NCBI GenBank assembly: GCA_016218085.1
Contig: JACREY010000012.1
Span: 310,001-374,000, forward strand
DNA: 64,000 nucleotides
Source: Ignavibacteriota bacterium
GTDB taxonomy: Bacteria > Bacteroidota > Ignavibacteria > Tepidaquicellales > Tepidaquicellaceae
Direction of reading: 5' to 3'
Part shown: in pieces, positions 1 to 64,000 of the stretch
How positions within the stretch are numbered: position 1 is the first letter of the stretch
How the letters are laid out: every line of letters begins with the position of its first letter
The notes under the pieces: generated by a model
The model's database searches: none
The model's input: the letters and a program-made list of their open reading frames with translations, nothing else
Told to the model about the DNA's origin: nothing
Position numbers and translations under genes: made by a program

Positions 1-944
1 GGGTGAGAAACGAAATTATTCAGTCTATCCGTGAGTACATGTACAATAATGGATTTATTTTATTTGATACTCCGATTTTTACACCGAATGCTTGCGAAGG
101 CACATCTACGCTTTTTTCAACGGATTATTTCGACCTTGGAAAAGCATATCTGTCACAGTCAGGACAACTTTATGCTGAATCTGGCGCCATGGCACTGGGA
201 AAAGTATATACGCTCGGACCGACTTTCAGAGCTGAAAATTCAATGACAAGAAGGCATATAACGGAATTCTGGATGATGGAACCCGAGATGGCTTACTTCG
301 ACCTTGATGACGATATGAACATGATTGAGGATTTTCTCGAATATGTTGTACAGCGTGTGATTAAAAATAAAAGAGCCGAACTTGAAATTCTTGAACGCGA
401 TGTCACAAAACTCGAAAAGGTTAAAAAACCTTTCCCGAGAATTACATATAATGAAGCTGTTGAAATATTACGGCAGAAAGATGTACCGCTAATAAAGAAA
501 ACAGCAAACGGCGAAGAGCAAATCCGGCCATTCCCTTGGGGTGAGGATTTTGGAGCGCCGCATGAAGAAGCAATCGTTGAGAACTACGATAAGCCCGTTA
601 TGGTACACCGCTGGCCTGCACACGCGAAGGCATTTTACATGAAGCGCGACCCTGAAAATCCGGATATAGCTCTTGGAGTTGACGTGCTTGCACCGGAAGG
701 TTTCGGTGAAATAATCGGGGGCTCGCAGAGAGAGGATAACCTTGATTACCTGCTCGAAAGAATAAAAGAGCACGAACTTCCTGAATCTGAATTTCAGTGG
801 TATCTTGATTTGAGAAGATACGGCAGCGTACCTCATTCAGGGTTCGGACTTGGTATTGAAAGGCTTGTAAGCTGGATCTGCAACCTTGAGCATATCAGAG
901 AAGCAATTCCGTATGCAAGAAGACCAAACAGGATTCGTCCGTAG
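1..944 (+). CDS. asnS: Asparaginyl-tRNA synthetase, C-terminal part (5' end outside window)
   Basis: Class II aminoacyl-tRNA synthetase that charges tRNA(Asn) in the cytoplasm. About 314 codons are present against roughly 430-465 for a full enzyme, so the N-terminal OB-fold tRNA-binding domain lies upstream of the window; the first in-frame codon here is an internal GTG, not a credible start. Visible are motif 2 ([20 protein letters not shown]) and motif 3 near the C-terminus ([12 protein letters not shown]), with the AsnRS-type ending [17 protein letters not shown]. The FRAENS motif and this tail separate it from AspRS and LysRS. It ends 2 bp before the next gene, suggesting cotranscription. 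Confidence 0.95.
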
Positions 945-946
945 GA

Positions 947-1411
947 ATGAAAATTGTAATAATTGACTCTAATAACCTGATTCACAAGGTGCCGGATTTC
1001 AGGAAGATGTTTAACGAAAACCCGGAATCTGCACAACTTGCTTTGGTTGAATCCGTAAAGACCAAAGTAAACAGAAACTACAGACTGATATTCGTTTTCG
1101 ACGGATTCGGAAGAGTAAAGAAAAACTGTGTCGAATATTCAGGAAACAAGAAAGCTGATGATGTAATTAGAAAGTATATTGAGGATAACTACATGACCAA
1201 AACCCTTTGCATAGTTTCATCGGATGCGGAAATAAAGCGTTTGGCAAAGATTTGCGGCTGTGAAGTGATGAATTCCGAAGCATTCTGGAAGGAAATAAAC
1301 CCATCTTCTCTGAAAAATAAAAATATAAATCAGCTTCTATATAAAGACGGGGAAAAACCCGACAGGATAAGCAAAAAAGAACTGGACGAATTTAAAAAAT
1401 ATTTTACGTAA
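947..1411 (+). CDS. YacP-like NYN domain ribonuclease
   Basis: 154 aa. The N-terminus MKIVIIDSNNLIH is the nucleotide/metal-binding start of an NYN (PIN-like) nuclease domain; the central VFDGFG and the later KADDVIRKYIED and CIVSSDAEIKRLAKICG stretches give the other acidic positions and the Rossmann-like order seen in the YacP family (Rae1-type RNases in Firmicutes). Family members are RNA endonucleases; the target here is unknown. It starts 2 bp after asnS and precedes an HD protein, consistent with an RNA-metabolism operon. The last 40 residues are lysine-rich and probably lie outside the core fold. Confidence 0.75.
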   Translation: MKIVIIDSNNLIHKVPDFRKMFNENPESAQLALVESVKTKVNRNYRLIFVFDGFGRVKKNCVEYSGNKKADDVIRKYIEDNYMTKTLCIVSSDAEIKRLAKICGCEVMNSEAFWKEINPSSLKNKNINQLLYKDGEKPDRISKKELDEFKKYFT

Positions 1412-1429
1412 TTTATTCAAAATAATGTT

Positions 1430-1975
1430 ATGGAAAATATAATCAAAAAATCCAACGAACTGCTTAACAGATATATTCAGAATATAAACCTTCGCAAGCA
1501 CTGCTATGCGGTTGAATCCTGTATGAGGTTTTACGCAAAAAAATACGGTGAAAGAGAAGATTTCTGGGCAGCAGCGGGGCTCCTGCACGATCTTGACTGG
1601 GAAATGTATCCCGACACTCATCCGAATACCGCAGTGCCGATTCTGAGAGAAGCAGGTTTTAACGATGAATTTGTAAATATTGTTTTAAGCCACGCATATC
1701 CTGACAGGACTGATGTTCCGAGAGATTCGCTAATAAGGAAATATCTTTTTGCCTGCGATGAAATCACAGGATTTGTAACAGCGTACGGATACATGAAACC
1801 GGGCGGACTGAACGATGTTGAACCGAAAGGAGTTTTAAAGAAAATGAAGGACAAGGCATTTGCAAGAAGCGTAAACCGGGATGATATTAAAAAGGGCGCG
1901 GATGAAATTGGTGTCGATTTATCCGTGCACATTCAAAATGTAATAGACGCAATGAAAGTTGATTCAAGATTATAA
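1430..1975 (+). CDS. HD domain (HDIG-type) phosphohydrolase
   Basis: 181 aa. A conserved HD pair is seen in LLHDLDWEMYP, preceded by the first metal-ligand region around residue 24 (KHCYAVESCMRFYAKKYG) and followed by LSHAYPDRTD and a later acidic residue in FACDEITGFV, the layout of the HDIG subfamily. HD proteins hydrolyse phosphate esters of nucleotides or related compounds; the substrate cannot be read from sequence. It sits 18 bp after the NYN nuclease gene on the same strand. No signal peptide, so a cytoplasmic protein. Confidence 0.75.
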   Translation: MENIIKKSNELLNRYIQNINLRKHCYAVESCMRFYAKKYGEREDFWAAAGLLHDLDWEMYPDTHPNTAVPILREAGFNDEFVNIVLSHAYPDRTDVPRDSLIRKYLFACDEITGFVTAYGYMKPGGLNDVEPKGVLKKMKDKAFARSVNRDDIKKGADEIGVDLSVHIQNVIDAMKVDSRL

Positions 1976-2001
1976 AAGTAAATTAATTATTAAATAAATT
2001 C

Positions 2002-2925
2002 ATGTCAGTTATAACGATTAATAATTTAAGGAAAGAATATTCTTCCAAAAGCTTTTCCAAGAACAGGATAATCGCACTCGACAATGTTAGTTTTGAAGTG
2101 GGCGAGGGAGAAATATTCGGACTGCTGGGTCCAAACGGAGCCGGAAAAACAACGCTGGTAAAGATTTTGCTGGGCATCACTTTTCCGACATCCGGAAGCG
2201 GCAGACTCTTTGATAAGGATTTAAACGATGTTTATATAAAATCAAGATTAGGTTACCTTCCAGAAAATCACAGTTTTCCGAATTACTTTACAGGAGAGCA
2301 GGTGCTTAATTATTTTGGCAGATTAAGCGGAGTAAATCCAGTTGATTTAAAACGTAAAACAGATGAATATCTGAATATTGTAGGGATGAATGAATGGAGG
2401 AAAATTAAAATACGGAAATATTCAAAGGGTATGATGCAGAGAATAGGGCTGGCTCAGGCAATGATAAGCAATCCCGATCTGATTTTTCTTGATGAACCCA
2501 CTGACGGTGTCGATCCTATTGGAAGAAAAGAAATAAGGGATGTACTGCTCAGCCTTAAGGCGCAGGGTAAAACGATATTCCTTAACTCTCACCTACTGAG
2601 CGAAATAGAAATGATTTGCGACCGTGTTGCGATTCTGAACAAAGGAATTCTTGTAAAAGAGGGAAGGGTAGAGGACATAACCTCAACGGACAGTTATTCA
2701 TTTGTCACAAGCGAGCTTAGTGACGAAGTATATAATGCACTGCTTCTGAATTACAAAGCAGTAATTCAGAGCAAATCAAATTTCCTTGTTTCGGCAAACA
2801 ATCTCGATGATGTTAACATAATAATAGATTTCCTTAGAAAAAACAGAATACTTATTCAGAGCGTAGCAAAGGAAAAAATTACCCTTGAAAGCAAATTTAT
2901 AAACCTGATTGAACATAAATTATAA
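2002..2925 (+). CDS. ABC-2 type transporter, ATP-binding subunit
   Basis: 307 aa cytoplasmic ATPase of an export-type ABC system. Walker A is GPNGAGKTT near residue 43, the signature is YSKGMMQRIGLAQ, Walker B is DLIFLDEPTDGVDP, and the switch histidine follows in LNSHLLSE. The C-terminal 80 residues are the divergent regulatory extension common in this family. The stop codon is one base from the ATG of the membrane subunit gene, so the two are translationally linked. Substrate unknown; families of this type export drugs, lipids or proteins such as gliding or copper factors (NosF-like). Confidence 0.9.
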   Translation: MSVITINNLRKEYSSKSFSKNRIIALDNVSFEVGEGEIFGLLGPNGAGKTTLVKILLGITFPTSGSGRLFDKDLNDVYIKSRLGYLPENHSFPNYFTGEQVLNYFGRLSGVNPVDLKRKTDEYLNIVGMNEWRKIKIRKYSKGMMQRIGLAQAMISNPDLIFLDEPTDGVDPIGRKEIRDVLLSLKAQGKTIFLNSHLLSEIEMICDRVAILNKGILVKEGRVEDITSTDSYSFVTSELSDEVYNALLLNYKAVIQSKSNFLVSANNLDDVNIIIDFLRKNRILIQSVAKEKITLESKFINLIEHKL

Positions 2926-2926
2926 A

Positions 2927-3757
2927 ATGGAATTAATTACATTTATATCCGGAATAATCAGAGAGGCATTCGCAAAAAAGATAATCCTTTCTATTTTTAT
3001 ATTTTTCTCACTGATACTTTTATTTATTGTCTTTGCCGCAACAAACGACAGTGTAGCTGGCATGCTGGCATTTCTGGAAGCTTCAGAAGGTAACGCAGAT
3101 TACAGGAGCGCTGTAATTTATTTTGAAACAGCAGTAGTGTCAAAGATTCCAATGTTTATGCTGATAGCATTTTACCTTATAATCGTTTCATCATTTATTC
3201 CTTCAATGCTACAGAAGGGACACATTGATTTGCTTTTGTCAAAACCAATAAGCAGGACTAAGATTATCATCGGGCATCTTATAGCAGGCACTTCATTTGC
3301 TTTCCTTTCAACACTTTTCCTTTTCGGGATAATCTGGATTATTATTTCTTCAAAAACAGGAATATGGCACGTTCCGTTTTTATATTCGGTAATCTGGTTT
3401 ACTTTTATTTTTCTGGTGTTATATTCTTTTGTGATTTTAATTGGTCTTATTACTAAAAACACTGTTTTAAATATTTTAATAAATCTGATTCTGTTTTTTC
3501 CGCTGTCCTGGATATTTTACTTACTGACGATGGTAACCAGGAAAGGCGAACAGTTTTTTTCGTTCGGAGCAGTAACGGAATTCATAATAAAATTTTTCTA
3601 TTACATATTTCCGAAGCCTTGGGACCTGGCAGATATCTGCGAAAGCATTATCAAGCAGGAATCAATTGCTTCATATCAGCCGATAATAACATCGTTTCTG
3701 TTTATTGGTATAATGCTTTCTCTTTCTATATGGTACTTCAACAAAAAAGATTATTAA
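2927..3757 (+). CDS. ABC-2 type transporter permease
   Basis: Inner-membrane partner of the preceding ATPase, 276 aa from the ATG chosen here. An in-frame TTG six codons upstream overlaps the ATPase gene; the ATG one base after the upstream stop is preferred. About six hydrophobic segments are visible: near residues 18-40, 75-95, 118-140, 150-172, 180-200 and a final one before the C-terminal KKDY. The sequence LLSKPISRTKIIIGH is the short amphipathic coupling region found in NosY/GldF-like permeases after the second helix. Substrate unknown. Confidence 0.8.
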   Translation: MELITFISGIIREAFAKKIILSIFIFFSLILLFIVFAATNDSVAGMLAFLEASEGNADYRSAVIYFETAVVSKIPMFMLIAFYLIIVSSFIPSMLQKGHIDLLLSKPISRTKIIIGHLIAGTSFAFLSTLFLFGIIWIIISSKTGIWHVPFLYSVIWFTFIFLVLYSFVILIGLITKNTVLNILINLILFFPLSWIFYLLTMVTRKGEQFFSFGAVTEFIIKFFYYIFPKPWDLADICESIIKQESIASYQPIITSFLFIGIMLSLSIWYFNKKDY

Positions 3758-3767
3758 AATATAAAAT

Positions 3768-4838
3768 ATGAAAAAAATTGTTTTTCTGTTTTCGATTTTC
3801 AGTATTCTTTTTCTTATCGGTTGTAGCAGCAGGCCTGCGCCGGAAAAGCTTCCACTGTCTGTGAAATCAACTCTACCGCTTCTTCAGGAGACTCCTCAGT
3901 TTCTGATGTATATGAACTTCAAGGAAATGAGGAAGTCCGAATTCTGGAAACAGAATATATCCGATTCCGTTTTTAATGCAGAGAGGAATTTCGGCAGTCT
4001 GCTTTATACTTTCAAACTTGCGACAGGTGCTTCTATTTCGGAAGGTATCGACGAATTATTTTTCTCAAATGCCTGGCTTGGGGAGAATTCTCTCGTGCTT
4101 AAAGGGGTTTTCGATAAAGCAAAGCTGGACAGTTATATCACAAAAGACACACTTTTTAAAAAGACAGCAAGGCCGGACGGACTGAATTTATATGTATACT
4201 CCGGAAACGGACTATATTTTTTCTTCAAGGATAATTTCACAATCTGTGCAAGTAATTACATGAAGCGTATAGAAGAGATGATTTCCGTGACCGATACATC
4301 TCAGAATTCGGGATTGATGAAGAACAAAGAGCTTGTGAATGCAATAGAGGAAGCAGTGTACAAGGACCAGATATGGATGCTTTCGACGGAAAAAGCATTT
4401 ATACGCGGTATACTTACAAATTTTATTCAGGATAAGTCTTCCGGATCAGATAAGGATAATTACGGCTATTCCGATTCCTCAAAAGCAAATCCCGATTCAC
4501 TTAACAGGGTAGAGGATAAAATACTCAACGATATGTACAAGAACATTAATTCTTTCATAATGTCGGGAAAAATGAAAGAAGAGTTAAAATTTATAGTTCA
4601 GTTCGAGTGCAAGGACAGCAAGAGTTCGGATTCATTTGAAAAGATTCTGAACGGGATGATAGCGCTGGTCAAGCTGAGTTCAAATACAAAAAAGGGAAAG
4701 GGTTCTTCCGCTGCGGAGAATATTCTCGATAATATCAGTATTAAATCTTACGATAAATCTTTGCAGATAAATATAAATATCAACCAAAAAAACATATCGG
4801 ATTTCAGGCAGAACACATTGCTGAAAAGGCCGAATTAA
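3768..4838 (+). CDS. Predicted lipoprotein of unknown function
   Basis: 356 aa. Signal peptide of the lipoprotein class, with the lipobox LIGC placing the lipidated cysteine at residue 19. The body begins with [16 protein letters not shown] followed by KLATG and [13 protein letters not shown], a pattern reminiscent of DUF3352-like proteins that carry repeats of a mixed alpha/beta unit; this resemblance is weak. It lies 10 bp after the ABC permease and may be a periplasmic partner of that exporter. Its last 4 bp overlap the end of the convergent fbp gene. Function not assigned. Confidence 0.65.
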
Positions 4839-5854
4839 ATTTTTTCTCCGGCAAGGAATTTTTCAGCAAGCCTCACATCTTCATCGCTTCCGATAAAGAG
4901 GGGAGTCCTCTGGTGGAGGTTAGTGGGCTGAATATCGAGTATCCTATTACTGCCGTTAGTAGATCTTCCGCCTGCCTGTTCCACTATCATACTGAGGGGA
5001 TTTGCTTCGTACATAAGTCTTAATTTTCCGTTCCTGTTTTTATCGTCTGCAGGGTATATGAAAATTCCTCCGTACAGTAAATTCCTGTGAAAGTCAGCTA
5101 CAAGCGAACCGACATATCTGGAAGAATATGGTCTTGATGTTTCTTTGTCATTTTGTTTTACATATTCGATATAGTTTCTGATTCCGTCCGACCATTTCGA
5201 ATAATTGCCTTCATTAATAGAATAGGTTTTGGATTTTTTCGGTATCTGCATATTTTCGTGAGAGAGCAGAAACTCACCGACAGACGGGTCAAGAGTAAAA
5301 CCGTGCACGCCCTTGCCAGCTGTATAAACCATAATTGTGCTTGAGCCGTAGACAACATAACCTGCGGCAACCTGCTTTATGCCTTTCTGGAGGCAGTCTT
5401 CGAGGGTAGCTGCTCCGTCTTTTGAAACACGCCTGTAAATAGAAAATATTGTTCCGATTGATATATTCGCATCAATATTTGATGAGCCGTCGAGCGGGTC
5501 GAAGTGAACAATGTATTTATTCAATACTCCGTGATGAGAAAATTTATCTTCCATAGGAATAAAATTTTCATCTTCTTCGGAGCAGACAGCGCAGGCGTGT
5601 CCACCGATTCGCATCATATGTGTCAGTATTTCATTGGCATAAACATCGAGTTTTTTTACTGCCTCTCCCTGCACATTTTCCTCTCCCGTAAGCCCGAGTA
5701 TGTCAATAAGTCCTGCCCTATTTACTTCGAGAGAAATCACCTTGCACGCAAGCGCAATATCATAAAGCAAATCCGAAAGCTGTCCGGTCGCTTCGGGAAA
5801 TTTTCTTTCTTCTTCTATAATGTGCCTGTAAAGGGTAGTAAATCTGTTTACCAT
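4835..5854 (-). CDS. fbp: Fructose-1,6-bisphosphatase class I
   Basis: 339 aa, the normal length for class I FBPase, which dephosphorylates fructose 1,6-bisphosphate in gluconeogenesis. Metal-binding residues are visible as SEEDE (92-96) and [10 protein letters not shown] (119-128); the C-terminal [14 protein letters not shown] is the conserved substrate/metal site ending in the family-typical GG-x-(A/S)-(T/S) turn. It converges on the upstream lipoprotein gene, overlapping by 4 bp with no visible terminator between. The region immediately upstream of its start is a tandem repeat tract, which must contain or abut its promoter. Confidence 0.96.
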
Positions 5855-5860
5855 AGTCTT

Positions 5861-6003
5861 TTTTAGTTTATAAAGTTTGTAAAGTTTATAAAAAAGTTAT
5901 AAGGTTATAAAGTTATAAGGTTATAAGGTTATAAAGTTATAAGGTTATAAAGTTATAAGGTTATAAGGTTATAAGGTTATAAAGTTATAAGGTTATAAGG
6001 TTT
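5861..6003. repeat. Tandem 8-9 bp simple repeat tract (GTTATAAG/GTTATAAA)
   Basis: About 130 bp of head-to-tail units alternating GTTATAAGG and GTTATAAA, degrading at the left end to GTTTATAAA. One 23-bp stretch (5931-5953) is the exact reverse complement of 6357-6379 and of two copies at 51199-51221 and 51268-51290. The right end supplies the last codons and the stop of the minus-strand four-helix-bundle gene. There are no unique spacers, so it is not a CRISPR array. Confidence 0.95.
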
Positions 6004-6337
6004 TTATGAAATTTGATATTAATTTTGAGATAATAATTACTTCATTGAATAATTTATTATATTGTTCATCTGTAATATATTTTAACTCTAATGCCAGATA
6101 CAACATACTTCTGACTTCTGCAGCACTTCCTTTTGCAACATAAAGAAACTGTGTAAACTCTTTGTTTGTTTTTCTCTCAAAACCCTCAGCAATATTATTC
6201 ATAATAGAAACAGAAGCCCTCAGAATCTGCCATTTAAAGTTATTATCTTTATTGCCGTCTAATATTTTATAAAGTTCAACGGTCAAACTTTTTGACTTTT
6301 GCCAGGAGATTATATCTTCAAATTTTTCTATAACCAT
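5993..6337 (-). CDS. Four-helix-bundle protein, S23/23S-intervening-sequence family
   Basis: 114 aa from the ATG used here; an in-frame GTG 12 bp upstream is possible but MVIEKFEDIISWQK is the usual start of the family. Conserved positions include WQKSKSLTVELYK, SVSIMNNIAEGFER and FLYVAKGSAAEVRSMLYLA. Family members form a four-helix bundle (also the fold of Avd in diversity-generating retroelements) and were first found inside 23S rRNA intervening sequences; molecular role unknown. Here it stands alone between fbp and radA, between inverted copies of the same simple repeat, and its stop codon lies in the repeat. No reverse transcriptase or rRNA is nearby. Confidence 0.9.
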   Translation of the reverse strand: MVIEKFEDIISWQKSKSLTVELYKILDGNKDNNFKWQILRASVSIMNNIAEGFERKTNKEFTQFLYVAKGSAAEVRSMLYLALELKYITDEQYNKLFNEVIIISKLISNFIKTL

Positions 6338-6354
6338 AAAAAAACTCACAATAA

Positions 6355-6390
6355 TTAACTTTATAACCTTATAACTTTAAAACTTTATAT
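6355..6390. repeat. Right-hand inverted copy of the TTATAACC repeat
   Basis: Upstream of the four-helix-bundle gene. The 23 bp at 6357-6379 are the exact reverse complement of 5931-5953 in the tract on the other side of the gene, so the gene is bounded by inverted arms. The same 23 bp recur twice, in this orientation, before ligA. Confidence 0.9.
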
Positions 6391-6433
6391 CTGCTTCAAT
6401 AATAATAATGAACATTTTAAAATATTAAACAAA

Positions 6434-7801
6434 TTAGACGAGAAGAGCTATTGCGTCTTTGATTTTTTCCACCCCTAAGATTTGAATCTTATATTTGTTA
6501 ACATTAATATTCTTTAAATTGTTCTTTGGTACGATTATTTTTTTAAATCCCAGCTTCGAGGCTTCGTTTATTCTTTTATCTATGTTCGGGATAGTCCTGA
6601 TTTCACCTGCCAGTCCTACTTCTCCGAGGATTACGGTTTCTGAATCAACGGGGATATCCTTGTAAGAGGAATAAACCGCTGCCGCGGCGGCAAGGTCTAC
6701 AGCAGGTTCAACTATCTTCACTCCGCCTGCTATATTCAGGAATATGTCATATTTATTCAGGTAAAGCCCGAGTTTTTTTTCGAGTACAGCGATTAAGATA
6801 TTGGTTCTTTTATAATCGAAACCCATAGATGTCCTCTGCGGAATTCCGTAGCTGGTGGAAGTAACAAGCGCCTGAACTTCGACGAGTATAGGTCTTGTGC
6901 CTTCTATTGCGGAAGATATAATGCATCCGGATGCTCCGTAATTTCTCTGCGAGAGAAAAACCTCGCTGGGATTCGGCACTTCCTTCAGTCCCATATCTGT
7001 CATTTCAAAAATTCCGATTTCATTTGTGGAGCCGAACCGGTTTTTAATGCTGCGGAGTATTCTGTAAAAATGCGTACGCTCACCTTCGAACTGAAGAACC
7101 ACATCCACCATATGTTCCAGCACTTTCGGTCCTGCAATTGAGCCGTCTTTTGTGATGTGTCCGACTATAAATGTCGGTATGTTATACAACTTGGCAATTT
7201 TGATTAGCATAGAAGTTGATTCGCGAAGCTGTGAGATTGTTCCAGGGGAACTTTCTATTTCAGGACGGTAAACGGTCTGGATGGAATCAACTACTATGAT
7301 ATCGGGTTTTTCATTCTCTATTACGGCTGATATTATTTCGAGGTCCGTTTCAGATAGTATGAGGAAATTATTCAGCCGGTAATTCAGTCTTTCACATCTT
7401 AGTTTTATCTGCAGGGCGGATTCTTCTCCGCTTACGTAAAGAATTTTTTTATCCTGAAGTTTTTCGGCAATCTGGAGCATCAGGGTTGACTTGCCGATAC
7501 CCGGGTCGCCACCGATTAATATTACAGAGCCGTTAACAATTCCACCGCCGAGCACCCTGTCGAGTTCATCTATTTTCGTTTTGAATCTCGATTCGTTCTG
7601 GTTTTTAATATCGGATATATTTCTGAGTTCTGCCGATTTCGATTTCAGCGAAGATGTTTTGCTCAGCTTGCGTTTATCGGTTTCGACAATTTCCTCGACT
7701 AAAGTATTCCATTCACTACATTCGGGACATTTGCCCGTCCAGCGCGGTGAATTATAGCCGCAATTCTGGCAAACATATTTTGTCTTGATTTTCGCGCTCA
7801 T
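6434..7801 (-). CDS. radA: DNA repair protein RadA (Sms)
   Basis: 455 aa, full length. Domain order: C4 zinc finger (C11, C14, C25, C28), RecA-like ATPase with Walker A GGDPGIGKST at 97-106, the RadA-specific KNRFGSTNEIG motif near residue 255, and a C-terminal Lon-protease-like domain containing GGVKIVEPAVDLAAAAAVYS. RadA is a hexameric helicase that processes recombination intermediates by branch migration. It is the last gene before a 880-bp gene-free stretch and is transcribed away from it. A TAAATTTG box on the minus strand at 7868-7875 could be its -7 element. Confidence 0.97.
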   Translation of the reverse strand: MSAKIKTKYVCQNCGYNSPRWTGKCPECSEWNTLVEEIVETDKRKLSKTSSLKSKSAELRNISDIKNQNESRFKTKIDELDRVLGGGIVNGSVILIGGDPGIGKSTLMLQIAEKLQDKKILYVSGEESALQIKLRCERLNYRLNNFLILSETDLEIISAVIENEKPDIIVVDSIQTVYRPEIESSPGTISQLRESTSMLIKIAKLYNIPTFIVGHITKDGSIAGPKVLEHMVDVVLQFEGERTHFYRILRSIKNRFGSTNEIGIFEMTDMGLKEVPNPSEVFLSQRNYGASGCIISSAIEGTRPILVEVQALVTSTSYGIPQRTSMGFDYKRTNILIAVLEKKLGLYLNKYDIFLNIAGGVKIVEPAVDLAAAAAVYSSYKDIPVDSETVILGEVGLAGEIRTIPNIDKRINEASKLGFKKIIVPKNNLKNINVNKYKIQILGVEKIKDAIALLV

Positions 7802-7879
7802 AGAATTTCAGGTTAGTTATGGGTTAATATATGAAAACTAAATGTTTAATTAAATAAAATTAAATCACAAATTTACTTA

Positions 7880-7941
7880 TTATGCTGATTTCACTGATTA
7901 ATATCACTGATTAAATGATTTCGTTGATTTCGCTGATTATA
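7880..7941. repeat. CTGATT-type simple repeat tract
   Basis: Repeated units of the form (T)TTCxCTGATT/ATCACTGATT, five to six copies, related in style to the CCGCAGATTTACACAGAT tract at 43213. It lies upstream of radA and overlaps nothing coding. Confidence 0.8.
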
Positions 7942-8158
7942 ACTTGGAAAAAAAAAGGAATAAAATGAAAACAATATAGAGATTAATATTGTGAATTTGA
8001 GAAAAAGGCGTTCCAAATTGCGTTCTTTGTATCGCTTCGCTTTAACACAACAACGGCAGTGGAAGTGAAAAAAAACAGGTGAACTTTTGTAGTACTTTTG
8101 TTGTCATTCTTCGATTCCGGTTTAAAAACGATGTTTTTCCTGAAAGCGAAAAAAATTT

Positions 8159-8270
8159 GTACCAATAGTGTACCAATTTTGTATCAAAGTTGCATTTACA
8201 AGCCGGAATCAGGTTTTTTTTCGTGTTTTATACCCGTTTTTGTACCAATTTTTTGATTGGGTGTACCAAT
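8159..8270. repeat. Phased GTACCAAT direct repeats
   Basis: Exact GTACCAAT copies begin at 8159, 8170, 8242 and 8263, with a degenerate copy GTATCAAA at 8181. The first three are spaced by 11 bp, about one helical turn, and the last two by 21 bp, which would place all on one face of the DNA. This looks like a binding-site array, but no gene for its ligand is identifiable here. Confidence 0.6.
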
Positions 8271-8385
8271 TTTTATGTGAGTATCAGTAGTTATTTGAAA
8301 GAACGAATTACCGTAATAATATATGGGTAATTTTTGTAATTGTCAATGTTAAATAATAGTGTGTTCGTTCATATAGGGCGGAGTT

Positions 8386-8468
8386 CGACTCCTTCGGAGT
8401 CGGGTTGTGATGGAATTCTTATCCCCCGACTTTGTCGGGGGTTATTAAAGTTTAACCCCTTCGGGGTT
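8386..8468. repeat. Three consecutive stable hairpins, two with cTTCGg loops
   Basis: CGACTCCTTCGGAGTCG at 8386-8402, CCCCCGACTTTGTCGGGGG at 8423-8441 and AACCCCTTCGGGGTT at 8454-8468 are each near-perfect palindromes with tetra- or penta-loops; the first and third would form exceptionally stable cUUCGg loops in RNA. They resemble REP-type dispersed palindromes. The third is followed by AGGTATAATT, not by a T-run, so they are poor terminator candidates. Confidence 0.8.
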
Positions 8469-8546
8469 AGGTATAATTAATTTTAAAGAATAATCATTTT
8501 TATTGATACAGTCTACTGTTAGCCGGATTGGGAGTATTCATTTATT

Positions 8547-8574
8547 CGTTCCCAAAGAGGACTTTGGGAACGAG
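8547..8574. repeat. REP-like palindrome, CGTTCCCAAAG family, copy 1
   Basis: 28 bp with arms CGTTCCCAAAG and CTTTGGGAACG. An identical 28-bp copy is at 24858-24885 and a variant with a changed stem at 59930-59957. All three keep the trailing AG. No REP-associated transposase lies in the window. Confidence 0.9.
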
Positions 8575-8681
8575 GTTAGTCTGTAGAATCTGTTAATTTT
8601 ACAAATCTTTCGAATCTTAAGAATTTTAAATCAAATCCCTTTTTCATATTATTTTACATATACATAGAGTATTTTTGGAAT

Positions 8682-9671
8682 ATGACAGAAATTACAAAGA
8701 AAATCGGAATTGCCGTAAAGGAGATTTTGAAAGGGAATGTTGTTGCCCTGCCGACGGAGACGGTTTACGGACTCGGTGCAAACGGACTGAACAAGAATGC
8801 GGTATTAAAGATTTACGAAGTTAAGAAACGTCCGCATTTCAATCCGCTGATATTGCATTTATACGGAATAGATGATTTGAAGAAATACGCAAAGCATATT
8901 CCTGAGGAAGTTTACAAACTTGCGGAAGCATATTCTCCCGGACCGATTACGTATGTGCTCGAGAGGAAGTCGATTGTTCCCGATATAGTAACTGCCGGGC
9001 TTGACAGTGTTGCGGTAAGATTTCCGTCGCATAAGATGTTCAGGGAAGTGTTAAAGCAGTCAGAAGTACCGATAGCGGCGCCGTCAGCAAACCGGTTCGG
9101 AAGGATTTCGCCCGTGACTGCGCGCGATGTTTACAAGGAGCTCAACGGAAAAATAAATTACATACTCGACGGCGGAAGATGCGAAGTGGGGATAGAATCG
9201 ACCGTTATAAGTTTTCTTGAAGGGAAAATAAAAATACTTCGCCCCGGATATGTAACTGCCAAGGATATCGAGAAAATTACAGGAAATAAATTCCGTGAAA
9301 ACGGAAAAAGGAAAATGGAAAATGGTAAAGAGCATTTTCTTAATAAAAAGAAATATTTATCGCCGGGATTGCTTAAGAGCCATTATGCTCCGCTGACACC
9401 TTTGTATATAGTAGAGGATTTATCGGCGCTCACCAGAATCAGCAAGCAGAATTTTTACCACATAAACTTATCCGGTTATAAAAACTTAAAATCGGCGGCA
9501 TCGAATCTTTTCAAGGAATTCAGGAAAGCCGACGAGAAGAAATACGATTTCATAACGATTCAGAAAGTAGAGAATACAGGTCTCGGCATTGCCATCAACG
9601 ACAGGATAGAAAAGGCAAGCACGGGAACTATAGATACATTTATCGGAAAATCAAATTCATATCTTGTTTAA
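8682..9671 (+). CDS. L-threonylcarbamoyladenylate synthase, Sua5 type
   Basis: 329 aa, about the length of two-domain Sua5 rather than the short TsaC form. It makes threonylcarbamoyl-AMP from threonine, bicarbonate and ATP for the t6A37 tRNA modification. Residues 1-200 are the YrdC domain (VALPTETVYGLG, KKRPHFNPL, VAVRFPSH, PIAAPSANRFG); the C-terminal Sua5 domain includes LSPGLLKSHYAPLTPL. The linker near residues 205-215 (RENGKRKMENGK) is encoded by an AAAATGG-type tandem repeat that looks like the intergenic simple repeats and is probably an insertion. Its stop overlaps the next ATG by one base. Confidence 0.93.
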   Translation: MTEITKKIGIAVKEILKGNVVALPTETVYGLGANGLNKNAVLKIYEVKKRPHFNPLILHLYGIDDLKKYAKHIPEEVYKLAEAYSPGPITYVLERKSIVPDIVTAGLDSVAVRFPSHKMFREVLKQSEVPIAAPSANRFGRISPVTARDVYKELNGKINYILDGGRCEVGIESTVISFLEGKIKILRPGYVTAKDIEKITGNKFRENGKRKMENGKEHFLNKKKYLSPGLLKSHYAPLTPLYIVEDLSALTRISKQNFYHINLSGYKNLKSAASNLFKEFRKADEKKYDFITIQKVENTGLGIAINDRIEKASTGTIDTFIGKSNSYLV

Positions 9672-10888
9672 TGGCTGAAAAAATCGTCATATCGTTTGAT
9701 GATGAAGAAACCGAAAAGCCGCAGAAGCCGGAAGATAAAATAATTATTGAAATCAAGCCCGCAGAAAAGCCAGACAAATCGAAGGAAATTAAAAACTCAA
9801 CATTAAATTTTCAATACCGCGGAAATACGCATCTGGCAGGTCTTGACGAGAGTCCGCTTACATATCCAGCAGGACTTGAAAACGGATTCGGGAAAATATT
9901 TTCGGTCAGCCTTAAAGATAATTTCCTGAATTCAATACTGCTCACTAATAAATTCATAATTTTATCATCTTCGGGCGGGAGCATTTATTTTGTTGACAGG
10001 TTCAGGGGAGAATTAGTATCAAGATGCATAATAGAAAACGAGGCGTTTGAAAAAACCGGAATAGTTATAAAAAATAAAGTATATATTAATTCAGTAAAAA
10101 GCATATACTCCTACGATGATTCCTTGAACGAGAAAAAAATTTACGAAAGCGCAGGAGGATATTACATATGGGCGCACCTGAATAAGTCGGGTAAGCAGAT
10201 TATTTTTCTGGAATACTCACCTGAATTAAAAATTGCTGTGCCGGTAGTTTTCAATCCCGAATCCGGTGAATATAAAAAATGCAGAGAAATAAATATAAGA
10301 CATTACATTTCAGATGCTTTAATTACGTGCGAAGGATTTGCATATATATTACACGATAATGTGATATTAAAAACAGATTTAAAGGATTACTCTTCCGTTT
10401 CCTATCAGCTTAATTTTGACATTAGTCCAGATTCGAATTTCCTGCTTTCTGACGGAAAAATATACTTTAATAATGGCAATAATGAATTATTTTATTTTGA
10501 CATAAAGAACGAAGACATAAAGTTCACGGGAATAAAATGCGGATACATAAATTCACTTGCATCAGTCGGGGATAATATTTTCATCGGTCTTATAAGCGGC
10601 TGGCAGCTTTTCAAGGCAAGCGGGATGCCTGTGTACACATATGATGATATAACGGAAAACAGGATTGAGTCGCTGAACAGGCACATCCTGGCAGTTTCGA
10701 AGGAAAACAAAATTATCTTTCACAACCTGGATAAGTTTCAGGAGGCGGAAGGTTTTTCGTTAACAACGGGCGGAATGGAGTCGGATAAAATTATTTCAGC
10801 AAGAATAGGGGAAGATGCTGTTTTTGTGCTTTCGAAAAACGGAATACTGGAAGCTTTTAATAATGATAAATTAAATATTGTTATTTGA
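9671..10888 (+). CDS. Beta-propeller-like protein of unknown function
   Basis: 405 aa, no signal peptide. After a charged N-terminal tail rich in E, K and P (residues 1-60) there are repeated beta-rich units with the style of PQQ/WD-type propeller blades, for example SGGSIYFVDRFRGELVS and GVVIKNKVYINSVKSIYSYD-like strands, VSYQLNFDISPDSNFLLSDG and FVLSKNGILEAFNND. The start overlaps the Sua5 stop by one base, so it is likely translated from the same message. Function unassigned; the family call rests on repeat appearance only. Confidence 0.6.
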   Translation: MAEKIVISFDDEETEKPQKPEDKIIIEIKPAEKPDKSKEIKNSTLNFQYRGNTHLAGLDESPLTYPAGLENGFGKIFSVSLKDNFLNSILLTNKFIILSSSGGSIYFVDRFRGELVSRCIIENEAFEKTGIVIKNKVYINSVKSIYSYDDSLNEKKIYESAGGYYIWAHLNKSGKQIIFLEYSPELKIAVPVVFNPESGEYKKCREINIRHYISDALITCEGFAYILHDNVILKTDLKDYSSVSYQLNFDISPDSNFLLSDGKIYFNNGNNELFYFDIKNEDIKFTGIKCGYINSLASVGDNIFIGLISGWQLFKASGMPVYTYDDITENRIESLNRHILAVSKENKIIFHNLDKFQEAEGFSLTTGGMESDKIISARIGEDAVFVLSKNGILEAFNNDKLNIVI

Positions 10889-10893
10889 TATTT

Positions 10894-10946
10894 GGGGCTA
10901 AAGCCCCTGCTACTTTGAAATCCTCACCACGAGCTAAAGCTCGTGG
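10894..10946. repeat. Two CTAAAG-loop hairpins (REP-like)
   Basis: GGGGCTAAAGCCCC at 10894-10907 and CCACGAGCTAAAGCTCGTGG at 10927-10946. Both palindromes share the central GCTAAAGC, suggesting members of one dispersed repeat family in tandem. They separate the propeller gene from the VWA gene; neither has a T-run. Confidence 0.85.
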
Positions 10947-10979
10947 CAATTGAAAAAAGATAGAATATAAATTTACTAA

Positions 10980-12608
10980 ATGAAAAAATTATTCATATTA
11001 ATATTACTTGCAATATCGGGGCCGGCATCTGCGCAGAGCAATCAATTTGTTTTTCTCTTCGATAATTCGGGGAGCATGTCCGGATTTTACCGTGAGCAGA
11101 ACAGCAGTTTCAGGGTATTCTGCAAGGCACTTATAAAAAATTCAGTTACGCAGAATGATGAAGCGAGCGTAATGCTTTTCACAAAGACGGATTCAAAGAG
11201 GGGACTTCAGTCGCCGAAGGAAATTTTCAGCGGAAGCGGAAAGAACCTGATATCCGACCAGGTTATGAATGATTTTAAGCTGATGAGGGCAAATGACGGG
11301 GGATTCGGGACAACGGACTTAATCGAGGCGCTCAGCAAGGGAATCGAATCAATTAAGCAGAAGACAGGAATAATTTGGCTTGTAACCGATAACATAAACG
11401 ACAATAGCGGCAGCGGGGATTCTTCTTATTACAATACTCTCGAGTTCTATAAAAGATTAAGGAGCGATGAAAACATAAAAAAGATTTTGCTTTATCCCAT
11501 ACCTGAGAAAGTTGTGGAAGCCGGATATGCATCGAACGGTTATGTGGTTTACGGAATTGTGTACTCGAAGGAAAATCTTTCGCAGGCACAGCTCGAAAAA
11601 TATGATGTTCTGTTAAGAGGCATAGGAATCAAACAGAAGGCAATTACACTGAAACCGCTGGATGTAGGCACGGTTGTGCTTAATCCTAAGGTTACCCAGA
11701 GCAAGATAGCCCCCGGAAAATTATATTACGACGGAAAGACTCTTCGCGGATTTGATTTCGAGGAAGGGGAAAAAGTAAAAGAAACTTTTAACGATTTAAC
11801 TCTCAAATCCAATTTATATCCTTACATAATCAGGAGTGCGAAGCTAGATGTCAGGCTTGAGAATTTCAAGTCATCGGATTACTCTGTAAAGTCGCTCGGA
11901 ACCCAGAGCATATCCCCATCGACTGTAAGCAATGTTTCGCCGGAAGGCGAAGTAACGGGATTTTCGATATTGTTCAACATGCCTGAAATAACGCCGAATT
12001 TTTCATTCAATACTATTTTCAAGGAGGATTTTTCGGTAGGCGGAAATCTTGTGCTTGAAGTATCCCAGGTGGACATATTGCTTGATGAAGGATACATAAA
12101 CAGTTTCAGGGAATTATTTGCGCTGCAGTCGGTACCTGAAATTTTCAAGCCTGTTTTGAAAGACAAGAAAATAATTACGCAGATTCCGCTTGAAATACGA
12201 ATGAAATATGGTCCGTGGAGGCTTTTCGTGCTTATCGGGATTCTTCTGATTACAGGTGCTATTATTTTTATTTTTATTTATCTTTTACTCAAGAAAAAAT
12301 CGGTAGTTGTTGTAATAGATAACAGTGAAGAGCAGAGCATAAGTTTGAGTTTCCTGTCATCTTTTTCGGTTTCAAAGGATTACTCTTTCGAGCTTGGGAA
12401 AATTAAAAAATCATTATTTGGTGAAATAAATTTTACTTATTCAAAATTTACGCTGACTCCGGGAGCAAAGGCAAGGCTAGCAGACGGTGTACCGATTTCA
12501 ATCGATTACGAAGATGAGAATATGAGGACTAACAATATTACGCTGATGATTAAAAATGCGGTTGAGAAGAAAATAACTCCCGAAACGGATAAATCAAATT
12601 ATTATTGA
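10980..12608 (+). CDS. Membrane-anchored VWA domain protein
   Basis: 542 aa. A cleavable signal peptide (cut near ASAQS, residues 16-20) is followed directly by a von Willebrand factor A domain whose MIDAS metal site DNSGSMSG gives D28, S30 and S32; the downstream TD of TTDLIEAL and LVTDNIND fit the remaining MIDAS positions. A long beta-rich middle follows, then a single membrane helix near residues 415-437 (FVLIGILLITGAIIFIFIYL) and a roughly 100-residue cytoplasmic tail. The VWA domain is therefore periplasmic. Ligand unknown. The next gene starts 5 bp after its stop, implying a shared job with a large outer-membrane protein. Confidence 0.8.
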   Translation: MKKLFILILLAISGPASAQSNQFVFLFDNSGSMSGFYREQNSSFRVFCKALIKNSVTQNDEASVMLFTKTDSKRGLQSPKEIFSGSGKNLISDQVMNDFKLMRANDGGFGTTDLIEALSKGIESIKQKTGIIWLVTDNINDNSGSGDSSYYNTLEFYKRLRSDENIKKILLYPIPEKVVEAGYASNGYVVYGIVYSKENLSQAQLEKYDVLLRGIGIKQKAITLKPLDVGTVVLNPKVTQSKIAPGKLYYDGKTLRGFDFEEGEKVKETFNDLTLKSNLYPYIIRSAKLDVRLENFKSSDYSVKSLGTQSISPSTVSNVSPEGEVTGFSILFNMPEITPNFSFNTIFKEDFSVGGNLVLEVSQVDILLDEGYINSFRELFALQSVPEIFKPVLKDKKIITQIPLEIRMKYGPWRLFVLIGILLITGAIIFIFIYLLLKKKSVVVVIDNSEEQSISLSFLSSFSVSKDYSFELGKIKKSLFGEINFTYSKFTLTPGAKARLADGVPISIDYEDENMRTNNITLMIKNAVEKKITPETDKSNYY

Positions 12609-12613
12609 TTTAA

Positions 12614-15600
12614 TTGAAGCCGGAAAAAAGAACAAATATATTTTTCATCCGAATTATATCGGCTGTATTATTCTTTTACTTATTTCCGGGATTATTATTC
12701 CCTCAGGGCAATCCGAATTACAAATCATTTGTTATAAAGCTTACGTTTCAGGATACGGTACTCAGAACCGGTGATAAATTCATTATACAGGGTACGGATT
12801 CACTCAGGATTGACAGACTAACACTTATTCCTAAAGAGGATTTCACACTGAATTACAGAAACGGCGAAATTTATTTTAGCAGGGACTTATTCAGGAAATA
12901 CTCTCTCGATACTACACGAATATACGACCTGAATATTCAGTATGATTTATTTCCTTTTGCACTGAAGGATGAGTATTCCAATTTCGATATTATAATCGAG
13001 CGCGACACCCTGACCGGGGACACGGTTCAGGTTGCAACACAGAGAAAGGACGTGCTTGAAAATCTTTTTGAAGGCTCGAGCCTCGAAAAATCTGGAAGCA
13101 TTTTCCGCGGTGTGACAATAGGCTCAAACCGTGACCTGACGCTGAATTCCGGCTTCCGCCTGCAGTTAAACGGAAAGCTTACCAAGGATATTGATTTAAC
13201 TGCGGCACTGACGGACGAGAACACACCCATTCAGCCTGAAGGTAACACGCTGAAGCTTCAGGAGCTCGATAAAGTTTTCATCGAAATAAAAAGCAGTACG
13301 CTCGGAGCGACAATAGGCGATATCGATTTAAGTTTTCCAAGGTCGGAATTCCTGAATTTCAGCAGAAAGATTCAGGGTGCAAGGGGATTCGGGGAATTCG
13401 ATTTCGGCAAGTTTCTGGTAACCGGCGCGATATCAAAGGGTAAGTTCAGTTCCAATTCATTCAGCGGTTCTGACGGAGTTCAGGGACCATATAGGCTGAC
13501 AGGGGCAAATAACGAAATCAACATTCTCGTTTTATCCGGAACGGAAAAAGTTTTCATAGACGGAGTTCCGATGGTTCGCGGCGAGCAGGCAGATTATGTA
13601 ATAGATTACGGGTTAGGGCAGATAACATTCACGAATAAAAGATTAATCACGAATGCAAGCAGGATAGTGATTGACTTCGAATATTCCGAAAGGAAATACA
13701 ACAGAACATTTGCTGCTCTGAGCAATAAAGTCGATTTGTTTCAGAAGAAACTGTCAATAGGATTCTCATATTTAAATGAATCCGATAACGAAGACAAGAC
13801 AATAGATTTCACTTTATCCGATTCTGATAAAGTGATATTGAAAAATGCCGGCAACGACCCTACAAAAGCAGTGAAGTCAGGAGTAACGCTCGCGGGCAGG
13901 GACTCGGTGACACAGAGGGGGATAGGCTCGTATGTAAAGGTTGACACGCTGATAGGCTCATCTACATATACAATATACAGGTTTGCGCCCGGAGATTCGA
14001 ATGCATTATACAATGTAAATTTTTCTTATGTCGGTTCGGGAAAAGGGGATTACATAAGCAGAAGCTCCTACCAGTACGAATTTGCGGGGATAGGCGGGGG
14101 CAGTTATTCGCCAGTAATTTTTCTTCCGACGCCAACATCATACCAGCTTGCGGACATTACGCTCGATTATTCCCCTTTTAAAGACAAAAGCCTGAACATA
14201 AGCCTTGAGTCCGCTTATTCAAACCTGAACAAGAATAAATTTTCGGAATTGAATTCAGGGAACGGGGGCGTAGCGCTTTTCGGAAACATTGGTTTTAATA
14301 AATATGATTTTAAACTGCTTGGGATAAAATTAAAAAGCGTGGATATAAATTATAAGCAAAGGATTATTAATAAGCTTTTTAATTCATTAGACAGGATAAA
14401 TTCTGTCGAGTTCAACAGGAACTTCGATGTTCAGGATACAAATGTAAGCACGGAGGATTACCGGGAAGCTAACCTGAGCCTTGGGATTGGAAATTATTTT
14501 AAAATCGGAGGAAACTACGGGCAGCTGAAGCGCGGAGATTATTTCGATTCAAAGAGGACTACGGCAACCGTGGAATTCAACAACCCTTCCTCGCCGCTTG
14601 ATACAGTTTCTCTTCCGAAGTTGAAATACACTTTCGAAAATATAAGCAGTTCGAATGAAAGCTATAATATTTCGGGAAGCTGGATGAAGCATAATGCATA
14701 TACGGGATACAGGCAGTTTTTCGGTGAAAGGAAATTGTCCAATACATTTCTTGAATTTGTATTCCAGTTCAATGCGGAGAACAGGAAGAACAAGATGCAG
14801 GGATTGCTTGGAGACAGTTTAAGGGCGGAGAGTTTTGCTTTTAAGGAATTAATTCCCCGAATTGCGCTGAATAATTTTCTGAATATGAGCATCTTTGCAG
14901 AATACAACTACAGGAAGGACGACAATGCATATCTTGGAATTATGTCAAATCTTTCCGACCTGATGACTCAGAAGTACGGATTTTCTTATGCGGGTTCGAA
15001 CTGGTTTGCCTCAACATTCAGTCTTTCCATTCAGAAAAGAGAGTACTCCGATATAGCACTGCAAAGCGGCAATACAAATGCAAAGACAGTTCTTGTAGAT
15101 TCGAGAGTCAGGATTTCCCCGTTTAACAGTGCAATACAGACTGACCTGCTTTATAACATTACAAGTGAGAGGACAGCAAAGATTCAGAAACTGTTTGTAC
15201 TGGTTCCGGTGGGACAGGGAAATTACATATACCTGGGAGACCTGAACACAAACGGACTTCAGGATGAAAATGAATTCCAGCTGGTAAACTACGACGGAAA
15301 TTACATAAAGCTCAATCTGCCCACAGACCAGTTTTTTCCGACAGTTGACCTCAGGGCATCTGCAAGGGTTTACATAAAGCCTTCGCGCTACCATAATTTC
15401 CAGGGTGACAATATTTTTGCCGATTTCATTAATAATTTATCCACGGAAACAATTCTGCGAGTGGATGAAAAGAGCAAGGATCCGGTCACTGATAATTTAT
15501 ATTACATGCACATCGGCACTTTTCTGAATGATTCGAACACGATTGCAGGATTGCAGTGGATACAGCAGGACATAAATCTTTTTGAAAACAATGCAAGCTA

Positions 15601-16192
15601 TTCGATACTGCTTCGTTACATCCAGCAGCGCGGTCTGAACCAGTACAGCAGTGGCAACGAAAGGCTTTTCAATGTACAGCGCCTCGTGAGAATGAAGCTC
15701 GGCCTGACAAGCGATATGACCACACAGTTCGAATACGTAAACAAGACAGACAGAAACAACGCCCCGGTAAATTCTATTCGCAACAGGAATATAATTTCGA
15801 ACGGGCTTAATTCGGATTTAACATACAGGCCTATACAGGAAATAGAAAGCGGCCTGCAGATAAATATATCGAGGGCAACCGATTATTATCCTGCTCTGAG
15901 CACCCGAGCAGACATAAACCAGCAGATATTAAGATTTATTTATTCGTTTGCTAATTCGGGTCGTTTAAGGCTGGAGATTGAGCGTGCTGAAATCAATATG
16001 AATACGAGCAGTTTGAGTTTTCCATATGAGCTTACAAACGGAAGGTCGGCTGGGAAAAGCTATTTCTGGAGGGTGATATTCGATTATAATATTACGAGGA
16101 ACATCCAGGCAAATATAAATTACGACGGACGCTCGGAAGGCAATAAGCAAGTGATACACACCGGGAAAGCACAAGTAACAGCGTTTTTCTAA
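12614..16192 (+). CDS. Large outer-membrane beta-barrel-like protein, function unknown
   Basis: 1192 aa from a TTG start 5 bp after the VWA gene; no ATG gives a complete signal peptide. The N-terminus has a hydrophobic segment ending LFPQGNP. Residues about 155-215 hold a strongly patterned block (FRGVTIGSNRDLTLNSGFRL, then AALTDENTPIQPEG), followed by many alternating amphipathic strands and a final aromatic residue (QVTAFF), the usual signature of BAM-inserted barrels. I recognise the ALTDENTPIQPEG block as one recurring in large Ignavibacteria-type surface proteins but know no function. Coupling to the VWA gene suggests an envelope-spanning assembly. Confidence 0.65.
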   Translation: MKPEKRTNIFFIRIISAVLFFYLFPGLLFPQGNPNYKSFVIKLTFQDTVLRTGDKFIIQGTDSLRIDRLTLIPKEDFTLNYRNGEIYFSRDLFRKYSLDTTRIYDLNIQYDLFPFALKDEYSNFDIIIERDTLTGDTVQVATQRKDVLENLFEGSSLEKSGSIFRGVTIGSNRDLTLNSGFRLQLNGKLTKDIDLTAALTDENTPIQPEGNTLKLQELDKVFIEIKSSTLGATIGDIDLSFPRSEFLNFSRKIQGARGFGEFDFGKFLVTGAISKGKFSSNSFSGSDGVQGPYRLTGANNEINILVLSGTEKVFIDGVPMVRGEQADYVIDYGLGQITFTNKRLITNASRIVIDFEYSERKYNRTFAALSNKVDLFQKKLSIGFSYLNESDNEDKTIDFTLSDSDKVILKNAGNDPTKAVKSGVTLAGRDSVTQRGIGSYVKVDTLIGSSTYTIYRFAPGDSNALYNVNFSYVGSGKGDYISRSSYQYEFAGIGGGSYSPVIFLPTPTSYQLADITLDYSPFKDKSLNISLESAYSNLNKNKFSELNSGNGGVALFGNIGFNKYDFKLLGIKLKSVDINYKQRIINKLFNSLDRINSVEFNRNFDVQDTNVSTEDYREANLSLGIGNYFKIGGNYGQLKRGDYFDSKRTTATVEFNNPSSPLDTVSLPKLKYTFENISSSNESYNISGSWMKHNAYTGYRQFFGERKLSNTFLEFVFQFNAENRKNKMQGLLGDSLRAESFAFKELIPRIALNNFLNMSIFAEYNYRKDDNAYLGIMSNLSDLMTQKYGFSYAGSNWFASTFSLSIQKREYSDIALQSGNTNAKTVLVDSRVRISPFNSAIQTDLLYNITSERTAKIQKLFVLVPVGQGNYIYLGDLNTNGLQDENEFQLVNYDGNYIKLNLPTDQFFPTVDLRASARVYIKPSRYHNFQGDNIFADFINNLSTETILRVDEKSKDPVTDNLYYMHIGTFLNDSNTIAGLQWIQQDINLFENNASYSILLRYIQQRGLNQYSSGNERLFNVQRLVRMKLGLTSDMTTQFEYVNKTDRNNAPVNSIRNRNIISNGLNSDLTYRPIQEIESGLQINISRATDYYPALSTRADINQQILRFIYSFANSGRLRLEIERAEINMNTSSLSFPYELTNGRSAGKSYFWRVIFDYNITRNIQANINYDGRSEGNKQVIHTGKAQVTAFF

Positions 16193-16380
16193 AAAAATTG
16201 AACTTATTAGGTTTTTTGTAGTTAAAAATACTGAACCGGTAAAAAATACCGTAAATAAGCAATATAGGTGTATATTTTTTTATTAATTTACGTATATAAT
16301 AATAATAATTTTTACGATTTTTGAATTTAAAGTTATATTTAAGTTATTTAAATTAAAGATTACCATAAATCAGCAGTAAT

Positions 16381-18285
16381 TTGATTAATAAAGACGAAAA
16401 TAACGATATAAATAAGGAAGAGTCACAAGACCCTGCAGAAAAGACCGAAAATACAGGTACGGAAGAAAATATTTCGGATAATCCTGTTCATAAGAAAAGA
16501 GGACGCCCTAAGAAAGTAAGTGAAGAAGTGCATCAGGAAGAAATTAAGGACGAAAAAGCTCCAGAACAAATGAAGGAAAACCCTGAACCCGAAAAAGAAA
16601 AGATGAAGGAAGAGGAAAAGACTATCGAGCAGGAAATGTCGAAGGAATCATCGGAAGAAAAAGCGGAAGAATCAGATTTTACGGAAGAAGAAACCGAAGA
16701 AATAAAGCTAATAACCTCGACGGAGAAAATAAACAAGAAAAGCAATTACCAGATAAGCCTGCTTGATGAGAATCATCTTCGCGCAAAAGTAATGACCAAC
16801 AAGCTTGTTGCGGTTTTATGTTCGGTTAAAGATAAATACACTACGGAACTCAGTTCCGGCGAGAGGCAGACGAACAAGATTTTTATACATCCGAAAGACA
16901 AGCCGCAGGAAGTTGAAATAATGCTTTCGGTTGGCACCCCGCTCATACCGGGACAGGAGATGGATTCGGCGGCGATAAAAACGGATAAGGAAAGCAATTA
17001 TCAGGTCAGTCTTGTTGATGAAAATCTTTTAAGAGTTTTTGTTGTTACGGAAAAATCTGTCAGCATTGATTGTCTTGTAAAGGATGAAGATGTTCACGCA
17101 GACGGTTCGAATGAATCGCAGGCAAACCGGATTTTCATTCACCCAAAAGAAAAAGCACAAGAAGTTGAAATAATAATTACAATAGGAAGCGCTGCGCTGG
17201 CAAAGCAGACCGAAGCAGTTACCATAGCTCCTGAAAGGAAAACCGAGGAAAATCTTCACAGGACAAAGCTGACTCCGAATCCAATTGTGGCAAACCTGAT
17301 ACAGAAATTCAGCGACAAGGAACCAGATAGTTCTGAATCTGCATCTCTGACTCCTGAAGAGAGGCTTGAGGAGAAACTCGGACCCAAAAATCCCTGGAGG
17401 ATATACAAGGAGTTGATGCTTAGAAACCTGATTGCCGGGCTTGCCGGAGCTGTTTTGATTTATATAATCACGATAATTTCTTTTTACACAATCCTTTCGA
17501 AGAAAAACAATAATGCAGATGTGGTGGAAGCGCCGAGACTGATTGTTATGCAGGACCTTCCTGAAAACCAATTCCTTCAGCAGAACGTGGAAGACCCGAA
17601 CAAGCCGAAGGAGGAAATAAAAGAATCCGAAGACGGTGCAAATACGAACAAGATACCGCCGATAATTCCAAAGAAGGTCAAGCCGCCTCGTGTCATCGGT
17701 CCGACGAAGACTAAGACAGATACGAACGATTTGACAAAAGAACTCGATTCACTCAGGAACGTAAATAAGAACATTACAAATAACGGAAAGAATCCTAATG
17801 ATACAAGCAGGAAGAACATCACATCGGGAAATTTTCCGATTCCGGATTCTGTTATGCGAAACCTTAAGGACAATGAAGTCGGACTGGTCGGCAGGTTTCC
17901 TCCGAACTGGAAGCAGATAGATTCCCGTGAAGTGAATCTGAGCAAGGAATTTACCGGTGTTCTGCTCGTGGATACCGTTCCCGAAAAGAAAGCTGAAAGG
18001 CTTACGATGAATGTCCAGATAGACAAGAACAATGAATACTGGAAGCAGTTCAATTTCAAGAATGTATTCCAGCAGGATGATTCTACGAAGAACACTATAT
18101 ACAATATCGAGCCGAAGCAGGAAGGCGACCAGACTTATTACAGGTTTTATATTTCGGGTATGGCATATAATATCTACATTGCGGCGTTCATAAACAACGA
18201 GCATTTTGAAAAGCGCAAACCTGAAATTGAGCAGGTAGTGAGGACAATAAGAATTCAAAAACCTGGAACACCGCCGGGGAAGTAA
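16381..18285 (+). CDS. AT-hook and transmembrane protein with a duplicated domain
   Basis: 634 aa from a TTG start. An acidic/lysine-rich N-terminal 110 residues contain KKRGRPKK (38-45), a textbook AT-hook. Then come two copies of a 65-residue beta-rich unit (about 120-185 and 204-269), each beginning SNYQ(I/V)SL(L/V)DEN and containing IFIHPK(D/E)K. One membrane helix lies near 349-371 (LIAGLAGAVLIYIITIISFY), followed by a proline/lysine-rich linker and a C-terminal domain (about 490-630). This suggests an inner-membrane protein with a DNA-binding cytoplasmic tail and an extracytoplasmic sensor-like end. No known family recognised. A rho-independent terminator follows. Confidence 0.65.
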   Translation: MINKDENNDINKEESQDPAEKTENTGTEENISDNPVHKKRGRPKKVSEEVHQEEIKDEKAPEQMKENPEPEKEKMKEEEKTIEQEMSKESSEEKAEESDFTEEETEEIKLITSTEKINKKSNYQISLLDENHLRAKVMTNKLVAVLCSVKDKYTTELSSGERQTNKIFIHPKDKPQEVEIMLSVGTPLIPGQEMDSAAIKTDKESNYQVSLVDENLLRVFVVTEKSVSIDCLVKDEDVHADGSNESQANRIFIHPKEKAQEVEIIITIGSAALAKQTEAVTIAPERKTEENLHRTKLTPNPIVANLIQKFSDKEPDSSESASLTPEERLEEKLGPKNPWRIYKELMLRNLIAGLAGAVLIYIITIISFYTILSKKNNNADVVEAPRLIVMQDLPENQFLQQNVEDPNKPKEEIKESEDGANTNKIPPIIPKKVKPPRVIGPTKTKTDTNDLTKELDSLRNVNKNITNNGKNPNDTSRKNITSGNFPIPDSVMRNLKDNEVGLVGRFPPNWKQIDSREVNLSKEFTGVLLVDTVPEKKAERLTMNVQIDKNNEYWKQFNFKNVFQQDDSTKNTIYNIEPKQEGDQTYYRFYISGMAYNIYIAAFINNEHFEKRKPEIEQVVRTIRIQKPGTPPGK

Positions 18286-18301
18286 AAAATTTCTTTATAA
18301 A

Positions 18302-18330
18302 AAAAGCGGCTTAAGGCCGCTTTTTTTTTG
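18302..18330. terminator. Rho-independent terminator, bidirectional
   Basis: Stem AGCGGC/GCCGCT at 18305-18321 with loop TTAAG, followed on the plus strand by nine T and preceded by a run of A that serves the minus strand. It lies between convergent genes (AT-hook protein and ndk). Confidence 0.92.
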
Positions 18331-18351
18331 TGGAAAATATAAAATTATATT

Positions 18352-18768
18352 TTATCCCGCAAGTTCTGCTTCGGAGAAGAAGAATGCGACTTCGATTTTT
18401 CCGTTTTCGACTGAGTCTGAGCCGTGGACTGCATTTTCCTGAACGTTGCTCGCATATAATTTTCTTACAGTTCCTTCATCTGCTTTTGTAGGGTCGGTGG
18501 CACCGATAAGTTTCCTGTAGTCGGCGATTGCATTTTCTTTTTGGAGTGCGATAGTTATAACCGGACCCGATGTCATAAATTCAACAAGGTCTTTATAAAA
18601 AGGTCTTTCTTTATGTACGGCATAAAAAGCTTTAGCCTGCGCTTCTGTCAGATTGCGCATTCTCATTCCGAGTACCTGAAATCCTGCATCGAGGACTTTT
18701 TGTATTATGTGACCCTGCACGTTTTTTTTCACAGCGTCAGGTTTTATGATACAAAGTGTTCTTTCCAT
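18352..18768 (-). CDS. ndk: Nucleoside diphosphate kinase
   Basis: 138 aa, the standard bacterial length. It transfers the gamma-phosphate between nucleoside triphosphates and diphosphates through a phosphohistidine. The catalytic motif NAVHGSDS places the histidine at 115; the N-terminal [12 protein letters not shown] and the central [15 protein letters not shown] are also canonical. It is the last gene before the bidirectional terminator and follows the PBP1A gene on the minus strand with a 66-bp gap. Confidence 0.98.
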
Positions 18769-18834
18769 TTTTTATTTTTTCCTTTTATCGTTTATAAATT
18801 TTAAAATCAAATGGCTCTTATCTGTCATTTGAAG

Positions 18835-21153
18835 TTACTCTTCTGTTTTGCTTGGAGCGGAGAATGTACCCACACCAAGAGAGTCTTTTGGCATAGCGTG
18901 ATTGCCCGGACATTTTTTCAGGTTCTTTTTCTTGAGACCGATTTCCGTAGTAGAAGGACAGGATTCAAGGGCAATGAGTCCTGTAACAGAGCAAACGCTG
19001 ACCAAATCGACGCCGCTTGGCATTTTAAAGTATTCGACAGGAAAGTCAAATTCATCATCGGAGTAAAGTTTTTTCATAAAACTTCCCCAGATAGGCGCGG
19101 CAGCTTTACCACCCTGTCCATAAGCTCCGCCGAATTTCACCCGGGCATCATCGAAGCCGAGCCAGCATCCTGCCACGAACTGCGGTGTATAGCCGACGAA
19201 CCAGGCGTCGGTATAGCTTTGCGATGTTCCGGTTTTACCTGCGGCAGGTCTGTGAAAAAACTGTCTGATGGATGCAGCAGTTCCTTCGTTGATGACACCT
19301 TCCATCATATCAGTCATAATGTAAGCGACTTCTTCACTAAGCACTTCCCTTGTTTCCGGTACAATCTGTTCTATTATATTACCGTTTCTGTCTTCAATTT
19401 TAGTAATTGCAATCGGTTCAACCCACATTCCGTCGTTTGCAAATACTCCGAATGCATTAGTCATTTCAAGCGGGGTAACTTCACCTACTCCCAGTGCGAG
19501 TGAAAGTACATTCGGAAGTTCGGAATTAATTCCCATTTTATGAGCAAGGTCAATTACTCTGTCAATTGGAGCAATTTCCATTGCAGTTCTAACCGCAACA
19601 ACGTTTATGGATTTTTCGATTGCATATCTCATTGGCATCATTCCCCCAGTGCCGCCGCCTTTTGGCGACCACATCCTGCCGCCTATATTGATGCTAAGCG
19701 GGTCGTTTGAGATTTCATATCCGGGCGAATAGCCGTTATTCACAGCAACAGCATACACAAAAGGCTTGAAAGAAGAACCCGGTTGTCTTTTTATTTCAGT
19801 AACGTGGTTAAGTCCGTATTTTGTTCTTGTAAGCGGATTCGCTCCCACCATTGCCTTTATTTCGCCAGTCTTCGGATTCATAACACAGAAGCCTACCTGA
19901 ATTGTTGTTGCAAGTGTTTTAACCGAATCTATGATTGTCTGATTTTTGTGCATTGCATCAAAAACCTTTTTCTTTTCTGTTTCATTAGGGGCTTTTTTAT
20001 ACTGTTCGGACTGTTTAATGAATTTCTCGAGACTGCTTTCGAGTACATCTTTATTACTGCTGTTCCATTTCCAGTATCCCCTGAAAGATTTCTGATAGGA
20101 CTTCATTTGTTCGTTTACGGCATCTTCAGCGTGTCTCTGGAATCTTGTGTCAAGAGTTGTATAAACTTTTAACCCGTCCCTGTACAAATCGAATCCGTAT
20201 TTTTCTGCTTTCTGCTGCATTAATTTTCTGACATATTCAGTAAATTCCGGAGACTTGGATTCGGAATTTATTTCTTCATTTCTCGCATTAACTTTTACAG
20301 GAAGATTTTCCTGAACGTCACAAACTTCCTTTGAGATATATTTCGCTTCATACATCGATTGAAGGACAATATTGCGTCTTTTTTTGCACGCCTCGGGATT
20401 GTCAATCGGGTCGTAATTTGTAGGTGATTTAAGCAGGGCTACGAGTATTGCGCATTCATCAAGCGATAAATCCTTTGATGTTTTGCTAAAATATGTGGAA
20501 GCTGCGGCTTCAATTCCGTAAGCGCCTTTACCGAAGTAAACCGTATTCAGGTAATATGTAATTATTTCCTGCTTGGTATAAGTCTTCTCGATTTGTATTG
20601 CCGTCATTGCTTCCTTGAGTTTTCGGGAATAAGTAATTTCTTTTCTGTTAAGGTAGAGTATTCCTGCAAGCTGTTGGGTAATTGTGGAAGCTCCTTCCCC
20701 CTTGAGCTTGAACCTCATAAGGTTTTTAACGAATGCCTGTCCTATTCTCTGCACGTCCACGCCCCAGTGGTTGAAGAATTTTCTGTCTTCAGTTGCAACG
20801 AGGGCATTAATCATATCCTTCGGAATATTTTCAAAGGTTATCTTCGTGCGGTTTTTCATATAGAACTTGTCTATAAGCTCGCCGTTATCGGAATAAATTT
20901 TTGTTGCTTCTTCTATTTTCGGATTTTCAAGTTCTGCTAAAGAGGGCAGGGATTGCGATAGGTACACGAGGTATCCCGCAAAGACAAGGAAGATCAAGAG
21001 CATCACAAACAAAATCGAACCGACGGAAATTCTTTCGCGCTTTGTTTTTTTGAGGTTATTACGCCTGAAATTCTTATCGCCGAAATAATTATTCAGCTCT
21101 TTTTCTTTCTTCTGCCTGTTTTTTGACAATATGTTATTTAATTTCTCTTTCAT
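18835..21153 (-). CDS. Penicillin-binding protein 1A, bifunctional
   Basis: 772 aa from the ATG at 21153 (an upstream TTG would add three residues). Class A PBP: a positively charged cytoplasmic tail, one membrane helix near 45-68, then a GT51 glycosyltransferase domain with ATEDRKFFNHWGVD and TKQEIITYYLNTVYFGKGAYGI, then a transpeptidase domain with the active-site SSFKPF near 459, SINVV, and KTGTSQ near 638. It polymerises and cross-links peptidoglycan in the periplasm. The start overlaps the end of the LpxH-like gene by 20 bp, so envelope genes are cotranscribed. Confidence 0.96.
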   Translation of the reverse strand: MKEKLNNILSKNRQKKEKELNNYFGDKNFRRNNLKKTKRERISVGSILFVMLLIFLVFAGYLVYLSQSLPSLAELENPKIEEATKIYSDNGELIDKFYMKNRTKITFENIPKDMINALVATEDRKFFNHWGVDVQRIGQAFVKNLMRFKLKGEGASTITQQLAGILYLNRKEITYSRKLKEAMTAIQIEKTYTKQEIITYYLNTVYFGKGAYGIEAAASTYFSKTSKDLSLDECAILVALLKSPTNYDPIDNPEACKKRRNIVLQSMYEAKYISKEVCDVQENLPVKVNARNEEINSESKSPEFTEYVRKLMQQKAEKYGFDLYRDGLKVYTTLDTRFQRHAEDAVNEQMKSYQKSFRGYWKWNSSNKDVLESSLEKFIKQSEQYKKAPNETEKKKVFDAMHKNQTIIDSVKTLATTIQVGFCVMNPKTGEIKAMVGANPLTRTKYGLNHVTEIKRQPGSSFKPFVYAVAVNNGYSPGYEISNDPLSINIGGRMWSPKGGGTGGMMPMRYAIEKSINVVAVRTAMEIAPIDRVIDLAHKMGINSELPNVLSLALGVGEVTPLEMTNAFGVFANDGMWVEPIAITKIEDRNGNIIEQIVPETREVLSEEVAYIMTDMMEGVINEGTAASIRQFFHRPAAGKTGTSQSYTDAWFVGYTPQFVAGCWLGFDDARVKFGGAYGQGGKAAAPIWGSFMKKLYSDDEFDFPVEYFKMPSGVDLVSVCSVTGLIALESCPSTTEIGLKKKNLKKCPGNHAMPKDSLGVGTFSAPSKTEE

Positions 21154-21907
21154 CAAAAGCAATTATTTGCTTTTTCTCCAAATCGTAAAATTTCTTTAAT
21201 TTAAATTCACCGCTCCTGAATTCGCCGTACGTAAAGAGATTCACCCAGTCGCCGAGGTTCATATATAATCCGTTATTTTCCCTGTAGGTGTATGCATAGT
21301 GCCTGTGTCCCATCACAACGAAGTCGTATCCTTCTGCGAATTTCTTCACAGCATAATCCTGCAGTCCGTCCCGCGGGGAAAAGTTTTTCTTTCCTGTATA
21401 TTCCCTTGACGATGAAGAGCTACTTTTTGCAAGCCAAACCCCGAAATCCGGGTGCACGAGCGAATAAAAAAACTGTGCGGCTTTATTCCTTAAAATCTTT
21501 TTAAGAATTTTATAACCGGTATCTTTATAAGCAAGACCGTCGCCATGGTGAATATAAAACTTTTTACCTTCAATTTCCTTTGATATCGGATGATGTATAA
21601 TATCTATACCGAATTCATCTTTAAAGTATGTTCCGTACCAAAAGTCATGGTTTCCCGAAAGATATGTTACTTTTAATCCTTCATTCAGCATCGAGTCGAG
21701 CAGTGCAAAAAACCTGTAAAAACCTTTCGGAACAACATGTTTATATTCAATCCAGCAGTCGAAGAGGTCACCAACAATAATCAGTTCCCCGGCGTCTTTT
21801 CGGATTTCTTCAAGGAAATTCAAAAGTATCGTTTCCTGTTCCCTGATGCCGGTTGAGGATTTTACACCGAGATGAACATCGGATATAAAATAATATATAT
21901 CCTTCAT
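21134..21907 (-). CDS. lpxH: UDP-2,3-diacylglucosamine diphosphatase, LpxH-like
   Basis: 257 aa calcineurin-like metallophosphoesterase. Metal ligands appear as SDVHLG, GDLFDCW, SGNHDFWYG, HHGDG and GHRHYA in the usual order. The DLFDCWIEY and KAAQFFYSLVHPDFGVWLA segments match the LpxH substrate cap, supporting hydrolysis of UDP-2,3-diacylglucosamine to lipid X in lipid A synthesis on the cytoplasmic face of the membrane. It overlaps the PBP1A gene by 20 bp and starts 4 bp after the secreted Ig-like gene. LpxH versus the related LpxG/YbbF grouping cannot be settled here. Confidence 0.88.
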   Translation of the reverse strand: MKDIYYFISDVHLGVKSSTGIREQETILLNFLEEIRKDAGELIIVGDLFDCWIEYKHVVPKGFYRFFALLDSMLNEGLKVTYLSGNHDFWYGTYFKDEFGIDIIHHPISKEIEGKKFYIHHGDGLAYKDTGYKILKKILRNKAAQFFYSLVHPDFGVWLAKSSSSSSREYTGKKNFSPRDGLQDYAVKKFAEGYDFVVMGHRHYAYTYRENNGLYMNLGDWVNLFTYGEFRSGEFKLKKFYDLEKKQIIAFDEREIK

Positions 21908-21911
21908 TAAA

Positions 21912-22337
21912 TTATTTAATCTTTATCTTAACGCTGAATTTCTGCGTGCCGATTTTGCAGATTCCGCTGTCAGAATTGCAGTATCCGAATTTCACAGAGC
22001 CTGATAAAGTAACCGTGGAGCCGCTTGTTTCGCTGCTGTTAACGGTAAAACTGTATTTTATCTGTTTTGATTCAATGTAATCGCCACCCGGATATCCCTG
22101 CAGGCTGCCGCCTGTAGCGCCGTTCAATGTAACTTCCACCTGAGGGTCAACAGCTATTTTTACGTTGTCAGCGGTTTTAAATTTAACAGTTAGAAAGCCG
22201 CTTTCGCCGGGTTTGTAAGATTTTTTATTTGTCTTTACAGTAATTTTCGGAACGTTTTGAGAATGAGCATTGCTGAATGATAAAAATGAAAACGCAAAAG
22301 CGAAAATGATTCCGAGTAATAATGACTTTTTCAACAT
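21912..22337 (-). CDS. Secreted Ig-like protein, DsbD-alpha-like
   Basis: 141 aa with a signal peptide ending near SNAHSQ. The mature part is all beta: KITVKTNKKSYKPGESGFLT, then VEVTLNGATGG, and ends FGYCNSDSGICKIGTQKFSV. The paired cysteines in a YCNSDSGIC hairpin recall the cysteine-bearing strands of the DsbD N-terminal (DsbC-partner) domain, which takes the form xxCxxxxCx followed by a strand; this is a structural analogy, not a firm family call. It starts 4 bp ahead of lpxH and appears to be the first gene of the lpxH-PBP1A run. A perfect-looking palindrome lies 94 bp upstream. Confidence 0.55.
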   Translation of the reverse strand: MLKKSLLLGIIFAFAFSFLSFSNAHSQNVPKITVKTNKKSYKPGESGFLTVKFKTADNVKIAVDPQVEVTLNGATGGSLQGYPGGDYIESKQIKYSFTVNSSETSGSTVTLSGSVKFGYCNSDSGICKIGTQKFSVKIKIK

Positions 22338-22430
22338 ATTTTTATTTCAATTTAATTTATAAAACTATCTTTTAATATAGTTATTTTTAATAATTTAATT
22401 AATTCCAAAAAAGCAATTTAAAATATTGCA

Positions 22431-22450
22431 TGTACCCTTAAGGGGGTACA
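22431..22450. promoter_or_regulatory. Palindrome, candidate repressor operator
   Basis: TGTACCCTTAAGGGGGTACA, arms TGTACCC and GGGTACA, upstream of the secreted Ig-like gene. The ACCC...GGGGGT tract pattern resembles operators of CsoR-type copper sensors, but no such regulator is in the window. No T-run follows, so it is not a terminator. Confidence 0.45.
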
Positions 22451-22541
22451 GCTTTTAAACTTTAAATAATTGTTTTTGTTCCGGGTTAAGGTTAATTTTG
22501 CATTTATTCTTTAATTATTCGGAGGAATATCAGTAATTGTT

Positions 22542-22913
22542 TTAATGGCTGTAGTATATTGTGTTTATTTCTATAATTTTATTAAAATCGCTATCGGAGG
22601 TTAACAAAGGAAGATTCAAGTATTCGGCTGATGCTGCAATAATTGCATCAGGCAGTTTTAATGCGTATCTTTTTCTGATTTCAATTGTATTTTGTTTTAT
22701 CACATCATTAATATCTATGATTATGCAGTCATTTATCAACGAATCAATTAGTGTCTTTTCTTTTAAACTGAGATTCTTAAAACATTGTAACTCAAGTTCG
22801 GAAATAAAAGATATATAAATTTTTTTGTTATTTAGAATTTTTGCAAGAGTTTTGTCACCGTTGAGAAGATATAGTAAAATGTTAGTATCTGCAATTAAGC
22901 TGTTACCATTCAT
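22542..22913 (-). CDS. VapC-like PIN domain toxin
   Basis: 123 aa PIN-domain ribonuclease. Acidic metal ligands fit D9 (LIADTNILLY), E39 or E41 (SELELQ), D89 (LKLPDAIIAA) and D107/D109 (LTSDSDF). VapC toxins cut tRNA or rRNA when their antitoxin is degraded. The start overlaps the end of a 54-codon upstream gene by 11 bp, the usual antitoxin-toxin order and coupling. The pair stands between the secreted Ig-like gene and folE2, each with its own spacing. Confidence 0.88.
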   Translation of the reverse strand: MNGNSLIADTNILLYLLNGDKTLAKILNNKKIYISFISELELQCFKNLSLKEKTLIDSLINDCIIIDINDVIKQNTIEIRKRYALKLPDAIIAASAEYLNLPLLTSDSDFNKIIEINTIYYSH

Positions 22914-23067
22914 TGCGCAAGTTCTTTTGTATTTTTAAGGCATCTTTCCGGATTTTTAGAACACCACAATGCTTTGATGATTTCAACCCTTTTTTAGGCT
23001 GTTCAATATTTTTCAATGCTCTTTGTATATTTCTTAAACCTGCACCTTTTTTTATAGTGGTTACCAT
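22903..23067 (-). CDS. Small antitoxin of the PIN toxin pair
   Basis: 54 aa, start ATG at 23065-23067, stop at 22903-22905. Basic protein beginning MVTTIKKGAGLRNIQRAL and ending LKIQKNLRNEW; the tail matches the toxin-binding C-terminus style (LKIQ..LR.EW) seen in small VapB-like antitoxins partnered with PIN proteins. It overlaps the toxin start by 11 bp. It is easily missed by length cut-offs. No AbrB or RHH fold is obvious in its first 30 residues, so the DNA-binding part is unclear. Confidence 0.75.
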   Translation of the reverse strand: MVTTIKKGAGLRNIQRALKNIEQPKKGLKSSKHCGVLKIRKDALKIQKNLRNEW

Positions 23068-23125
23068 AATGAACTTTTTTATATATTAATATAATTCAAT
23101 CTAATAAAATGTTCAATATTAAAAA

Positions 23126-23962
23126 CTAATATCTCTTTATCATAAAATCTTTAGAATGTCCGTTGCTGAATTCCTCCTGCGATTCTATCATAGCATATGC
23201 GTTATGATTATGAATGCTTTCGAAGTTCTCAGCTTCAACCGAATACCAGATTATATTTTTCATTTTCTTCAGTCCGATCACGATATTCCTCACGAGGTCT
23301 TCAACAAAGACGGGATTTTCGTAAGCTCTTTCGGTCACGAATTTTTCATCTTCTCTTTTGAGGAGGGTAAATAATTCCGAGCTTGCACTTCTCTCCACTA
23401 TGTTTATAACATCTTCAATCCAGACCATATCTGTAAATCTCAGTGCAACGGTCACTTCGCCGCGCTGGTTATGGGCGCCGTAATCCGAAAGATTTTTCGA
23501 GCAGGGACAGAGCGTTGTTACGGGCACAATCACAGTCATCATAAAATCTTTTTTATCCTTATCCATTATAGCATGGAATTTCACCTTGTAATCTATCAGC
23601 GAAGGTTTCTTTGAAACGGGTGCTTTTTTTTCCCTGAAGTAAATAAATTCCATTTCCATATGGGCGGTATTTGCGTGAAGTTTCTTCTGCATTTCTTCGA
23701 GGATATTATAAACCGAATCAATATGAATCTCACGCTTCTCGTTTTGCAGAATTTCAACGAAGCGACTCATATGCGTTCCTTTAAAGTGCATCGGCAGGTC
23801 AACCGTCATTGAGATAGTTGCAATAGTATGCTGGATTTCATTTTCTTTGTCCTTGAGTGCTATGGGATATTTAAGGCTTTTTACTCCGACTTTATTAATT
23901 GGGATTTCCCTGACGTCTGCCTGGTTCTGGGTATCGGGAAGTGATGATTTTTTCTTGTTCAT
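23126..23962 (-). CDS. folE2: GTP cyclohydrolase FolE2 (type IB)
   Basis: 278 aa, full length for the family. It converts GTP to 7,8-dihydroneopterin triphosphate, the first step of folate (and queuosine-type) pathways, in a metal-flexible manner. The N-terminal DVREIPINKVGVKSLKYPI, SMTVDLPMHFKGTHMSRFVE, the cysteine motif CPCSKNLSDYGAHNQRG (metal-binding cysteine) and ENPVFVEDLVRNI are characteristic. No folE of type IA is in the window. It stands between the toxin-antitoxin pair and a Nudix hydrolase on the same strand; the Nudix could act on pterin triphosphates but this is not shown. Confidence 0.96.
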   Translation of the reverse strand: MNKKKSSLPDTQNQADVREIPINKVGVKSLKYPIALKDKENEIQHTIATISMTVDLPMHFKGTHMSRFVEILQNEKREIHIDSVYNILEEMQKKLHANTAHMEMEFIYFREKKAPVSKKPSLIDYKVKFHAIMDKDKKDFMMTVIVPVTTLCPCSKNLSDYGAHNQRGEVTVALRFTDMVWIEDVINIVERSASSELFTLLKREDEKFVTERAYENPVFVEDLVRNIVIGLKKMKNIIWYSVEAENFESIHNHNAYAMIESQEEFSNGHSKDFMIKRY

Positions 23963-24002
23963 AATAAATAGTTTCTTTTCTTAAAATTTCTGTTTAAAAA
24001 AA

Positions 24003-24476
24003 TTATTCCTGTTCCACAATACATTTATACGGCGTAGATTCGCAGTCAATATGTATGCTGAACAGGGTTGATTTATTCTTTAAAACAAAATTCCAAATAA
24101 AAAGTTTATCGGTGTCGGGGATGTTTGCGCTTCTTATTTCCGAAGGGCTTACGAACCTGAATAATCCTTCATTCGAGGCATCGGGAAGAGTATCGATACT
24201 TTTCAAATATTCGAAGCAGAAAATCATAATATCTCCGATATCCGGATAAGATTTTTCGGTTACTATGCCAATTAATTTCCAGTCTGAAGTGCGGGATTTT
24301 ATTCCGCATTCTTCGAAGCATTCCCTCACGGCGCAGGCAACCGGGGATTCGGCTTTATCGATATCGAGTTTTCCGCCCGGAGGTGAAAGAAAGCCCTTAT
24401 TAGGCTCTTTCACTCTTTCCAGCAGCAGATAATCACCGATTGTGTTTTTAATATATAGCAGAGTTGCAAATTTCAC
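24003..24476 (-). CDS. Nudix hydrolase
   Basis: 157 aa from a GTG start. The Nudix box GX5EX7REUXEEXGU is present at about residues 34-57 (GGKLDIDKAES, then REC FEECGI), giving a Mg-dependent pyrophosphohydrolase. The sequence ATLLYIKNTIGDYLLLERVKEPNKG resembles MutT-like 8-oxo-dGTPases. The C-terminal half carries two cysteines near the end (HIDCESTPYKCIVEQE). It starts 41 bp upstream of the folE2 gene's reading direction. Substrate unproven. Confidence 0.88.
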   Translation of the reverse strand: MKFATLLYIKNTIGDYLLLERVKEPNKGFLSPPGGKLDIDKAESPVACAVRECFEECGIKSRTSDWKLIGIVTEKSYPDIGDIMIFCFEYLKSIDTLPDASNEGLFRFVSPSEIRSANIPDTDKLFIWNFVLKNKSTLFSIHIDCESTPYKCIVEQE

Positions 24477-24548
24477 TTTTTATTATAAAAAAGTTAAATG
24501 TTTGAGGGAGGGATAAATAATAGAATCGGGGTGAAAAAAAATCCCGTA

Positions 24549-24725
24549 TTATTTTGCTTCCCTGTGCAATACGTGCTTTCTGGTGAACTTGCAGTATTTC
24601 TTCACTTCAAGTCTTTCTTTCGTATTGTTTCTGTTCTTCTGAGTAGTATACACTGACTTTCCTTTGTTAGGTCCTTCTATGCTCACTACCTTTATGTTTA
24701 TTCTTGCACCTTCTTTTTTTGCCAT
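24549..24725 (-). CDS. rpmG: 50S ribosomal protein L33
   Basis: 58 aa, encoded by 59 codons including the stop. Reads MAKKEGARINIKVVSIEG at the start, then the L33 hallmark YTTQKNRNNTKERLEVKKYC and ends HVLHREAK. Only one cysteine is present, so this is the zinc-free (C-minus) form. A TAAATTTG box on the minus strand at 24765-24772, about 40 bp before the start, may be its -7 promoter element. Confidence 0.97.
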   Translation of the reverse strand: MAKKEGARINIKVVSIEGPNKGKSVYTTQKNRNNTKERLEVKKYCKFTRKHVLHREAK

Positions 24726-24857
24726 TTCTTTACTTCGTTTTTTTTAGATAATCAATAAATATACCAAATTTAATGCAAATAATTTATGTAAAATTTAATT
24801 CCCTTATTTTAAAATGAAAAATTGTTTAAATTTTTGCTATATTTAGCTAAATTATTC

Positions 24858-24885
24858 CGTTCCCAAAGAGGACTTTGGGAACGAG
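24858..24885. repeat. REP-like palindrome, CGTTCCCAAAG family, copy 2
   Basis: Identical over 28 bp to 8547-8574. It lies between the divergent rpmG and thyX genes, 44 bp before the thyX start. Confidence 0.9.
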
Positions 24886-24928
24886 TTGAAAGAATTTTCA
24901 TAAAAAACACTAAATTTATATATATCAA

Positions 24929-25657
24929 ATGCTTAAAAATGTCCTGGATAAAGGTTTTATAGAAGTAATAGACAAGCTCGGAAATGACCTGACGGTTGTG
25001 AATTCCGCAAGGGTTTCTTTCGGAAAAAGAAAAACAAAATATGATAACGGTGACAGGATACTCGTACGCTTTCTCGCAGAGAACAGGCACTACTCCCCGT
25101 TCAGGCATATAATAGTACAGTTTCACGTGAAGGCACCTGAGTTTGTGATGAGGCAGTGGTACAAGCACGTTGTAGGCATAGAGACATCTTCAAGTTATCC
25201 GTCAAAGGACCATGCATGGAATGAAATCAGCGGACGTTACGTACCCGTGAATGATTTTTACAAACCTGCGAACTGGCGCAAGCAGTCTTTGAATAACAAG
25301 CAGGCATCGGAAGGCAGTGTTGATGACCAGCTGAAAGCTGAAGAGCTTTTCGACAGCACGATGAATACAATGGTTGATTCGTATAATAAGCTTCTCGAAC
25401 TCGGCGTTGCAAAGGAGCAGGCGAGAATTCTGCTTCCGCTGAACCAATATACGGAAGTTTACTGGACGGCATCTTTTCAGGCAGTGATGAATTTCATCGA
25501 GCTGCGCGACGACCCACACGCGCAATTTGAAATCAGGGAATATGCACTTGCTATGAAAGATATGATGTATGAGCTTTTTCCTGAAACAACAAAAATCTGG
25601 CTGGAAGTTTACGAGACGATGAAGACGCTATCGGAACCGGGAAAGACGATAAAGTAA
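24929..25657 (+). CDS. thyX: Flavin-dependent thymidylate synthase
   Basis: 242 aa. Makes dTMP from dUMP with methylene-tetrahydrofolate and FADH2. Conserved ThyX elements: NSARVSFGKR, LVRFLAENRHYSPFRH, FVMRQWYKH and NEISGRY, plus LPLNQYTEVYWTASFQAVMNF and the C-terminal RDDPHAQFEIREYA. The signature RHRxxSxNExSxRY is not contiguous: RQWYKH is separated from NEISGRY by an insertion (VVGIETSSSYPSKDHAW), and the usual RHR is YKH. Such lengthened loops exist in some ThyX subgroups. Together with folE2 it places folate/dTMP genes close by. Confidence 0.93.
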   Translation: MLKNVLDKGFIEVIDKLGNDLTVVNSARVSFGKRKTKYDNGDRILVRFLAENRHYSPFRHIIVQFHVKAPEFVMRQWYKHVVGIETSSSYPSKDHAWNEISGRYVPVNDFYKPANWRKQSLNNKQASEGSVDDQLKAEELFDSTMNTMVDSYNKLLELGVAKEQARILLPLNQYTEVYWTASFQAVMNFIELRDDPHAQFEIREYALAMKDMMYELFPETTKIWLEVYETMKTLSEPGKTIK

Positions 25658-25845
25658 TTCTGAATTATGAATTCTGAATTATGAATGAAAATCGTAAAGC
25701 GTTAATAGTGAAACGTGAGACGTAAAACGAAAAACGTAAATCGTAAAATGTAAAATGTAAAACGTGAGACGTAAAACGTGAATCGTTCCGCCGCGGCGGA
25801 CACAAAGAACGTGCAATAGTAAATCGTAATTGTTTATAAAAATCA
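25658..25845. repeat. Composite simple-repeat tract
   Basis: Begins with two copies of ATTCTGAATTATGA (25658-25684), continues with CGTAAAA/TGTAAAA-type units including two copies of AACGTGAGACGTAAAACG (25712-25729 and 25761-25778), and contains the palindrome TCCGCCGCGGCGGA (25787-25800) followed by CACAAAGAACG. The palindrome plus CACAAAGAACG recurs at 51226-51250. The right end overlaps the 3' end of the proline dehydrogenase gene. Confidence 0.9.
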
Positions 25846-26739
25846 GCGCACAAATATACTCTTCAGCACCTGACCGGCGACATTGGGGTTTTCTTTGAAG
25901 CGGCGGATTGAGTACTGGTACCATCTTTCGCCGAAGGGTACATAGATTCTCATTTTTTCTCCGCTTGCAACTATTTTATCTCTCAGGTTTTCTCTTACGC
26001 CAAGAAGCATCTGGAATTCGTATTGGTCTTTTGATATTACCATTTCTTTAATTATTTTTTTTGCGCCGTCTATAAGGTAGTCGTCGTGAGTTGCGATTCC
26101 CACATACGCATTTCTCTCAAACATAAGTTTAAGAAGTTTTAAATAATTATCCCTGATTTCCTGTTTGCCTTTATAGGCAACGGTTTCCGGTTCAATATAA
26201 ATTCCCTTACAGAGTCTGAAGTTTGCTTTTTCTTCGGTGAGTCTGATAATATCCTGCTCGCTTCTTCTCATATAAGCCTGAAGCACCAGTCCGACGTTAT
26301 CGAATTTCTTTCTTACTTCTTCGTATATTTTAATTGTAGCATCTGTAACCGGGGAGTCTTCCATATCAATTCGCACGAAATTATTTTTTTCCTTTGCACA
26401 TTCCATTATTTCGGTAACAAGGTCGAGGCATAATTCAAAATTTATATTCAGTCCGAGCATAGTGAGTTTTATAGAGAGATTGGAATTAACACCTGTTTTA
26501 TTTATTTCTTCAAGAACTTCGATGGATTCATTTTTTGATTGTATGGCTTCGTTTTTATCTTTAATACTTTCTCCGAGTACATCCATAGTTGCGATAATAT
26601 TTTTTGCATTTAAAGTTTTAACCTTTTCTATGCCATCGTAAAGTTTATCACCTGCAATATACTTGTTTGCAAAAATCCTAACGAGCTTTTTGGGAAAAAC
26701 AGGCAATACACCCACAATTGCTTTATTTAAAATATTCAT
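25843..26739 (-). CDS. Proline dehydrogenase
   Basis: 298 aa from the ATG at 26739 (MNILNKAIVG), the start that fits the family; a longer in-frame opening upstream begins with unrelated hydrophobic sequence. Single-domain FAD enzyme oxidising proline to pyrroline-5-carboxylate. Visible: LTMLGLNINFELC, VRIDMEDSPVTDAT, LQAYMRRSEQDI and FRLCKGIYIEP (the conserved barrel strands), GIATHDDYLI and FQMLLGVRENL, and the C-terminal YVPFGERWYQYSIRRFKENP that binds substrate carboxylate. No pyrroline-5-carboxylate dehydrogenase is adjacent. Confidence 0.93.
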   Translation of the reverse strand: MNILNKAIVGVLPVFPKKLVRIFANKYIAGDKLYDGIEKVKTLNAKNIIATMDVLGESIKDKNEAIQSKNESIEVLEEINKTGVNSNLSIKLTMLGLNINFELCLDLVTEIMECAKEKNNFVRIDMEDSPVTDATIKIYEEVRKKFDNVGLVLQAYMRRSEQDIIRLTEEKANFRLCKGIYIEPETVAYKGKQEIRDNYLKLLKLMFERNAYVGIATHDDYLIDGAKKIIKEMVISKDQYEFQMLLGVRENLRDKIVASGEKMRIYVPFGERWYQYSIRRFKENPNVAGQVLKSIFVR

Positions 26740-26799
26740 AGTTTTAAAATTGTTCAAAATTAATGAAAAATCCCTTAAAAGCAGAACAAATTTATCAAT

Positions 26800-26855
26800 T
26801 TTACAATTTCTTAACAATTCATTATCAATTACGAAACATTGCAGGGGAATATTTG
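26800..26855 (+). promoter_or_regulatory. Pho-box-like 11-bp repeats and -7 box before pstS
   Basis: Units TTTACAATTTC (26800), TTAACAATTCA (26811), TTATCAATTAC (26822) and the weaker GAAACATTGCA (26833) repeat with an exact 11-bp period. Four bases later AATATTTG (26848-26855) differs from the Bacteroidota -7 consensus TAnnTTTG at one position. The arrangement repeats before the TonB receptor gene. Confidence 0.6.
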
Positions 26856-26883
26856 TATATCAATTTAACTTAAAAAACCAACA

Positions 26884-27921
26884 ATGAAAAAAATTATCGT
26901 ATTATTTTTACTTAGTGTTATGTTGTTTTCCTGCGGTAAAAAGGAAAGCAAACCTGGCAATATGCAGTTAAACGGAGCAGGAGCAACATTCCCGTTCCCG
27001 CTATATTCTAAATGGTTCGATGAATATGCAAAGATTAATAAAGATGCAAAAATAAATTACCAGTCAATAGGAAGCGGCGGCGGAGTAAAACAGGTTACCG
27101 AAGGCACGGTTGATTTCGGAGCATCAGACAGTCCGATGAATGAAGAAGAAACAAAGGGAGCGGAATCGAAGAACAATACAAAGATATTACATATACCTAC
27201 GGTACTCGGAGCAGTTGTTCTGACTTACAATCTGCCGGGAGTCGAAAAGTCGCTGAATTTATCAAGCGAAATAGTATCCGAAATCTATCTTGGAAAGATT
27301 AAGAAATGGAACGATGCAAAAATTGCAAAAGAAAACGAAGGTGTAAAATTACCGGACAAAGAAATTGCAGTAGTTTACAGAACAGACGGAAGCGGAACGA
27401 CATATATATTTACGGATTATCTTTCGAACGTAAGTGCAGACTGGAAAAAAGACGTTGGAACTTCCAAGACAGTAAAATTTCCTATAGGACAGGGCGGCAA
27501 AGGCAATGAAGGAGTTACAGGTGTAGTAAAGCAGCTTGAATATTCAATCGGGTACGTGGAATTGATATATGCTTTACAGAACAATTTAAAATATGCAAAC
27601 ATAAAGAATTTAGAAGGTGAAAACATTACACCATCACTCGAATCAGTAACAAAAGCAGGTGAAGTGATGCTTCCCGATATGCCGGAATCACTTACAATGT
27701 CAATCATCAATGCGAAAGGAAAAGGTGCATACCCGATTGCAAGCTATACATACTTGCTCGTTTATGAAAAAAACAAGGATGTTGAAAAAGGAAAACTTCT
27801 TAAATCATTCCTGCAATGGGCTCTCACAGACGGACAGAAATTCGCAAAGGATTTAGGATATGCTCCGTTGCCGGCGGATGTAAGTAAGAAAGCACTCGAT
27901 AAAATCTCAAAATTAAATTAA
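26884..27921 (+). CDS. pstS: Phosphate ABC transporter substrate-binding lipoprotein PstS
   Basis: 345 aa. Lipobox with lipidated cysteine at residue 17 (MLFSCGKK). The mature N-terminus LNGAGATFPFPLYSKWFDEY, then YQSIGSGGGVKQV, VDFGASDSPM, VYRTDGSGTTYIFTDYL and GQGGKGNEGVTGVVKQ are the phosphate-coordinating loops of PstS. It binds orthophosphate outside the inner membrane for the PstCAB importer. pstCAB are not in this window, which is unusual. The next gene, a porin, begins 24 bp downstream, so the two are probably one operon under the Pho-like box. Confidence 0.96.
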   Translation: MKKIIVLFLLSVMLFSCGKKESKPGNMQLNGAGATFPFPLYSKWFDEYAKINKDAKINYQSIGSGGGVKQVTEGTVDFGASDSPMNEEETKGAESKNNTKILHIPTVLGAVVLTYNLPGVEKSLNLSSEIVSEIYLGKIKKWNDAKIAKENEGVKLPDKEIAVVYRTDGSGTTYIFTDYLSNVSADWKKDVGTSKTVKFPIGQGGKGNEGVTGVVKQLEYSIGYVELIYALQNNLKYANIKNLEGENITPSLESVTKAGEVMLPDMPESLTMSIINAKGKGAYPIASYTYLLVYEKNKDVEKGKLLKSFLQWALTDGQKFAKDLGYAPLPADVSKKALDKISKLN

Positions 27922-27945
27922 TTATCAAATTATAAAAATAAACTA

Positions 27946-29268
27946 ATGAGAAAATATTTATTATTACTGCTCGCTACAGTATTGTTCTCGTCGCTGAGTG
28001 CACAGAACAGAACCGAATTCAAACAGGAAGTAAAAATCGGAGGTGTGGTATTTACGGGTTTTATCTTTAATATGGATAATGCTGATTTTATTACGAAGCT
28101 CGATACAACATCTGCAAATTCATCCGCTCCTTTCGGATATAATCCTGTAAAAAACCAGTTTGAGACAAGCAAAAACAGTTTTTATTTTGACAGGGCTTAT
28201 ATTAATATAAAAGCAAATCTAACGCCTCAGATAACAGCAAGAATAACACCTGATGTTTATTCTACGACGGACGGAAGCGGAAAGACGCAGTATTTTACAC
28301 AGATTAAATTCGGATATTTTGATTACACTCCTTTAACAACGGAAGACGGGTTATCGCTTACTTTCAGCCTTGGCATAGTGCCAAATCAATGGACAAGCAA
28401 TATGGATAAGCATTACGGATACAGAGGCGTTGCAAAAACCTTCACCGATTATAACTGGACAACAAGTGCAGTCAGGTCAGGCAATACGGTAAAAGTAACA
28501 AGCGGCACTTTCTTCTCTACTGCTGACCTTGGAATGACAACTAAATTATCATTACCTCAGAAATACGGAGATATTACCGTCAGCGTGTTAAACGGAAACG
28601 GATTCAGGAATGAAGGTTTTGACCAGAACAGGTTTAAAGATATATTTGTAACAGGATTTTTCAATCCTCTTGCAGGTCAGTTAGCAAAAAGAGTGGATGC
28701 AGTTAAGAAATCAGGAAAATCAAGACTGGAAGGCATTTCAGAGCTTACAGTCGGGGGTTTTGCTTATATCGGGAAGCTTGGTTTTAATGAATACGGTGTT
28801 TCAAACGGGGGTCAGTACAGGACAAACAGATTTGGCGGAATGCTTAATTTCAAATATAATTTTGATAAAGCAGGCTCAGTGAAAATAGGCGGTGAATACA
28901 GTGTTTATTCCAACCAGCTTCCTTCAAATTCGTTAACACCGACAGTTGATTCAACTCTTAATGGTGGTGGTTTATCTGCATTTCTTGAGTTCAATCCTCC
29001 TGTCGAGCAGCTTAATGACAAGTTGTTTTTAACTTTCAGGTATGATATGTTCAATCCCAACACAAACAGCGGAAGCACGACATCATTTTACGATATGGGA
29101 AAACAGAAGCTGATGATAATAGGACTTATGTACAAACCTGCAAATATTCTTACTCTTGGATTATCTTATCATAATATCGGATACGACCAGAATTACATTG
29201 TCAAGTATGACGGAACGACATCAAGCAGCCTGAACAGGTTTTATGTTAACGCAATACTTGATTTTTAA
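27946..29268 (+). CDS. OprO/OprP-type phosphate porin-like outer-membrane protein
   Basis: 440 aa. Signal peptide cleaved near LSAQN. The mature chain shows KIGGVVFTGFIFNMDN, FYFDRAYINIKANLTPQITARITPD and GLSLTFSLGIVPNQW, then regular amphipathic strands to a terminal phenylalanine (YVNAILDF) recognised by the BAM complex. It resembles the OprO/OprP porin group. Position directly after pstS supports a role in phosphate uptake across the outer membrane. A strong terminator follows. Confidence 0.75.
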   Translation: MRKYLLLLLATVLFSSLSAQNRTEFKQEVKIGGVVFTGFIFNMDNADFITKLDTTSANSSAPFGYNPVKNQFETSKNSFYFDRAYINIKANLTPQITARITPDVYSTTDGSGKTQYFTQIKFGYFDYTPLTTEDGLSLTFSLGIVPNQWTSNMDKHYGYRGVAKTFTDYNWTTSAVRSGNTVKVTSGTFFSTADLGMTTKLSLPQKYGDITVSVLNGNGFRNEGFDQNRFKDIFVTGFFNPLAGQLAKRVDAVKKSGKSRLEGISELTVGGFAYIGKLGFNEYGVSNGGQYRTNRFGGMLNFKYNFDKAGSVKIGGEYSVYSNQLPSNSLTPTVDSTLNGGGLSAFLEFNPPVEQLNDKLFLTFRYDMFNPNTNSGSTTSFYDMGKQKLMIIGLMYKPANILTLGLSYHNIGYDQNYIVKYDGTTSSSLNRFYVNAILDF

Positions 29269-29286
29269 AACACATATATCCCTACA

Positions 29287-29323
29287 TAAAAAGCCCTTTC
29301 TAAATCAAAGAAGGGCTTTTTTA
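29287..29323 (+). terminator. Rho-independent terminator after the pstS-porin pair
   Basis: Stem AAAAAGCCCTTTC / AAGAAGGGCTTTTTT around the loop TAAATCA, with the 3' arm running into T residues at 29316-29322. Located 20 bp after the porin stop. Confidence 0.92.
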
Positions 29324-29328
29324 TATTA

Positions 29329-29395
29329 TTAACAATTCTATAACTGCCGCTTAACAATTCCTTAATACTCAATTAAAGTACACTCCCTATTTTTG
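29329..29395 (+). promoter_or_regulatory. Pho-box-like 11-bp repeats and -7 box before the TonB receptor
   Basis: Units start every 11 bp: TTAACAATTCT (29329), ATAACTGCCGC (29340), TTAACAATTCC (29351), TTAATACTCAA (29362), TTAAAGTACAC (29373). Four bases after the last unit is TATTTTTG (29388-29395), a perfect TAnnTTTG. This is the same order and spacing as before pstS. Confidence 0.65.
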
Positions 29396-29411
29396 AGTAA
29401 AAAAATATAAG

Positions 29412-32198
29412 ATGAAAAAATTATTACTGCTTGCACACTTTTTATTATTTTCCCAGATTCTGTATTCACAGGGGATTAAGGGGAAAATTCTGGAAGCCAC
29501 AACATCAGAGCCTCTTATAGGCGCTACTGTAAAAATTATAGGAACGAGCCTTGGAGCAGTCGCAGATGTTGACGGAAATTATTTTATCGGGGATTTAAAA
29601 CCCGGCGTTTATGAATTAAAGTTCTCCTATATAGGATATAATGATAAGAACTTTCAAAGCGTAGTAGTTAAGGACGGTGAGGTTACGAATCTGGATGTTG
29701 TTCTGACCGTTGACGGGCTGACTACTGAAGTTATAACAATCGAAGCGAACACATCACTTTCGAACGAGCAGGCAATGCTCACTGAAAAAAAGAATTCGGA
29801 TAAAATATCCGACGGTATCAGCGAGCAGCAGATAAAAAGGGCGCCTGATGCGGCGGCATCGGATGTTATGAAAAGGATTATAGGTGTAAATATCGTAGAT
29901 AATAAATTCGTATTTATCCGCGGTACTTCAGAAAGATATAACACAACAACTTTGAACGGAGTTTTTCTCCCCAGCACAGAGACCGATAAAAAATCTTTTT
30001 CATTCGATATATTCCCTTCGAATTTACTAGAGAATATAATAATATCAAAATCATATACGCCTGACCAGCCGGGAAATTTTTCAGGCGGTCTTGTCCAGTT
30101 AAACACAAAAGATTTCCCTGAAAGCTTTACGCTTAATTTTTCCTCTTCGATTTCGGGAAATTCAAATACAACAGGCAAAGATATACTGACTTATCCCGGT
30201 GAGCAAAAAAGTGTTTTATTTTTAAACACAGGATTCGATAACGGATTAAGGGAACTTCCGGGGTCGATTTCCTCACAAATGGTTTCCAGGGATTACTACA
30301 ACGGTCAGTCTTTAAAGAATTTCGGAAGGTCCTTTAACTCGAACTGGGGAATATTCGGCGAGAAAGCCCCTGTTAACGGAAGCTTCCAGCTTTCTGCCGG
30401 AAACAATTACAGGTTTGGAAAGAGCAATCAGCTTGGAATATTCGGTGCATATACATACAGCAGCAGTTTTTCCAACAAAGATTTAACAAGAACGGAATAC
30501 CAGGCAGACGGATTAAAGGAGCAGGAATTCAGCGGTCAGAATTCGATGTATAAGGTTCAGTGGGGAGCTATATTCAATGCAAGTTTTAAATTAGGCGATA
30601 ATCAGAAGCTGAGTTTAAAGAATACATACATACTAAATTCAGAAGATGAAACACAATATCTTGAAGGAACGCATATTCCCCAAACAGCGGACAGAAAGCT
30701 ATACTCTACTCATATGAAGGTAAGGGGAGTATATTCAGCGCAGTTAATCGGAGAGCACTTTTTTGAAAATCTTAAAAGAATGAAAATCGACTGGAAGGCA
30801 TCATATTCGGAATCTGCCGCAGACGAACCGGACTACAAGACGATGATTTACCAGAGAGAGAACGGGACAGAAGATGCTTACATTGCTCCGATTTCGGTTA
30901 CGGGAAATCCGAATACAACAATCGGAGGCAGATTGTTCACTAATTTAAAAGATATTAACAGGAGTTTTGAAATTAATACCGAGTTACCTGCAAAAATCAC
31001 GGATAAGATTAAAATGAAAATTAAAACAGGTGTATTTGCTTTCGGTACACAAAGACATTTCAATGCACGCTTATTTGCACCATATTTTTCCAATCAGGCA
31101 AATATATGGGATAAAAGCAAGATACAGAAGCAGTCCATCGATTCTATATTTTCAGCAATTAATATTGATACGAATAAACTTGTATTCGAAGAATTCACGA
31201 CGGGTTCTGATAATTATTATGCATACGAAAATTCATATGCCGGATACATTATGTTCGATGTGCCAATCGGAAAATTCAGAATAATAACAGGTGCAAGGTT
31301 GGAGTCAAACGAGCAGGTTCTTAAATCGATTGATTTGACAAACAAACCAATAACGGTGAACTTAAAGAATAACGATATTCTTCCTTCACTGAATCTGGTA
31401 TATAATGTTACGGAAAATACAAATGCAAGATTTTCTTATTTCCAGTCAATTTCAAAACCGGAGTTAAGGGAAATTGCACCATTCGGATTCAATGATTTCA
31501 ACAGGAATGTTTTTGTTTATGGTAACCCATATGACCTGCACAGAACGCTTGTAAGGAATTTCGATTTAAGACTGGAGACTTATCCGGAAGCGGGAGAGCT
31601 TATGTCTATAAGTCTTTTCTACAAAAAGCTCGATGCACCGATAGAAACGGTATATCTATCGGAAGGAAGCGATTCAAAATCCAATACATTCAGAAATGCA
31701 ACAAACGGTGCGGTAAATTACGGGGTTGAACTGGAATTGAGAAAGAATTTAGGTTCATTCACTAAATATTTGAATAATTTTATGTTCAACGGTAACCTCA
31801 CGATTATTAATTCGAAAATAGATTTATCAGGTCTTTCATCGGCTGAAACCAAGCAGGAGAGGAAGATGCAGGGGCAGTCGCCATATACAATCAATGTTGG
31901 GATATATTATGACAATTCAGAAACAGGAACAAGCGTGAATCTGCTGTATAACAGGTATGGAAGCAGAATTTCGGAAGTAGGTTTAAGCGGTTTCGGAGAT
32001 ATAGAGGAAGTCGGAAGGGACCTTGTTGATTTTTCTGCTTCTCAGAAGTTTCTCGGGAATTTCGAGGCAAAATTCACAGTAAGGAATCTGCTCGGAAAGG
32101 ATATATATTATTCACAGCTTGTAAATAGCACTTCCGAAACGGTAAGATATTACAGGGTAGGCACGAACTATTCATTTTCACTCGGGTATAAATTTTAA
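29412..32198 (+). CDS. TonB-dependent receptor with CarboxypepD-reg-like domain
   Basis: 928 aa outer-membrane receptor. Signal peptide ends near LYSQG; residues 20-105 are the carboxypeptidase-regulatory-like beta-sandwich (GKILEATTSEPLIGATVKI, VDGNYFIGDLKPGVYELKF) typical of Bacteroidota receptors; a plug domain follows (about 130-235, ending GGLVQLNTKDFPE); then a 22-strand barrel with the final strand NYSFSLGYKF. It imports a ligand with energy from TonB-ExbBD. Substrate unknown; the Pho-type upstream repeats and the neighbouring pstS suggest a phosphorus compound. Confidence 0.93.
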   Translation: MKKLLLLAHFLLFSQILYSQGIKGKILEATTSEPLIGATVKIIGTSLGAVADVDGNYFIGDLKPGVYELKFSYIGYNDKNFQSVVVKDGEVTNLDVVLTVDGLTTEVITIEANTSLSNEQAMLTEKKNSDKISDGISEQQIKRAPDAAASDVMKRIIGVNIVDNKFVFIRGTSERYNTTTLNGVFLPSTETDKKSFSFDIFPSNLLENIIISKSYTPDQPGNFSGGLVQLNTKDFPESFTLNFSSSISGNSNTTGKDILTYPGEQKSVLFLNTGFDNGLRELPGSISSQMVSRDYYNGQSLKNFGRSFNSNWGIFGEKAPVNGSFQLSAGNNYRFGKSNQLGIFGAYTYSSSFSNKDLTRTEYQADGLKEQEFSGQNSMYKVQWGAIFNASFKLGDNQKLSLKNTYILNSEDETQYLEGTHIPQTADRKLYSTHMKVRGVYSAQLIGEHFFENLKRMKIDWKASYSESAADEPDYKTMIYQRENGTEDAYIAPISVTGNPNTTIGGRLFTNLKDINRSFEINTELPAKITDKIKMKIKTGVFAFGTQRHFNARLFAPYFSNQANIWDKSKIQKQSIDSIFSAINIDTNKLVFEEFTTGSDNYYAYENSYAGYIMFDVPIGKFRIITGARLESNEQVLKSIDLTNKPITVNLKNNDILPSLNLVYNVTENTNARFSYFQSISKPELREIAPFGFNDFNRNVFVYGNPYDLHRTLVRNFDLRLETYPEAGELMSISLFYKKLDAPIETVYLSEGSDSKSNTFRNATNGAVNYGVELELRKNLGSFTKYLNNFMFNGNLTIINSKIDLSGLSSAETKQERKMQGQSPYTINVGIYYDNSETGTSVNLLYNRYGSRISEVGLSGFGDIEEVGRDLVDFSASQKFLGNFEAKFTVRNLLGKDIYYSQLVNSTSETVRYYRVGTNYSFSLGYKF

Positions 32199-32212
32199 AT
32201 GTTTATCAGCTA

Positions 32213-32274
32213 TGCCAGCAATGCAATCCCATAAAAACAAATCCGTTCTTTCTATACGGGATTGCATTGCCGGA
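32213..32274. repeat. Long inverted repeat after the TonB receptor gene
   Basis: Left arm AGCAATGCAATCCCAT (32217-32232) and right arm TACGGGATTGCATTGCC around 32255-32271 pair over about 15 bp across a 22-bp loop. No T-run follows. It could be a processing/stability hairpin between the receptor and the next gene. Confidence 0.7.
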
Positions 32275-32291
32275 AATAAGTTTACGATTTA

Positions 32292-32336
32292 TTTATCCTA
32301 TCTTAATAAATCATTAATCTTGCATCAATAAGTTTG
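32292..32336 (+). promoter_or_regulatory. Pho-box-like repeats and -7 box before the 547-aa T9SS cargo
   Basis: TTTATCCTATC (32292), TTAATAAATCA (32303) and TTAATCTTGCA (32314) have an 11-bp period; TAAGTTTG (32329-32336) is a perfect TAnnTTTG box 4 bp after the last unit. Third member of the set, weaker in sequence than the two upstream ones. Confidence 0.5.
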
Positions 32337-32368
32337 AATATAAAATAAATTAAAAATAAAAACCAATT

Positions 32369-34012
32369 ATGAAAAAAATACTTATTCTCTTTGCTTTGCT
32401 TGTCTTTGCATACAGTACCGGATACACTCAGGCAACAGATACCTTGCCCGGAACAATAACATCCGCTTATACGCTTAACAGTTCGAAAAGATATTTAATG
32501 CTTGGTGAGGTTCGTGTCAAAAACGGCGGTAACCTTGTAATTCCTGCCGGAACAAGGATATACGGAGAAAAAACCTCAAAAGGTTCATTAATTATAGAAA
32601 GAGGCGGAAAAATTAATGCGGTCGGCACACAGACCAATCCAATTATTTTCACGAGTGCTTTTGCACCCGGAAACAGAAACGCCGGTGACTGGGGCGGAAT
32701 TGTAATTCTGGGAAAAGCCAAAATCAATACAACTACGGGAGCTGACACTGCGGCTATCGAAGGATTTGCATCATCGATTTACTATGGCGGACAGGATGAC
32801 AACGACAGTTCCGGAATAATGAAATATGTGAGGATTGAATACTCAGGAGTTGCACTTGCACCGAACAATGAAATCAACGGATTAACAATGGGCGGCGTTG
32901 GAAGAAAAACAGTAATCGAAAATATAATGGTAAGTTTTTGCGGTGATGATTCATACGAATGGTTCGGCGGAACAGTAAACTGCAAATATCTTGTATCTTA
33001 TAATGCGGTTGACGATGAGTTCGATACGGACAACGGGTACAGAGGAAGAGTACAGTTTGGCTTAAGTATAAAACATCCTAACATTGCAGACATAAGCGGT
33101 TCTAACGGATTTGAATCGGATAATAACGGCGCACCGAATTATAACAATCCCAGAACACAGCCGATTTTCTCCAATATTACTTTTATTGGCGTGAAGAGAT
33201 ATGATACATCCACAGTAGATGCAAACCACAAGAGAGGAATGCATTTAAGAAGAAACTCTCTTCAGAATGTTTATAATACAATATTCATGGGTTACACCAC
33301 AGGTTCATTATTTGACGGAATCGGAGTAGCAAATGCCTGTAACGGTGACACAATCAAATATATGAGCAATATTATTGCAGGTATATCGGGAAAAAATTTC
33401 GATACGGCTGCAATGAATTCAAACGGATTTAATGCCTCAACCTGGGCATTAAACTCAGCAAGATTGAATGATACTCTCAACACAAATGACCAGGTAATGC
33501 TGACAAATGCATACGGCGGGTATATTTCTAATAATTGGAATGCTTCATATTTCATTCCACTTGCCGGTTCACCAGCATTAAACAGTGCAAGGGTAACCAA
33601 TGTAAATGCCGTTGACCCGTATTTCTCTTCTGTAAACTTCAGGGGTGCATTTGGTGCTGATAACTGGGCTGCCGGCTGGACAAACTTCAGACCCGACACC
33701 GTAAATTACAACACAGTAGGTATAAGTCAGATTTCTTCAAACGTTCCCGGTGAATACAGACTTGACCAGAATTATCCCAATCCGTTCAATCCATCGACAA
33801 AGATTAATTTTGCAATAACAAAGCCCGGATTTGTAAGTCTTAGAGTCTATGATATTACGGGAAAAGAAATTATAAATCTTGTAAATGAAAAATTACAGAC
33901 AGGAACATATTCATACGATTTCAACGCAACAAACTTAAGTTCAGGAATATATTTCTATACATTGAAATCAGACAATTTCGTAAGCACAAAGAAAATGGTT
34001 TTAGTAAAATAA
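32369..34012 (+). CDS. Secreted beta-helix protein with T9SS sorting domain
   Basis: 547 aa. Signal peptide ends near GYTQA. The body is a repetitive right-handed beta-helix-like region (GGNLVIPAGTRIYGEK, GDWGGIVILGKAKI, VDDEFDTDNGYRG, NGFESDNNGAPNYNNPRTQP), a family often placed beside TonB receptors in Bacteroidota. The last 80 residues are a type IX secretion C-terminal domain: DQNYPNPFNPSTKINF, LRVYDITGKEI and SGIYFYTLKSDNFVSTKKMV. The protein is therefore exported across the outer membrane and anchored or released. Its Pho-like promoter and neighbours suggest a phosphate-starvation role. The 3' end is nearly identical to that of the next gene. Confidence 0.85.
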   Translation: MKKILILFALLVFAYSTGYTQATDTLPGTITSAYTLNSSKRYLMLGEVRVKNGGNLVIPAGTRIYGEKTSKGSLIIERGGKINAVGTQTNPIIFTSAFAPGNRNAGDWGGIVILGKAKINTTTGADTAAIEGFASSIYYGGQDDNDSSGIMKYVRIEYSGVALAPNNEINGLTMGGVGRKTVIENIMVSFCGDDSYEWFGGTVNCKYLVSYNAVDDEFDTDNGYRGRVQFGLSIKHPNIADISGSNGFESDNNGAPNYNNPRTQPIFSNITFIGVKRYDTSTVDANHKRGMHLRRNSLQNVYNTIFMGYTTGSLFDGIGVANACNGDTIKYMSNIIAGISGKNFDTAAMNSNGFNASTWALNSARLNDTLNTNDQVMLTNAYGGYISNNWNASYFIPLAGSPALNSARVTNVNAVDPYFSSVNFRGAFGADNWAAGWTNFRPDTVNYNTVGISQISSNVPGEYRLDQNYPNPFNPSTKINFAITKPGFVSLRVYDITGKEIINLVNEKLQTGTYSYDFNATNLSSGIYFYTLKSDNFVSTKKMVLVK

Positions 34013-34037
34013 TACCGTAGCGAGCGGTAATAATAAA

Positions 34038-34080
34038 TATTCCTTTTCCGGGTAAGTTCACCGGAAAAGGAATTTTTTTA
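34038..34080 (+). terminator. Terminator after the 547-aa T9SS cargo gene
   Basis: Stem ATTCCTTTTCCGG / CCGGAAAAGGAAT around a short loop, followed by seven T. A copy with the same stem but a different loop follows the next T9SS gene at 37540-37580. Confidence 0.92.
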
Positions 34081-34222
34081 TCTGTAAAATTGAGAAATAA
34101 AATTCGTTTAGTCTCATTTTGAGAAAGGTATACCTCATATAAACAGCTTAATCTATTATTATTCTTCAGATATGTATTAATTATTTATGGCAAGAAAATT
34201 GCAACAACATAAATATAATTAT

Positions 34223-34228
34223 GGAGGG
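34223..34228 (+). promoter_or_regulatory. Strong Shine-Dalgarno site (GGAGGG)
   Basis: GGAGGG seven bases before the ATG at 34236. It is notable because most starts in this window have no recognisable Shine-Dalgarno sequence; one other is GGAG at 42860 before ybaB. Confidence 0.7.
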
Positions 34229-34235
34229 TAAGTAA

Positions 34236-37200
34236 ATGAAAAATCTGAATTCTAATTTTATTAAAGAGTATATAATCAAAATCGTAGTACCAATAATAAT
34301 TATATATTCCATAAATACAAAAACACAAGCACAAACGGTTATACCTGTTGGTGCAAGCCAGACTTACGCAAAAATTTATGATGCATACAACAGTATATCA
34401 GAACCTCTATCCACATCATATATAATAGAGATACAAAGCGATTATAATGTGAGTAATGAAACTCAGATTACATTAAATTATAAAAGCGGTGCAAGTGCTT
34501 CGAATTATATACTGATATGTCCTGCTCTAAATGTATCAAAAACAATTACGGGAACATCTTCTTCCGGCACGGTATCATTTAACAGTGCGACTTTTGTAAC
34601 TATAGATGGTACTTACCGCGGAGGTACATCTTCCCTGACGATTGCAAACAGCAGTTCTTCGGGAGTTACGGTAATGTTTGTGAATGATGCGGTAAATAAT
34701 ACGGTAAAAAACTGTACGATTACCGGAAGAAACAGTTCGACTTCTTCGGGCGTTATTTATCTTTCGACAGCAAACAGCGGTAATGGAAATGATTACAATT
34801 TCATTTTAAGTAACACAATCACAAAGTACAGCACGTATCGTCCTGCGAATTTAATTTATTCCAGCGGAACATCAGGAAAAGAAAATGACAACAATACTAT
34901 CAGCGGTAATAGTATATATGATTTCACAAATTGCGGAATTTACGTTACGAATACCGGAAACGGAAACAACTGGATAATAGGCGGAGAATCATCACAGGAA
35001 GGTAACAGCATTTATCAGGTGACCAACAGCAGTACGGCACAGACAGGGATTTTTCTAAAAGCAGGTACCACAACTTCAGGACACGTAATAAAAAACAACT
35101 ATATTGGCGGCTCGACTGTACAGTGCGGAGGGAGTGCCTGGTGTAACACAGGAGGCGTAGCATTTGTTGGTATTAAGCTGAACGTATCTACATCGACATA
35201 TGGAGTAATGGTTTCATACAATACCGTAAAAAACTTTAACATGACAAGTACGTCGAGTTCTGCGATATTCTATGGAATTTATCCTGATTCCGGAAGTATG
35301 TACATCGAGCATAATACAATAGGAGATGAAAATACGGCAAATTCAATAACTACTTCAGCTCCCGCATTAATTTGCGGAATTTTTTCGGAATCATTGTTTA
35401 ATGTTGATATTAAATATAATTCGATTTCAAATATAACAATGACAAGTACAAGCAATACCGACAAGCCAAAACTTAGAGGCGTAAGGCATTCCAATAAGAT
35501 TGGCAGGTCATACGGAAAGGTCACAATCAGTAATAATACTGTACATCATTTAAAATCAGCAGGCAGAATCCCTTTTTCAGACGGTACGATATACGGAATA
35601 GTTTATTGCGATTCTTCAATTTATTCACAAGGAGAGATCAGCAATAATGATATTCACGATTTATGCTGCAACAGCACAACCGGTGCGAATGTATATATGG
35701 CAGGCATAGAGGTTGATGAATATGCATACAACGCAGATGTTTTTAACAACAGGATATGCGGATTATATAATTATAATGCAACGGATCCGATGATTGGCGG
35801 AATTATCACTCATATTGATTACGGAACATCTGTTAATCATAACATAAATATTTATAATAACATGATAGCACTGAATAACAGTCAAAATGCACAACTGTAT
35901 GGAATATGGGATGCAGGTTCGGTGACTAATACAACTACTTTTAATGTTTTTTACAATACTATTTACCTTTCAGGTACTGTTTCATCAGGAACAAATCAGT
36001 CTGCTTGTTATAACAGAGGATTTACAGGAGCCACGCCGACTAATTTACCAACAAAATCAGTGACTTATTTGAAAAATAATATTTTTATAAATACAAGAAG
36101 CGGAGGAAGCGGAAAACATTATGCAATTATTAATGCACCGGATGCAACGGTATTGCCAACAACGGGATGGTCAACAAAATATTCGAATTACAATTTCCTT
36201 GTAACAAGTAATTCGTCTAATGCAGGAGGCTGGGGACAGGGTTCGTCTTTTTCTTCTTATAATTTTTCAAGCTGGATAAATCAAACCGGAACAATGAAAC
36301 AGGATTATAACAGCTGGTACCTGGAAAGTTCTGCATTAAATATTACAAATTTCTTTACAGATACTTCGACCGCTAATCTTAATATTAAATCCGACCAAAG
36401 CGAAGGGTGGTATGTAAAAGGAAAAGGAATAGCCGGAATAATGTCGGGCAATATAGCAACGGATATAAATGGAAACGCAAGAAGCACAACATTCGGATTC
36501 GGCACATCAATTGGAGCAAATGAGTTTATTCCTTCATCAACTCCACCGTTACCTAATATAACAGGAACAATTTCTGTGGACAGTATCCAGACAATAACAT
36601 CTGCCGGAAAAACATTGGGTACTTTACAATGGACGGGCGGTACGGCACTTCCCACGGCTTTATCATTCGAATATTTCAGCGGCAGTGTTCCTCCCGGAAC
36701 TCTTTATGGAAAGTACTCGAATTGTTATTGGACAATAACTCAGACAGGCGGCAGTAATTTTTCATATAATTTGATTTTAAATTATGATTCGGCGGATGTC
36801 GGAACGATAGATAATGAGTTAAATATAAGACTTGCGAAAAGAGACGGCGGACCCTGGACGACTTATCTGAACTCAACTGTAAATACTACTAATAAGACAA
36901 TAACACTAAACAATCTGAATTCTTTTTCCGATTTTGCTCTTTCGGATGTTAACGAGCCAATGCCGGTACATATCGAATACTTTACATTTAATATTAAAGG
37001 TAGAAATGTAGGGCTTAAGTGGAAAACAACATCAGAAATAAATAATAAGGGTTTTGAAGTGCAGCGACTGGAAAAGGGTGTTTATAAATACCTGGGATTT
37101 TTAGCTGCAAAAAACGGAACATCGAATGAATACAATTTTGAAGATAAGAATCTTCAACCGGGAAGATATAATTACAGATTAAAGCAAATCGATTTGAACG

Positions 37201-37514
37201 GAAACTTCGAATATTTCAGTTTGTCGAATGAAATCGCGATTAATGCACCAAATTCTTTTGAGTTATCCCAAAATTATCCTAATCCGTTTAATCCTGTTAC
37301 AAGAATAAATTTTTCAATTGCAAAATCGGGATTAGTAAAATTGGTTATTTATGATATAACAGGAAGAGAAGTGAAAAAACTTGTTGATAAAGAACTCGAA
37401 CAAGGTTTTCACTTTGCAGATTTCAATGCATCAAACCTGAGCTCAGGAATTTATTTCTATACATTGAAATCAAACAATTTCGTAAGCACAAAGAAAATGG
37501 TTTTAGTAAAATAA
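34236..37514 (+). CDS. Large secreted beta-helix protein with T9SS sorting domain
   Basis: 1092 aa. Signal peptide ends near TKTQAQ. Residues about 60-700 are parallel beta-helix repeats rich in N, S, T and G with unit patterns such as NNTISGNSIYDF, GIYVTNTGNGNNW and VFNNRICGLYN. A second all-beta region follows, then the linker containing PVHIEYFTFNIKGRNVGLKW (a common pre-CTD Ig-like module) and the sorting domain SQNYPNPFNPVTRINF ending FVSTKKMVLVK. Type IX export to the surface is inferred. Target polymer or partner unknown. It has its own Shine-Dalgarno but no Pho-like box. Confidence 0.85.
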   Translation: MKNLNSNFIKEYIIKIVVPIIIIYSINTKTQAQTVIPVGASQTYAKIYDAYNSISEPLSTSYIIEIQSDYNVSNETQITLNYKSGASASNYILICPALNVSKTITGTSSSGTVSFNSATFVTIDGTYRGGTSSLTIANSSSSGVTVMFVNDAVNNTVKNCTITGRNSSTSSGVIYLSTANSGNGNDYNFILSNTITKYSTYRPANLIYSSGTSGKENDNNTISGNSIYDFTNCGIYVTNTGNGNNWIIGGESSQEGNSIYQVTNSSTAQTGIFLKAGTTTSGHVIKNNYIGGSTVQCGGSAWCNTGGVAFVGIKLNVSTSTYGVMVSYNTVKNFNMTSTSSSAIFYGIYPDSGSMYIEHNTIGDENTANSITTSAPALICGIFSESLFNVDIKYNSISNITMTSTSNTDKPKLRGVRHSNKIGRSYGKVTISNNTVHHLKSAGRIPFSDGTIYGIVYCDSSIYSQGEISNNDIHDLCCNSTTGANVYMAGIEVDEYAYNADVFNNRICGLYNYNATDPMIGGIITHIDYGTSVNHNINIYNNMIALNNSQNAQLYGIWDAGSVTNTTTFNVFYNTIYLSGTVSSGTNQSACYNRGFTGATPTNLPTKSVTYLKNNIFINTRSGGSGKHYAIINAPDATVLPTTGWSTKYSNYNFLVTSNSSNAGGWGQGSSFSSYNFSSWINQTGTMKQDYNSWYLESSALNITNFFTDTSTANLNIKSDQSEGWYVKGKGIAGIMSGNIATDINGNARSTTFGFGTSIGANEFIPSSTPPLPNITGTISVDSIQTITSAGKTLGTLQWTGGTALPTALSFEYFSGSVPPGTLYGKYSNCYWTITQTGGSNFSYNLILNYDSADVGTIDNELNIRLAKRDGGPWTTYLNSTVNTTNKTITLNNLNSFSDFALSDVNEPMPVHIEYFTFNIKGRNVGLKWKTTSEINNKGFEVQRLEKGVYKYLGFLAAKNGTSNEYNFEDKNLQPGRYNYRLKQIDLNGNFEYFSLSNEIAINAPNSFELSQNYPNPFNPVTRINFSIAKSGLVKLVIYDITGREVKKLVDKELEQGFHFADFNASNLSSGIYFYTLKSNNFVSTKKMVLVK

Positions 37515-37539
37515 TACCGTAGAGAGCGGTAATAATAAA

Positions 37540-37580
37540 TATTCCTTTTCCGGGTTCGTCCGCCGGAAAAGGAATTTTTT
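37540..37580 (+). terminator. Terminator after the 1092-aa T9SS cargo gene
   Basis: Same stem sequence as the terminator at 34038 with a changed loop, ending in six T. The convergent leuS gene stops at its edge; in that direction the hairpin lacks a T-run. Confidence 0.9.
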
Positions 37581-40248
37581 ATTTCACAACTATATTTACC
37601 ATCCTGTTTTTAACGACGATAATCTTTATGATGTCTTTGCCAAGTATGTGCTTTAAGATGATGGGGTCGTCCATTGCATACTGTTCGAGGTTCTTTTCAT
37701 CTGTATCCAGTTCAACTTCTTTCTTCGACCTCATTTTACCGTTTACGGAGAAGGTTACAGTAATCAAATCATTCTTTGCATAAGCATCGTCCCACTCGGG
37801 CCAGGGTTGATTTTGCATAGAAGGTTTATTGCCGAGCTTTTCCCAGAGCTCTTCGCAGAAATGCGGGGCAAACGGATAGAGCAGTAGCAGGAATTTTTCG
37901 ATTAGTTCCTTGCTGATTTTTTCGAGTTTGTATGCATCGTTTACCATTATCATCATCTGGGCAATAGAAGTGTTGAACTTCATATCGCCGTCTTCAATAT
38001 CGAATGTGATTTTCTTTATTGCTTTATGCAGAATTCTTAATTCCGCCTCGCTTGGTTTTTCATTTGTAACATTACTTTTTATTTCGCCTGTTCTGTCGTC
38101 AATCACAAGTCTCCAGACCCGGTTCAGGAATCTCGACATACCGCCGATTCCTTCAGTGCTCCAGGGTTTCGTGGCTTCGAGCGGACCCATAAACATTTCA
38201 AAAAGTCTCATCGAGTCTGCGCCGTAATCCCTGATTACATCATCGGGATTGATTACATTTCCTCTGGACTTGCTCATCTTCACGCCGTCCTCGCCGAGAA
38301 TCATTCCCTGGTTAAAGAGGACGGTGAATGGTTCGTTGTGATTTACATATCCCAAATCATATAAAATTTTATGCCAGAATCTTGCATAGAGAAGATGAAG
38401 GACTGCGTGCTCTGCGCCGCCGATGTATAAATCAACGGGCATCCAGTAATTATCTTTTTCCTTGTCGCAGAAAATTCTGTCATTGAGCGGGTCGATGTAT
38501 CTTAAATAATACCAGCACGAACCTGCCCACTGGGGCATCGTGTTTGTTTCGCGCTTGACTGGTTTGCCTGTTGCTTTGTCGGTTGTGTTTACCCATTCGG
38601 AAATGGCTGCCAGCGGTGATTCTCCAGTGCCTGATGCTTTGTATGATTTTACCATTGGCAAAGTTACTGGCAGTTCGCTTTCATCGAGTGATTTGAAAGT
38701 GCCGTCATCGAAATGCACGATTGGGAAAGGCTCGCCCCAGTATCTCTGTCTTGAAAAGAGCCAGTCTCTCAGTTTGTAATTAATGCTTTTCTTGCCGAGC
38801 CCGTTTTCCTCGAGCCAGTTATTCATTTTTGCAATTGCTTCACCGGTCTGCAGTCCGCTGATGAATCCTGAATTAATGCTGTAGCCTTCATCCGTGAAGC
38901 AGGTTTTTCCGTTTTTTACGTCTTCGAGGTAATCGTGAAATTCCTTTGATTCGCCGTGTAATGCTTCGACTCCTTTTCCTGCAATAATTATTTCGGGGCT
39001 GCCTTCTTCCTTCAGTTTCATTATTCCCGTATCTTTGTATTTTTCGGGAATGACAACAGGAATAATTTCGAGTTTGAACTTGGTTGCAAATTCCATGTCA
39101 CGCTCGTCGTGTCCCGGAACGCTCATAATCGCACCGGTGCCGTAGCTTGTGAGCACATAATCTGAAATCCATATCGGGATTTCTTTCCGGTTGACGGGAT
39201 TGATTGCATAAGCTCCGGTGAATTCGCCAGTCTTGTCCTTAACAAGTTCTGTTCTTTCCAGGTCAGATTTTCTTGATGCGGCTTCGATGTATTTTTCGAT
39301 TTTATCTTTGCAGGCATCGGTTGTGATTTCGGGAATCAGTTTATGCTCGGGTGCAAGCACCATATAAGTTGCGCCGAATAAGGTATCGGGGCGCGTGGTG
39401 AATACTTCTATTTCTCTTTCGTCGTTCAGTGTTTTGCTTTTTACTTTAAACTTAACAATAGCACCTTCGCTTCTTCCAATCCAGTTTGTCTGAAGTTTTT
39501 TAACACTCAAGGGCCAGTTCACGGAATCGAGGTCTTCCAGCAGCCGCTGAGCATATTTTGTGATGCGGAGTTTCCACTGCTTCATCGGTCGCCTGACAAC
39601 CGTGAATCCTTTTTCGAGCTGTTCGGGTACTTCTTCATTTGCAAGCACGGTGCCGAGTTCGGGGCACCAGTTCACGGGTGATTCGGATATAAAAGCAAGT
39701 CTTTGTGAATTTATGTATTCGTATTTTTCTTTTTCGCTTAATTCTTCGGGTACGTGAAGTTCGGAAATCGGTTTTGCTTTTTTTTCTTTTTCATCGAAAT
39801 ATGAATTATAGACTTTGAGGAACATCCACTGCGTCCATTTGTAATATTTTTCGTCGGTAGTGTTTATTTCCCTGTCCCAGTCGTATGAAAGTCCGAGCGA
39901 TTTAAGCTGTTCCCTGAATCTCTTCACGCATTCCTCGACTCCGATTTTCGGATTGATTTCTTTTTTGATTGCGTACTGTTCCGCGGGAAGTCCGAATGCA
40001 TCCCAGCCCATAGGGTGAAGAACGTTGAATCCTTTCATCCTTTTATATCGGGAGATGATATCAGTAGCTGTGTATCCTTCGGGATGTCCGACGTGCAGTC
40101 CGTCTCCGCTCGGATAGGGAAGCATATCGAGTACGTAGTATTTCGGTTTTGATTTGTCAATTTCGTTCAGGTCGGGAGTTTTGAAAGTTTTATTCTTATC
40201 CCAGTACTCCTGCCATTTTTTTTCGATTTGTATGTGGTCGTATTTCAT
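37579..40248 (-). CDS. leuS: Leucyl-tRNA synthetase
   Basis: 889 aa class I synthetase. The HIGH-type motif appears in [19 protein letters not shown]; the [11 protein letters not shown] strand follows; an editing (CP1) domain occupies about 220-420 ([20 protein letters not shown] and [15 protein letters not shown]); [14 protein letters not shown] and the KMSKSRGNV loop near 655-660 complete the active site; a C-terminal anticodon-binding domain ends the protein. Full length for the bacterial enzyme. It converges on the T9SS gene with only the terminator between them. Confidence 0.98.
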
Positions 40249-40254
40249 ATGTTT

Positions 40255-40275
40255 ATTTCAGACGCTGATTTAATA
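40255..40275. repeat. Left flank of the GxxExxY gene, inverted-repeat arm
   Basis: Contains CAGACGCTGATTTAATATGA, which pairs with TCATAATATTCAGCGTC on the other side of the gene (40684-40700). Eight bases CAGCGTC/GACGCTG are exact; the rest is imperfect. Confidence 0.6.
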
Positions 40276-40281
40276 TGATAG

Positions 40282-40686
40282 TTATGATTTTTTATGAATA
40301 TTTGAAAATACTTTTCTTTTAAAATCCAATTTAGGACCAAAGTTTATCAATAATCCCACTTCTATTTTTGTTGCTTTTAAATAATTTACGAGCTGTGTTT
40401 CTTGAATTTTATTTAATTCCTGTATTGCTTTCAGTTCTATAATAACTTTTTCTTCTACTATTAAATCCGCATAATATTCCCCGACTAATTCATTTTCAAA
40501 ATACACATTAATCGGTGATTGCTGTAGAGTCTTTAAGCCAATATTATTTAATCTTCTGAATAGAGCATTTTCATAAACTTTTTCCAGAAATCCATACCCT
40601 AACGCATTGAAAACAAAATAAGCTTCTTTAATAATTTTTTCTGTCAGTTCAGAATGCTTGTAATTATCTTCTTCATATTTATTCAT
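40282..40686 (-). CDS. GxxExxY protein (PD-(D/E)XK-like fold)
   Basis: 134 aa. The name-giving motif GFLEKVY gives G32, E35 and Y38; a nuclease-like core YYADLIVEEKVIIELKAI provides D74, E84 and K86 in the D-x9-E-x-K spacing of PD-(D/E)XK enzymes. Enzymatic activity of this family is not established to my knowledge. It lies between leuS and a HIT gene, flanked by short inverted simple repeats. It is a second small orphan gene in such a setting, along with the four-helix-bundle gene at 5993-6337. Confidence 0.88.
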   Translation of the reverse strand: MNKYEEDNYKHSELTEKIIKEAYFVFNALGYGFLEKVYENALFRRLNNIGLKTLQQSPINVYFENELVGEYYADLIVEEKVIIELKAIQELNKIQETQLVNYLKATKIEVGLLINFGPKLDFKRKVFSNIHKKS

Positions 40687-40710
40687 AATATTCAGCGTCC
40701 TTCTGCGTCA
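40684..40710. repeat. Right flank of the GxxExxY gene, inverted-repeat arm
   Basis: CATAATATTCAGCGTCCTTC followed by TGCGTC, a doubled (G)CGTC unit on the minus strand GACGCAGAAGGACGCTGA. Pairs with the left flank at 40255-40275. Confidence 0.6.
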
Positions 40711-41163
40711 AGATTCCACAATAAGATTTTGAATGTCTTTTAGTTTTTCGTCGTCGGCTTTAGGGCCGAGGAGCGTTGTAAGATAGCCCTGATATTTTTC
40801 GTAATAATGCTCTCCTTCGGGAATCATCGGCACAAAATCTTTTCCAAGTCCCCAGAGCGGATAAAGCTTTGCGTGCACGTGATTCACTCCCATTCCTTCC
40901 ATCACGAGGGCGGTTCTAGCCACGCCGAGTTTTTTATCAAGCACCTTGCCGAGCTTTTTTGCCGTCAGAAGAAATTTTGTATAAACATCATCCGGCATTT
41001 CGAATGCATATGAATCGTAATGCTCTTTCGGAATGAGCAGTGTCATTCCTTTTGTATTCGGGAATATATCCAGAATACCAATGAAATCCTCATCCTCATA
41101 AACTTTATAAGAAGGGATTTCTCCCGCTGTTATTTTGCAAAAAATGCAGTCGTCTTTTTTCAT
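40708..41163 (-). CDS. HIT family protein
   Basis: 151 aa. Begins DDCIFCKITAGEIPSYKVYE with the two zinc cysteines of the N-terminal HIT arm, and carries the catalytic triad motif NHVHAKLYPL (H-x-H-x...), a slightly altered histidine triad in which the third position is not obvious. HIT proteins hydrolyse nucleotide-phosphate bonds (Ap4A, AMP-lysine, etc.). Substrate unknown. The stop is in the repeat flank of the GxxExxY gene. Confidence 0.9.
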   Translation of the reverse strand: MKKDDCIFCKITAGEIPSYKVYEDEDFIGILDIFPNTKGMTLLIPKEHYDSYAFEMPDDVYTKFLLTAKKLGKVLDKKLGVARTALVMEGMGVNHVHAKLYPLWGLGKDFVPMIPEGEHYYEKYQGYLTTLLGPKADDEKLKDIQNLIVES

Positions 41164-41290
41164 AATTCGTTTAAAACCTTTAAAATAACTGATTTATTTA
41201 TCATATTCAGTGGGAAAATAAGTTATTATTCTTTGCAATTTTATTAAAAAACCGAATTTGCTATATTAAAAGATTATAGTAAAAGGCATA

Positions 41291-42004
41291 ATGAAATTAG
41301 ACGCATTATTTATAGGTTCTCATCCTGATGATATTGAGCTCACGTGCGGCGGGACGGTTTGCAAACTTGCCGATTCGGGCAAAAAAACAGGTATTATTGA
41401 CCTGACAAAGGGCGAACTCAGCACACGGGGAAATCTTGTACAGAGGAAAAAAGAAACTGAAAAGGCATCCAAAGTAATGGGGATAAAAGTAAGGAAAAAT
41501 CTCGGGCTGAAGGACGGGAATATAATCAACAATTCCGAAAACAGGAAAAAGCTGATTAAGCTGATTCGCGAGTTTCAGCCGGAAATTGTTTTTGCGCCGT
41601 ATCCTTCGGACAGGCATCCCGACCATATCAACGCAAGCAATTTTATACGAGAGGCGGTTTTTTATTCGGGCTTGAGGAAAATTGTTACGGGAAACCTGAA
41701 AGCATACAGACCAAAAAAAGTTTTTTATTACAGGCATGCTTATGATATTCCGATAAGTTTTATTATGGATGTGAGTGAATCGTTCGGAAAGAAGCTCGAA
41801 GCAATTAAATGTTACGATTCGCAGTTTTATAATACGAAATATCAGAAGAAAGAGCCTGAAACATACATAAGCAGTAAGAGATTTCTCGATGACATAATCA
41901 CGCGCGCTAAGTTTTTCGGATTCAAGATTGGCGTGGAGTACGGGGAGCCGTTTTTTTGTTATGAGGAAATGAAAATGAACGGGGAAATGGTGTTTGATAT
42001 ATAG
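41291..42004 (+). CDS. bshB1: PIG-L deacetylase, BshB1-like
   Basis: 237 aa zinc deacetylase. SHPDDIELTCGG gives the metal ligands H11, D13/D14; APYPSDRHPDHINAS supplies the second histidine pair; the RYRTYRPKKVFYYRH-like segment around KAYRPKKVFYYRHAYD is typical of BshB1, which removes acetate from GlcNAc-malate in bacillithiol synthesis. The order GIIDLTKGELSTRG is the BshB1 signature. bshA and bshC are not in this window. It is followed by a simple-repeat element that starts within 2 bp of its stop. Confidence 0.88.
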   Translation: MKLDALFIGSHPDDIELTCGGTVCKLADSGKKTGIIDLTKGELSTRGNLVQRKKETEKASKVMGIKVRKNLGLKDGNIINNSENRKKLIKLIREFQPEIVFAPYPSDRHPDHINASNFIREAVFYSGLRKIVTGNLKAYRPKKVFYYRHAYDIPISFIMDVSESFGKKLEAIKCYDSQFYNTKYQKKEPETYISSKRFLDDIITRAKFFGFKIGVEYGEPFFCYEEMKMNGEMVFDI

Positions 42005-42107
42005 TGTAAAAAGTAAATTGTAAAAAGTAAAACGTAAGAGCGTTAACATTTCTTTGCACTGTTCTTTTTTTTACATTTTACATTTTACTATTTACAATTT
42101 ACTATTA
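42004..42107. repeat. Inverted-arm simple-repeat element without a gene
   Basis: Left arm 42013-42037 and right arm 42078-42102 are 25-bp inverted copies with two mismatches, built from GTAAA(A)(A/T)GT units. Between the arms lies a 40-bp core including GAGCGTTAACATTTC and TTTGCACTGTTC. Same style as the element bounding the four-helix-bundle gene, but with no gene inside. Confidence 0.9.
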
Positions 42108-42137
42108 AGAAGAAAAGAATAATTTTATAATTAAAAT

Positions 42138-42851
42138 ATGATTGACATAACCAAACGTAAAGTTTTGAGTTTCGACCTTGAGGTTGCGGCTTATGATTTT
42201 GAATCGTATGATGAGGAGACACAGACTTACCTAACCAAGTTTGTAAAAAATGATGAAGAGAAGCAGGCGGCAATAGAAAATCTTGTCTTCAATCCGTTCA
42301 CGTCGCAGCTTGTTGCAATCGGAATGCTGGATTTAAACAAGGATAAGGGCTGCGTGCTGGTGAATACGGATGAGCCATTGGAATTACAGGCAGAAAGAGA
42401 AAACATAAATATCATCTGCAAAAGCGAAAAGGAAATTCTTGAAATATTCTGGAAGACGGTTAAAGAAAACGGATACAATCTCTTTATCACTTTCAACGGC
42501 AGGGAATTCGACTGTCCGTTTATTATGCTGAGGTCTTTTATACTTGGCGTAGAGCCGACAAAAAATTTAATGGCAGGAAGTGATTTTAATTTCAGGGAAT
42601 ACCACATCGATATGCTGAAGGAGTTAACGTTTAACAGGCATTCACCAACAGGCGCCCGAAGGAAATTCTCTTTGGATTTTTATTGCAAACAGCTCGGAAT
42701 AGTGAGTCCGAAAGAAAATGGTGTGAAGGGCGAAATGGTAGGAGAGCTGTTCAGGAATAAGGAATATAAAGTAATAGCGGATTACTGCATTGGTGATGTC
42801 TTTGCGACCGCAGAGCTTTTTAATAAATGGAATTCAATTTTAAATATTTAA
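42138..42851 (+). CDS. DEDDy-type 3'-5' exonuclease
   Basis: 237 aa RNase H-like exonuclease, PolB-exonuclease-like group. Exo I: FDLEVA with D13 and E15; Exo II: ITFNGREFDCPFIM; Exo III: YKVIADYCIGDVFATAELF, with tyrosine preceding the last aspartate pattern. Acts on DNA or RNA 3' ends; no further specificity visible. Adjacent to ybaB and recR (recombination/repair), with a 22-bp gap to ybaB, suggesting shared transcription. Confidence 0.85.
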   Translation: MIDITKRKVLSFDLEVAAYDFESYDEETQTYLTKFVKNDEEKQAAIENLVFNPFTSQLVAIGMLDLNKDKGCVLVNTDEPLELQAERENINIICKSEKEILEIFWKTVKENGYNLFITFNGREFDCPFIMLRSFILGVEPTKNLMAGSDFNFREYHIDMLKELTFNRHSPTGARRKFSLDFYCKQLGIVSPKENGVKGEMVGELFRNKEYKVIADYCIGDVFATAELFNKWNSILNI

Positions 42852-42873
42852 ATAATTAAGGAGAAATAAATTA

Positions 42874-43209
42874 ATGAAGCCAAATCAGATGCAGGGAATG
42901 CTGAAGCAGGTAAAAAAGATGCAGGAAAGAATGGACCAGATACAGGCGGAGCTGGAAAACAAAACGCTCGTCGAGGAATCAGGCGGAGGAATGGTGAAAG
43001 TTACTATCAACGGAAAAATCCAGATTACAAAAATAGAAATCGAAAAGGAAATACTCTCATCGGGCGATACTGAAATGATGGAAGACCTGCTGATAGCGGC
43101 GGTGAACAAGGCAATAGACAGCGCGCAGAAAATGGCTAACGACGAAATGTCGAAGGCAACGGCGGGAATGATTCCGAATATACCGGGACTGAATCTGCCG
43201 GGGTTTTAA
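42874..43209 (+). CDS. YbaB/EbfC family nucleoid-associated protein
   Basis: 111 aa. Begins [20 protein letters not shown], the coiled N-terminal helix of YbaB, followed by [18 protein letters not shown] and the C-terminal [10 protein letters not shown] tail. Binds DNA as a dimer; classically precedes recR, as here. A Shine-Dalgarno GGAG lies 11 bp before the start. A simple-repeat tract separates it from recR. Confidence 0.95.
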
Positions 43210-43212
43210 TTT

Positions 43213-43259
43213 TTAACCGCAGATTTACACAGATGTAACAGATTTTCACTGATAGAGCA
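43213..43259. repeat. CCGCAGATTTACACAGAT-type simple repeat
   Basis: A run of degenerate ACAGAT/CAGATTT(A/T)CAC units between ybaB and recR, of the style commonly seen between genes in Bacteroidota-related genomes. It interrupts an otherwise tight ybaB-recR pair. Confidence 0.75.
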
Positions 43260-43330
43260 TTAATATGTTTTTATTATAATAGAAATAGAAGATTCAGATT
43301 TTTGAATTATAAAAAGTATTAGGAAAAAAT

Positions 43331-43939
43331 ATGCTTAATATTTCGGATTCACTTGAATCGTTAGTTGATGAACTTTCGAAGCTTCCTCAAATCGGACGCA
43401 AGACGGCACAGCGGCTTGCAATGCACATTATCAAACAGCCGAAAGAGGATGTGGAAAAATTATCAAAAGCTTTAATAGAAATAAAAGAAAAAATAAAATT
43501 CTGCAGTGTCTGTTGCAACATCACTGAAGACGATGTATGCAAGATATGCAGTTCGGAGAAGAGAAATAAAAATGTAATATGTGTGGTGGAAGACCCGAAA
43601 GACGTTTATGCAATCGAAAAGACAAATGAATATAGGGGAATGTATCACGTTTTGCACGGCAGGATTTCCCCTCTGGACGGCATAGGTCCTAATGATATAA
43701 AAATAAAAGAACTTCTTTACAGGCTTGACGAAAAAGAAACCGGAAAAGTTGATGAGCTGATTCTTGCGCTCAATCCGACCGTGGAAGGCGAGACAACAAT
43801 TTTATATTTGAATAAACTTATAAAACCTTTGAATGTAAAAATCACGCGCATAGCAAGGGGAATACCGATTGGCGCTGACCTTGAATTTGCTGATGAAGTG
43901 ACTCTTGCAAAAGCGATTGAAGGTCGTGTCACTGTTTAA
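43331..43939 (+). CDS. recR: Recombination protein RecR
   Basis: 202 aa, full length. A helix-hairpin-helix N-terminus ([15 protein letters not shown]), the C4 zinc finger [16 protein letters not shown], the Toprim domain with [14 protein letters not shown] and a C-terminal [19 protein letters not shown] walker-type segment. RecR works with RecF/RecO in loading RecA at gaps. Follows ybaB as in most bacteria, with a repeat tract in between. Confidence 0.98.
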
Positions 43940-44087
43940 TTAATAAATAGTAATTAATAATTAGTAAATAAGAGCGGAAGTCAGAAGATAGAAGATAGAA
44001 AAGCTATTATAGCCAGAAGTTAAAGAAGCGATTACAGATAGAATTTTTTGAAAAAGAAATTTAACATTTAACATTTAGAATTTAACA
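43940..44087. repeat. Simple-repeat tract before a methyltransferase gene
   Basis: AATAGTAATTA-type units on the left, a GAAGATAGAAGATAG run, and TTTAACATTTAACATTTAGA on the right ending at the TTG start of the next gene. No inverted arms are obvious. The tract sets the region that must contain the promoter and initiation site of the methyltransferase gene. Confidence 0.7.
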
Positions 44088-44825
44088 TTGAGCAAAGAGT
44101 GGTTCAGGAAGTGGTTTTCTAATAAGTATTATCTCGAGCTATACAGGCACAGGGATAGTAAGGAAGCGACTGATTTGATAAACCTGATTCAGAGAAGCGT
44201 TCCGCTGAGCAGCGGAGCAGAAGTGCTGGATGTATGCTGTGGTGCGGGAAGGCATTCGATAGAATTTGCAAAGCGCGGATTTGATGTTACCGGTTTTGAT
44301 TTATCCGGGTATCTAATCGGCGAAGCGAAGAAAAATAAAGCAGCACTGAAAGAGAAAAATGTAAATGTAAAATTTCTCATCAAGGATATGAGAGATTTTA
44401 ATTTCGGAAACTCTTTTGAGCTGGCGCTGAACATTTTTTCAAGCTTCGGATATTTTGAAACTGATGATGAGAACTTCAGTGTTTTTAAAAACGTAAAATC
44501 ATCACTGAAGAAAAAAGGATATTTCGTTTTTGATTTTTTAAACGAAGCCCTGCTCAGGAAAAATCTGGTAAAGAAAGATTTTATAGTTGTGCAGGGAAAA
44601 AAGGTGCATCAGGAAAGAAGAATAGAAAATAATTTTGTTTATAAAAATATTAGAATCGGGAAAGATGTTTTTACGGAGAGAATCATGCTGTATTCATGCG
44701 CTGAAATCCGCGCAGAGCTTGAAAAAACGGGATTCAACGTGAAGAATGTGTACGGGGATTATTTCGGAAATAAATTCTTTTTGAATAAATCAAACAGGTT
44801 TATTTTAATTGCTCAGAAAAATTAA
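44088..44825 (+). CDS. Class I SAM-dependent methyltransferase
   Basis: 245 aa from a TTG start. SAM-binding motif I is VLDVCCGAGRHSIEFAKRG with the acidic residue in VTGFDLSGY; motif II/III is LIKDMRDFNF and ELALNIFSSFGYF. The N-terminal WFRKWFSNKYYLELYRHRDS is a cap often found in small-molecule methyltransferases of the Methyltransf_25 type. Substrate unknown. The next gene overlaps its end by 17 bp. Confidence 0.88.
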   Translation: MSKEWFRKWFSNKYYLELYRHRDSKEATDLINLIQRSVPLSSGAEVLDVCCGAGRHSIEFAKRGFDVTGFDLSGYLIGEAKKNKAALKEKNVNVKFLIKDMRDFNFGNSFELALNIFSSFGYFETDDENFSVFKNVKSSLKKKGYFVFDFLNEALLRKNLVKKDFIVVQGKKVHQERRIENNFVYKNIRIGKDVFTERIMLYSCAEIRAELEKTGFNVKNVYGDYFGNKFFLNKSNRFILIAQKN

Positions 44826-45393
44826 TATATTATTTCTCCTTGCCCTGCTTTACAGCGGATGCGGGCTGTTCGGACTGAGGGATGTGGAGACTCCGACCGA
44901 GCCGCGCTCGACATTTACCCCGCCAACAACTCCGGATATTGTGCTTTCGAATCTTACAAACGCCATCATAGACAAGGATATAAATAATTACCTGCAGTGC
45001 ATTGTGGATACTGCCACATCGACAAAGAAATTCGTTTACACGGCTGACATAGCGTCCCAGATTCAGTATCCTGTTTTTCAGAACTGGCAGCTTGTGAATG
45101 AGAGAAATTATTTTTACAACCTGCTTGCCCTTACAGGCGCACAGAGCACGTCGCTTTTGTTTGCCTCGAACGTGATAACGAACACATATTCGGATTCTGC
45201 CGTTTACGACATGGAATATCTTTTAAGGTTCGACCATCAAAAAACGACGGTAGCAAAGACTTTGACGGGAAAGCTCAGATTCATAATGGTGATGAACTCA
45301 AAAAACCTGTGGGCAATATCGAGGTGGATAGATTTCAAGTCGGTAGAATCGGACACCACATGGAGCGTTTTGAAAGCAAATTTCAGCAATTAA
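44809..45393 (+). CDS. Lipoprotein, NTF2-like, first of a pair
   Basis: 194 aa from a TTG start that overlaps the methyltransferase end by 17 bp. Signal peptide with lipidated cysteine at residue 18 (LYSGCGLFG). The mature part, with TPDIVLSNLTNAIIDKDINNYLQC and a final RFIMVMNSKNLWAISRWIDF, has the helix-plus-curved-sheet order of NTF2-like proteins. Function unknown. Its stop TAATG overlaps the start of the second lipoprotein, so translation is coupled. Confidence 0.7.
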   Translation: MLRKINILFLLALLYSGCGLFGLRDVETPTEPRSTFTPPTTPDIVLSNLTNAIIDKDINNYLQCIVDTATSTKKFVYTADIASQIQYPVFQNWQLVNERNYFYNLLALTGAQSTSLLFASNVITNTYSDSAVYDMEYLLRFDHQKTTVAKTLTGKLRFIMVMNSKNLWAISRWIDFKSVESDTTWSVLKANFSN

Positions 45394-45893
45394 TGAAAAG
45401 GAATTTATTAATATATTTTTTCTTCCTGCTGGTTTTTTCCTCCTGCGAAAATATTTTTGCACCGAAACTGGATAATTCGACAAGCGCTCCGATTATTTCA
45501 GACCAGACAACTGTGGATGGGGTTTTCAAGAATTTCAAGTATGCATATACGTTCAAGGACACTTCAGTTTATTCAAACCTTTTCACTGATGATTTCATAT
45601 TTACATACAGGGATTATGCTCTCGGATATGATGTATCGTGGGATAAGCCGACTGAGCTGCGCACGACAAACGGGCTTTTCCAGAACTCGCAGAAGCTCGA
45701 AATAATCTGGAACAATATAATACTTCAGGTCGGTGACTCGCTTCACCAGACGCTGAAGAGAAGTTTTAACCTTACCATCACTTTCAATCCGAGCAACATC
45801 ATCCGCCTGAACGGATTTGCCGATATGAGCTTAATAAAAAACACCACCGATAACAGGTGGCGTATTTATAAATGGAAGGACGAGAGTTTTTAG
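45393..45893 (+). CDS. Lipoprotein, NTF2-like, second of a pair
   Basis: 166 aa. The ATG at 45393 shares its A with the upstream stop (TAATG); an in-frame codon farther upstream would place a long tail ahead of the signal peptide and is rejected. Lipobox with cysteine at residue 18 (VFSSCENIF). The rest (VDGVFKNFKYAYTFKDTSVYS, then RWRIYKWKDESF) parallels the previous protein, so the two look like tandem paralogues. Function unknown. Confidence 0.72.
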   Translation: MKRNLLIYFFFLLVFSSCENIFAPKLDNSTSAPIISDQTTVDGVFKNFKYAYTFKDTSVYSNLFTDDFIFTYRDYALGYDVSWDKPTELRTTNGLFQNSQKLEIIWNNIILQVGDSLHQTLKRSFNLTITFNPSNIIRLNGFADMSLIKNTTDNRWRIYKWKDESF

Positions 45894-45902
45894 ATTCGTC
45901 CG

Positions 45903-46985
45903 TTATTTTATCTGTTCAAGCAGGGTGGAAATATTATATTTTTCATATTCATCGCAATTCTTTATAGCAAAGTCAATCAGTGCTCCGAGCTTTTCGTCGC
46001 TTAACTCATTTCCGATTTTCTCCCTGTATTCTTTCATCAGGTTTTCCTTTGTAGTCAGGAAAGTAAGGCTGAAGTCGTTGTATTTATCGCCCCGTGAGTT
46101 TCTGTAGCCGTATATATCCCTGTAAAGCTCTATATAGCTTCCGCCGTCTTCTTTGAAGATGTTGTAAGTCTTGTAAATAATTTTTACGGGGAACCTGTCC
46201 TGCTTGTCGAAATCAAACTGCATCGATTTTTTGCTATCGAGCCACGAGGTTAAATCCCTTGATTTAATAACTCGTTTTAAAATGAACTCCTTCATCTTTG
46301 CAATGTTGCCGTTGTAGTTCCTGACGCAGCCGTGCGAGAGGCTTCTGTTTTTGTCGTCGAGTAAATGTTCTTTATTCGTTCCGTGAAAATACCTCAAAGA
46401 AGCTTCGTCATAATGCACGCAGAAAAGTCCGAGCGGATTCTTCGGTCCCGGAGGTGTCGGCGGCAGGTCTTCTTTTCCCTTTTCGGGGTCCTTCCACGAA
46501 GGCCAGTTCCTTACTCTGAACGCTTCGAAATATCCTGCATAGGTTCTGTCTTTATTCGTACCTACAACGTTATTCCACCTGTCAACAAATATTGTATCGC
46601 TTTTATAAAGCTGATAAATATAAGAGCGGAATTCGGGAATATTCAGCACCCACAATATTTTTGCTGTATCGGCAAGATAGTTCTCCGGTATATCGTAGCT
46701 TACTTTATAAAAATTCGTTTTTTCTCCCGATGCTGTATCGGTTGAAGTGATATCAATCTTCCTGTTGAGTATCAGTTTTTCTGCGGTTTTTTCAGGCAGT
46801 ATAGGGAAGTTTTCCAGCAGGTAGCTTTTCACAGAATAGTCAGCAGAGCTGATGCTTTCGGCTTCAACCGTAAGTGTTTGATTAGGTATATTGCTTTTCT
46901 TCGTAGGGTCATCCGTCGGCTGTGCATAGCCGGTAAACAAAGATAATACCGAAGTAAAAATTATTATGTATATCAGGGATTTCAT
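45903..46985 (-). CDS. L,D-transpeptidase (YkuD/ErfK family)
   Basis: 360 aa from MKSLIYII; an in-frame ATG four codons earlier is possible. Signal peptide ends near GYAQP. The catalytic segment SLSHGCVRNYNG provides the cysteine nucleophile and preceding histidine of the YkuD domain. It makes 3-3 cross-links or attaches proteins to peptidoglycan in the periplasm. Transcribed away from the PNP-like gene with a 13-bp gap. The extended N-terminal half before the catalytic domain is not a known module to me. Confidence 0.88.
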   Translation of the reverse strand: MKSLIYIIIFTSVLSLFTGYAQPTDDPTKKSNIPNQTLTVEAESISSADYSVKSYLLENFPILPEKTAEKLILNRKIDITSTDTASGEKTNFYKVSYDIPENYLADTAKILWVLNIPEFRSYIYQLYKSDTIFVDRWNNVVGTNKDRTYAGYFEAFRVRNWPSWKDPEKGKEDLPPTPPGPKNPLGLFCVHYDEASLRYFHGTNKEHLLDDKNRSLSHGCVRNYNGNIAKMKEFILKRVIKSRDLTSWLDSKKSMQFDFDKQDRFPVKIIYKTYNIFKEDGGSYIELYRDIYGYRNSRGDKYNDFSLTFLTTKENLMKEYREKIGNELSDEKLGALIDFAIKNCDEYEKYNISTLLEQIK

Positions 46986-46998
46986 TGGATTTATCATT

Positions 46999-47841
46999 TT
47001 ATAAAGTTTTTATTAATGTAGTCAGTATTTTATTTAAACTGCTTTCTGCTTTTTTAAAATATTTTATTCTTTCTTTTTCTCTTTTGCTTTCAGATGATGT
47101 ATCGGCTTTCATTTTGTCAGCGACCAGTTCCCTTGTTATTAACCCGATTCCTGCGAATTTCGTTCTGGCGTGAACGGCGGTGATATTCTCAGGTACAAGT
47201 GAATAACCGAGCACATCGCATCCTATTTCCCTGTAAAACCTTGCTTCGGCTTCGGTTTCGCTTTCGGGTCCGATTATTCCGAGGTATACGGATTCGTTTA
47301 TTATCATTTTATTATCCATAAAAACACATTTCATCTTTCCGAAAAGACCTTCGTCGTATGCATTGCTCATATCGGGAAATCTGATTCCGAGTTCCTGGTC
47401 GTTCTCTCCGATAAGCGGATTATCGCCCATCAGGTTTATGTGGTCGTAAACCAGCGCAAGCTCTCCGCATCCGAATCTCGGGTTAAGCGTACCGACTTCA
47501 TCAACCGATAAAATCTTATCTATGCCGACATATTTTAATGAATAAATAAAATGTCCGATATCCCTCATCTTCACTCCGTCGTAAAAATGCAGCCTGCCTT
47601 TTAAAATGAGCAGGTTAGCATTTCCGGTTTTTGCAGCCAGAAGATGTATGGAATTATCGACCGTATCCTTGTCGTATGTGCAGGGCACGTCGCGGAAATT
47701 GATTTTCTTAATAATCTTAATTTCTTTCGGCAGTTTGTAATTCTCGTCAACAATCAAAGCAAGCCTTGCCTTAAATCCTGAAGGCAGATGCTTTTTCAGG
47801 TATCCGGCAGTTTCGGTTATTTTTTTTCTTTGTTCAGTCAT
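46999..47841 (-). CDS. Purine nucleoside phosphorylase paralogue, probably altered in specificity
   Basis: 280 aa. Overall alignment with the adjacent PNP is clear (LKGRLHFYDG for QGRFHFYEG, SVDEVGTLNPRF for ASNACGALNPEF, GPESETEAEARFYREIGCDV for GPTLETRAEYRMIRKFGGDV). Key sites differ: the GTGLG phosphate loop is replaced by LIVDENYKLP, the purine-binding G is not conserved as in PNP, and GMST becomes GYSL. It is probably an active-site-diverged paralogue with a different ligand, or a non-catalytic partner of the true PNP 11 bp upstream. Confidence 0.7.
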   Translation of the reverse strand: MTEQRKKITETAGYLKKHLPSGFKARLALIVDENYKLPKEIKIIKKINFRDVPCTYDKDTVDNSIHLLAAKTGNANLLILKGRLHFYDGVKMRDIGHFIYSLKYVGIDKILSVDEVGTLNPRFGCGELALVYDHINLMGDNPLIGENDQELGIRFPDMSNAYDEGLFGKMKCVFMDNKMIINESVYLGIIGPESETEAEARFYREIGCDVLGYSLVPENITAVHARTKFAGIGLITRELVADKMKADTSSESKREKERIKYFKKAESSLNKILTTLIKTL

Positions 47842-47851
47842 AATATATGAA

Positions 47852-48661
47852 TTATAATTTTTCTATAAACTTTTTTATCAGCAGCGTCATCTTCGGCTCT
47901 GCGATGCTGGCTGCTTTCAGGATATTAGAGAGCATTGCAACTTCGAGAGTATCGGGAAAGCCCTCGTCCGTAATAATGGATATTCCCATTGATTCCATGC
48001 CGAGCTTGTGCGCTACTATCACTTCAGGGATTGTTGACATTCCCACTACATCTCCTCCGAATTTTCTAATCATCCTGTATTCCGCCCTGGTCTCTAAAGT
48101 CGGACCCTGCACGCTGGCATACACGCCTTTTTTAACATCGATATTATTTTCAAGTGCTGTCTGCTCCGCGAGTTCAATCAGTCTTTGCGAATAATAATGC
48201 GTTGTATTTTCTTTGCTGTTAAAAAACTTCATTCCGATAAGGGGTGATGTAAAATGCAGGTTTATGTGCGAAGTCAGTATCATTAAATCGGTTTTTGAAA
48301 ACTCCGGGTTAAGTGCTCCGCAGGCATTTGATGCTATAAGGTATTTAATTCCGAGACCTTTCATAACGTGCACAGGAAATGTCACACGGTTATGCGAATA
48401 GCCTTCGTAAAAATGAAACCTGCCCTGCATTGCAATAATTTTCTTTCCCGAAAGTTTTCCGAAAATAAGTTTTCCGTGATGTGACTCGACCGTTGAAACG
48501 GGGAAATTCGGTATATCGGAATAATCTATTACGTGCTCTATTTTGATATACTTTACAAGACCTCCCAAGCCTGTTCCCAGTATAATTCCCGTGTTGTATC
48601 CGTTTCCGGCAGTACTTTTAATAAAATCTACAGTATTCTTAATGTCAAGTTTCATAATCAT
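47852..48661 (-). CDS. Purine nucleoside phosphorylase I
   Basis: 269 aa. Phosphate loop GTGLGG, SHHGKLIFG, QGRFHFYEGYS, ASNACGALNPEF, GPTLETRAEYRMIRKFGGDVVGMST and GISIITDEGF match trimeric PNP, which splits purine nucleosides with phosphate. The residue after SIIT is D (N in the human enzyme), as in many Bacteroidota PNPs. Its ATGA start overlaps the divIVA stop, so the two genes are coupled. Alternative start two codons downstream is possible. Confidence 0.93.
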   Translation of the reverse strand: MIMKLDIKNTVDFIKSTAGNGYNTGIILGTGLGGLVKYIKIEHVIDYSDIPNFPVSTVESHHGKLIFGKLSGKKIIAMQGRFHFYEGYSHNRVTFPVHVMKGLGIKYLIASNACGALNPEFSKTDLMILTSHINLHFTSPLIGMKFFNSKENTTHYYSQRLIELAEQTALENNIDVKKGVYASVQGPTLETRAEYRMIRKFGGDVVGMSTIPEVIVAHKLGMESMGISIITDEGFPDTLEVAMLSNILKAASIAEPKMTLLIKKFIEKL

Positions 48662-49281
48662 TTTACTTCAAAACTATCTTCAAAGGAGCCTTTGTCCGGT
48701 TTGTTGCCGATATAAACTTTTTTAACGGGTTTAATTACTTCGGGACTTTCTTCTTCTTCTGAGATATCCTGCAAACCATCGTAATCGCTTGTCATGCTTG
48801 TCAGGTTGGTCAGTTCCATTTTATATATCTTCTTGCTCTTTATGAAATCTTCGAGCTCGTTGAGCTTATCAGTGATGAAATTTCTGACATCTTCAAGAAG
48901 CTTGTCGTTTCTGAGCTTGATATCATCCAGTTCATGCTTTTTCGATAAGATGTCGTCTTCAATATCCTGCTTTGCCTTTCTGGCATTGAGCTCGGCTTCC
49001 CTTATAATCAGATCAGCTTTCTTTTTTGCATTCTGAACAATTTCTTCGCCGAGGTCCTGGGATTTTATTATTGCTTTTTGCAGGTTGGTTTCGTTTTCCT
49101 TATAGATTTCTATATCGGATAAAAGAGATTTAATCCTGTCCGCCTGTGCCTTGTTCTCTGAAATCAGCTTTTCGTAATGCGAACTCACGGTATCGAGAAA
49201 AGCATCAACTTCATTGGAGTCATAACCGCGGAGACCTTTTTTAAAATCTCTCTTCTTGATTTCTTTTGAAGAAATGTTCAT
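48658..49281 (-). CDS. DivIVA domain protein
   Basis: 207 aa coiled-coil protein. The N-terminal MNISSKEIKKRDFKKGLRGYDSNEVDAFLDTV is the conserved DivIVA membrane-binding and curvature-sensing head; a heptad-rich coiled coil runs from about 35 to 165; the last 40 residues are charged. It localises to poles or division sites and recruits envelope-synthesis proteins. In this lineage its role is not defined. Coupled to PNP by an ATGA overlap; follows yggS. Confidence 0.9.
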   Translation of the reverse strand: MNISSKEIKKRDFKKGLRGYDSNEVDAFLDTVSSHYEKLISENKAQADRIKSLLSDIEIYKENETNLQKAIIKSQDLGEEIVQNAKKKADLIIREAELNARKAKQDIEDDILSKKHELDDIKLRNDKLLEDVRNFITDKLNELEDFIKSKKIYKMELTNLTSMTSDYDGLQDISEEEESPEVIKPVKKVYIGNKPDKGSFEDSFEVK

Positions 49282-49301
49282 TTTAATATGTATTAAATAA
49301 T

Positions 49302-49997
49302 TTATAAATAATTTCTTTTTCCGAAAATTGCGCTTCCGATTCTGAGCATATTGGAACCCTCTTCGATGGCAATCCTGTAATCAGATGTCATGCCCATGGA
49401 TAGGTATCTGAAACCGGGATAGTCTACCTTCAGGTCGTCGAATATATCTTTCAGCATCCTGAAGTTTTCCCTGATAATTTCCTCCACGTCGGTAAACATA
49501 CCGATAGTCATAAGTCCCTGCAGATTTATATTTTCCAGTGATGAAATTTCCCTGCATAAATTCTTTGCATCCGAAGGTTCAATTCCGGATTTTTGAAGTT
49601 CGTCGCTTGTATTAACCTGCACGAGTATGTTAATTATTCTGCCTGCTTTTTTTGCGTGCCTGTCGATTTCCTCCGCAAGTTTAAAGCTGTCAACAGAATG
49701 AATAAGAGTTACAAAATCCGCTATATATTTTACCTTATTGGTCTGCAGGTGTCCGACGAGATGCCAGTTAATATTTTCTGATTTCAGTTCATCGAATTTT
49801 GATTTCAGTTCCTGAACTTTATTCTCCCCGAAATCGGCATGTCCGAGCCTTTTCACCTCTAAAATTTCTTCCGGGGGGAAAGTCTTGCTTACAGCCACAA
49901 GTTTTATATCATCGTAATTTTTACCGACTTGTGTGCATACCCCTTTAATATCCGTAACCAGTTCGGAATAATTTTCTTTAAGGTAATCGTATTTCAT
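49302..49997 (-). CDS. YggS family pyridoxal phosphate homeostasis protein
   Basis: 231 aa. TIM-barrel with PLP-lysine in KLVAVSKTFPPE, then FGENKVQELKSK, HLVGHLQTNKVKYI, the LSMGMTSDY loop and GSAIFGKRNY ending. PLP-binding chaperone-like protein that keeps cytoplasmic PLP balanced; no separate catalytic role is established. First gene of a minus-strand run leading through divIVA and the PNP genes to the L,D-transpeptidase. Confidence 0.95.
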   Translation of the reverse strand: MKYDYLKENYSELVTDIKGVCTQVGKNYDDIKLVAVSKTFPPEEILEVKRLGHADFGENKVQELKSKFDELKSENINWHLVGHLQTNKVKYIADFVTLIHSVDSFKLAEEIDRHAKKAGRIINILVQVNTSDELQKSGIEPSDAKNLCREISSLENINLQGLMTIGMFTDVEEIIRENFRMLKDIFDDLKVDYPGFRYLSMGMTSDYRIAIEEGSNMLRIGSAIFGKRNYL

Positions 49998-50062
49998 ATA
50001 TATTTACAAAAAATATATTTATTTTCTACAAAATTCAACGTTTAAGCATATACCAAATAAAT

Positions 50063-51134
50063 ATGTTAAAAAAATTTGCGGAAGACTTAAAATTATTCAG
50101 GGAAAGCAAGAAAATAACGTTGCTCCAGATAGCCAATGAAACAAAAATACATATATCGAATTTAGAAAGAATAGAAAACGGTGATTTTAATTTCATGCCC
50201 CAGCCATACATCAGGGCATTTCTGAAGCAGTACATAAGATGCCTCGGACTGGATGAAAAGGAAACGCTGTATAATTTCGACCTTGCCAAAAGCGGGAGGT
50301 ATCAGCCGCAGGAAGGCGCTCTGAAAGAAAGGGAAGGTCTCGAAAAGAAGGAAACTGAACCCGTTCAGGAAGAACAGCCTGCAGAAGAAAAAAAAGAAGC
50401 TCCCGAACAAGAGGAAATACCCGAAAAAGAAGCAGGGGAAATTGAGAGCCTCTTCGAGGAGAAGGTCATGCTGACGCCCTCAAAGAAACCAAAAACAAAC
50501 GGCAGGAAAAAATTCATACAGCCCCAGCCTGTTAAAAAAATCGAAACGGAAAAAAACACGCCATTTGCGGAAGAACAGGAAGTCAGGAAACAGCCTCCGA
50601 AGAAATCAATTAACTTTTCACCTTCGATTTTCAAGTCACTCGGGATAATAGCGGTGGTGCTTCTGCTGGGTTACGGGATATATCTTCTTGTTACAACTGT
50701 ATTCCTGACCGGAACGTCGAAATCAAAGTTTGATATTGTCCGGCAGAATTTCGATACGGTAGTAAAGGAAAACGAAAAAAAGATTCTGGGTAAGCGCTCG
50801 AAAGAAGAAATCGAAGATTCGATTAAAAATGTTCAGAGGGTGCAGGATTCAATCAGGAAAGCCGAAAATGATTCACTGACTCTTGAAATCAAGTGCCTGA
50901 AGAAAGGATACATTTCCGTAATTATAGATTCAATCTCTTATAATAATATGAGCAAGGAATCTTTTGATAAGGATTATTCGGGAAGCTGGAAGGCGAAAAA
51001 ATATTTTTATGTGACTTCGAATAATACAGAAACATTTATACTATATTTAAACGGAAAGAAGCTTGACATTAAGGACACGAAAATAAAATACCTGAAAATA
51101 GGGCGCGAGGGAATTGTTAAGAGCAGTAGTCAGT

Positions 51135-51136
<2 letters not shown>
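50063..51136 (+). CDS. RodZ-like HTH and transmembrane protein
   Basis: 357 aa. Residues 1-75 are a helix-turn-helix domain of the RodZ type (KKITLLQIANETKIHISNLE, RIENGDFNFMPQPYIRAFLK). A long acidic Pro/Glu/Lys linker follows; one membrane helix lies near 192-215 (LGIIAVVLLLGYGIYLLV); the periplasmic C-terminal domain (about 255-350) resembles DUF4115. RodZ links the MreB cytoskeleton to peptidoglycan synthesis. It is divergent from yggS with about 65 bp between starts. Confidence 0.85.
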
Positions 51137-53308
<2,172 letters not shown>

Positions 53309-53953
53309 TTACTTCAGAAAGTTCACACCGAAGTTCATCGAAACACCCCCAAGATCTTTCATCTCATTATTCTTAATGCTCATTACACTGCCGCTGACAA
53401 CAGGCAGGTAAGAATACCTCATATTAATTGTGAATGAAAGACTATTCGATTGCATAAATTCGAGACCTGCTCCGATAAATGGTCCTGCGGCAAACGAGGC
53501 GTGTGAATAGCCGAATGCATTGAAATAACCTCTTTCATAAGGAGTAGTGACAACAAGTGCCGGTGTTACGCCGATACTCAGAAGCGGTTTGAAATCATTT
53601 TCAATATCTTCTTTGAAAATATAATACTGCAGCCCGATATTCAGAGGAAACATAAAGACCCTGTTTAATTTATCCTGAATGTATGAGTTGCCGTAATAGT
53701 CGAAATATTCAAATTCCCTGTTGTCGCTCACACCGCTGATGGAAAATGAAAGAAACAAATCCATACTATTGCTAAGAGGTTTAAAATATCCGCCCGTAAG
53801 TCCGTATCCCTTGTCGGAATATAAGACACTAAGTCCCCATTTATTTCTCGGCTCGTATTTTTTTAATTCGGGTTTGGGGTTAATTTGATTTCCGACAGCA
53901 AAACTCATATTTGCCGCCAGGAGAAGAATTATTATATATTTAAATCTGACCAT
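53309..53953 (-). CDS. Outer-membrane beta-barrel protein
   Basis: 214 aa. Signal peptide ends near SFAVG. The mature sequence alternates hydrophobic/polar residues (GLSVLYSDKGYGLTGGYFK, MDLFLSFSISG, VFMFPLNIGLQYYIF, LEFMQSNSLSFTINMRYSYL) and ends NFGVNFLK, as in small 8-strand OmpW/porin-like barrels. No ligand can be named. Convergent with ligA, the two stop codons directly adjoining. Confidence 0.75.
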   Translation of the reverse strand: MVRFKYIIILLLAANMSFAVGNQINPKPELKKYEPRNKWGLSVLYSDKGYGLTGGYFKPLSNSMDLFLSFSISGVSDNREFEYFDYYGNSYIQDKLNRVFMFPLNIGLQYYIFKEDIENDFKPLLSIGVTPALVVTTPYERGYFNAFGYSHASFAAGPFIGAGLEFMQSNSLSFTINMRYSYLPVVSGSVMSIKNNEMKDLGGVSMNFGVNFLK

Positions 53954-54063
53954 CGCTTTATTAATTGTTTAATGAAACTTATTTGATTAATTTTTAAAAG
54001 TAAAGAGATAACCGCATACTAAATGTAACATATTATTTCACTAAAACATTTATTTACACTGTT

Positions 54064-54648
54064 TTGACAGAAGCCAGATATAATAAGTTTAAGAAAGTAG
54101 TTTCGCAGAGGCAGAAGCACCTCACGCTGGTGCTTGAAAATATTCACGACCCGCATAACGTAAGCGCAGTGCTGCGCACGTGCGACTGCGCGGGGATAGA
54201 TAAAGTTTACCTGATTTACAACACGAATAAATTCCCGAAAATCGGGCGCGTTTCCTCCGCCAGCGCAAAGAAATGGGTGGAGCTTGTAAGGTTCAATAAT
54301 GTGGATGAGTGCTTTGCCGCGCTGAAAAAAGACAAGTATAAAATATACGCAACCCACATTTCCGAAACGAAGAAAAATAAATCGCTGTATGAAATTGATT
54401 TGACGAAGCGGGTTGCAATCGTATTCGGAAACGAACACGCGGGAGTTTCGGAAGATGTGATTAACAAGGCGGACTGGAATCTAGTGATTCCGATGTACGG
54501 ACTGATACAGTCGCTGAATATCTCCGTTTCCGCGGCAGTGTGCATATACGAAGCCCTGCGCCAACGCGAAGCAAAAGGGATGTATAAGAAATCGGCTTAT
54601 ACTAAAAAAGAGCTGGATAAAAAACTGGAATATTATTTGAATAAATAG
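54064..54648 (+). CDS. trmH: tRNA/rRNA ribose 2'-O-methyltransferase, SpoU/TrmH family
   Basis: 194 aa from a TTG start. SPOUT-fold signatures: ENIHDPHNVSAVLRTCDCAG (motif 1), IVFGNEHAGVS (motif 2) and IPMYGLIQSLNISVSAAVCI (motif 3, with the knot). The short N-terminus and C-terminal LRQREAKGMY favour TrmH, which methylates Gm18 in tRNA, though a specific rRNA target cannot be excluded. A simple-repeat tract follows. Confidence 0.88.
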   Translation: MTEARYNKFKKVVSQRQKHLTLVLENIHDPHNVSAVLRTCDCAGIDKVYLIYNTNKFPKIGRVSSASAKKWVELVRFNNVDECFAALKKDKYKIYATHISETKKNKSLYEIDLTKRVAIVFGNEHAGVSEDVINKADWNLVIPMYGLIQSLNISVSAAVCIYEALRQREAKGMYKKSAYTKKELDKKLEYYLNK

Positions 54649-54649
54649 T

Positions 54650-54735
54650 GATTGGTGGTTAGTGAATAGTCAATAGTCAATAGTGAATAGAAAATAGTAA
54701 ATTGTAAATAGAAGAACATTGAACGGACAACAAAA
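54650..54735. repeat. GAATAGT-type simple-repeat tract
   Basis: Units of the form (A)GTGAATAGT, TAGTCAATAGTCAATAG and AGTAAATTGTAAATAG, followed by AGAACATTGAACGGACAAC. The AGAAC(n)3-4(G/A)A(A) motif resembles the AAAGAAC cores at 25804 and 51243. Confidence 0.7.
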
Positions 54736-54753
54736 AACATTTTATAAAAACCT

Positions 54754-56490
54754 ATGAATCCGAAAAAAGTACTGGCATTGTTGGTTTTTTTGTTTTTGGC
54801 ATTTACGGCAGGGCAGGTTTATCCGCAGGGTGATACGGCAAATAAAATTCCTGAATTATTCTCTTACGTTTTTGAAAATAAGGTTGGTTATTTTAATTGT
54901 GAAGGTATTGTAGTACATCCTAAATACGATAATTTAAATTCACATTGTTTTAGTGAAAAACTAATTCAAGTCAAATTAAACGGAAAATGCGGATATATTG
55001 ACTGGAAAGGAAACGAAATAATACCGCCGATTTTTGAAAAGACGTTCTATTATAAAAACGGGTATGTAGGGCTTTGCTTAAACGGGAAATGGGGGTATTA
55101 TGATTCTTTGGGGGAATCCAAAATTCCGTTCATTTATGATAATGCAAATAATTTTAGCGAAGGTTTGGCTTGTGTTGAAAAAAATGGTAAGTGGGGAGTT
55201 ATTGATTATACAGGGAAAGTCATAATTGATTTTAAGTTTGATTATATAAGTGATTTTAAAGATGGAATTGCAATATTTGAGCTAAACTCAAAGGAAGGTT
55301 TAATTGACAAGTACGGGAAGATAGTGGCTGCGCCAAAATATGAATCTATATTTAAAGGTGGATCAGGTTTTTTTACAAAAACGAAGGATTTATATGAAGT
55401 AAAGAAAAACGGCAAATATGGGGTTATAAATAAAAAAGGACAGGAAGTTGTCCCGTTAAAATTTAAAACTATAGATATATTAAACGAAGATTTTATTAGA
55501 GTAAGCGAAGAAATATTTCATTATGGATTATTTAATAAGGAGGGGAAATTAATAGTATCGCTTATATGCGATAAAATAATTTATTATGAAAAAAATCTGA
55601 TAGCGGTAAAAAAAGAAAATAAGTACGGATATGTGAATGAAAAAGGTGAAATTAGAATTCCTTTTAAATATGATATAATTTTTGGATTCAAAAACGGACT
55701 TTCAAGAGTTAAACTGAATGGAAAATACGGATTTATAGATACAACAGGGAAAGAAGTAATACCTGTAAAATATAATTCATATCTGGCTTTTCGAAATGGT
55801 TATTTTAAGTTTGAGCTGAATGGAAAAAAAGGACTTATGAATAAAGACGGGAAAATAGTTGTACCGCCGTTATATGAATATGTTTCAGGCTTTAAAGAAA
55901 ATGATAACCTTGCACGGGTATCCAGAGATGGGAAAACCGGATTTGTAAACAAGGAAGGAAAAGAAGTTATTTCCCCGAAATACGAGCAAGCTTATCAGTT
56001 TAAAGATGGAATTTCAATAGTTAAATTTAATGGATTGTACGGCGGAATAAATGAACGTGATAGCATTATTGTTCCATTTTTGTATGAAGATTTATCATAT
56101 TTTTCTGAAGGACTTGCAATGATAAAACTAAATGGTAAATGCGGGTACACGGATGAGAATTTGAAAATTGCAATACCTCTGATATATGATTCCGCCCGGA
56201 GTTTTTGTGAAGGTCTTGCGGGAGTCTGCAAGGAAGGAAAATGGGGTTTTATAAATAAAAAAGGCGAAGAAATAATACCGATAAAATATAATTACATAAA
56301 AGAATTTTACGGAGGAATTATGTGCGCGGAGAATAATGGAATATGGAGTATATTAAATAAAGAAGGAAAGGAAATAGTGCCAATATTAAGCGACGAAAGG
56401 GATATATCTTATTATACGCTTTTATCGGAAATAACAGTGCTTACAGGCGGATTCGAAGCGGATTATTGTTCTCCTGAGTATTTATATTAA
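54754..56490 (+). CDS. WG-repeat protein, secreted
   Basis: 578 aa. Signal peptide ends near QVYPQG. The body is about 18 copies of the WG (beta-propeller-like) repeat with the shape (K/N)G(K)(W/Y)G(Y/F)(I/V)(D/N)xxGKEVIPxKYD, for example NGKCGYIDWKGNEIIPP and NGKYGFIDTTGKEVIPVKY. Such proteins occur in Bacteroidota and Firmicutes envelopes as binding or scaffold modules; ligand unknown. Somewhat lower GC than neighbours. A repeat tract lies upstream. Confidence 0.9.
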   Translation: MNPKKVLALLVFLFLAFTAGQVYPQGDTANKIPELFSYVFENKVGYFNCEGIVVHPKYDNLNSHCFSEKLIQVKLNGKCGYIDWKGNEIIPPIFEKTFYYKNGYVGLCLNGKWGYYDSLGESKIPFIYDNANNFSEGLACVEKNGKWGVIDYTGKVIIDFKFDYISDFKDGIAIFELNSKEGLIDKYGKIVAAPKYESIFKGGSGFFTKTKDLYEVKKNGKYGVINKKGQEVVPLKFKTIDILNEDFIRVSEEIFHYGLFNKEGKLIVSLICDKIIYYEKNLIAVKKENKYGYVNEKGEIRIPFKYDIIFGFKNGLSRVKLNGKYGFIDTTGKEVIPVKYNSYLAFRNGYFKFELNGKKGLMNKDGKIVVPPLYEYVSGFKENDNLARVSRDGKTGFVNKEGKEVISPKYEQAYQFKDGISIVKFNGLYGGINERDSIIVPFLYEDLSYFSEGLAMIKLNGKCGYTDENLKIAIPLIYDSARSFCEGLAGVCKEGKWGFINKKGEEIIPIKYNYIKEFYGGIMCAENNGIWSILNKEGKEIVPILSDERDISYYTLLSEITVLTGGFEADYCSPEYLY

Positions 56491-56519
56491 TAAAATAAAC
56501 AATTAAAATACAAAATATT

Positions 56520-57332
56520 ATGCTTCCAAATTATTTTAAAAAAGAGTTGAAACTTCAGAACACGAATAACTTCCTGCTGATTGCGGGACCGTGCGTAGTG
56601 GAGAATAAATCAGTAGTCTTCAGAACCTGCGAAAAGGTGAAGGAGATTACATCGAAACTGAAGATTCCTTACATCTTCAAGGCGTCCTATATGAAGGCGA
56701 ACCGCACTTCGGGGAGCTCGTTCCGCGGAATTGAAATGGACAAGGCACTGCAATTCCTTGCCGATGCAAAAAAAGAATTTGACATACCGATTCTCACGGA
56801 TGTGCATTCGGAAATCGAAGCTGAAATTGCCGCAGAGTTTGTGGACGTGCTGCAGATCCCTGCATTCCTCTGCCGCCAGACTGAACTGCTGGAAGCCGCA
56901 GGCGAAACGGGAAAAATAGTTAATATTAAAAAAGGACAATTCCTCGCGCCCGAAGATATGAAGTACCAGGCGGAAAAAGTGGCGCAGACGGGGAATAAAA
57001 AAATTCTGCTCACAGAGCGCGGCACGACATTCGGATATAATAATCTTGTCGTTGATTTCCGTTCGCTGGTGATTATGAAAAATCTCGGTTATCCCGTAAT
57101 ATTCGATGCGACACATTCGGTTCAGATGCCCTCGAAGGAAAAAGGCGTGAGCGGCGGAAATCCGGAATACATACGACCTCTGGCACGCGCGGCAATGGCT
57201 GTGGGTGTGGACGGGATATTTATAGAAACTCATCCCAATCCCGCTAAAGCACTCAGCGACGGAAGCAATATGCTGAAGCTGGATAAGCTGGAAAATCTGC
57301 TGAAGAATTTGTTGAAGATATATAATATCTAA
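56520..57332 (+). CDS. kdsA: 3-deoxy-8-phosphooctulonate synthase (KDO-8-P synthase)
   Basis: 270 aa TIM-barrel. Condenses phosphoenolpyruvate with arabinose 5-phosphate in KDO/LPS core synthesis. Visible: AGPCVVENK, YIFKASYMKANRTSGSSF (substrate loop), LTDVHSE, LQIPAFLCRQTELL, VNIKKGQFLAP, TERGTTFGYNNLVVDFR and FDATHSVQMPSK. Standard length. It is 29 bp after the WG-repeat gene and before the AT-rich accessory module. Confidence 0.97.
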   Translation: MLPNYFKKELKLQNTNNFLLIAGPCVVENKSVVFRTCEKVKEITSKLKIPYIFKASYMKANRTSGSSFRGIEMDKALQFLADAKKEFDIPILTDVHSEIEAEIAAEFVDVLQIPAFLCRQTELLEAAGETGKIVNIKKGQFLAPEDMKYQAEKVAQTGNKKILLTERGTTFGYNNLVVDFRSLVIMKNLGYPVIFDATHSVQMPSKEKGVSGGNPEYIRPLARAAMAVGVDGIFIETHPNPAKALSDGSNMLKLDKLENLLKNLLKIYNI

Positions 57333-57370
57333 AATTAGAAATTTTAATTTAATAAATTTATGTAACAAAT

Positions 57371-58177
57371 TTAAAAGGGAAATACATGCTGAATCTTTTT
57401 GTCTAGTAATGGATAAAATATACCAATAATCAAGAATGGATTTTTTGATGTTAAATGATGGAGTTTTGTTGTTCCGAGAAAAAAACATAAATCACATTTC
57501 TTTATCATGTAGTCAAAATATTTTTCTTTGACGTAATTTAAGGCTTCTTTTTCCGAATTTTTTATTTCTAAACCTTTCCAATACAAAGCCCCTATCTCCC
57601 AATCTTCAATCATCATTTTACTTTCTTTTTTGTTAATATCTTCGAAAATATATAAAAATTTATAAGGCAATTTATTGATAACCTTCCCGCGGTTGTTGAA
57701 AATATTAAATTGTTCAAGTTTTTTTAATTTTTTAGAATGCCACTCTCTACTAACAGATGTAAATGTGAAATCAATAATTTTTGTTGGTTTAAAAACGGAT
57801 AGAGATGTTAATTTTTTTCTGTCTTTTGCATTATTAATTAATTTTTTTAAATCATATTCGACATTTTTTAAAACAATTTGCTTGCGTTTTTCCCAATTAT
57901 TATCCGTGTTTAAATGATCAATTATTCTGATTTCGCTATCCAATGATTTCAATTTGAAGCTTTCTGGGCGAAAATCAGATTTATTTTTCTCGATTTCAAC
58001 TTCAATCCAATCATATTTCTTATATTGTTGCGAATAATCAATTGAACGATATGGAATTGGACAAATCCTTATCCAATTTCCTTCCTCTGTTATTCCTGCT
58101 GTGCATACAGATTCTTCATAATTTGTAGTTAGTGTTGGGTAGGTCTTAACAGTAATCAGAATTTTAGTTTTATCCAT
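57371..58177 (-). CDS. Dual-OB-like (DuOB) protein of an accessory two-gene module
   Basis: 268 aa. Opens ILITVKTYPTLTTNYEESVC, then AGITEEGNWIRICPIPYRSID and KYDWIEVEIEKNKSDFRPES, a pattern I recognise as the dual-OB domain group found with DUF488 proteins in conflict-type loci; this is recollection of a family, not a search result. The C-terminal CDLCFFLGTTKLHHLTSKNPFL is also characteristic of these proteins. It is AT-rich relative to neighbours and begins 3 bp after the upstream SocA/DUF488 gene. No catalytic site is evident. Likely horizontally acquired. Confidence 0.65.
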   Translation of the reverse strand: MDKTKILITVKTYPTLTTNYEESVCTAGITEEGNWIRICPIPYRSIDYSQQYKKYDWIEVEIEKNKSDFRPESFKLKSLDSEIRIIDHLNTDNNWEKRKQIVLKNVEYDLKKLINNAKDRKKLTSLSVFKPTKIIDFTFTSVSREWHSKKLKKLEQFNIFNNRGKVINKLPYKFLYIFEDINKKESKMMIEDWEIGALYWKGLEIKNSEKEALNYVKEKYFDYMIKKCDLCFFLGTTKLHHLTSKNPFLIIGIFYPLLDKKIQHVFPF

Positions 58178-58180
58178 TTA

Positions 58181-59050
58181 TTATAAATGAATTATTGGGA
58201 TATTCCAGTCTTTATTTTTTTCTAGGGCTTCAGATATTTTATGCCTATGGCAGAATTTGTAATCCGATTCAAAACATGTAATGGCAATTCTTCGATGTTG
58301 AAACAAATAATCTTTTAATGTTTTAAGTTGATTACTTCTATTTGGTAAATAGTTTTTTTCATAATCAGAAAACAAAAGAAAATAATCTTGTGGTGTATTT
58401 AGATTTTCCCTTTTTTTAGAATCTATTCCAAGTTCAGGAATGTGAATGTATTCTACTTTAATTCTTTTTAGAAGGTTTTTTAATTCGTTTTTTGAAAAAC
58501 CATATTTCATACTTATTGGGTTTTTTCTAACATCACAAATTAAATAAATTTCGTTATCCATTAATTTTTTAAGAAATGAATCAATAGATAATCCTTCATA
58601 TCCAATTGTAAAAAATACAAGTTTATTATTTGTATTATCAACTCTTGAATTAAGATTTACTTTTCTTGTTTTATTCAATTCACTTTTAACTGCATATTTA
58701 GGATAATTTTGATAAACAAAATCTAAAATATCACTATTGGAAAAATTATAAAATCTTCTCTTTAAATTACTAATAATTAATTGATCATCCTTTGTTATTT
58801 GATTTATAAAGTTAGAAGATGTAATTTTACTCCAGTTATAATTATTTGCCAGTTGACCATATTTTATCATTGTCCGTCTATCTCTATATGATTGAAATGA
58901 AAATGGACCATATTTATAAGGCACAAAATTATATACAGGCTCTGATTGATTTTGGCAAAACAAAAACAGAATTTTCTGAAAAAAAATGTTTGAAAGGTTA
59001 TTACCGAATGCATCAAGAAGAGCTAAAACTATTTTTCTTCTATAGTACAT
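58181..59050 (-). CDS. SocA-like/DUF488 fusion protein of an accessory module
   Basis: 289 aa. N-terminal part (about 1-120) has the layout of SocA/Panacea-type antitoxin domains: RRKIVLALLDAFGNNLS, QKILFLFCQ (25-33), YKYGPFSFQSYRDRRTM (45-61). C-terminal part is DUF488: TIGYEGLSIDSFLKKL (148-162), CDVRKNP (172-178), then YIHIPELG and the cysteine pair in TCFESDYKFCHRHKIS (C259, C267, H268, R269). The gene is markedly AT-rich. The two-gene arrangement with the DuOB protein suggests a nucleic-acid or tRNA-related effector/immunity system; biochemical role unknown. Confidence 0.75.
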   Translation of the reverse strand: MYYRRKIVLALLDAFGNNLSNIFFQKILFLFCQNQSEPVYNFVPYKYGPFSFQSYRDRRTMIKYGQLANNYNWSKITSSNFINQITKDDQLIISNLKRRFYNFSNSDILDFVYQNYPKYAVKSELNKTRKVNLNSRVDNTNNKLVFFTIGYEGLSIDSFLKKLMDNEIYLICDVRKNPISMKYGFSKNELKNLLKRIKVEYIHIPELGIDSKKRENLNTPQDYFLLFSDYEKNYLPNRSNQLKTLKDYLFQHRRIAITCFESDYKFCHRHKISEALEKNKDWNIPIIHL

Positions 59051-59136
59051 ATAAATTATTTCTTTAATATAAAGTGTTTTATTTTAAATATCCATATATA
59101 AAAACGGTGTTTTTTATTAAATTTATCAATATTTCT

Positions 59137-59832
59137 ATGCGGTATACATCTATTTTCTTTATGCTTATCTTTTTATTCTCATTGAATAAAACATCATATG
59201 GCTTTGGTATTACTCCCGCTCGACCCGATACCACCTGCGACGTGATAAATTTTTATGAGACGCAGAACGACACGGTGATTTACAGGAAAATCGGTAAAGA
59301 TATGCCTGAGCTGACATTTCAGATTTTGATAATAAACAGCAATATGTACAGTCCCGTGAAGGAAATTGTAATCAAAGATTCGGAGTCGAAAAAAATCATT
59401 CAGACCCTGACCGAAGACAGAGATTCGATTTTTGTTTTTAATATGGAGTTCAACGATTACAACTTCGACGGATACCTTGATTTTTATCTTACTGATGCCT
59501 GTGCAATTCTCGGAAACTGCTATGGGCAGGTTTACATTTTCAATCCCGATAAAAAAATCTATGTGCGTGACAGGGCATTCGATGAAATGACATCAATCCA
59601 AACCGACAAAGATAAGAAAGAGATTTATTCATTAAACAGATGCTGTGCCGGAGCAAGCAGTATATCGATGACATTTAAATATTCGGGCGGAAAACTTTAC
59701 AAATCTAAGCAGGTGAATATGGATTACGACGGCAAATCGAAATTCATATATAATATACTTGAATACAATTTCGACGGTAGAGTGATAAATAAAAAGACAG
59801 TCGAATCGGAAGAAATGGGACTGGAGTTTTAA
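59137..59832 (+). CDS. Secreted protein of unknown function with an FG-GAP-like DYNFDGYLDF motif
   Basis: 231 aa from the ATG at 59137 (MRYTSIFFMLIF); a longer in-frame opening adds 21 residues with no signal. Signal peptide ends near TSYGFG. The mature part is beta-rich, with EFNDYNFDGYLDFYLTDAC (calcium-binding-like DxDxDG loop) and cysteines (DACAILGNCYG, RCCAGASS) that may pair. Resembles the XAC2610-type family of secreted proteins in general outline; not firmly assigned. Divergent from the accessory module with about 85 bp between starts. Confidence 0.6.
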   Translation: MRYTSIFFMLIFLFSLNKTSYGFGITPARPDTTCDVINFYETQNDTVIYRKIGKDMPELTFQILIINSNMYSPVKEIVIKDSESKKIIQTLTEDRDSIFVFNMEFNDYNFDGYLDFYLTDACAILGNCYGQVYIFNPDKKIYVRDRAFDEMTSIQTDKDKKEIYSLNRCCAGASSISMTFKYSGGKLYKSKQVNMDYDGKSKFIYNILEYNFDGRVINKKTVESEEMGLEF

Positions 59833-59839
59833 GAAAAAT

Positions 59840-59957
59840 TATGTCGGGAGTCTCCCGATAAATCGGGAAGACTCCACGACACAAGAGGGAGTCCCTGATG
59901 AGCAGTAGACCTCCGAGACAAGCATATTGCGTTCCCAACATGGACGTTGGGAACGAG
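59840..59957. repeat. Cluster of hairpins ending in a CGTTCCCAAC REP-like palindrome
   Basis: 59843-59880 contains TCGGGAGTCTCCCGA and a second copy of the stem (ATCGGGAAGACTCC) followed by CGAC, giving nested hairpins. A GAGGGAGTCCCTGA pair follows. 59930-59957 is copy 3 of the REP-like palindrome with arms CGTTCCCAAC and GTTGGGAACG; the loop is TGGAC rather than AGAGGAC. Confidence 0.8.
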
Positions 59958-59966
59958 GGAAATACG

Positions 59967-60055
59967 AAATCCTAAACCCTAAACAAATACTAATTTCGAA
60001 ATAACAAACTTTTTTCGAATTTGTAATTTAGATATTGTTTAGAATTCAGGATTTA
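59967..60055. repeat. Inverted-arm simple-repeat element beside the S9 peptidase gene
   Basis: Left arm 59967-59990 (AAATCCTAAACCCTAAACAA...) and right arm 60031-60055 pair at about 18 of 25 positions; the core contains two TTCGAA motifs. Same architecture as the element at 42004-42107 with different arm sequence. Lies downstream of the S9 peptidase stop. Confidence 0.75.
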
Positions 60056-60075
60056 TTATTTAGAATTTGAAAAAT

Positions 60076-62811
60076 TTACTTTTTCAAATCATATCCGTTT
60101 TTAGTACCTTTATCAATTGCCTTTATGCCGTCTGACATCCAGACGGGCATCGGCTCGCCTTTCAGATAATGATTAAAGAACTGCATCATTCGTTTTGCAA
60201 GGTCAACCCTGTTAGGCCATTTAACGAGGTTGTGCTCATCGCCGTTATATGTCAGCATCCACGCTGGTTTATTAAGTCTCCTCAGCGCGGTAAAAAATTC
60301 TATTCCCTGCTGCCACGGCACTGCTCCGTCGTTGTCATTTGACATTATCATCAGGGGTGTTTCGATTTTATCTGCTCCGAAGAGAGGTGAATTTTCAAGA
60401 TATAGGTCGAGAGCTTCCCAAAGAGTTTTTCCGATTCTGCTCTGCGCCTGCTCGTACTGGAATGCCCTCACCATTCCCGATTCCCACCTGATTCCGCCGT
60501 AAGCGCTGGTCATATTAGAAACCGGCGCGCCTGCCCACGCGGCTTTATACAGATTTGTCCTTGTGACAAGGTATGCAACCTGATATCCGCCCCAGCTCTG
60601 TCCCTGAATTGCCATATTGTTTTTATCAATATATCCTTTTTCAAGCAGTGCATACGTGCCGCTGATAATTGCATTGTATGCGCTTTTCCCGGGGTAGCCG
60701 ATTTTGTAAGTGATATCGGGAATGAAAACCACATATCCGTTGCTGTTGTACAGAGGGAAATTTATAAACGAACGGCTTGGAACAGGCATATAATGGGCGT
60801 GAATCCTGTCGGTATATTTTTCATAAAAATATGCAATCATAGGATACTGCTTGTTCGGGTCGAAGTTCTCGGGCTTGTAAATCAATCCCTTTTGGTCCAC
60901 ACCTGTTGAATCTTTCCATTTGAAAAGCTCAACCGAGCCCCAGAGATATTTTGACTGCTGGGGATTTGCATTCGAGATTTTAACTTTATTTGAAAAATCC
61001 AAATTGCCCGTCCATAAGTCAGGAAATTCAACATAGGAAAATCTTGTAAAGATTAACCTGTCCGATTTTTTAGCTTTTACGGGATTACTGAATCCGAAGT
61101 CTTCCATTACAAGTTCTTTCGGAGCATTGCCGGAATTTATTTCAAGAGAATAAAATCCCTCGAGCATTGTGTTTTCATTCTGCGCGCTTAATAAAATTTT
61201 ATTCGGAATGTATATCGAATCATCATCGAGCTTTGAATATCTGAATATTGTTTTTGTGTCTCTACCGATTTTAGTAATGTTGACGGGTGCAGTTTCGTTT
61301 TTAGGATTTACTTTCCAGATGTCGTACCTGTCGTATATCAAAACCGATTCATCATCCTTTGTCCAGCCTGCTATACCGTACTGTTCCGGGTCGTTCGGTA
61401 AATCATATTCCTCATCATACATTTTCTCAGGAATCGATTTTGTAATAACCACATCCATATCGTCTTTTAACGAGTAAGAGTGATATGTGCTGTCTTTTGG
61501 TTCATAATACAGGAAGTAATTTCCGAGCGGGGAGAAGTCGGAATAAAGTTTTCTTTTCGGGACAATCAATTTTTTCTCACCTGTTTCGAGATTGACAGAA
61601 TAGCAATCCATATACGTTGCATCTTCCCACGAAGAAAGTTTTTGATACGGTTTTTCATTTGTTCCGAAAGCAATATTCCCGTTTCCTTTATTCAGAATAA
61701 TTACTTTTTGCATATCGTTATCGCCAAGCTGAATAACTTTATCGGCAGCGATATTATATACAGCGAGGTATGTGCGCTTTTTTTCTCTTTCCAGGTCGTG
61801 AAGCTGCTGCGACTGCAGTAAGTCATCATTCCAGTTCCAGATGTCAACCTTGAATTTCTCTTCTTCGAGAAGTGAGTCTTTCGGCTCGGGCGATATTTTC
61901 GGTGCTGTTTGAAAAAAGAGTTTGGTGCCGTCTTCGGAAAAAGTCATATTATCGTATGCGCTCACTTCCCATCCGTCCGGAAGCGTGGTAGTATCTGCAA
62001 TTGGTTTGATTGTTCCGTTATTCCAGTAATAAAGAGTATACCTTTTTATGTCGGTCGTATCTTTCGAGTGAATAAAAGCAACACGGCTTCCTTCCGCATC
62101 AACGGCAAGTTTTTTAATTGTTCCCGGCTGGCGGAATATTACTGCAACACTTTCTTTTTTTGTATCGAATATGCTGACAAATGAAGTATCCTTCTTGCCG
62201 TTTTTTGTTTTACCCGTGAAGGCAAGTGTCTTTCCGTTTTTTGAAAATGCTCCTTCGTTCACGTCTTTAAGAATAAATTTTTTATCCGTAACCGGATAAA
62301 TGATATTCATAAAAGAATACGTGAGTGAATCTTTTTTATTCGAGAAATCCTTTGATTCAAATGTATATGCAAGCCAGCTCTCGTTTTCCTTAGGAATGTA
62401 ATATCCCGTGAGTTCGGGATATTTAGTGATTTTATTATTTGCAAATAATCCCAGCGAATCCTTAGGCATCTGGTCTTTCTTTTTCTTTTTCATCTTCAGA
62501 TCGCGAGTGATTTTTTCGGGAGTTTTTATTTTGAACACGAAGAAATCCGAATTCGGAGAAAATGTAACATCATATCCTCTCGAAACTGAATCTTTCATTC
62601 CGCTTTCGGTATTGTAGAAGTAAAGCCAGCCGTCGCCTTTCTGCGAATTGACTTCGTAAGTAATCCATTTTCCGTCGGGTGAAATTCGCGGCTTTTCCAT
62701 GCGCTTCCAGCTTTCATAAACGTCGTGAGTGAGAGGCACCTTTGCGGAATCCTGTGCGAAAAGCACTGCGGTAAAAAGTAAAATGTAAAATGTAAAAAGT
62801 ATTTTTTTCAT
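60076..62811 (-). CDS. S9 family prolyl oligopeptidase-type peptidase
   Basis: 911 aa with a signal peptide ending near VLFAQ. N-terminal seven-bladed propeller (about 50-560) followed by an alpha/beta-hydrolase domain. Catalytic serine in IQGQSWGGYQ (near 738), aspartate in SNDNDGAVPWQQG (near 825) and histidine in NGDEHNLVKW (near 859). Prolyl-dipeptidyl or acylaminoacyl-peptidase-like activity in the periplasm or outside is expected. The signal-peptide codons FTFYILLFTA are spelled by a tandem ACATTTT-type repeat also seen at 42069-42090. Confidence 0.93.
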   Translation of the reverse strand: MKKILFTFYILLFTAVLFAQDSAKVPLTHDVYESWKRMEKPRISPDGKWITYEVNSQKGDGWLYFYNTESGMKDSVSRGYDVTFSPNSDFFVFKIKTPEKITRDLKMKKKKKDQMPKDSLGLFANNKITKYPELTGYYIPKENESWLAYTFESKDFSNKKDSLTYSFMNIIYPVTDKKFILKDVNEGAFSKNGKTLAFTGKTKNGKKDTSFVSIFDTKKESVAVIFRQPGTIKKLAVDAEGSRVAFIHSKDTTDIKRYTLYYWNNGTIKPIADTTTLPDGWEVSAYDNMTFSEDGTKLFFQTAPKISPEPKDSLLEEEKFKVDIWNWNDDLLQSQQLHDLEREKKRTYLAVYNIAADKVIQLGDNDMQKVIILNKGNGNIAFGTNEKPYQKLSSWEDATYMDCYSVNLETGEKKLIVPKRKLYSDFSPLGNYFLYYEPKDSTYHSYSLKDDMDVVITKSIPEKMYDEEYDLPNDPEQYGIAGWTKDDESVLIYDRYDIWKVNPKNETAPVNITKIGRDTKTIFRYSKLDDDSIYIPNKILLSAQNENTMLEGFYSLEINSGNAPKELVMEDFGFSNPVKAKKSDRLIFTRFSYVEFPDLWTGNLDFSNKVKISNANPQQSKYLWGSVELFKWKDSTGVDQKGLIYKPENFDPNKQYPMIAYFYEKYTDRIHAHYMPVPSRSFINFPLYNSNGYVVFIPDITYKIGYPGKSAYNAIISGTYALLEKGYIDKNNMAIQGQSWGGYQVAYLVTRTNLYKAAWAGAPVSNMTSAYGGIRWESGMVRAFQYEQAQSRIGKTLWEALDLYLENSPLFGADKIETPLMIMSNDNDGAVPWQQGIEFFTALRRLNKPAWMLTYNGDEHNLVKWPNRVDLAKRMMQFFNHYLKGEPMPVWMSDGIKAIDKGTKNGYDLKK

Positions 62812-62946
62812 ATACCCGTTTTAAGATAAATTTTATTAAAATATTTATTATAATTCAAATTATATACACATATTTTTCTTCCGTACTATCGCAAATTTAT
62901 TGCTTTTTACTTTTTGGATTTAGTTTTATTTTAAATATATTGAAAA

Positions 62947-63720
62947 ATGAAAAATTTGCGTGTTACTATAATGCAGTTTCCCGTATACTGGGAAAACATT
63001 GAAAAGAACTTAAAATTCTTTTCCAATAAACTTGATTCTTTCAGAGGCAAAACAGATTTGGTAGTTTTTCCTGAAATGTTCACGACGGGATTTACTATGA
63101 ACGTAAAAGAGTTTTCCGAAGATATGAAAGGAAAAGCCGCTGAATTTGTAATTAAATATGCGAAGAAATTAAACGCCGTCGTTTGCGGGAGCGTGATAAT
63201 AAAATCCGGTGGTAAATATAATAACAGATTATTAGCGGGAATGCCGGATGGGAAAATATATTGTTATGACAAGAGGCACTTATTCAGGATGGCAAAAGAG
63301 CACACGGTTTTTTCGAAAGGGAGCAAGCAGTTAATTTTAAACATAAAGGGCTGGCGGGTTGCATTTTACGTGTGCTATGATTTAAGATTTCCTGTATGGA
63401 GCAGGAATACAGGTAATTACGATGCGGCAGTGTTTTCGGCGAACTGGCCTATGGAGAGAAATTATTACTGGAAAACATTGCTGCTTGCACGTGCAATAGA
63501 GAACCAGTGCTACATAATCGGAGCAAACAGAACCGGCACTGATAAAAACGGGTTTAAGTTTTCAGGTGATTCCGCAATTATAAATCCAATGGGCAGGTAT
63601 GTGCTCAATGCAAAAAATAAAAGCGGGGTATATACGGGTGAACTGGATATGGAACTGCTGGTAAATTTCAGGGAGAAATTCCCCGTGCATATGGATGCAG
63701 ATAAATTTAAAATTTTTTAA
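62947..63720 (+). CDS. Omega-amidase (nitrilase superfamily, YafV-like)
   Basis: 257 aa. Catalytic triad E43 (VVFPEMFTTGF), K109 (CYDKRHLF) and C143 (YVCYDLRFPVW). The C-terminal NWPMERNYYWKTLLLARAIENQCYI is the conserved nitrilase-fold dimer segment. Omega-amidases release ammonia from alpha-ketoglutaramate and alpha-ketosuccinamate in the cytoplasm. The stop is followed by a repeat that copies part of its 3' end, and a REP-like hairpin. Confidence 0.92.
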   Translation: MKNLRVTIMQFPVYWENIEKNLKFFSNKLDSFRGKTDLVVFPEMFTTGFTMNVKEFSEDMKGKAAEFVIKYAKKLNAVVCGSVIIKSGGKYNNRLLAGMPDGKIYCYDKRHLFRMAKEHTVFSKGSKQLILNIKGWRVAFYVCYDLRFPVWSRNTGNYDAAVFSANWPMERNYYWKTLLLARAIENQCYIIGANRTGTDKNGFKFSGDSAIINPMGRYVLNAKNKSGVYTGELDMELLVNFREKFPVHMDADKFKIF

Positions 63721-63802
63721 ATCATACTTTTGTCTTTTTACATGAAAAGATAAATGTTTATTGATGAAATATGAAGCAAGAAGCAAAAATATTTATTCGA
63801 AT

Positions 63803-63831
63803 TGATTCCGGCTTAAAACATGCCGGAATGA
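63803..63831. repeat. GATTCCGGC hairpin (REP-like)
   Basis: GATTCCGGC (63803-63811) and GCCGGAATGAC (63821-63831) form an imperfect palindrome with loop TTAAAACAT. Related to the GATTCCGG/CCGGAATC pair near 8113/8203. Flanked by two 17-bp copies of GCAGATAAATTTAAAAT (63697-63713 in the amidase gene and 63846-63862). Confidence 0.7.
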
Positions 63832-63868
63832 CAAAAATGGCGGAAGCAGATAAATTTAAAATCATCAA

Positions 63869-64000
63869 ATGAGAAAAATTTTAATTACAATTTTTCTTTT
63901 AGTTACTGCGGTAAACCTATTTGCTCAGACCAGTAACTTCACGCGAATAAACACAAAGTTTTCCGGCAAGGATGCGTGGAAAGACTGGTGGGTGGATGTT
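63869..64000 (+). CDS. Start of a secreted protein (3' end outside window)
   Basis: 44 codons from ATG at 63869. Signal peptide MRKILITIFLLVTAVNLFAQ with cleavage near FAQTS, then SNFTRINTKFSGKDAWKDWW before the window ends. Only the export signal is supported; the short mature segment is not enough to name a family. It begins 6 bp after the second copy of the amidase 3'-end repeat. Confidence 0.6.
   Translation, partial: MRKILITIFLLVTAVNLFAQTSNFTRINTKFSGKDAWKDWWVDV

Follow-up and report, generated by a model that had tools for sequence, protein, structure and literature searches.

The S23 gene and its repeat arms

The window, a stretch of 64,000 nucleotides from contig JACREY010000012.1 of an Ignavibacteriota bacterium (genome G000), harbors a four-helix-bundle gene of the S23/IVP family between two genes of the same strand, the upstream one presumably encoding a RadA-like ATPase and the downstream one a class 1 fructose-1,6-bisphosphatase-like protein (both named from sequence; Table 1). 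Profile matches identify the product as a genuine member of the S23/IVP family (PF05635: E 4.8e-32, 110.8 bits, curated cut-off 33.8; TIGR02436: E 3.4e-32, 110.9 bits, cut-off 24). This copy lies between the radA-like and fbp-like genes and not in an rRNA gene. S23 is the sole gene of the cassette and PF05635 its sole domain match, and neither a transposase nor a Y1/HuH tyrosine nuclease was found in the gene and domain content of the cassette.

Table 1. Genes, arms and gene-less arrays located in the window
Feature	Position	Strand	Description
S23/IVP four-helix-bundle gene	5993..6349	-	118 aa, GTG start at 6349; ATG 4 codons further; PF05635, TIGR02436
Upstream arm (gene sense)	6356..6389	-	about 4 copies of an 8-mer of taaagttataaggttataaagtt type
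Downstream arm (gene sense)	5896..6003	-	13 copies of the 8-mer of the upstream arm, inverted; includes the S23 stop codon
Outer 9-mer variant of the downstream arm, AGTTTATAA	5865..5895	-	
Upstream neighbour (presumed RadA-like ATPase)	6434..7801	-	same strand as S23
Downstream neighbour (presumed fructose-1,6-bisphosphatase)	4835..5854	-	same strand as S23
Gene-less array, window arm family	51192..51221	+	best match the L006 arm, cosine 0.91
Gene-less array, window arm family, directly repeated	51256..51299	+	L006 arm, cosine 0.92
Gene-less array, GTAGTTA family	51119..51166	+	arm family of S23 gene L001; L001 arm, cosine 0.82
Gene-less inverted pair with short loop, MITE-like	42003..42111	.	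GTAAAAT family, the arm family of S23 gene L002
Gene-less array joining TTCTGAA-type and GTAAAAC-type units	25652..25786	+	
Two gene-less arrays, TAATTAA- and ATTTAAC-type	43936..44095	+	
Gene-less array, TAGTGAA/TAGTAAA units	54644..54715	+	
Gene-less array, GTAAAAA/GTAAAAT units	62766..62807	+	

The initial annotation described the gene as flanked by 23 bp in inverted orientation, with its stop codon in the repeat and with two direct copies without a gene elsewhere. All of this was confirmed: the sequence aactttataaccttataacttta occupies 6357-6379, recurs exactly at 51199-51221 and 51268-51290, and has its exact reverse complement at 5932-5954 (one base from the 5931-5953 first given), and the stop codon (5993-5995) lies inside the downstream array. 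The 23 bp are not the repeat unit but part of arrays in which an 8-bp unit (GTTATAAG/A) is repeated in tandem, the arrays being placed in inverted orientation around S23. Alignment of the two flanks of the gene gave a score of 29 in inverted orientation compared to 11.5 in direct orientation and about 10 in shuffled sequences. At the orthologous site of a congener (G001), the gap between the radA and fbp genes measures 150 bp versus 579 bp in the window and contains inverted arms of the same family with no S23 gene. The size change looked for at orthologous sites is thus present, and the gene may have been gained in the window or lost in the congener, a direction that this site alone cannot decide.

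Inverted arms are a general property of S23 loci

The genome of the window (3.3 Mb in 22 contigs) contains 10 S23 genes, all 10 of which carry inverted simple-repeat arms, each with its own 7–9-bp unit (GTAGTTA, GTAAAAT, GTAGAAG, GTTATAAG, TGTACAA, TTCAGAA, AACAAAT and others). S23 genes were present in 29 of 30 relatives and in none of 14 well-known control genomes, an absence that may be the reason why the arms went overlooked. When the 300-bp flanks of each gene were aligned with each other, an inverted score of at least 16, taken as threshold, was reached by 81 of 94 S23 genes from 30 genomes and by 3 of 350 control genes (444 kb of the window genome), while only 6 S23 genes reached it in direct orientation; the inverted score exceeded the direct one at 89 of the 94. 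A large open frame of the window (34235-37514) has 300-bp flanks with a long direct match (score 53.5) and possibly belongs to a repeated gene family.

The period of the arms is mostly 7 and sometimes 8 or 9, with tandem units recognized by inspection, and the copy number is variable, 5–6 units being the commonest arm length. Arms picked by periodicity only, ignoring the partner, also resembled each other in inverted orientation (cosine 0.52) compared to direct orientation (0.11) or a random locus (0.08). In a sample from the phylum the arms were more degenerate and 10 of 30 S23 loci reached the threshold, and among 67 loci from many phyla in GTDB it was reached by 46 in inverted and 16 in direct orientation; this last scan used a narrower alignment after the first proved too diverse, so the GTDB set consists mostly of the window-type subfamily. 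Additionally, all seven S23 genes read on cyanobacterial plasmids (Nostoc, Anabaena, Calothrix, Pseudanabaena) had such arms.

Another characteristic of these loci is the orientation of the upstream neighbour, which is shared with S23 at 87 of 88 loci of the order (81% expected from adjacent gene pairs of G000), and at 26 of 30 and 61 of 67 loci in the wider sets. Purifying selection acts on S23 (dN/dS about 0.10 in orthologues at sites other than the window). Some copies (L078, L093, L088, L098) have an in-frame stop with the arms mostly kept, which suggests decaying elements.

The arms evolve with the gene

Concerted change was followed at 13 sites having the same neighbours in several genomes. 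At 11 of them (p 0.017) the two arms of a locus were more alike than either was to the same arm in the orthologue; counted by pairs, the arms were concerted in 63 of 70, but there the arms had been chosen for likeness. Between non-orthologous loci, across phyla, arm similarity increased from 0.05 to 0.37 with rising S23 identity and stayed flat (0.03–0.06) over the same range when the wrong strand was compared, the pair counts in these comparisons not being independent since some pairs are related by descent. The arms are part of the element, evolve together and go with the S23 subfamily.

Gene-less arrays and elements

In samples of 400–464 kb per genome, arrays of the same kind were also found away from S23 genes. 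G000 has 39 intergenic 7–9-mer arrays in 464 kb (about 84 per Mb), most of them without S23, and several of its gene-less arrays are inverted pairs with a short loop. The gene-less arrays of a genome resemble the S23 arms of that same genome: 0.53 in G000 compared to 0.315±0.043 for random sets from other genomes (0/300), 0.41 compared to 0.24 in G007 (0/300), and 0.36 compared to 0.24 in G019 (7/300). The repeat is hence not unrelated in distribution to the gene family, as the arm units track S23 subfamilies and the gene-less arrays match the arms of their own genome.

One array of about 17 copies of the 8-mer ACAAAGTC (L102:7542-7693) has no matching S23 gene in G000. At the borders or loops of gene-less arrays belonging to several unit families, G000 shows an enrichment of about 5-fold in the hexamer AAGAGC/GCTCTT (4.1 versus 0.74 per kb; for example window 51119-51166, L102:11016-11158 and L104:19583-19635). 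The hexamer was rejected as a general border motif, the enrichment occurring in G000 and in neither G007 nor G019.

Filled and empty sites

Homologous operons on Nostoc plasmids provide sites in both states, and in Nostoc sp. ATCC 53789 the S23 element and the empty site occur on sister plasmids. Site 1 is empty, with a stop-to-start gap of 3 bp, in pNsp_c, pC052_A, pC052_B, p057_H and pNsp_b; in pC052_D and pNsp_a it holds a cassette of 420 bp with S23 between GTCAGGA arms, and in pNPM1 one of 602 bp. The empty state is likely the older one, since it is common to more distant plasmids. Site 2 is filled in pNsp_c only, by a cassette with GGGAAAA arms, and is empty in 7 plasmids; its S23 differs from that of site 1 (49 of 125 residues alike), and pNsp_c and pC052_D share the gene lying between sites 1 and 2 at 99.7% identity. 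The junctions at both sites are compatible with a candidate 3-bp duplication (CTA, ATG), seen in these two insertions only. Additionally, a gene-less element of 182 bp, which has the same arms and is missing from the homologues, breaks the S23 gene of pNPM1, a further site (site 0) carries gene-less elements in 5 plasmids and none in 3, and nested gene-less elements with GTCAGGA arms and differing cargo occur in pNsp_a and pC052_B (L347:700-1000, L350:48-467).

Two other gene pairs were seen in both states within genera. In one genus, the paaA-paaB gap is filled in 5 genomes (464–566 bp), and in 2 the stop-ATG distance is 10 nt; the nbaC-ACMSD gap is filled in 11 genomes, and in 5 the genes overlap or abut. 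Empty paaA-paaB, nbaC-ACMSD and Nostoc sites are mostly repeat-free and hold only 0–60 bp. In several genomes of one genus the nbaC-ACMSD gap (L257, L258, L261, L265) holds another ORF of about 450 bp, which is unlike S23 and has no arms visible by eye.

In three species with the paaAB insertion the synonymous difference of S23 is 0.32–0.46 versus 0.63–0.75 in both flanking genes (p 5e-5 to 2e-10, with approximate site counts), and nucleotide identity is elevated over the element alone; S23 may have been swapped between species at this site or kept by unusual constraint. The opposite case was found between G002 and G017, whose neighbouring genes are 93–97% identical and S23 47–70%. Because the S23 genes at nbaC and those at paaA each make up a clade of their own, loss or local exchange is partly involved, and part of the presence and absence within the order would be explained if the insertions are old and were repeatedly lost or underwent allelic exchange. 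No recent pair of almost identical S23 cassettes was seen at two unrelated loci of the same genome. Two contigs of G017 (C263 and C346; L323, L324) share 3.1 kb at 80% identity with an identical S23 protein; they were rejected as a recent in-genome copy of the element because the similarity spans the whole 3.1 kb.

Relation to known systems

In build the cassettes resemble the S23-encoding intervening sequence (IVS) of 23S rRNA in Coxiella and Leptospira, which likewise has an S23 ORF in an insert of about 430 nt, inverted terminal arms and a sporadic presence. The parallel, already suggested by the initial annotation, is strengthened by the Coxiella IVS, which comprises a 28-bp terminal stem, the S23 ORF and, directly before this ORF, GACAGAT heptamers in tandem (PMC4990558); IVP genes have also been found in rRNA inserts of CPR bacteria (PMC11270868). 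Unlike the rRNA IVS, the S23 cassettes are located between protein genes, their arms are locus-specific 7–9-mer arrays and their gene-less relatives are dispersed.

In organization the cassettes recall RAYT/REPIN systems, where each repeat family has one distinct single-copy gene near its repeats whose closest relatives are found in other genomes (PMC3116915). Here too the gene is flanked by its own repeat, its nearest relatives belong to other genomes and gene-less copies are dispersed, often as inverted pairs, but S23 is not a HuH/Y1 nuclease and its repeats are tandem heptamers, not palindromes. The S23 element is formally a member of neither RAYT/REPIN nor the rRNA IVS. As in an insertion sequence or MITE, the cassettes show terminal inverted repeats together with filled and empty sites. 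The Avd protein of diversity-generating retroelements (DGR) belongs to a family related by sequence and structure (PMC10053308); unlike Avd, the S23 genes occur without a reverse transcriptase, and G000 has no RVT_1 match.

The heptanucleotide arrays of cyanobacteria are known as STRR. Both these and the arrays of Beggiatoaceae are intergenic tandem heptamers, as are the arms of the cyanobacterial plasmid S23 genes; TAACTGA repeats have been reported in Beggiatoaceae in a study where S23 genes are unmentioned (PMC4679880). An earlier survey listed 23S_rRNA_IVP genes in cas loci (PMC3936711). In Anabaena sp. 90 and Pseudanabaena an S23 gene of the same family lies between cas6 and cas4 with inverted heptamer arms; since their arms lie between neighbouring cistrons, these are interpreted as insertions and not, as in the prior reading, as part of the cas gene set. 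Full-text searches of open-access journal papers yielded no description of S23 genes that carry arms of this kind outside rRNA.

A probable mobile element and its alternatives

The window locus probably belongs to a widespread family of small mobile elements that would work in a RAYT/REPIN-like manner, with S23 acting on the arms. The element measures about 420–610 bp and consists of an upstream tandem 7–9-mer arm, S23 and an inverted downstream arm of the same unit. This architecture, the co-variation of the arms, the dispersal of gene-less copies and the coexistence of filled and empty sites are direct observations. From the sequence comparisons, the mobility of the S23 cassette family is well supported: the initial annotation had suspected mobility from a gene without nuclease carried between repeat arms, with solo repeat copies at other places, and that picture now extends far beyond the window locus, with the pairs of empty and filled sites found elsewhere speaking for movement. 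As for the action of S23 on the arms and the mover of the element, we infer the following. In solved relatives S23 is a pentamer of four-helix bundles (PMC4990558), with five chains in 2GSC and 2RLD. The pentamer would be the element's own factor, binding the cognate arm repeats as nucleic acid and pulling the two arms together into a hairpin, whereby host enzymes could copy both the element and its gene-less relatives or insert them; S23 on its arms would then resemble RAYT on REPIN, and the co-transcribed hairpin an rRNA intervening sequence. No nuclease, transposase or reverse transcriptase is found within the element. An obligate pairing with a reverse transcriptase or with a Y1 transposase was rejected, these being absent from several S23-bearing genomes (no RVT_1 match in G000, Y1 transposases missing from four relatives with S23), and as to a phage vehicle, the window S23 protein had no tblastn match in phages.

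The module might instead serve RNA processing or regulation and not be mobile, which we consider unlikely. The arms would then form a stem in a polycistronic mRNA with the S23 ORF in its loop, and either RNase III would cut there or S23 rings would bind the mRNA repeats, controlling S23 and the genes near gene-less arrays. TRAP, which binds spaced triplets in mRNA, offers an analogy for such rings. The co-oriented upstream genes, the predicted stem of the window element (z -3.5), the co-variation of the two arms, the correspondence of arms of mostly 5–6 units with five-chain relatives, and the known excision of rRNA IVS by RNase III (PMC4990558) all agree with it. However, it leaves unexplained the empty-site gaps of 0–3 bp, the element-shaped insertion in an S23 gene and the sharing of arms and gene across phyla. 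G.U-type mismatches are not clearly favoured over A.C-type ones (264 versus 233, p 0.18), and a wobble excess was rejected as proof of RNA-level pairing, being not significant and of opposite sign between data sets. Regulation through RNA and movement as an element can both be true together.

It is less probable still that simple repeats already present in the host make up the arms and that S23 genes insert into these repeats or are captured by them. In G000 gene-less arrays do outnumber S23 genes and the congener has arms without S23 at the window locus, but this proposal is weakened by the mostly repeat-free empty sites at paaA-paaB, nbaC-ACMSD and Nostoc, and the arm unit tracks the S23 subfamily across phyla. 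The proposal that slippage grows the tandem repeats and hairpin template switching homogenises the inverted copies, with S23 as a passenger, would account for simple repeats of variable copy number and for concerted change of inverted repeats, but is very improbable given the association with one gene family (81/94 versus 3/350, also in unrelated phyla) and the match of gene-less arrays to the S23 arms of their own genome.

Returning to the mobile element, a broader formulation is possible, though we hold it only tentatively: a pan-bacterial mobile class in which a nuclease-free ring protein recognises co-evolving heptamer arms and moves the cassette and its gene-less relatives into intercistronic gaps through host enzymes, and which would be the source of S23-type rRNA IVS and of many heptanucleotide arrays.

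Concluding remarks

S23/IVP proteins have so far been orphans, linked with insertions in rRNA, with CRISPR loci and with accessory proteins of DGR, and the inverted heptamer arms give the family one common setting and a testable role. S23 elements also offer an origin for many of the 7–9-bp arrays of bacterial genomes, and S23 genes labelled as CRISPR-associated can be read as passengers. If S23 does move DNA or RNA although it brings no nuclease along, this would represent an unusual route of mobility.
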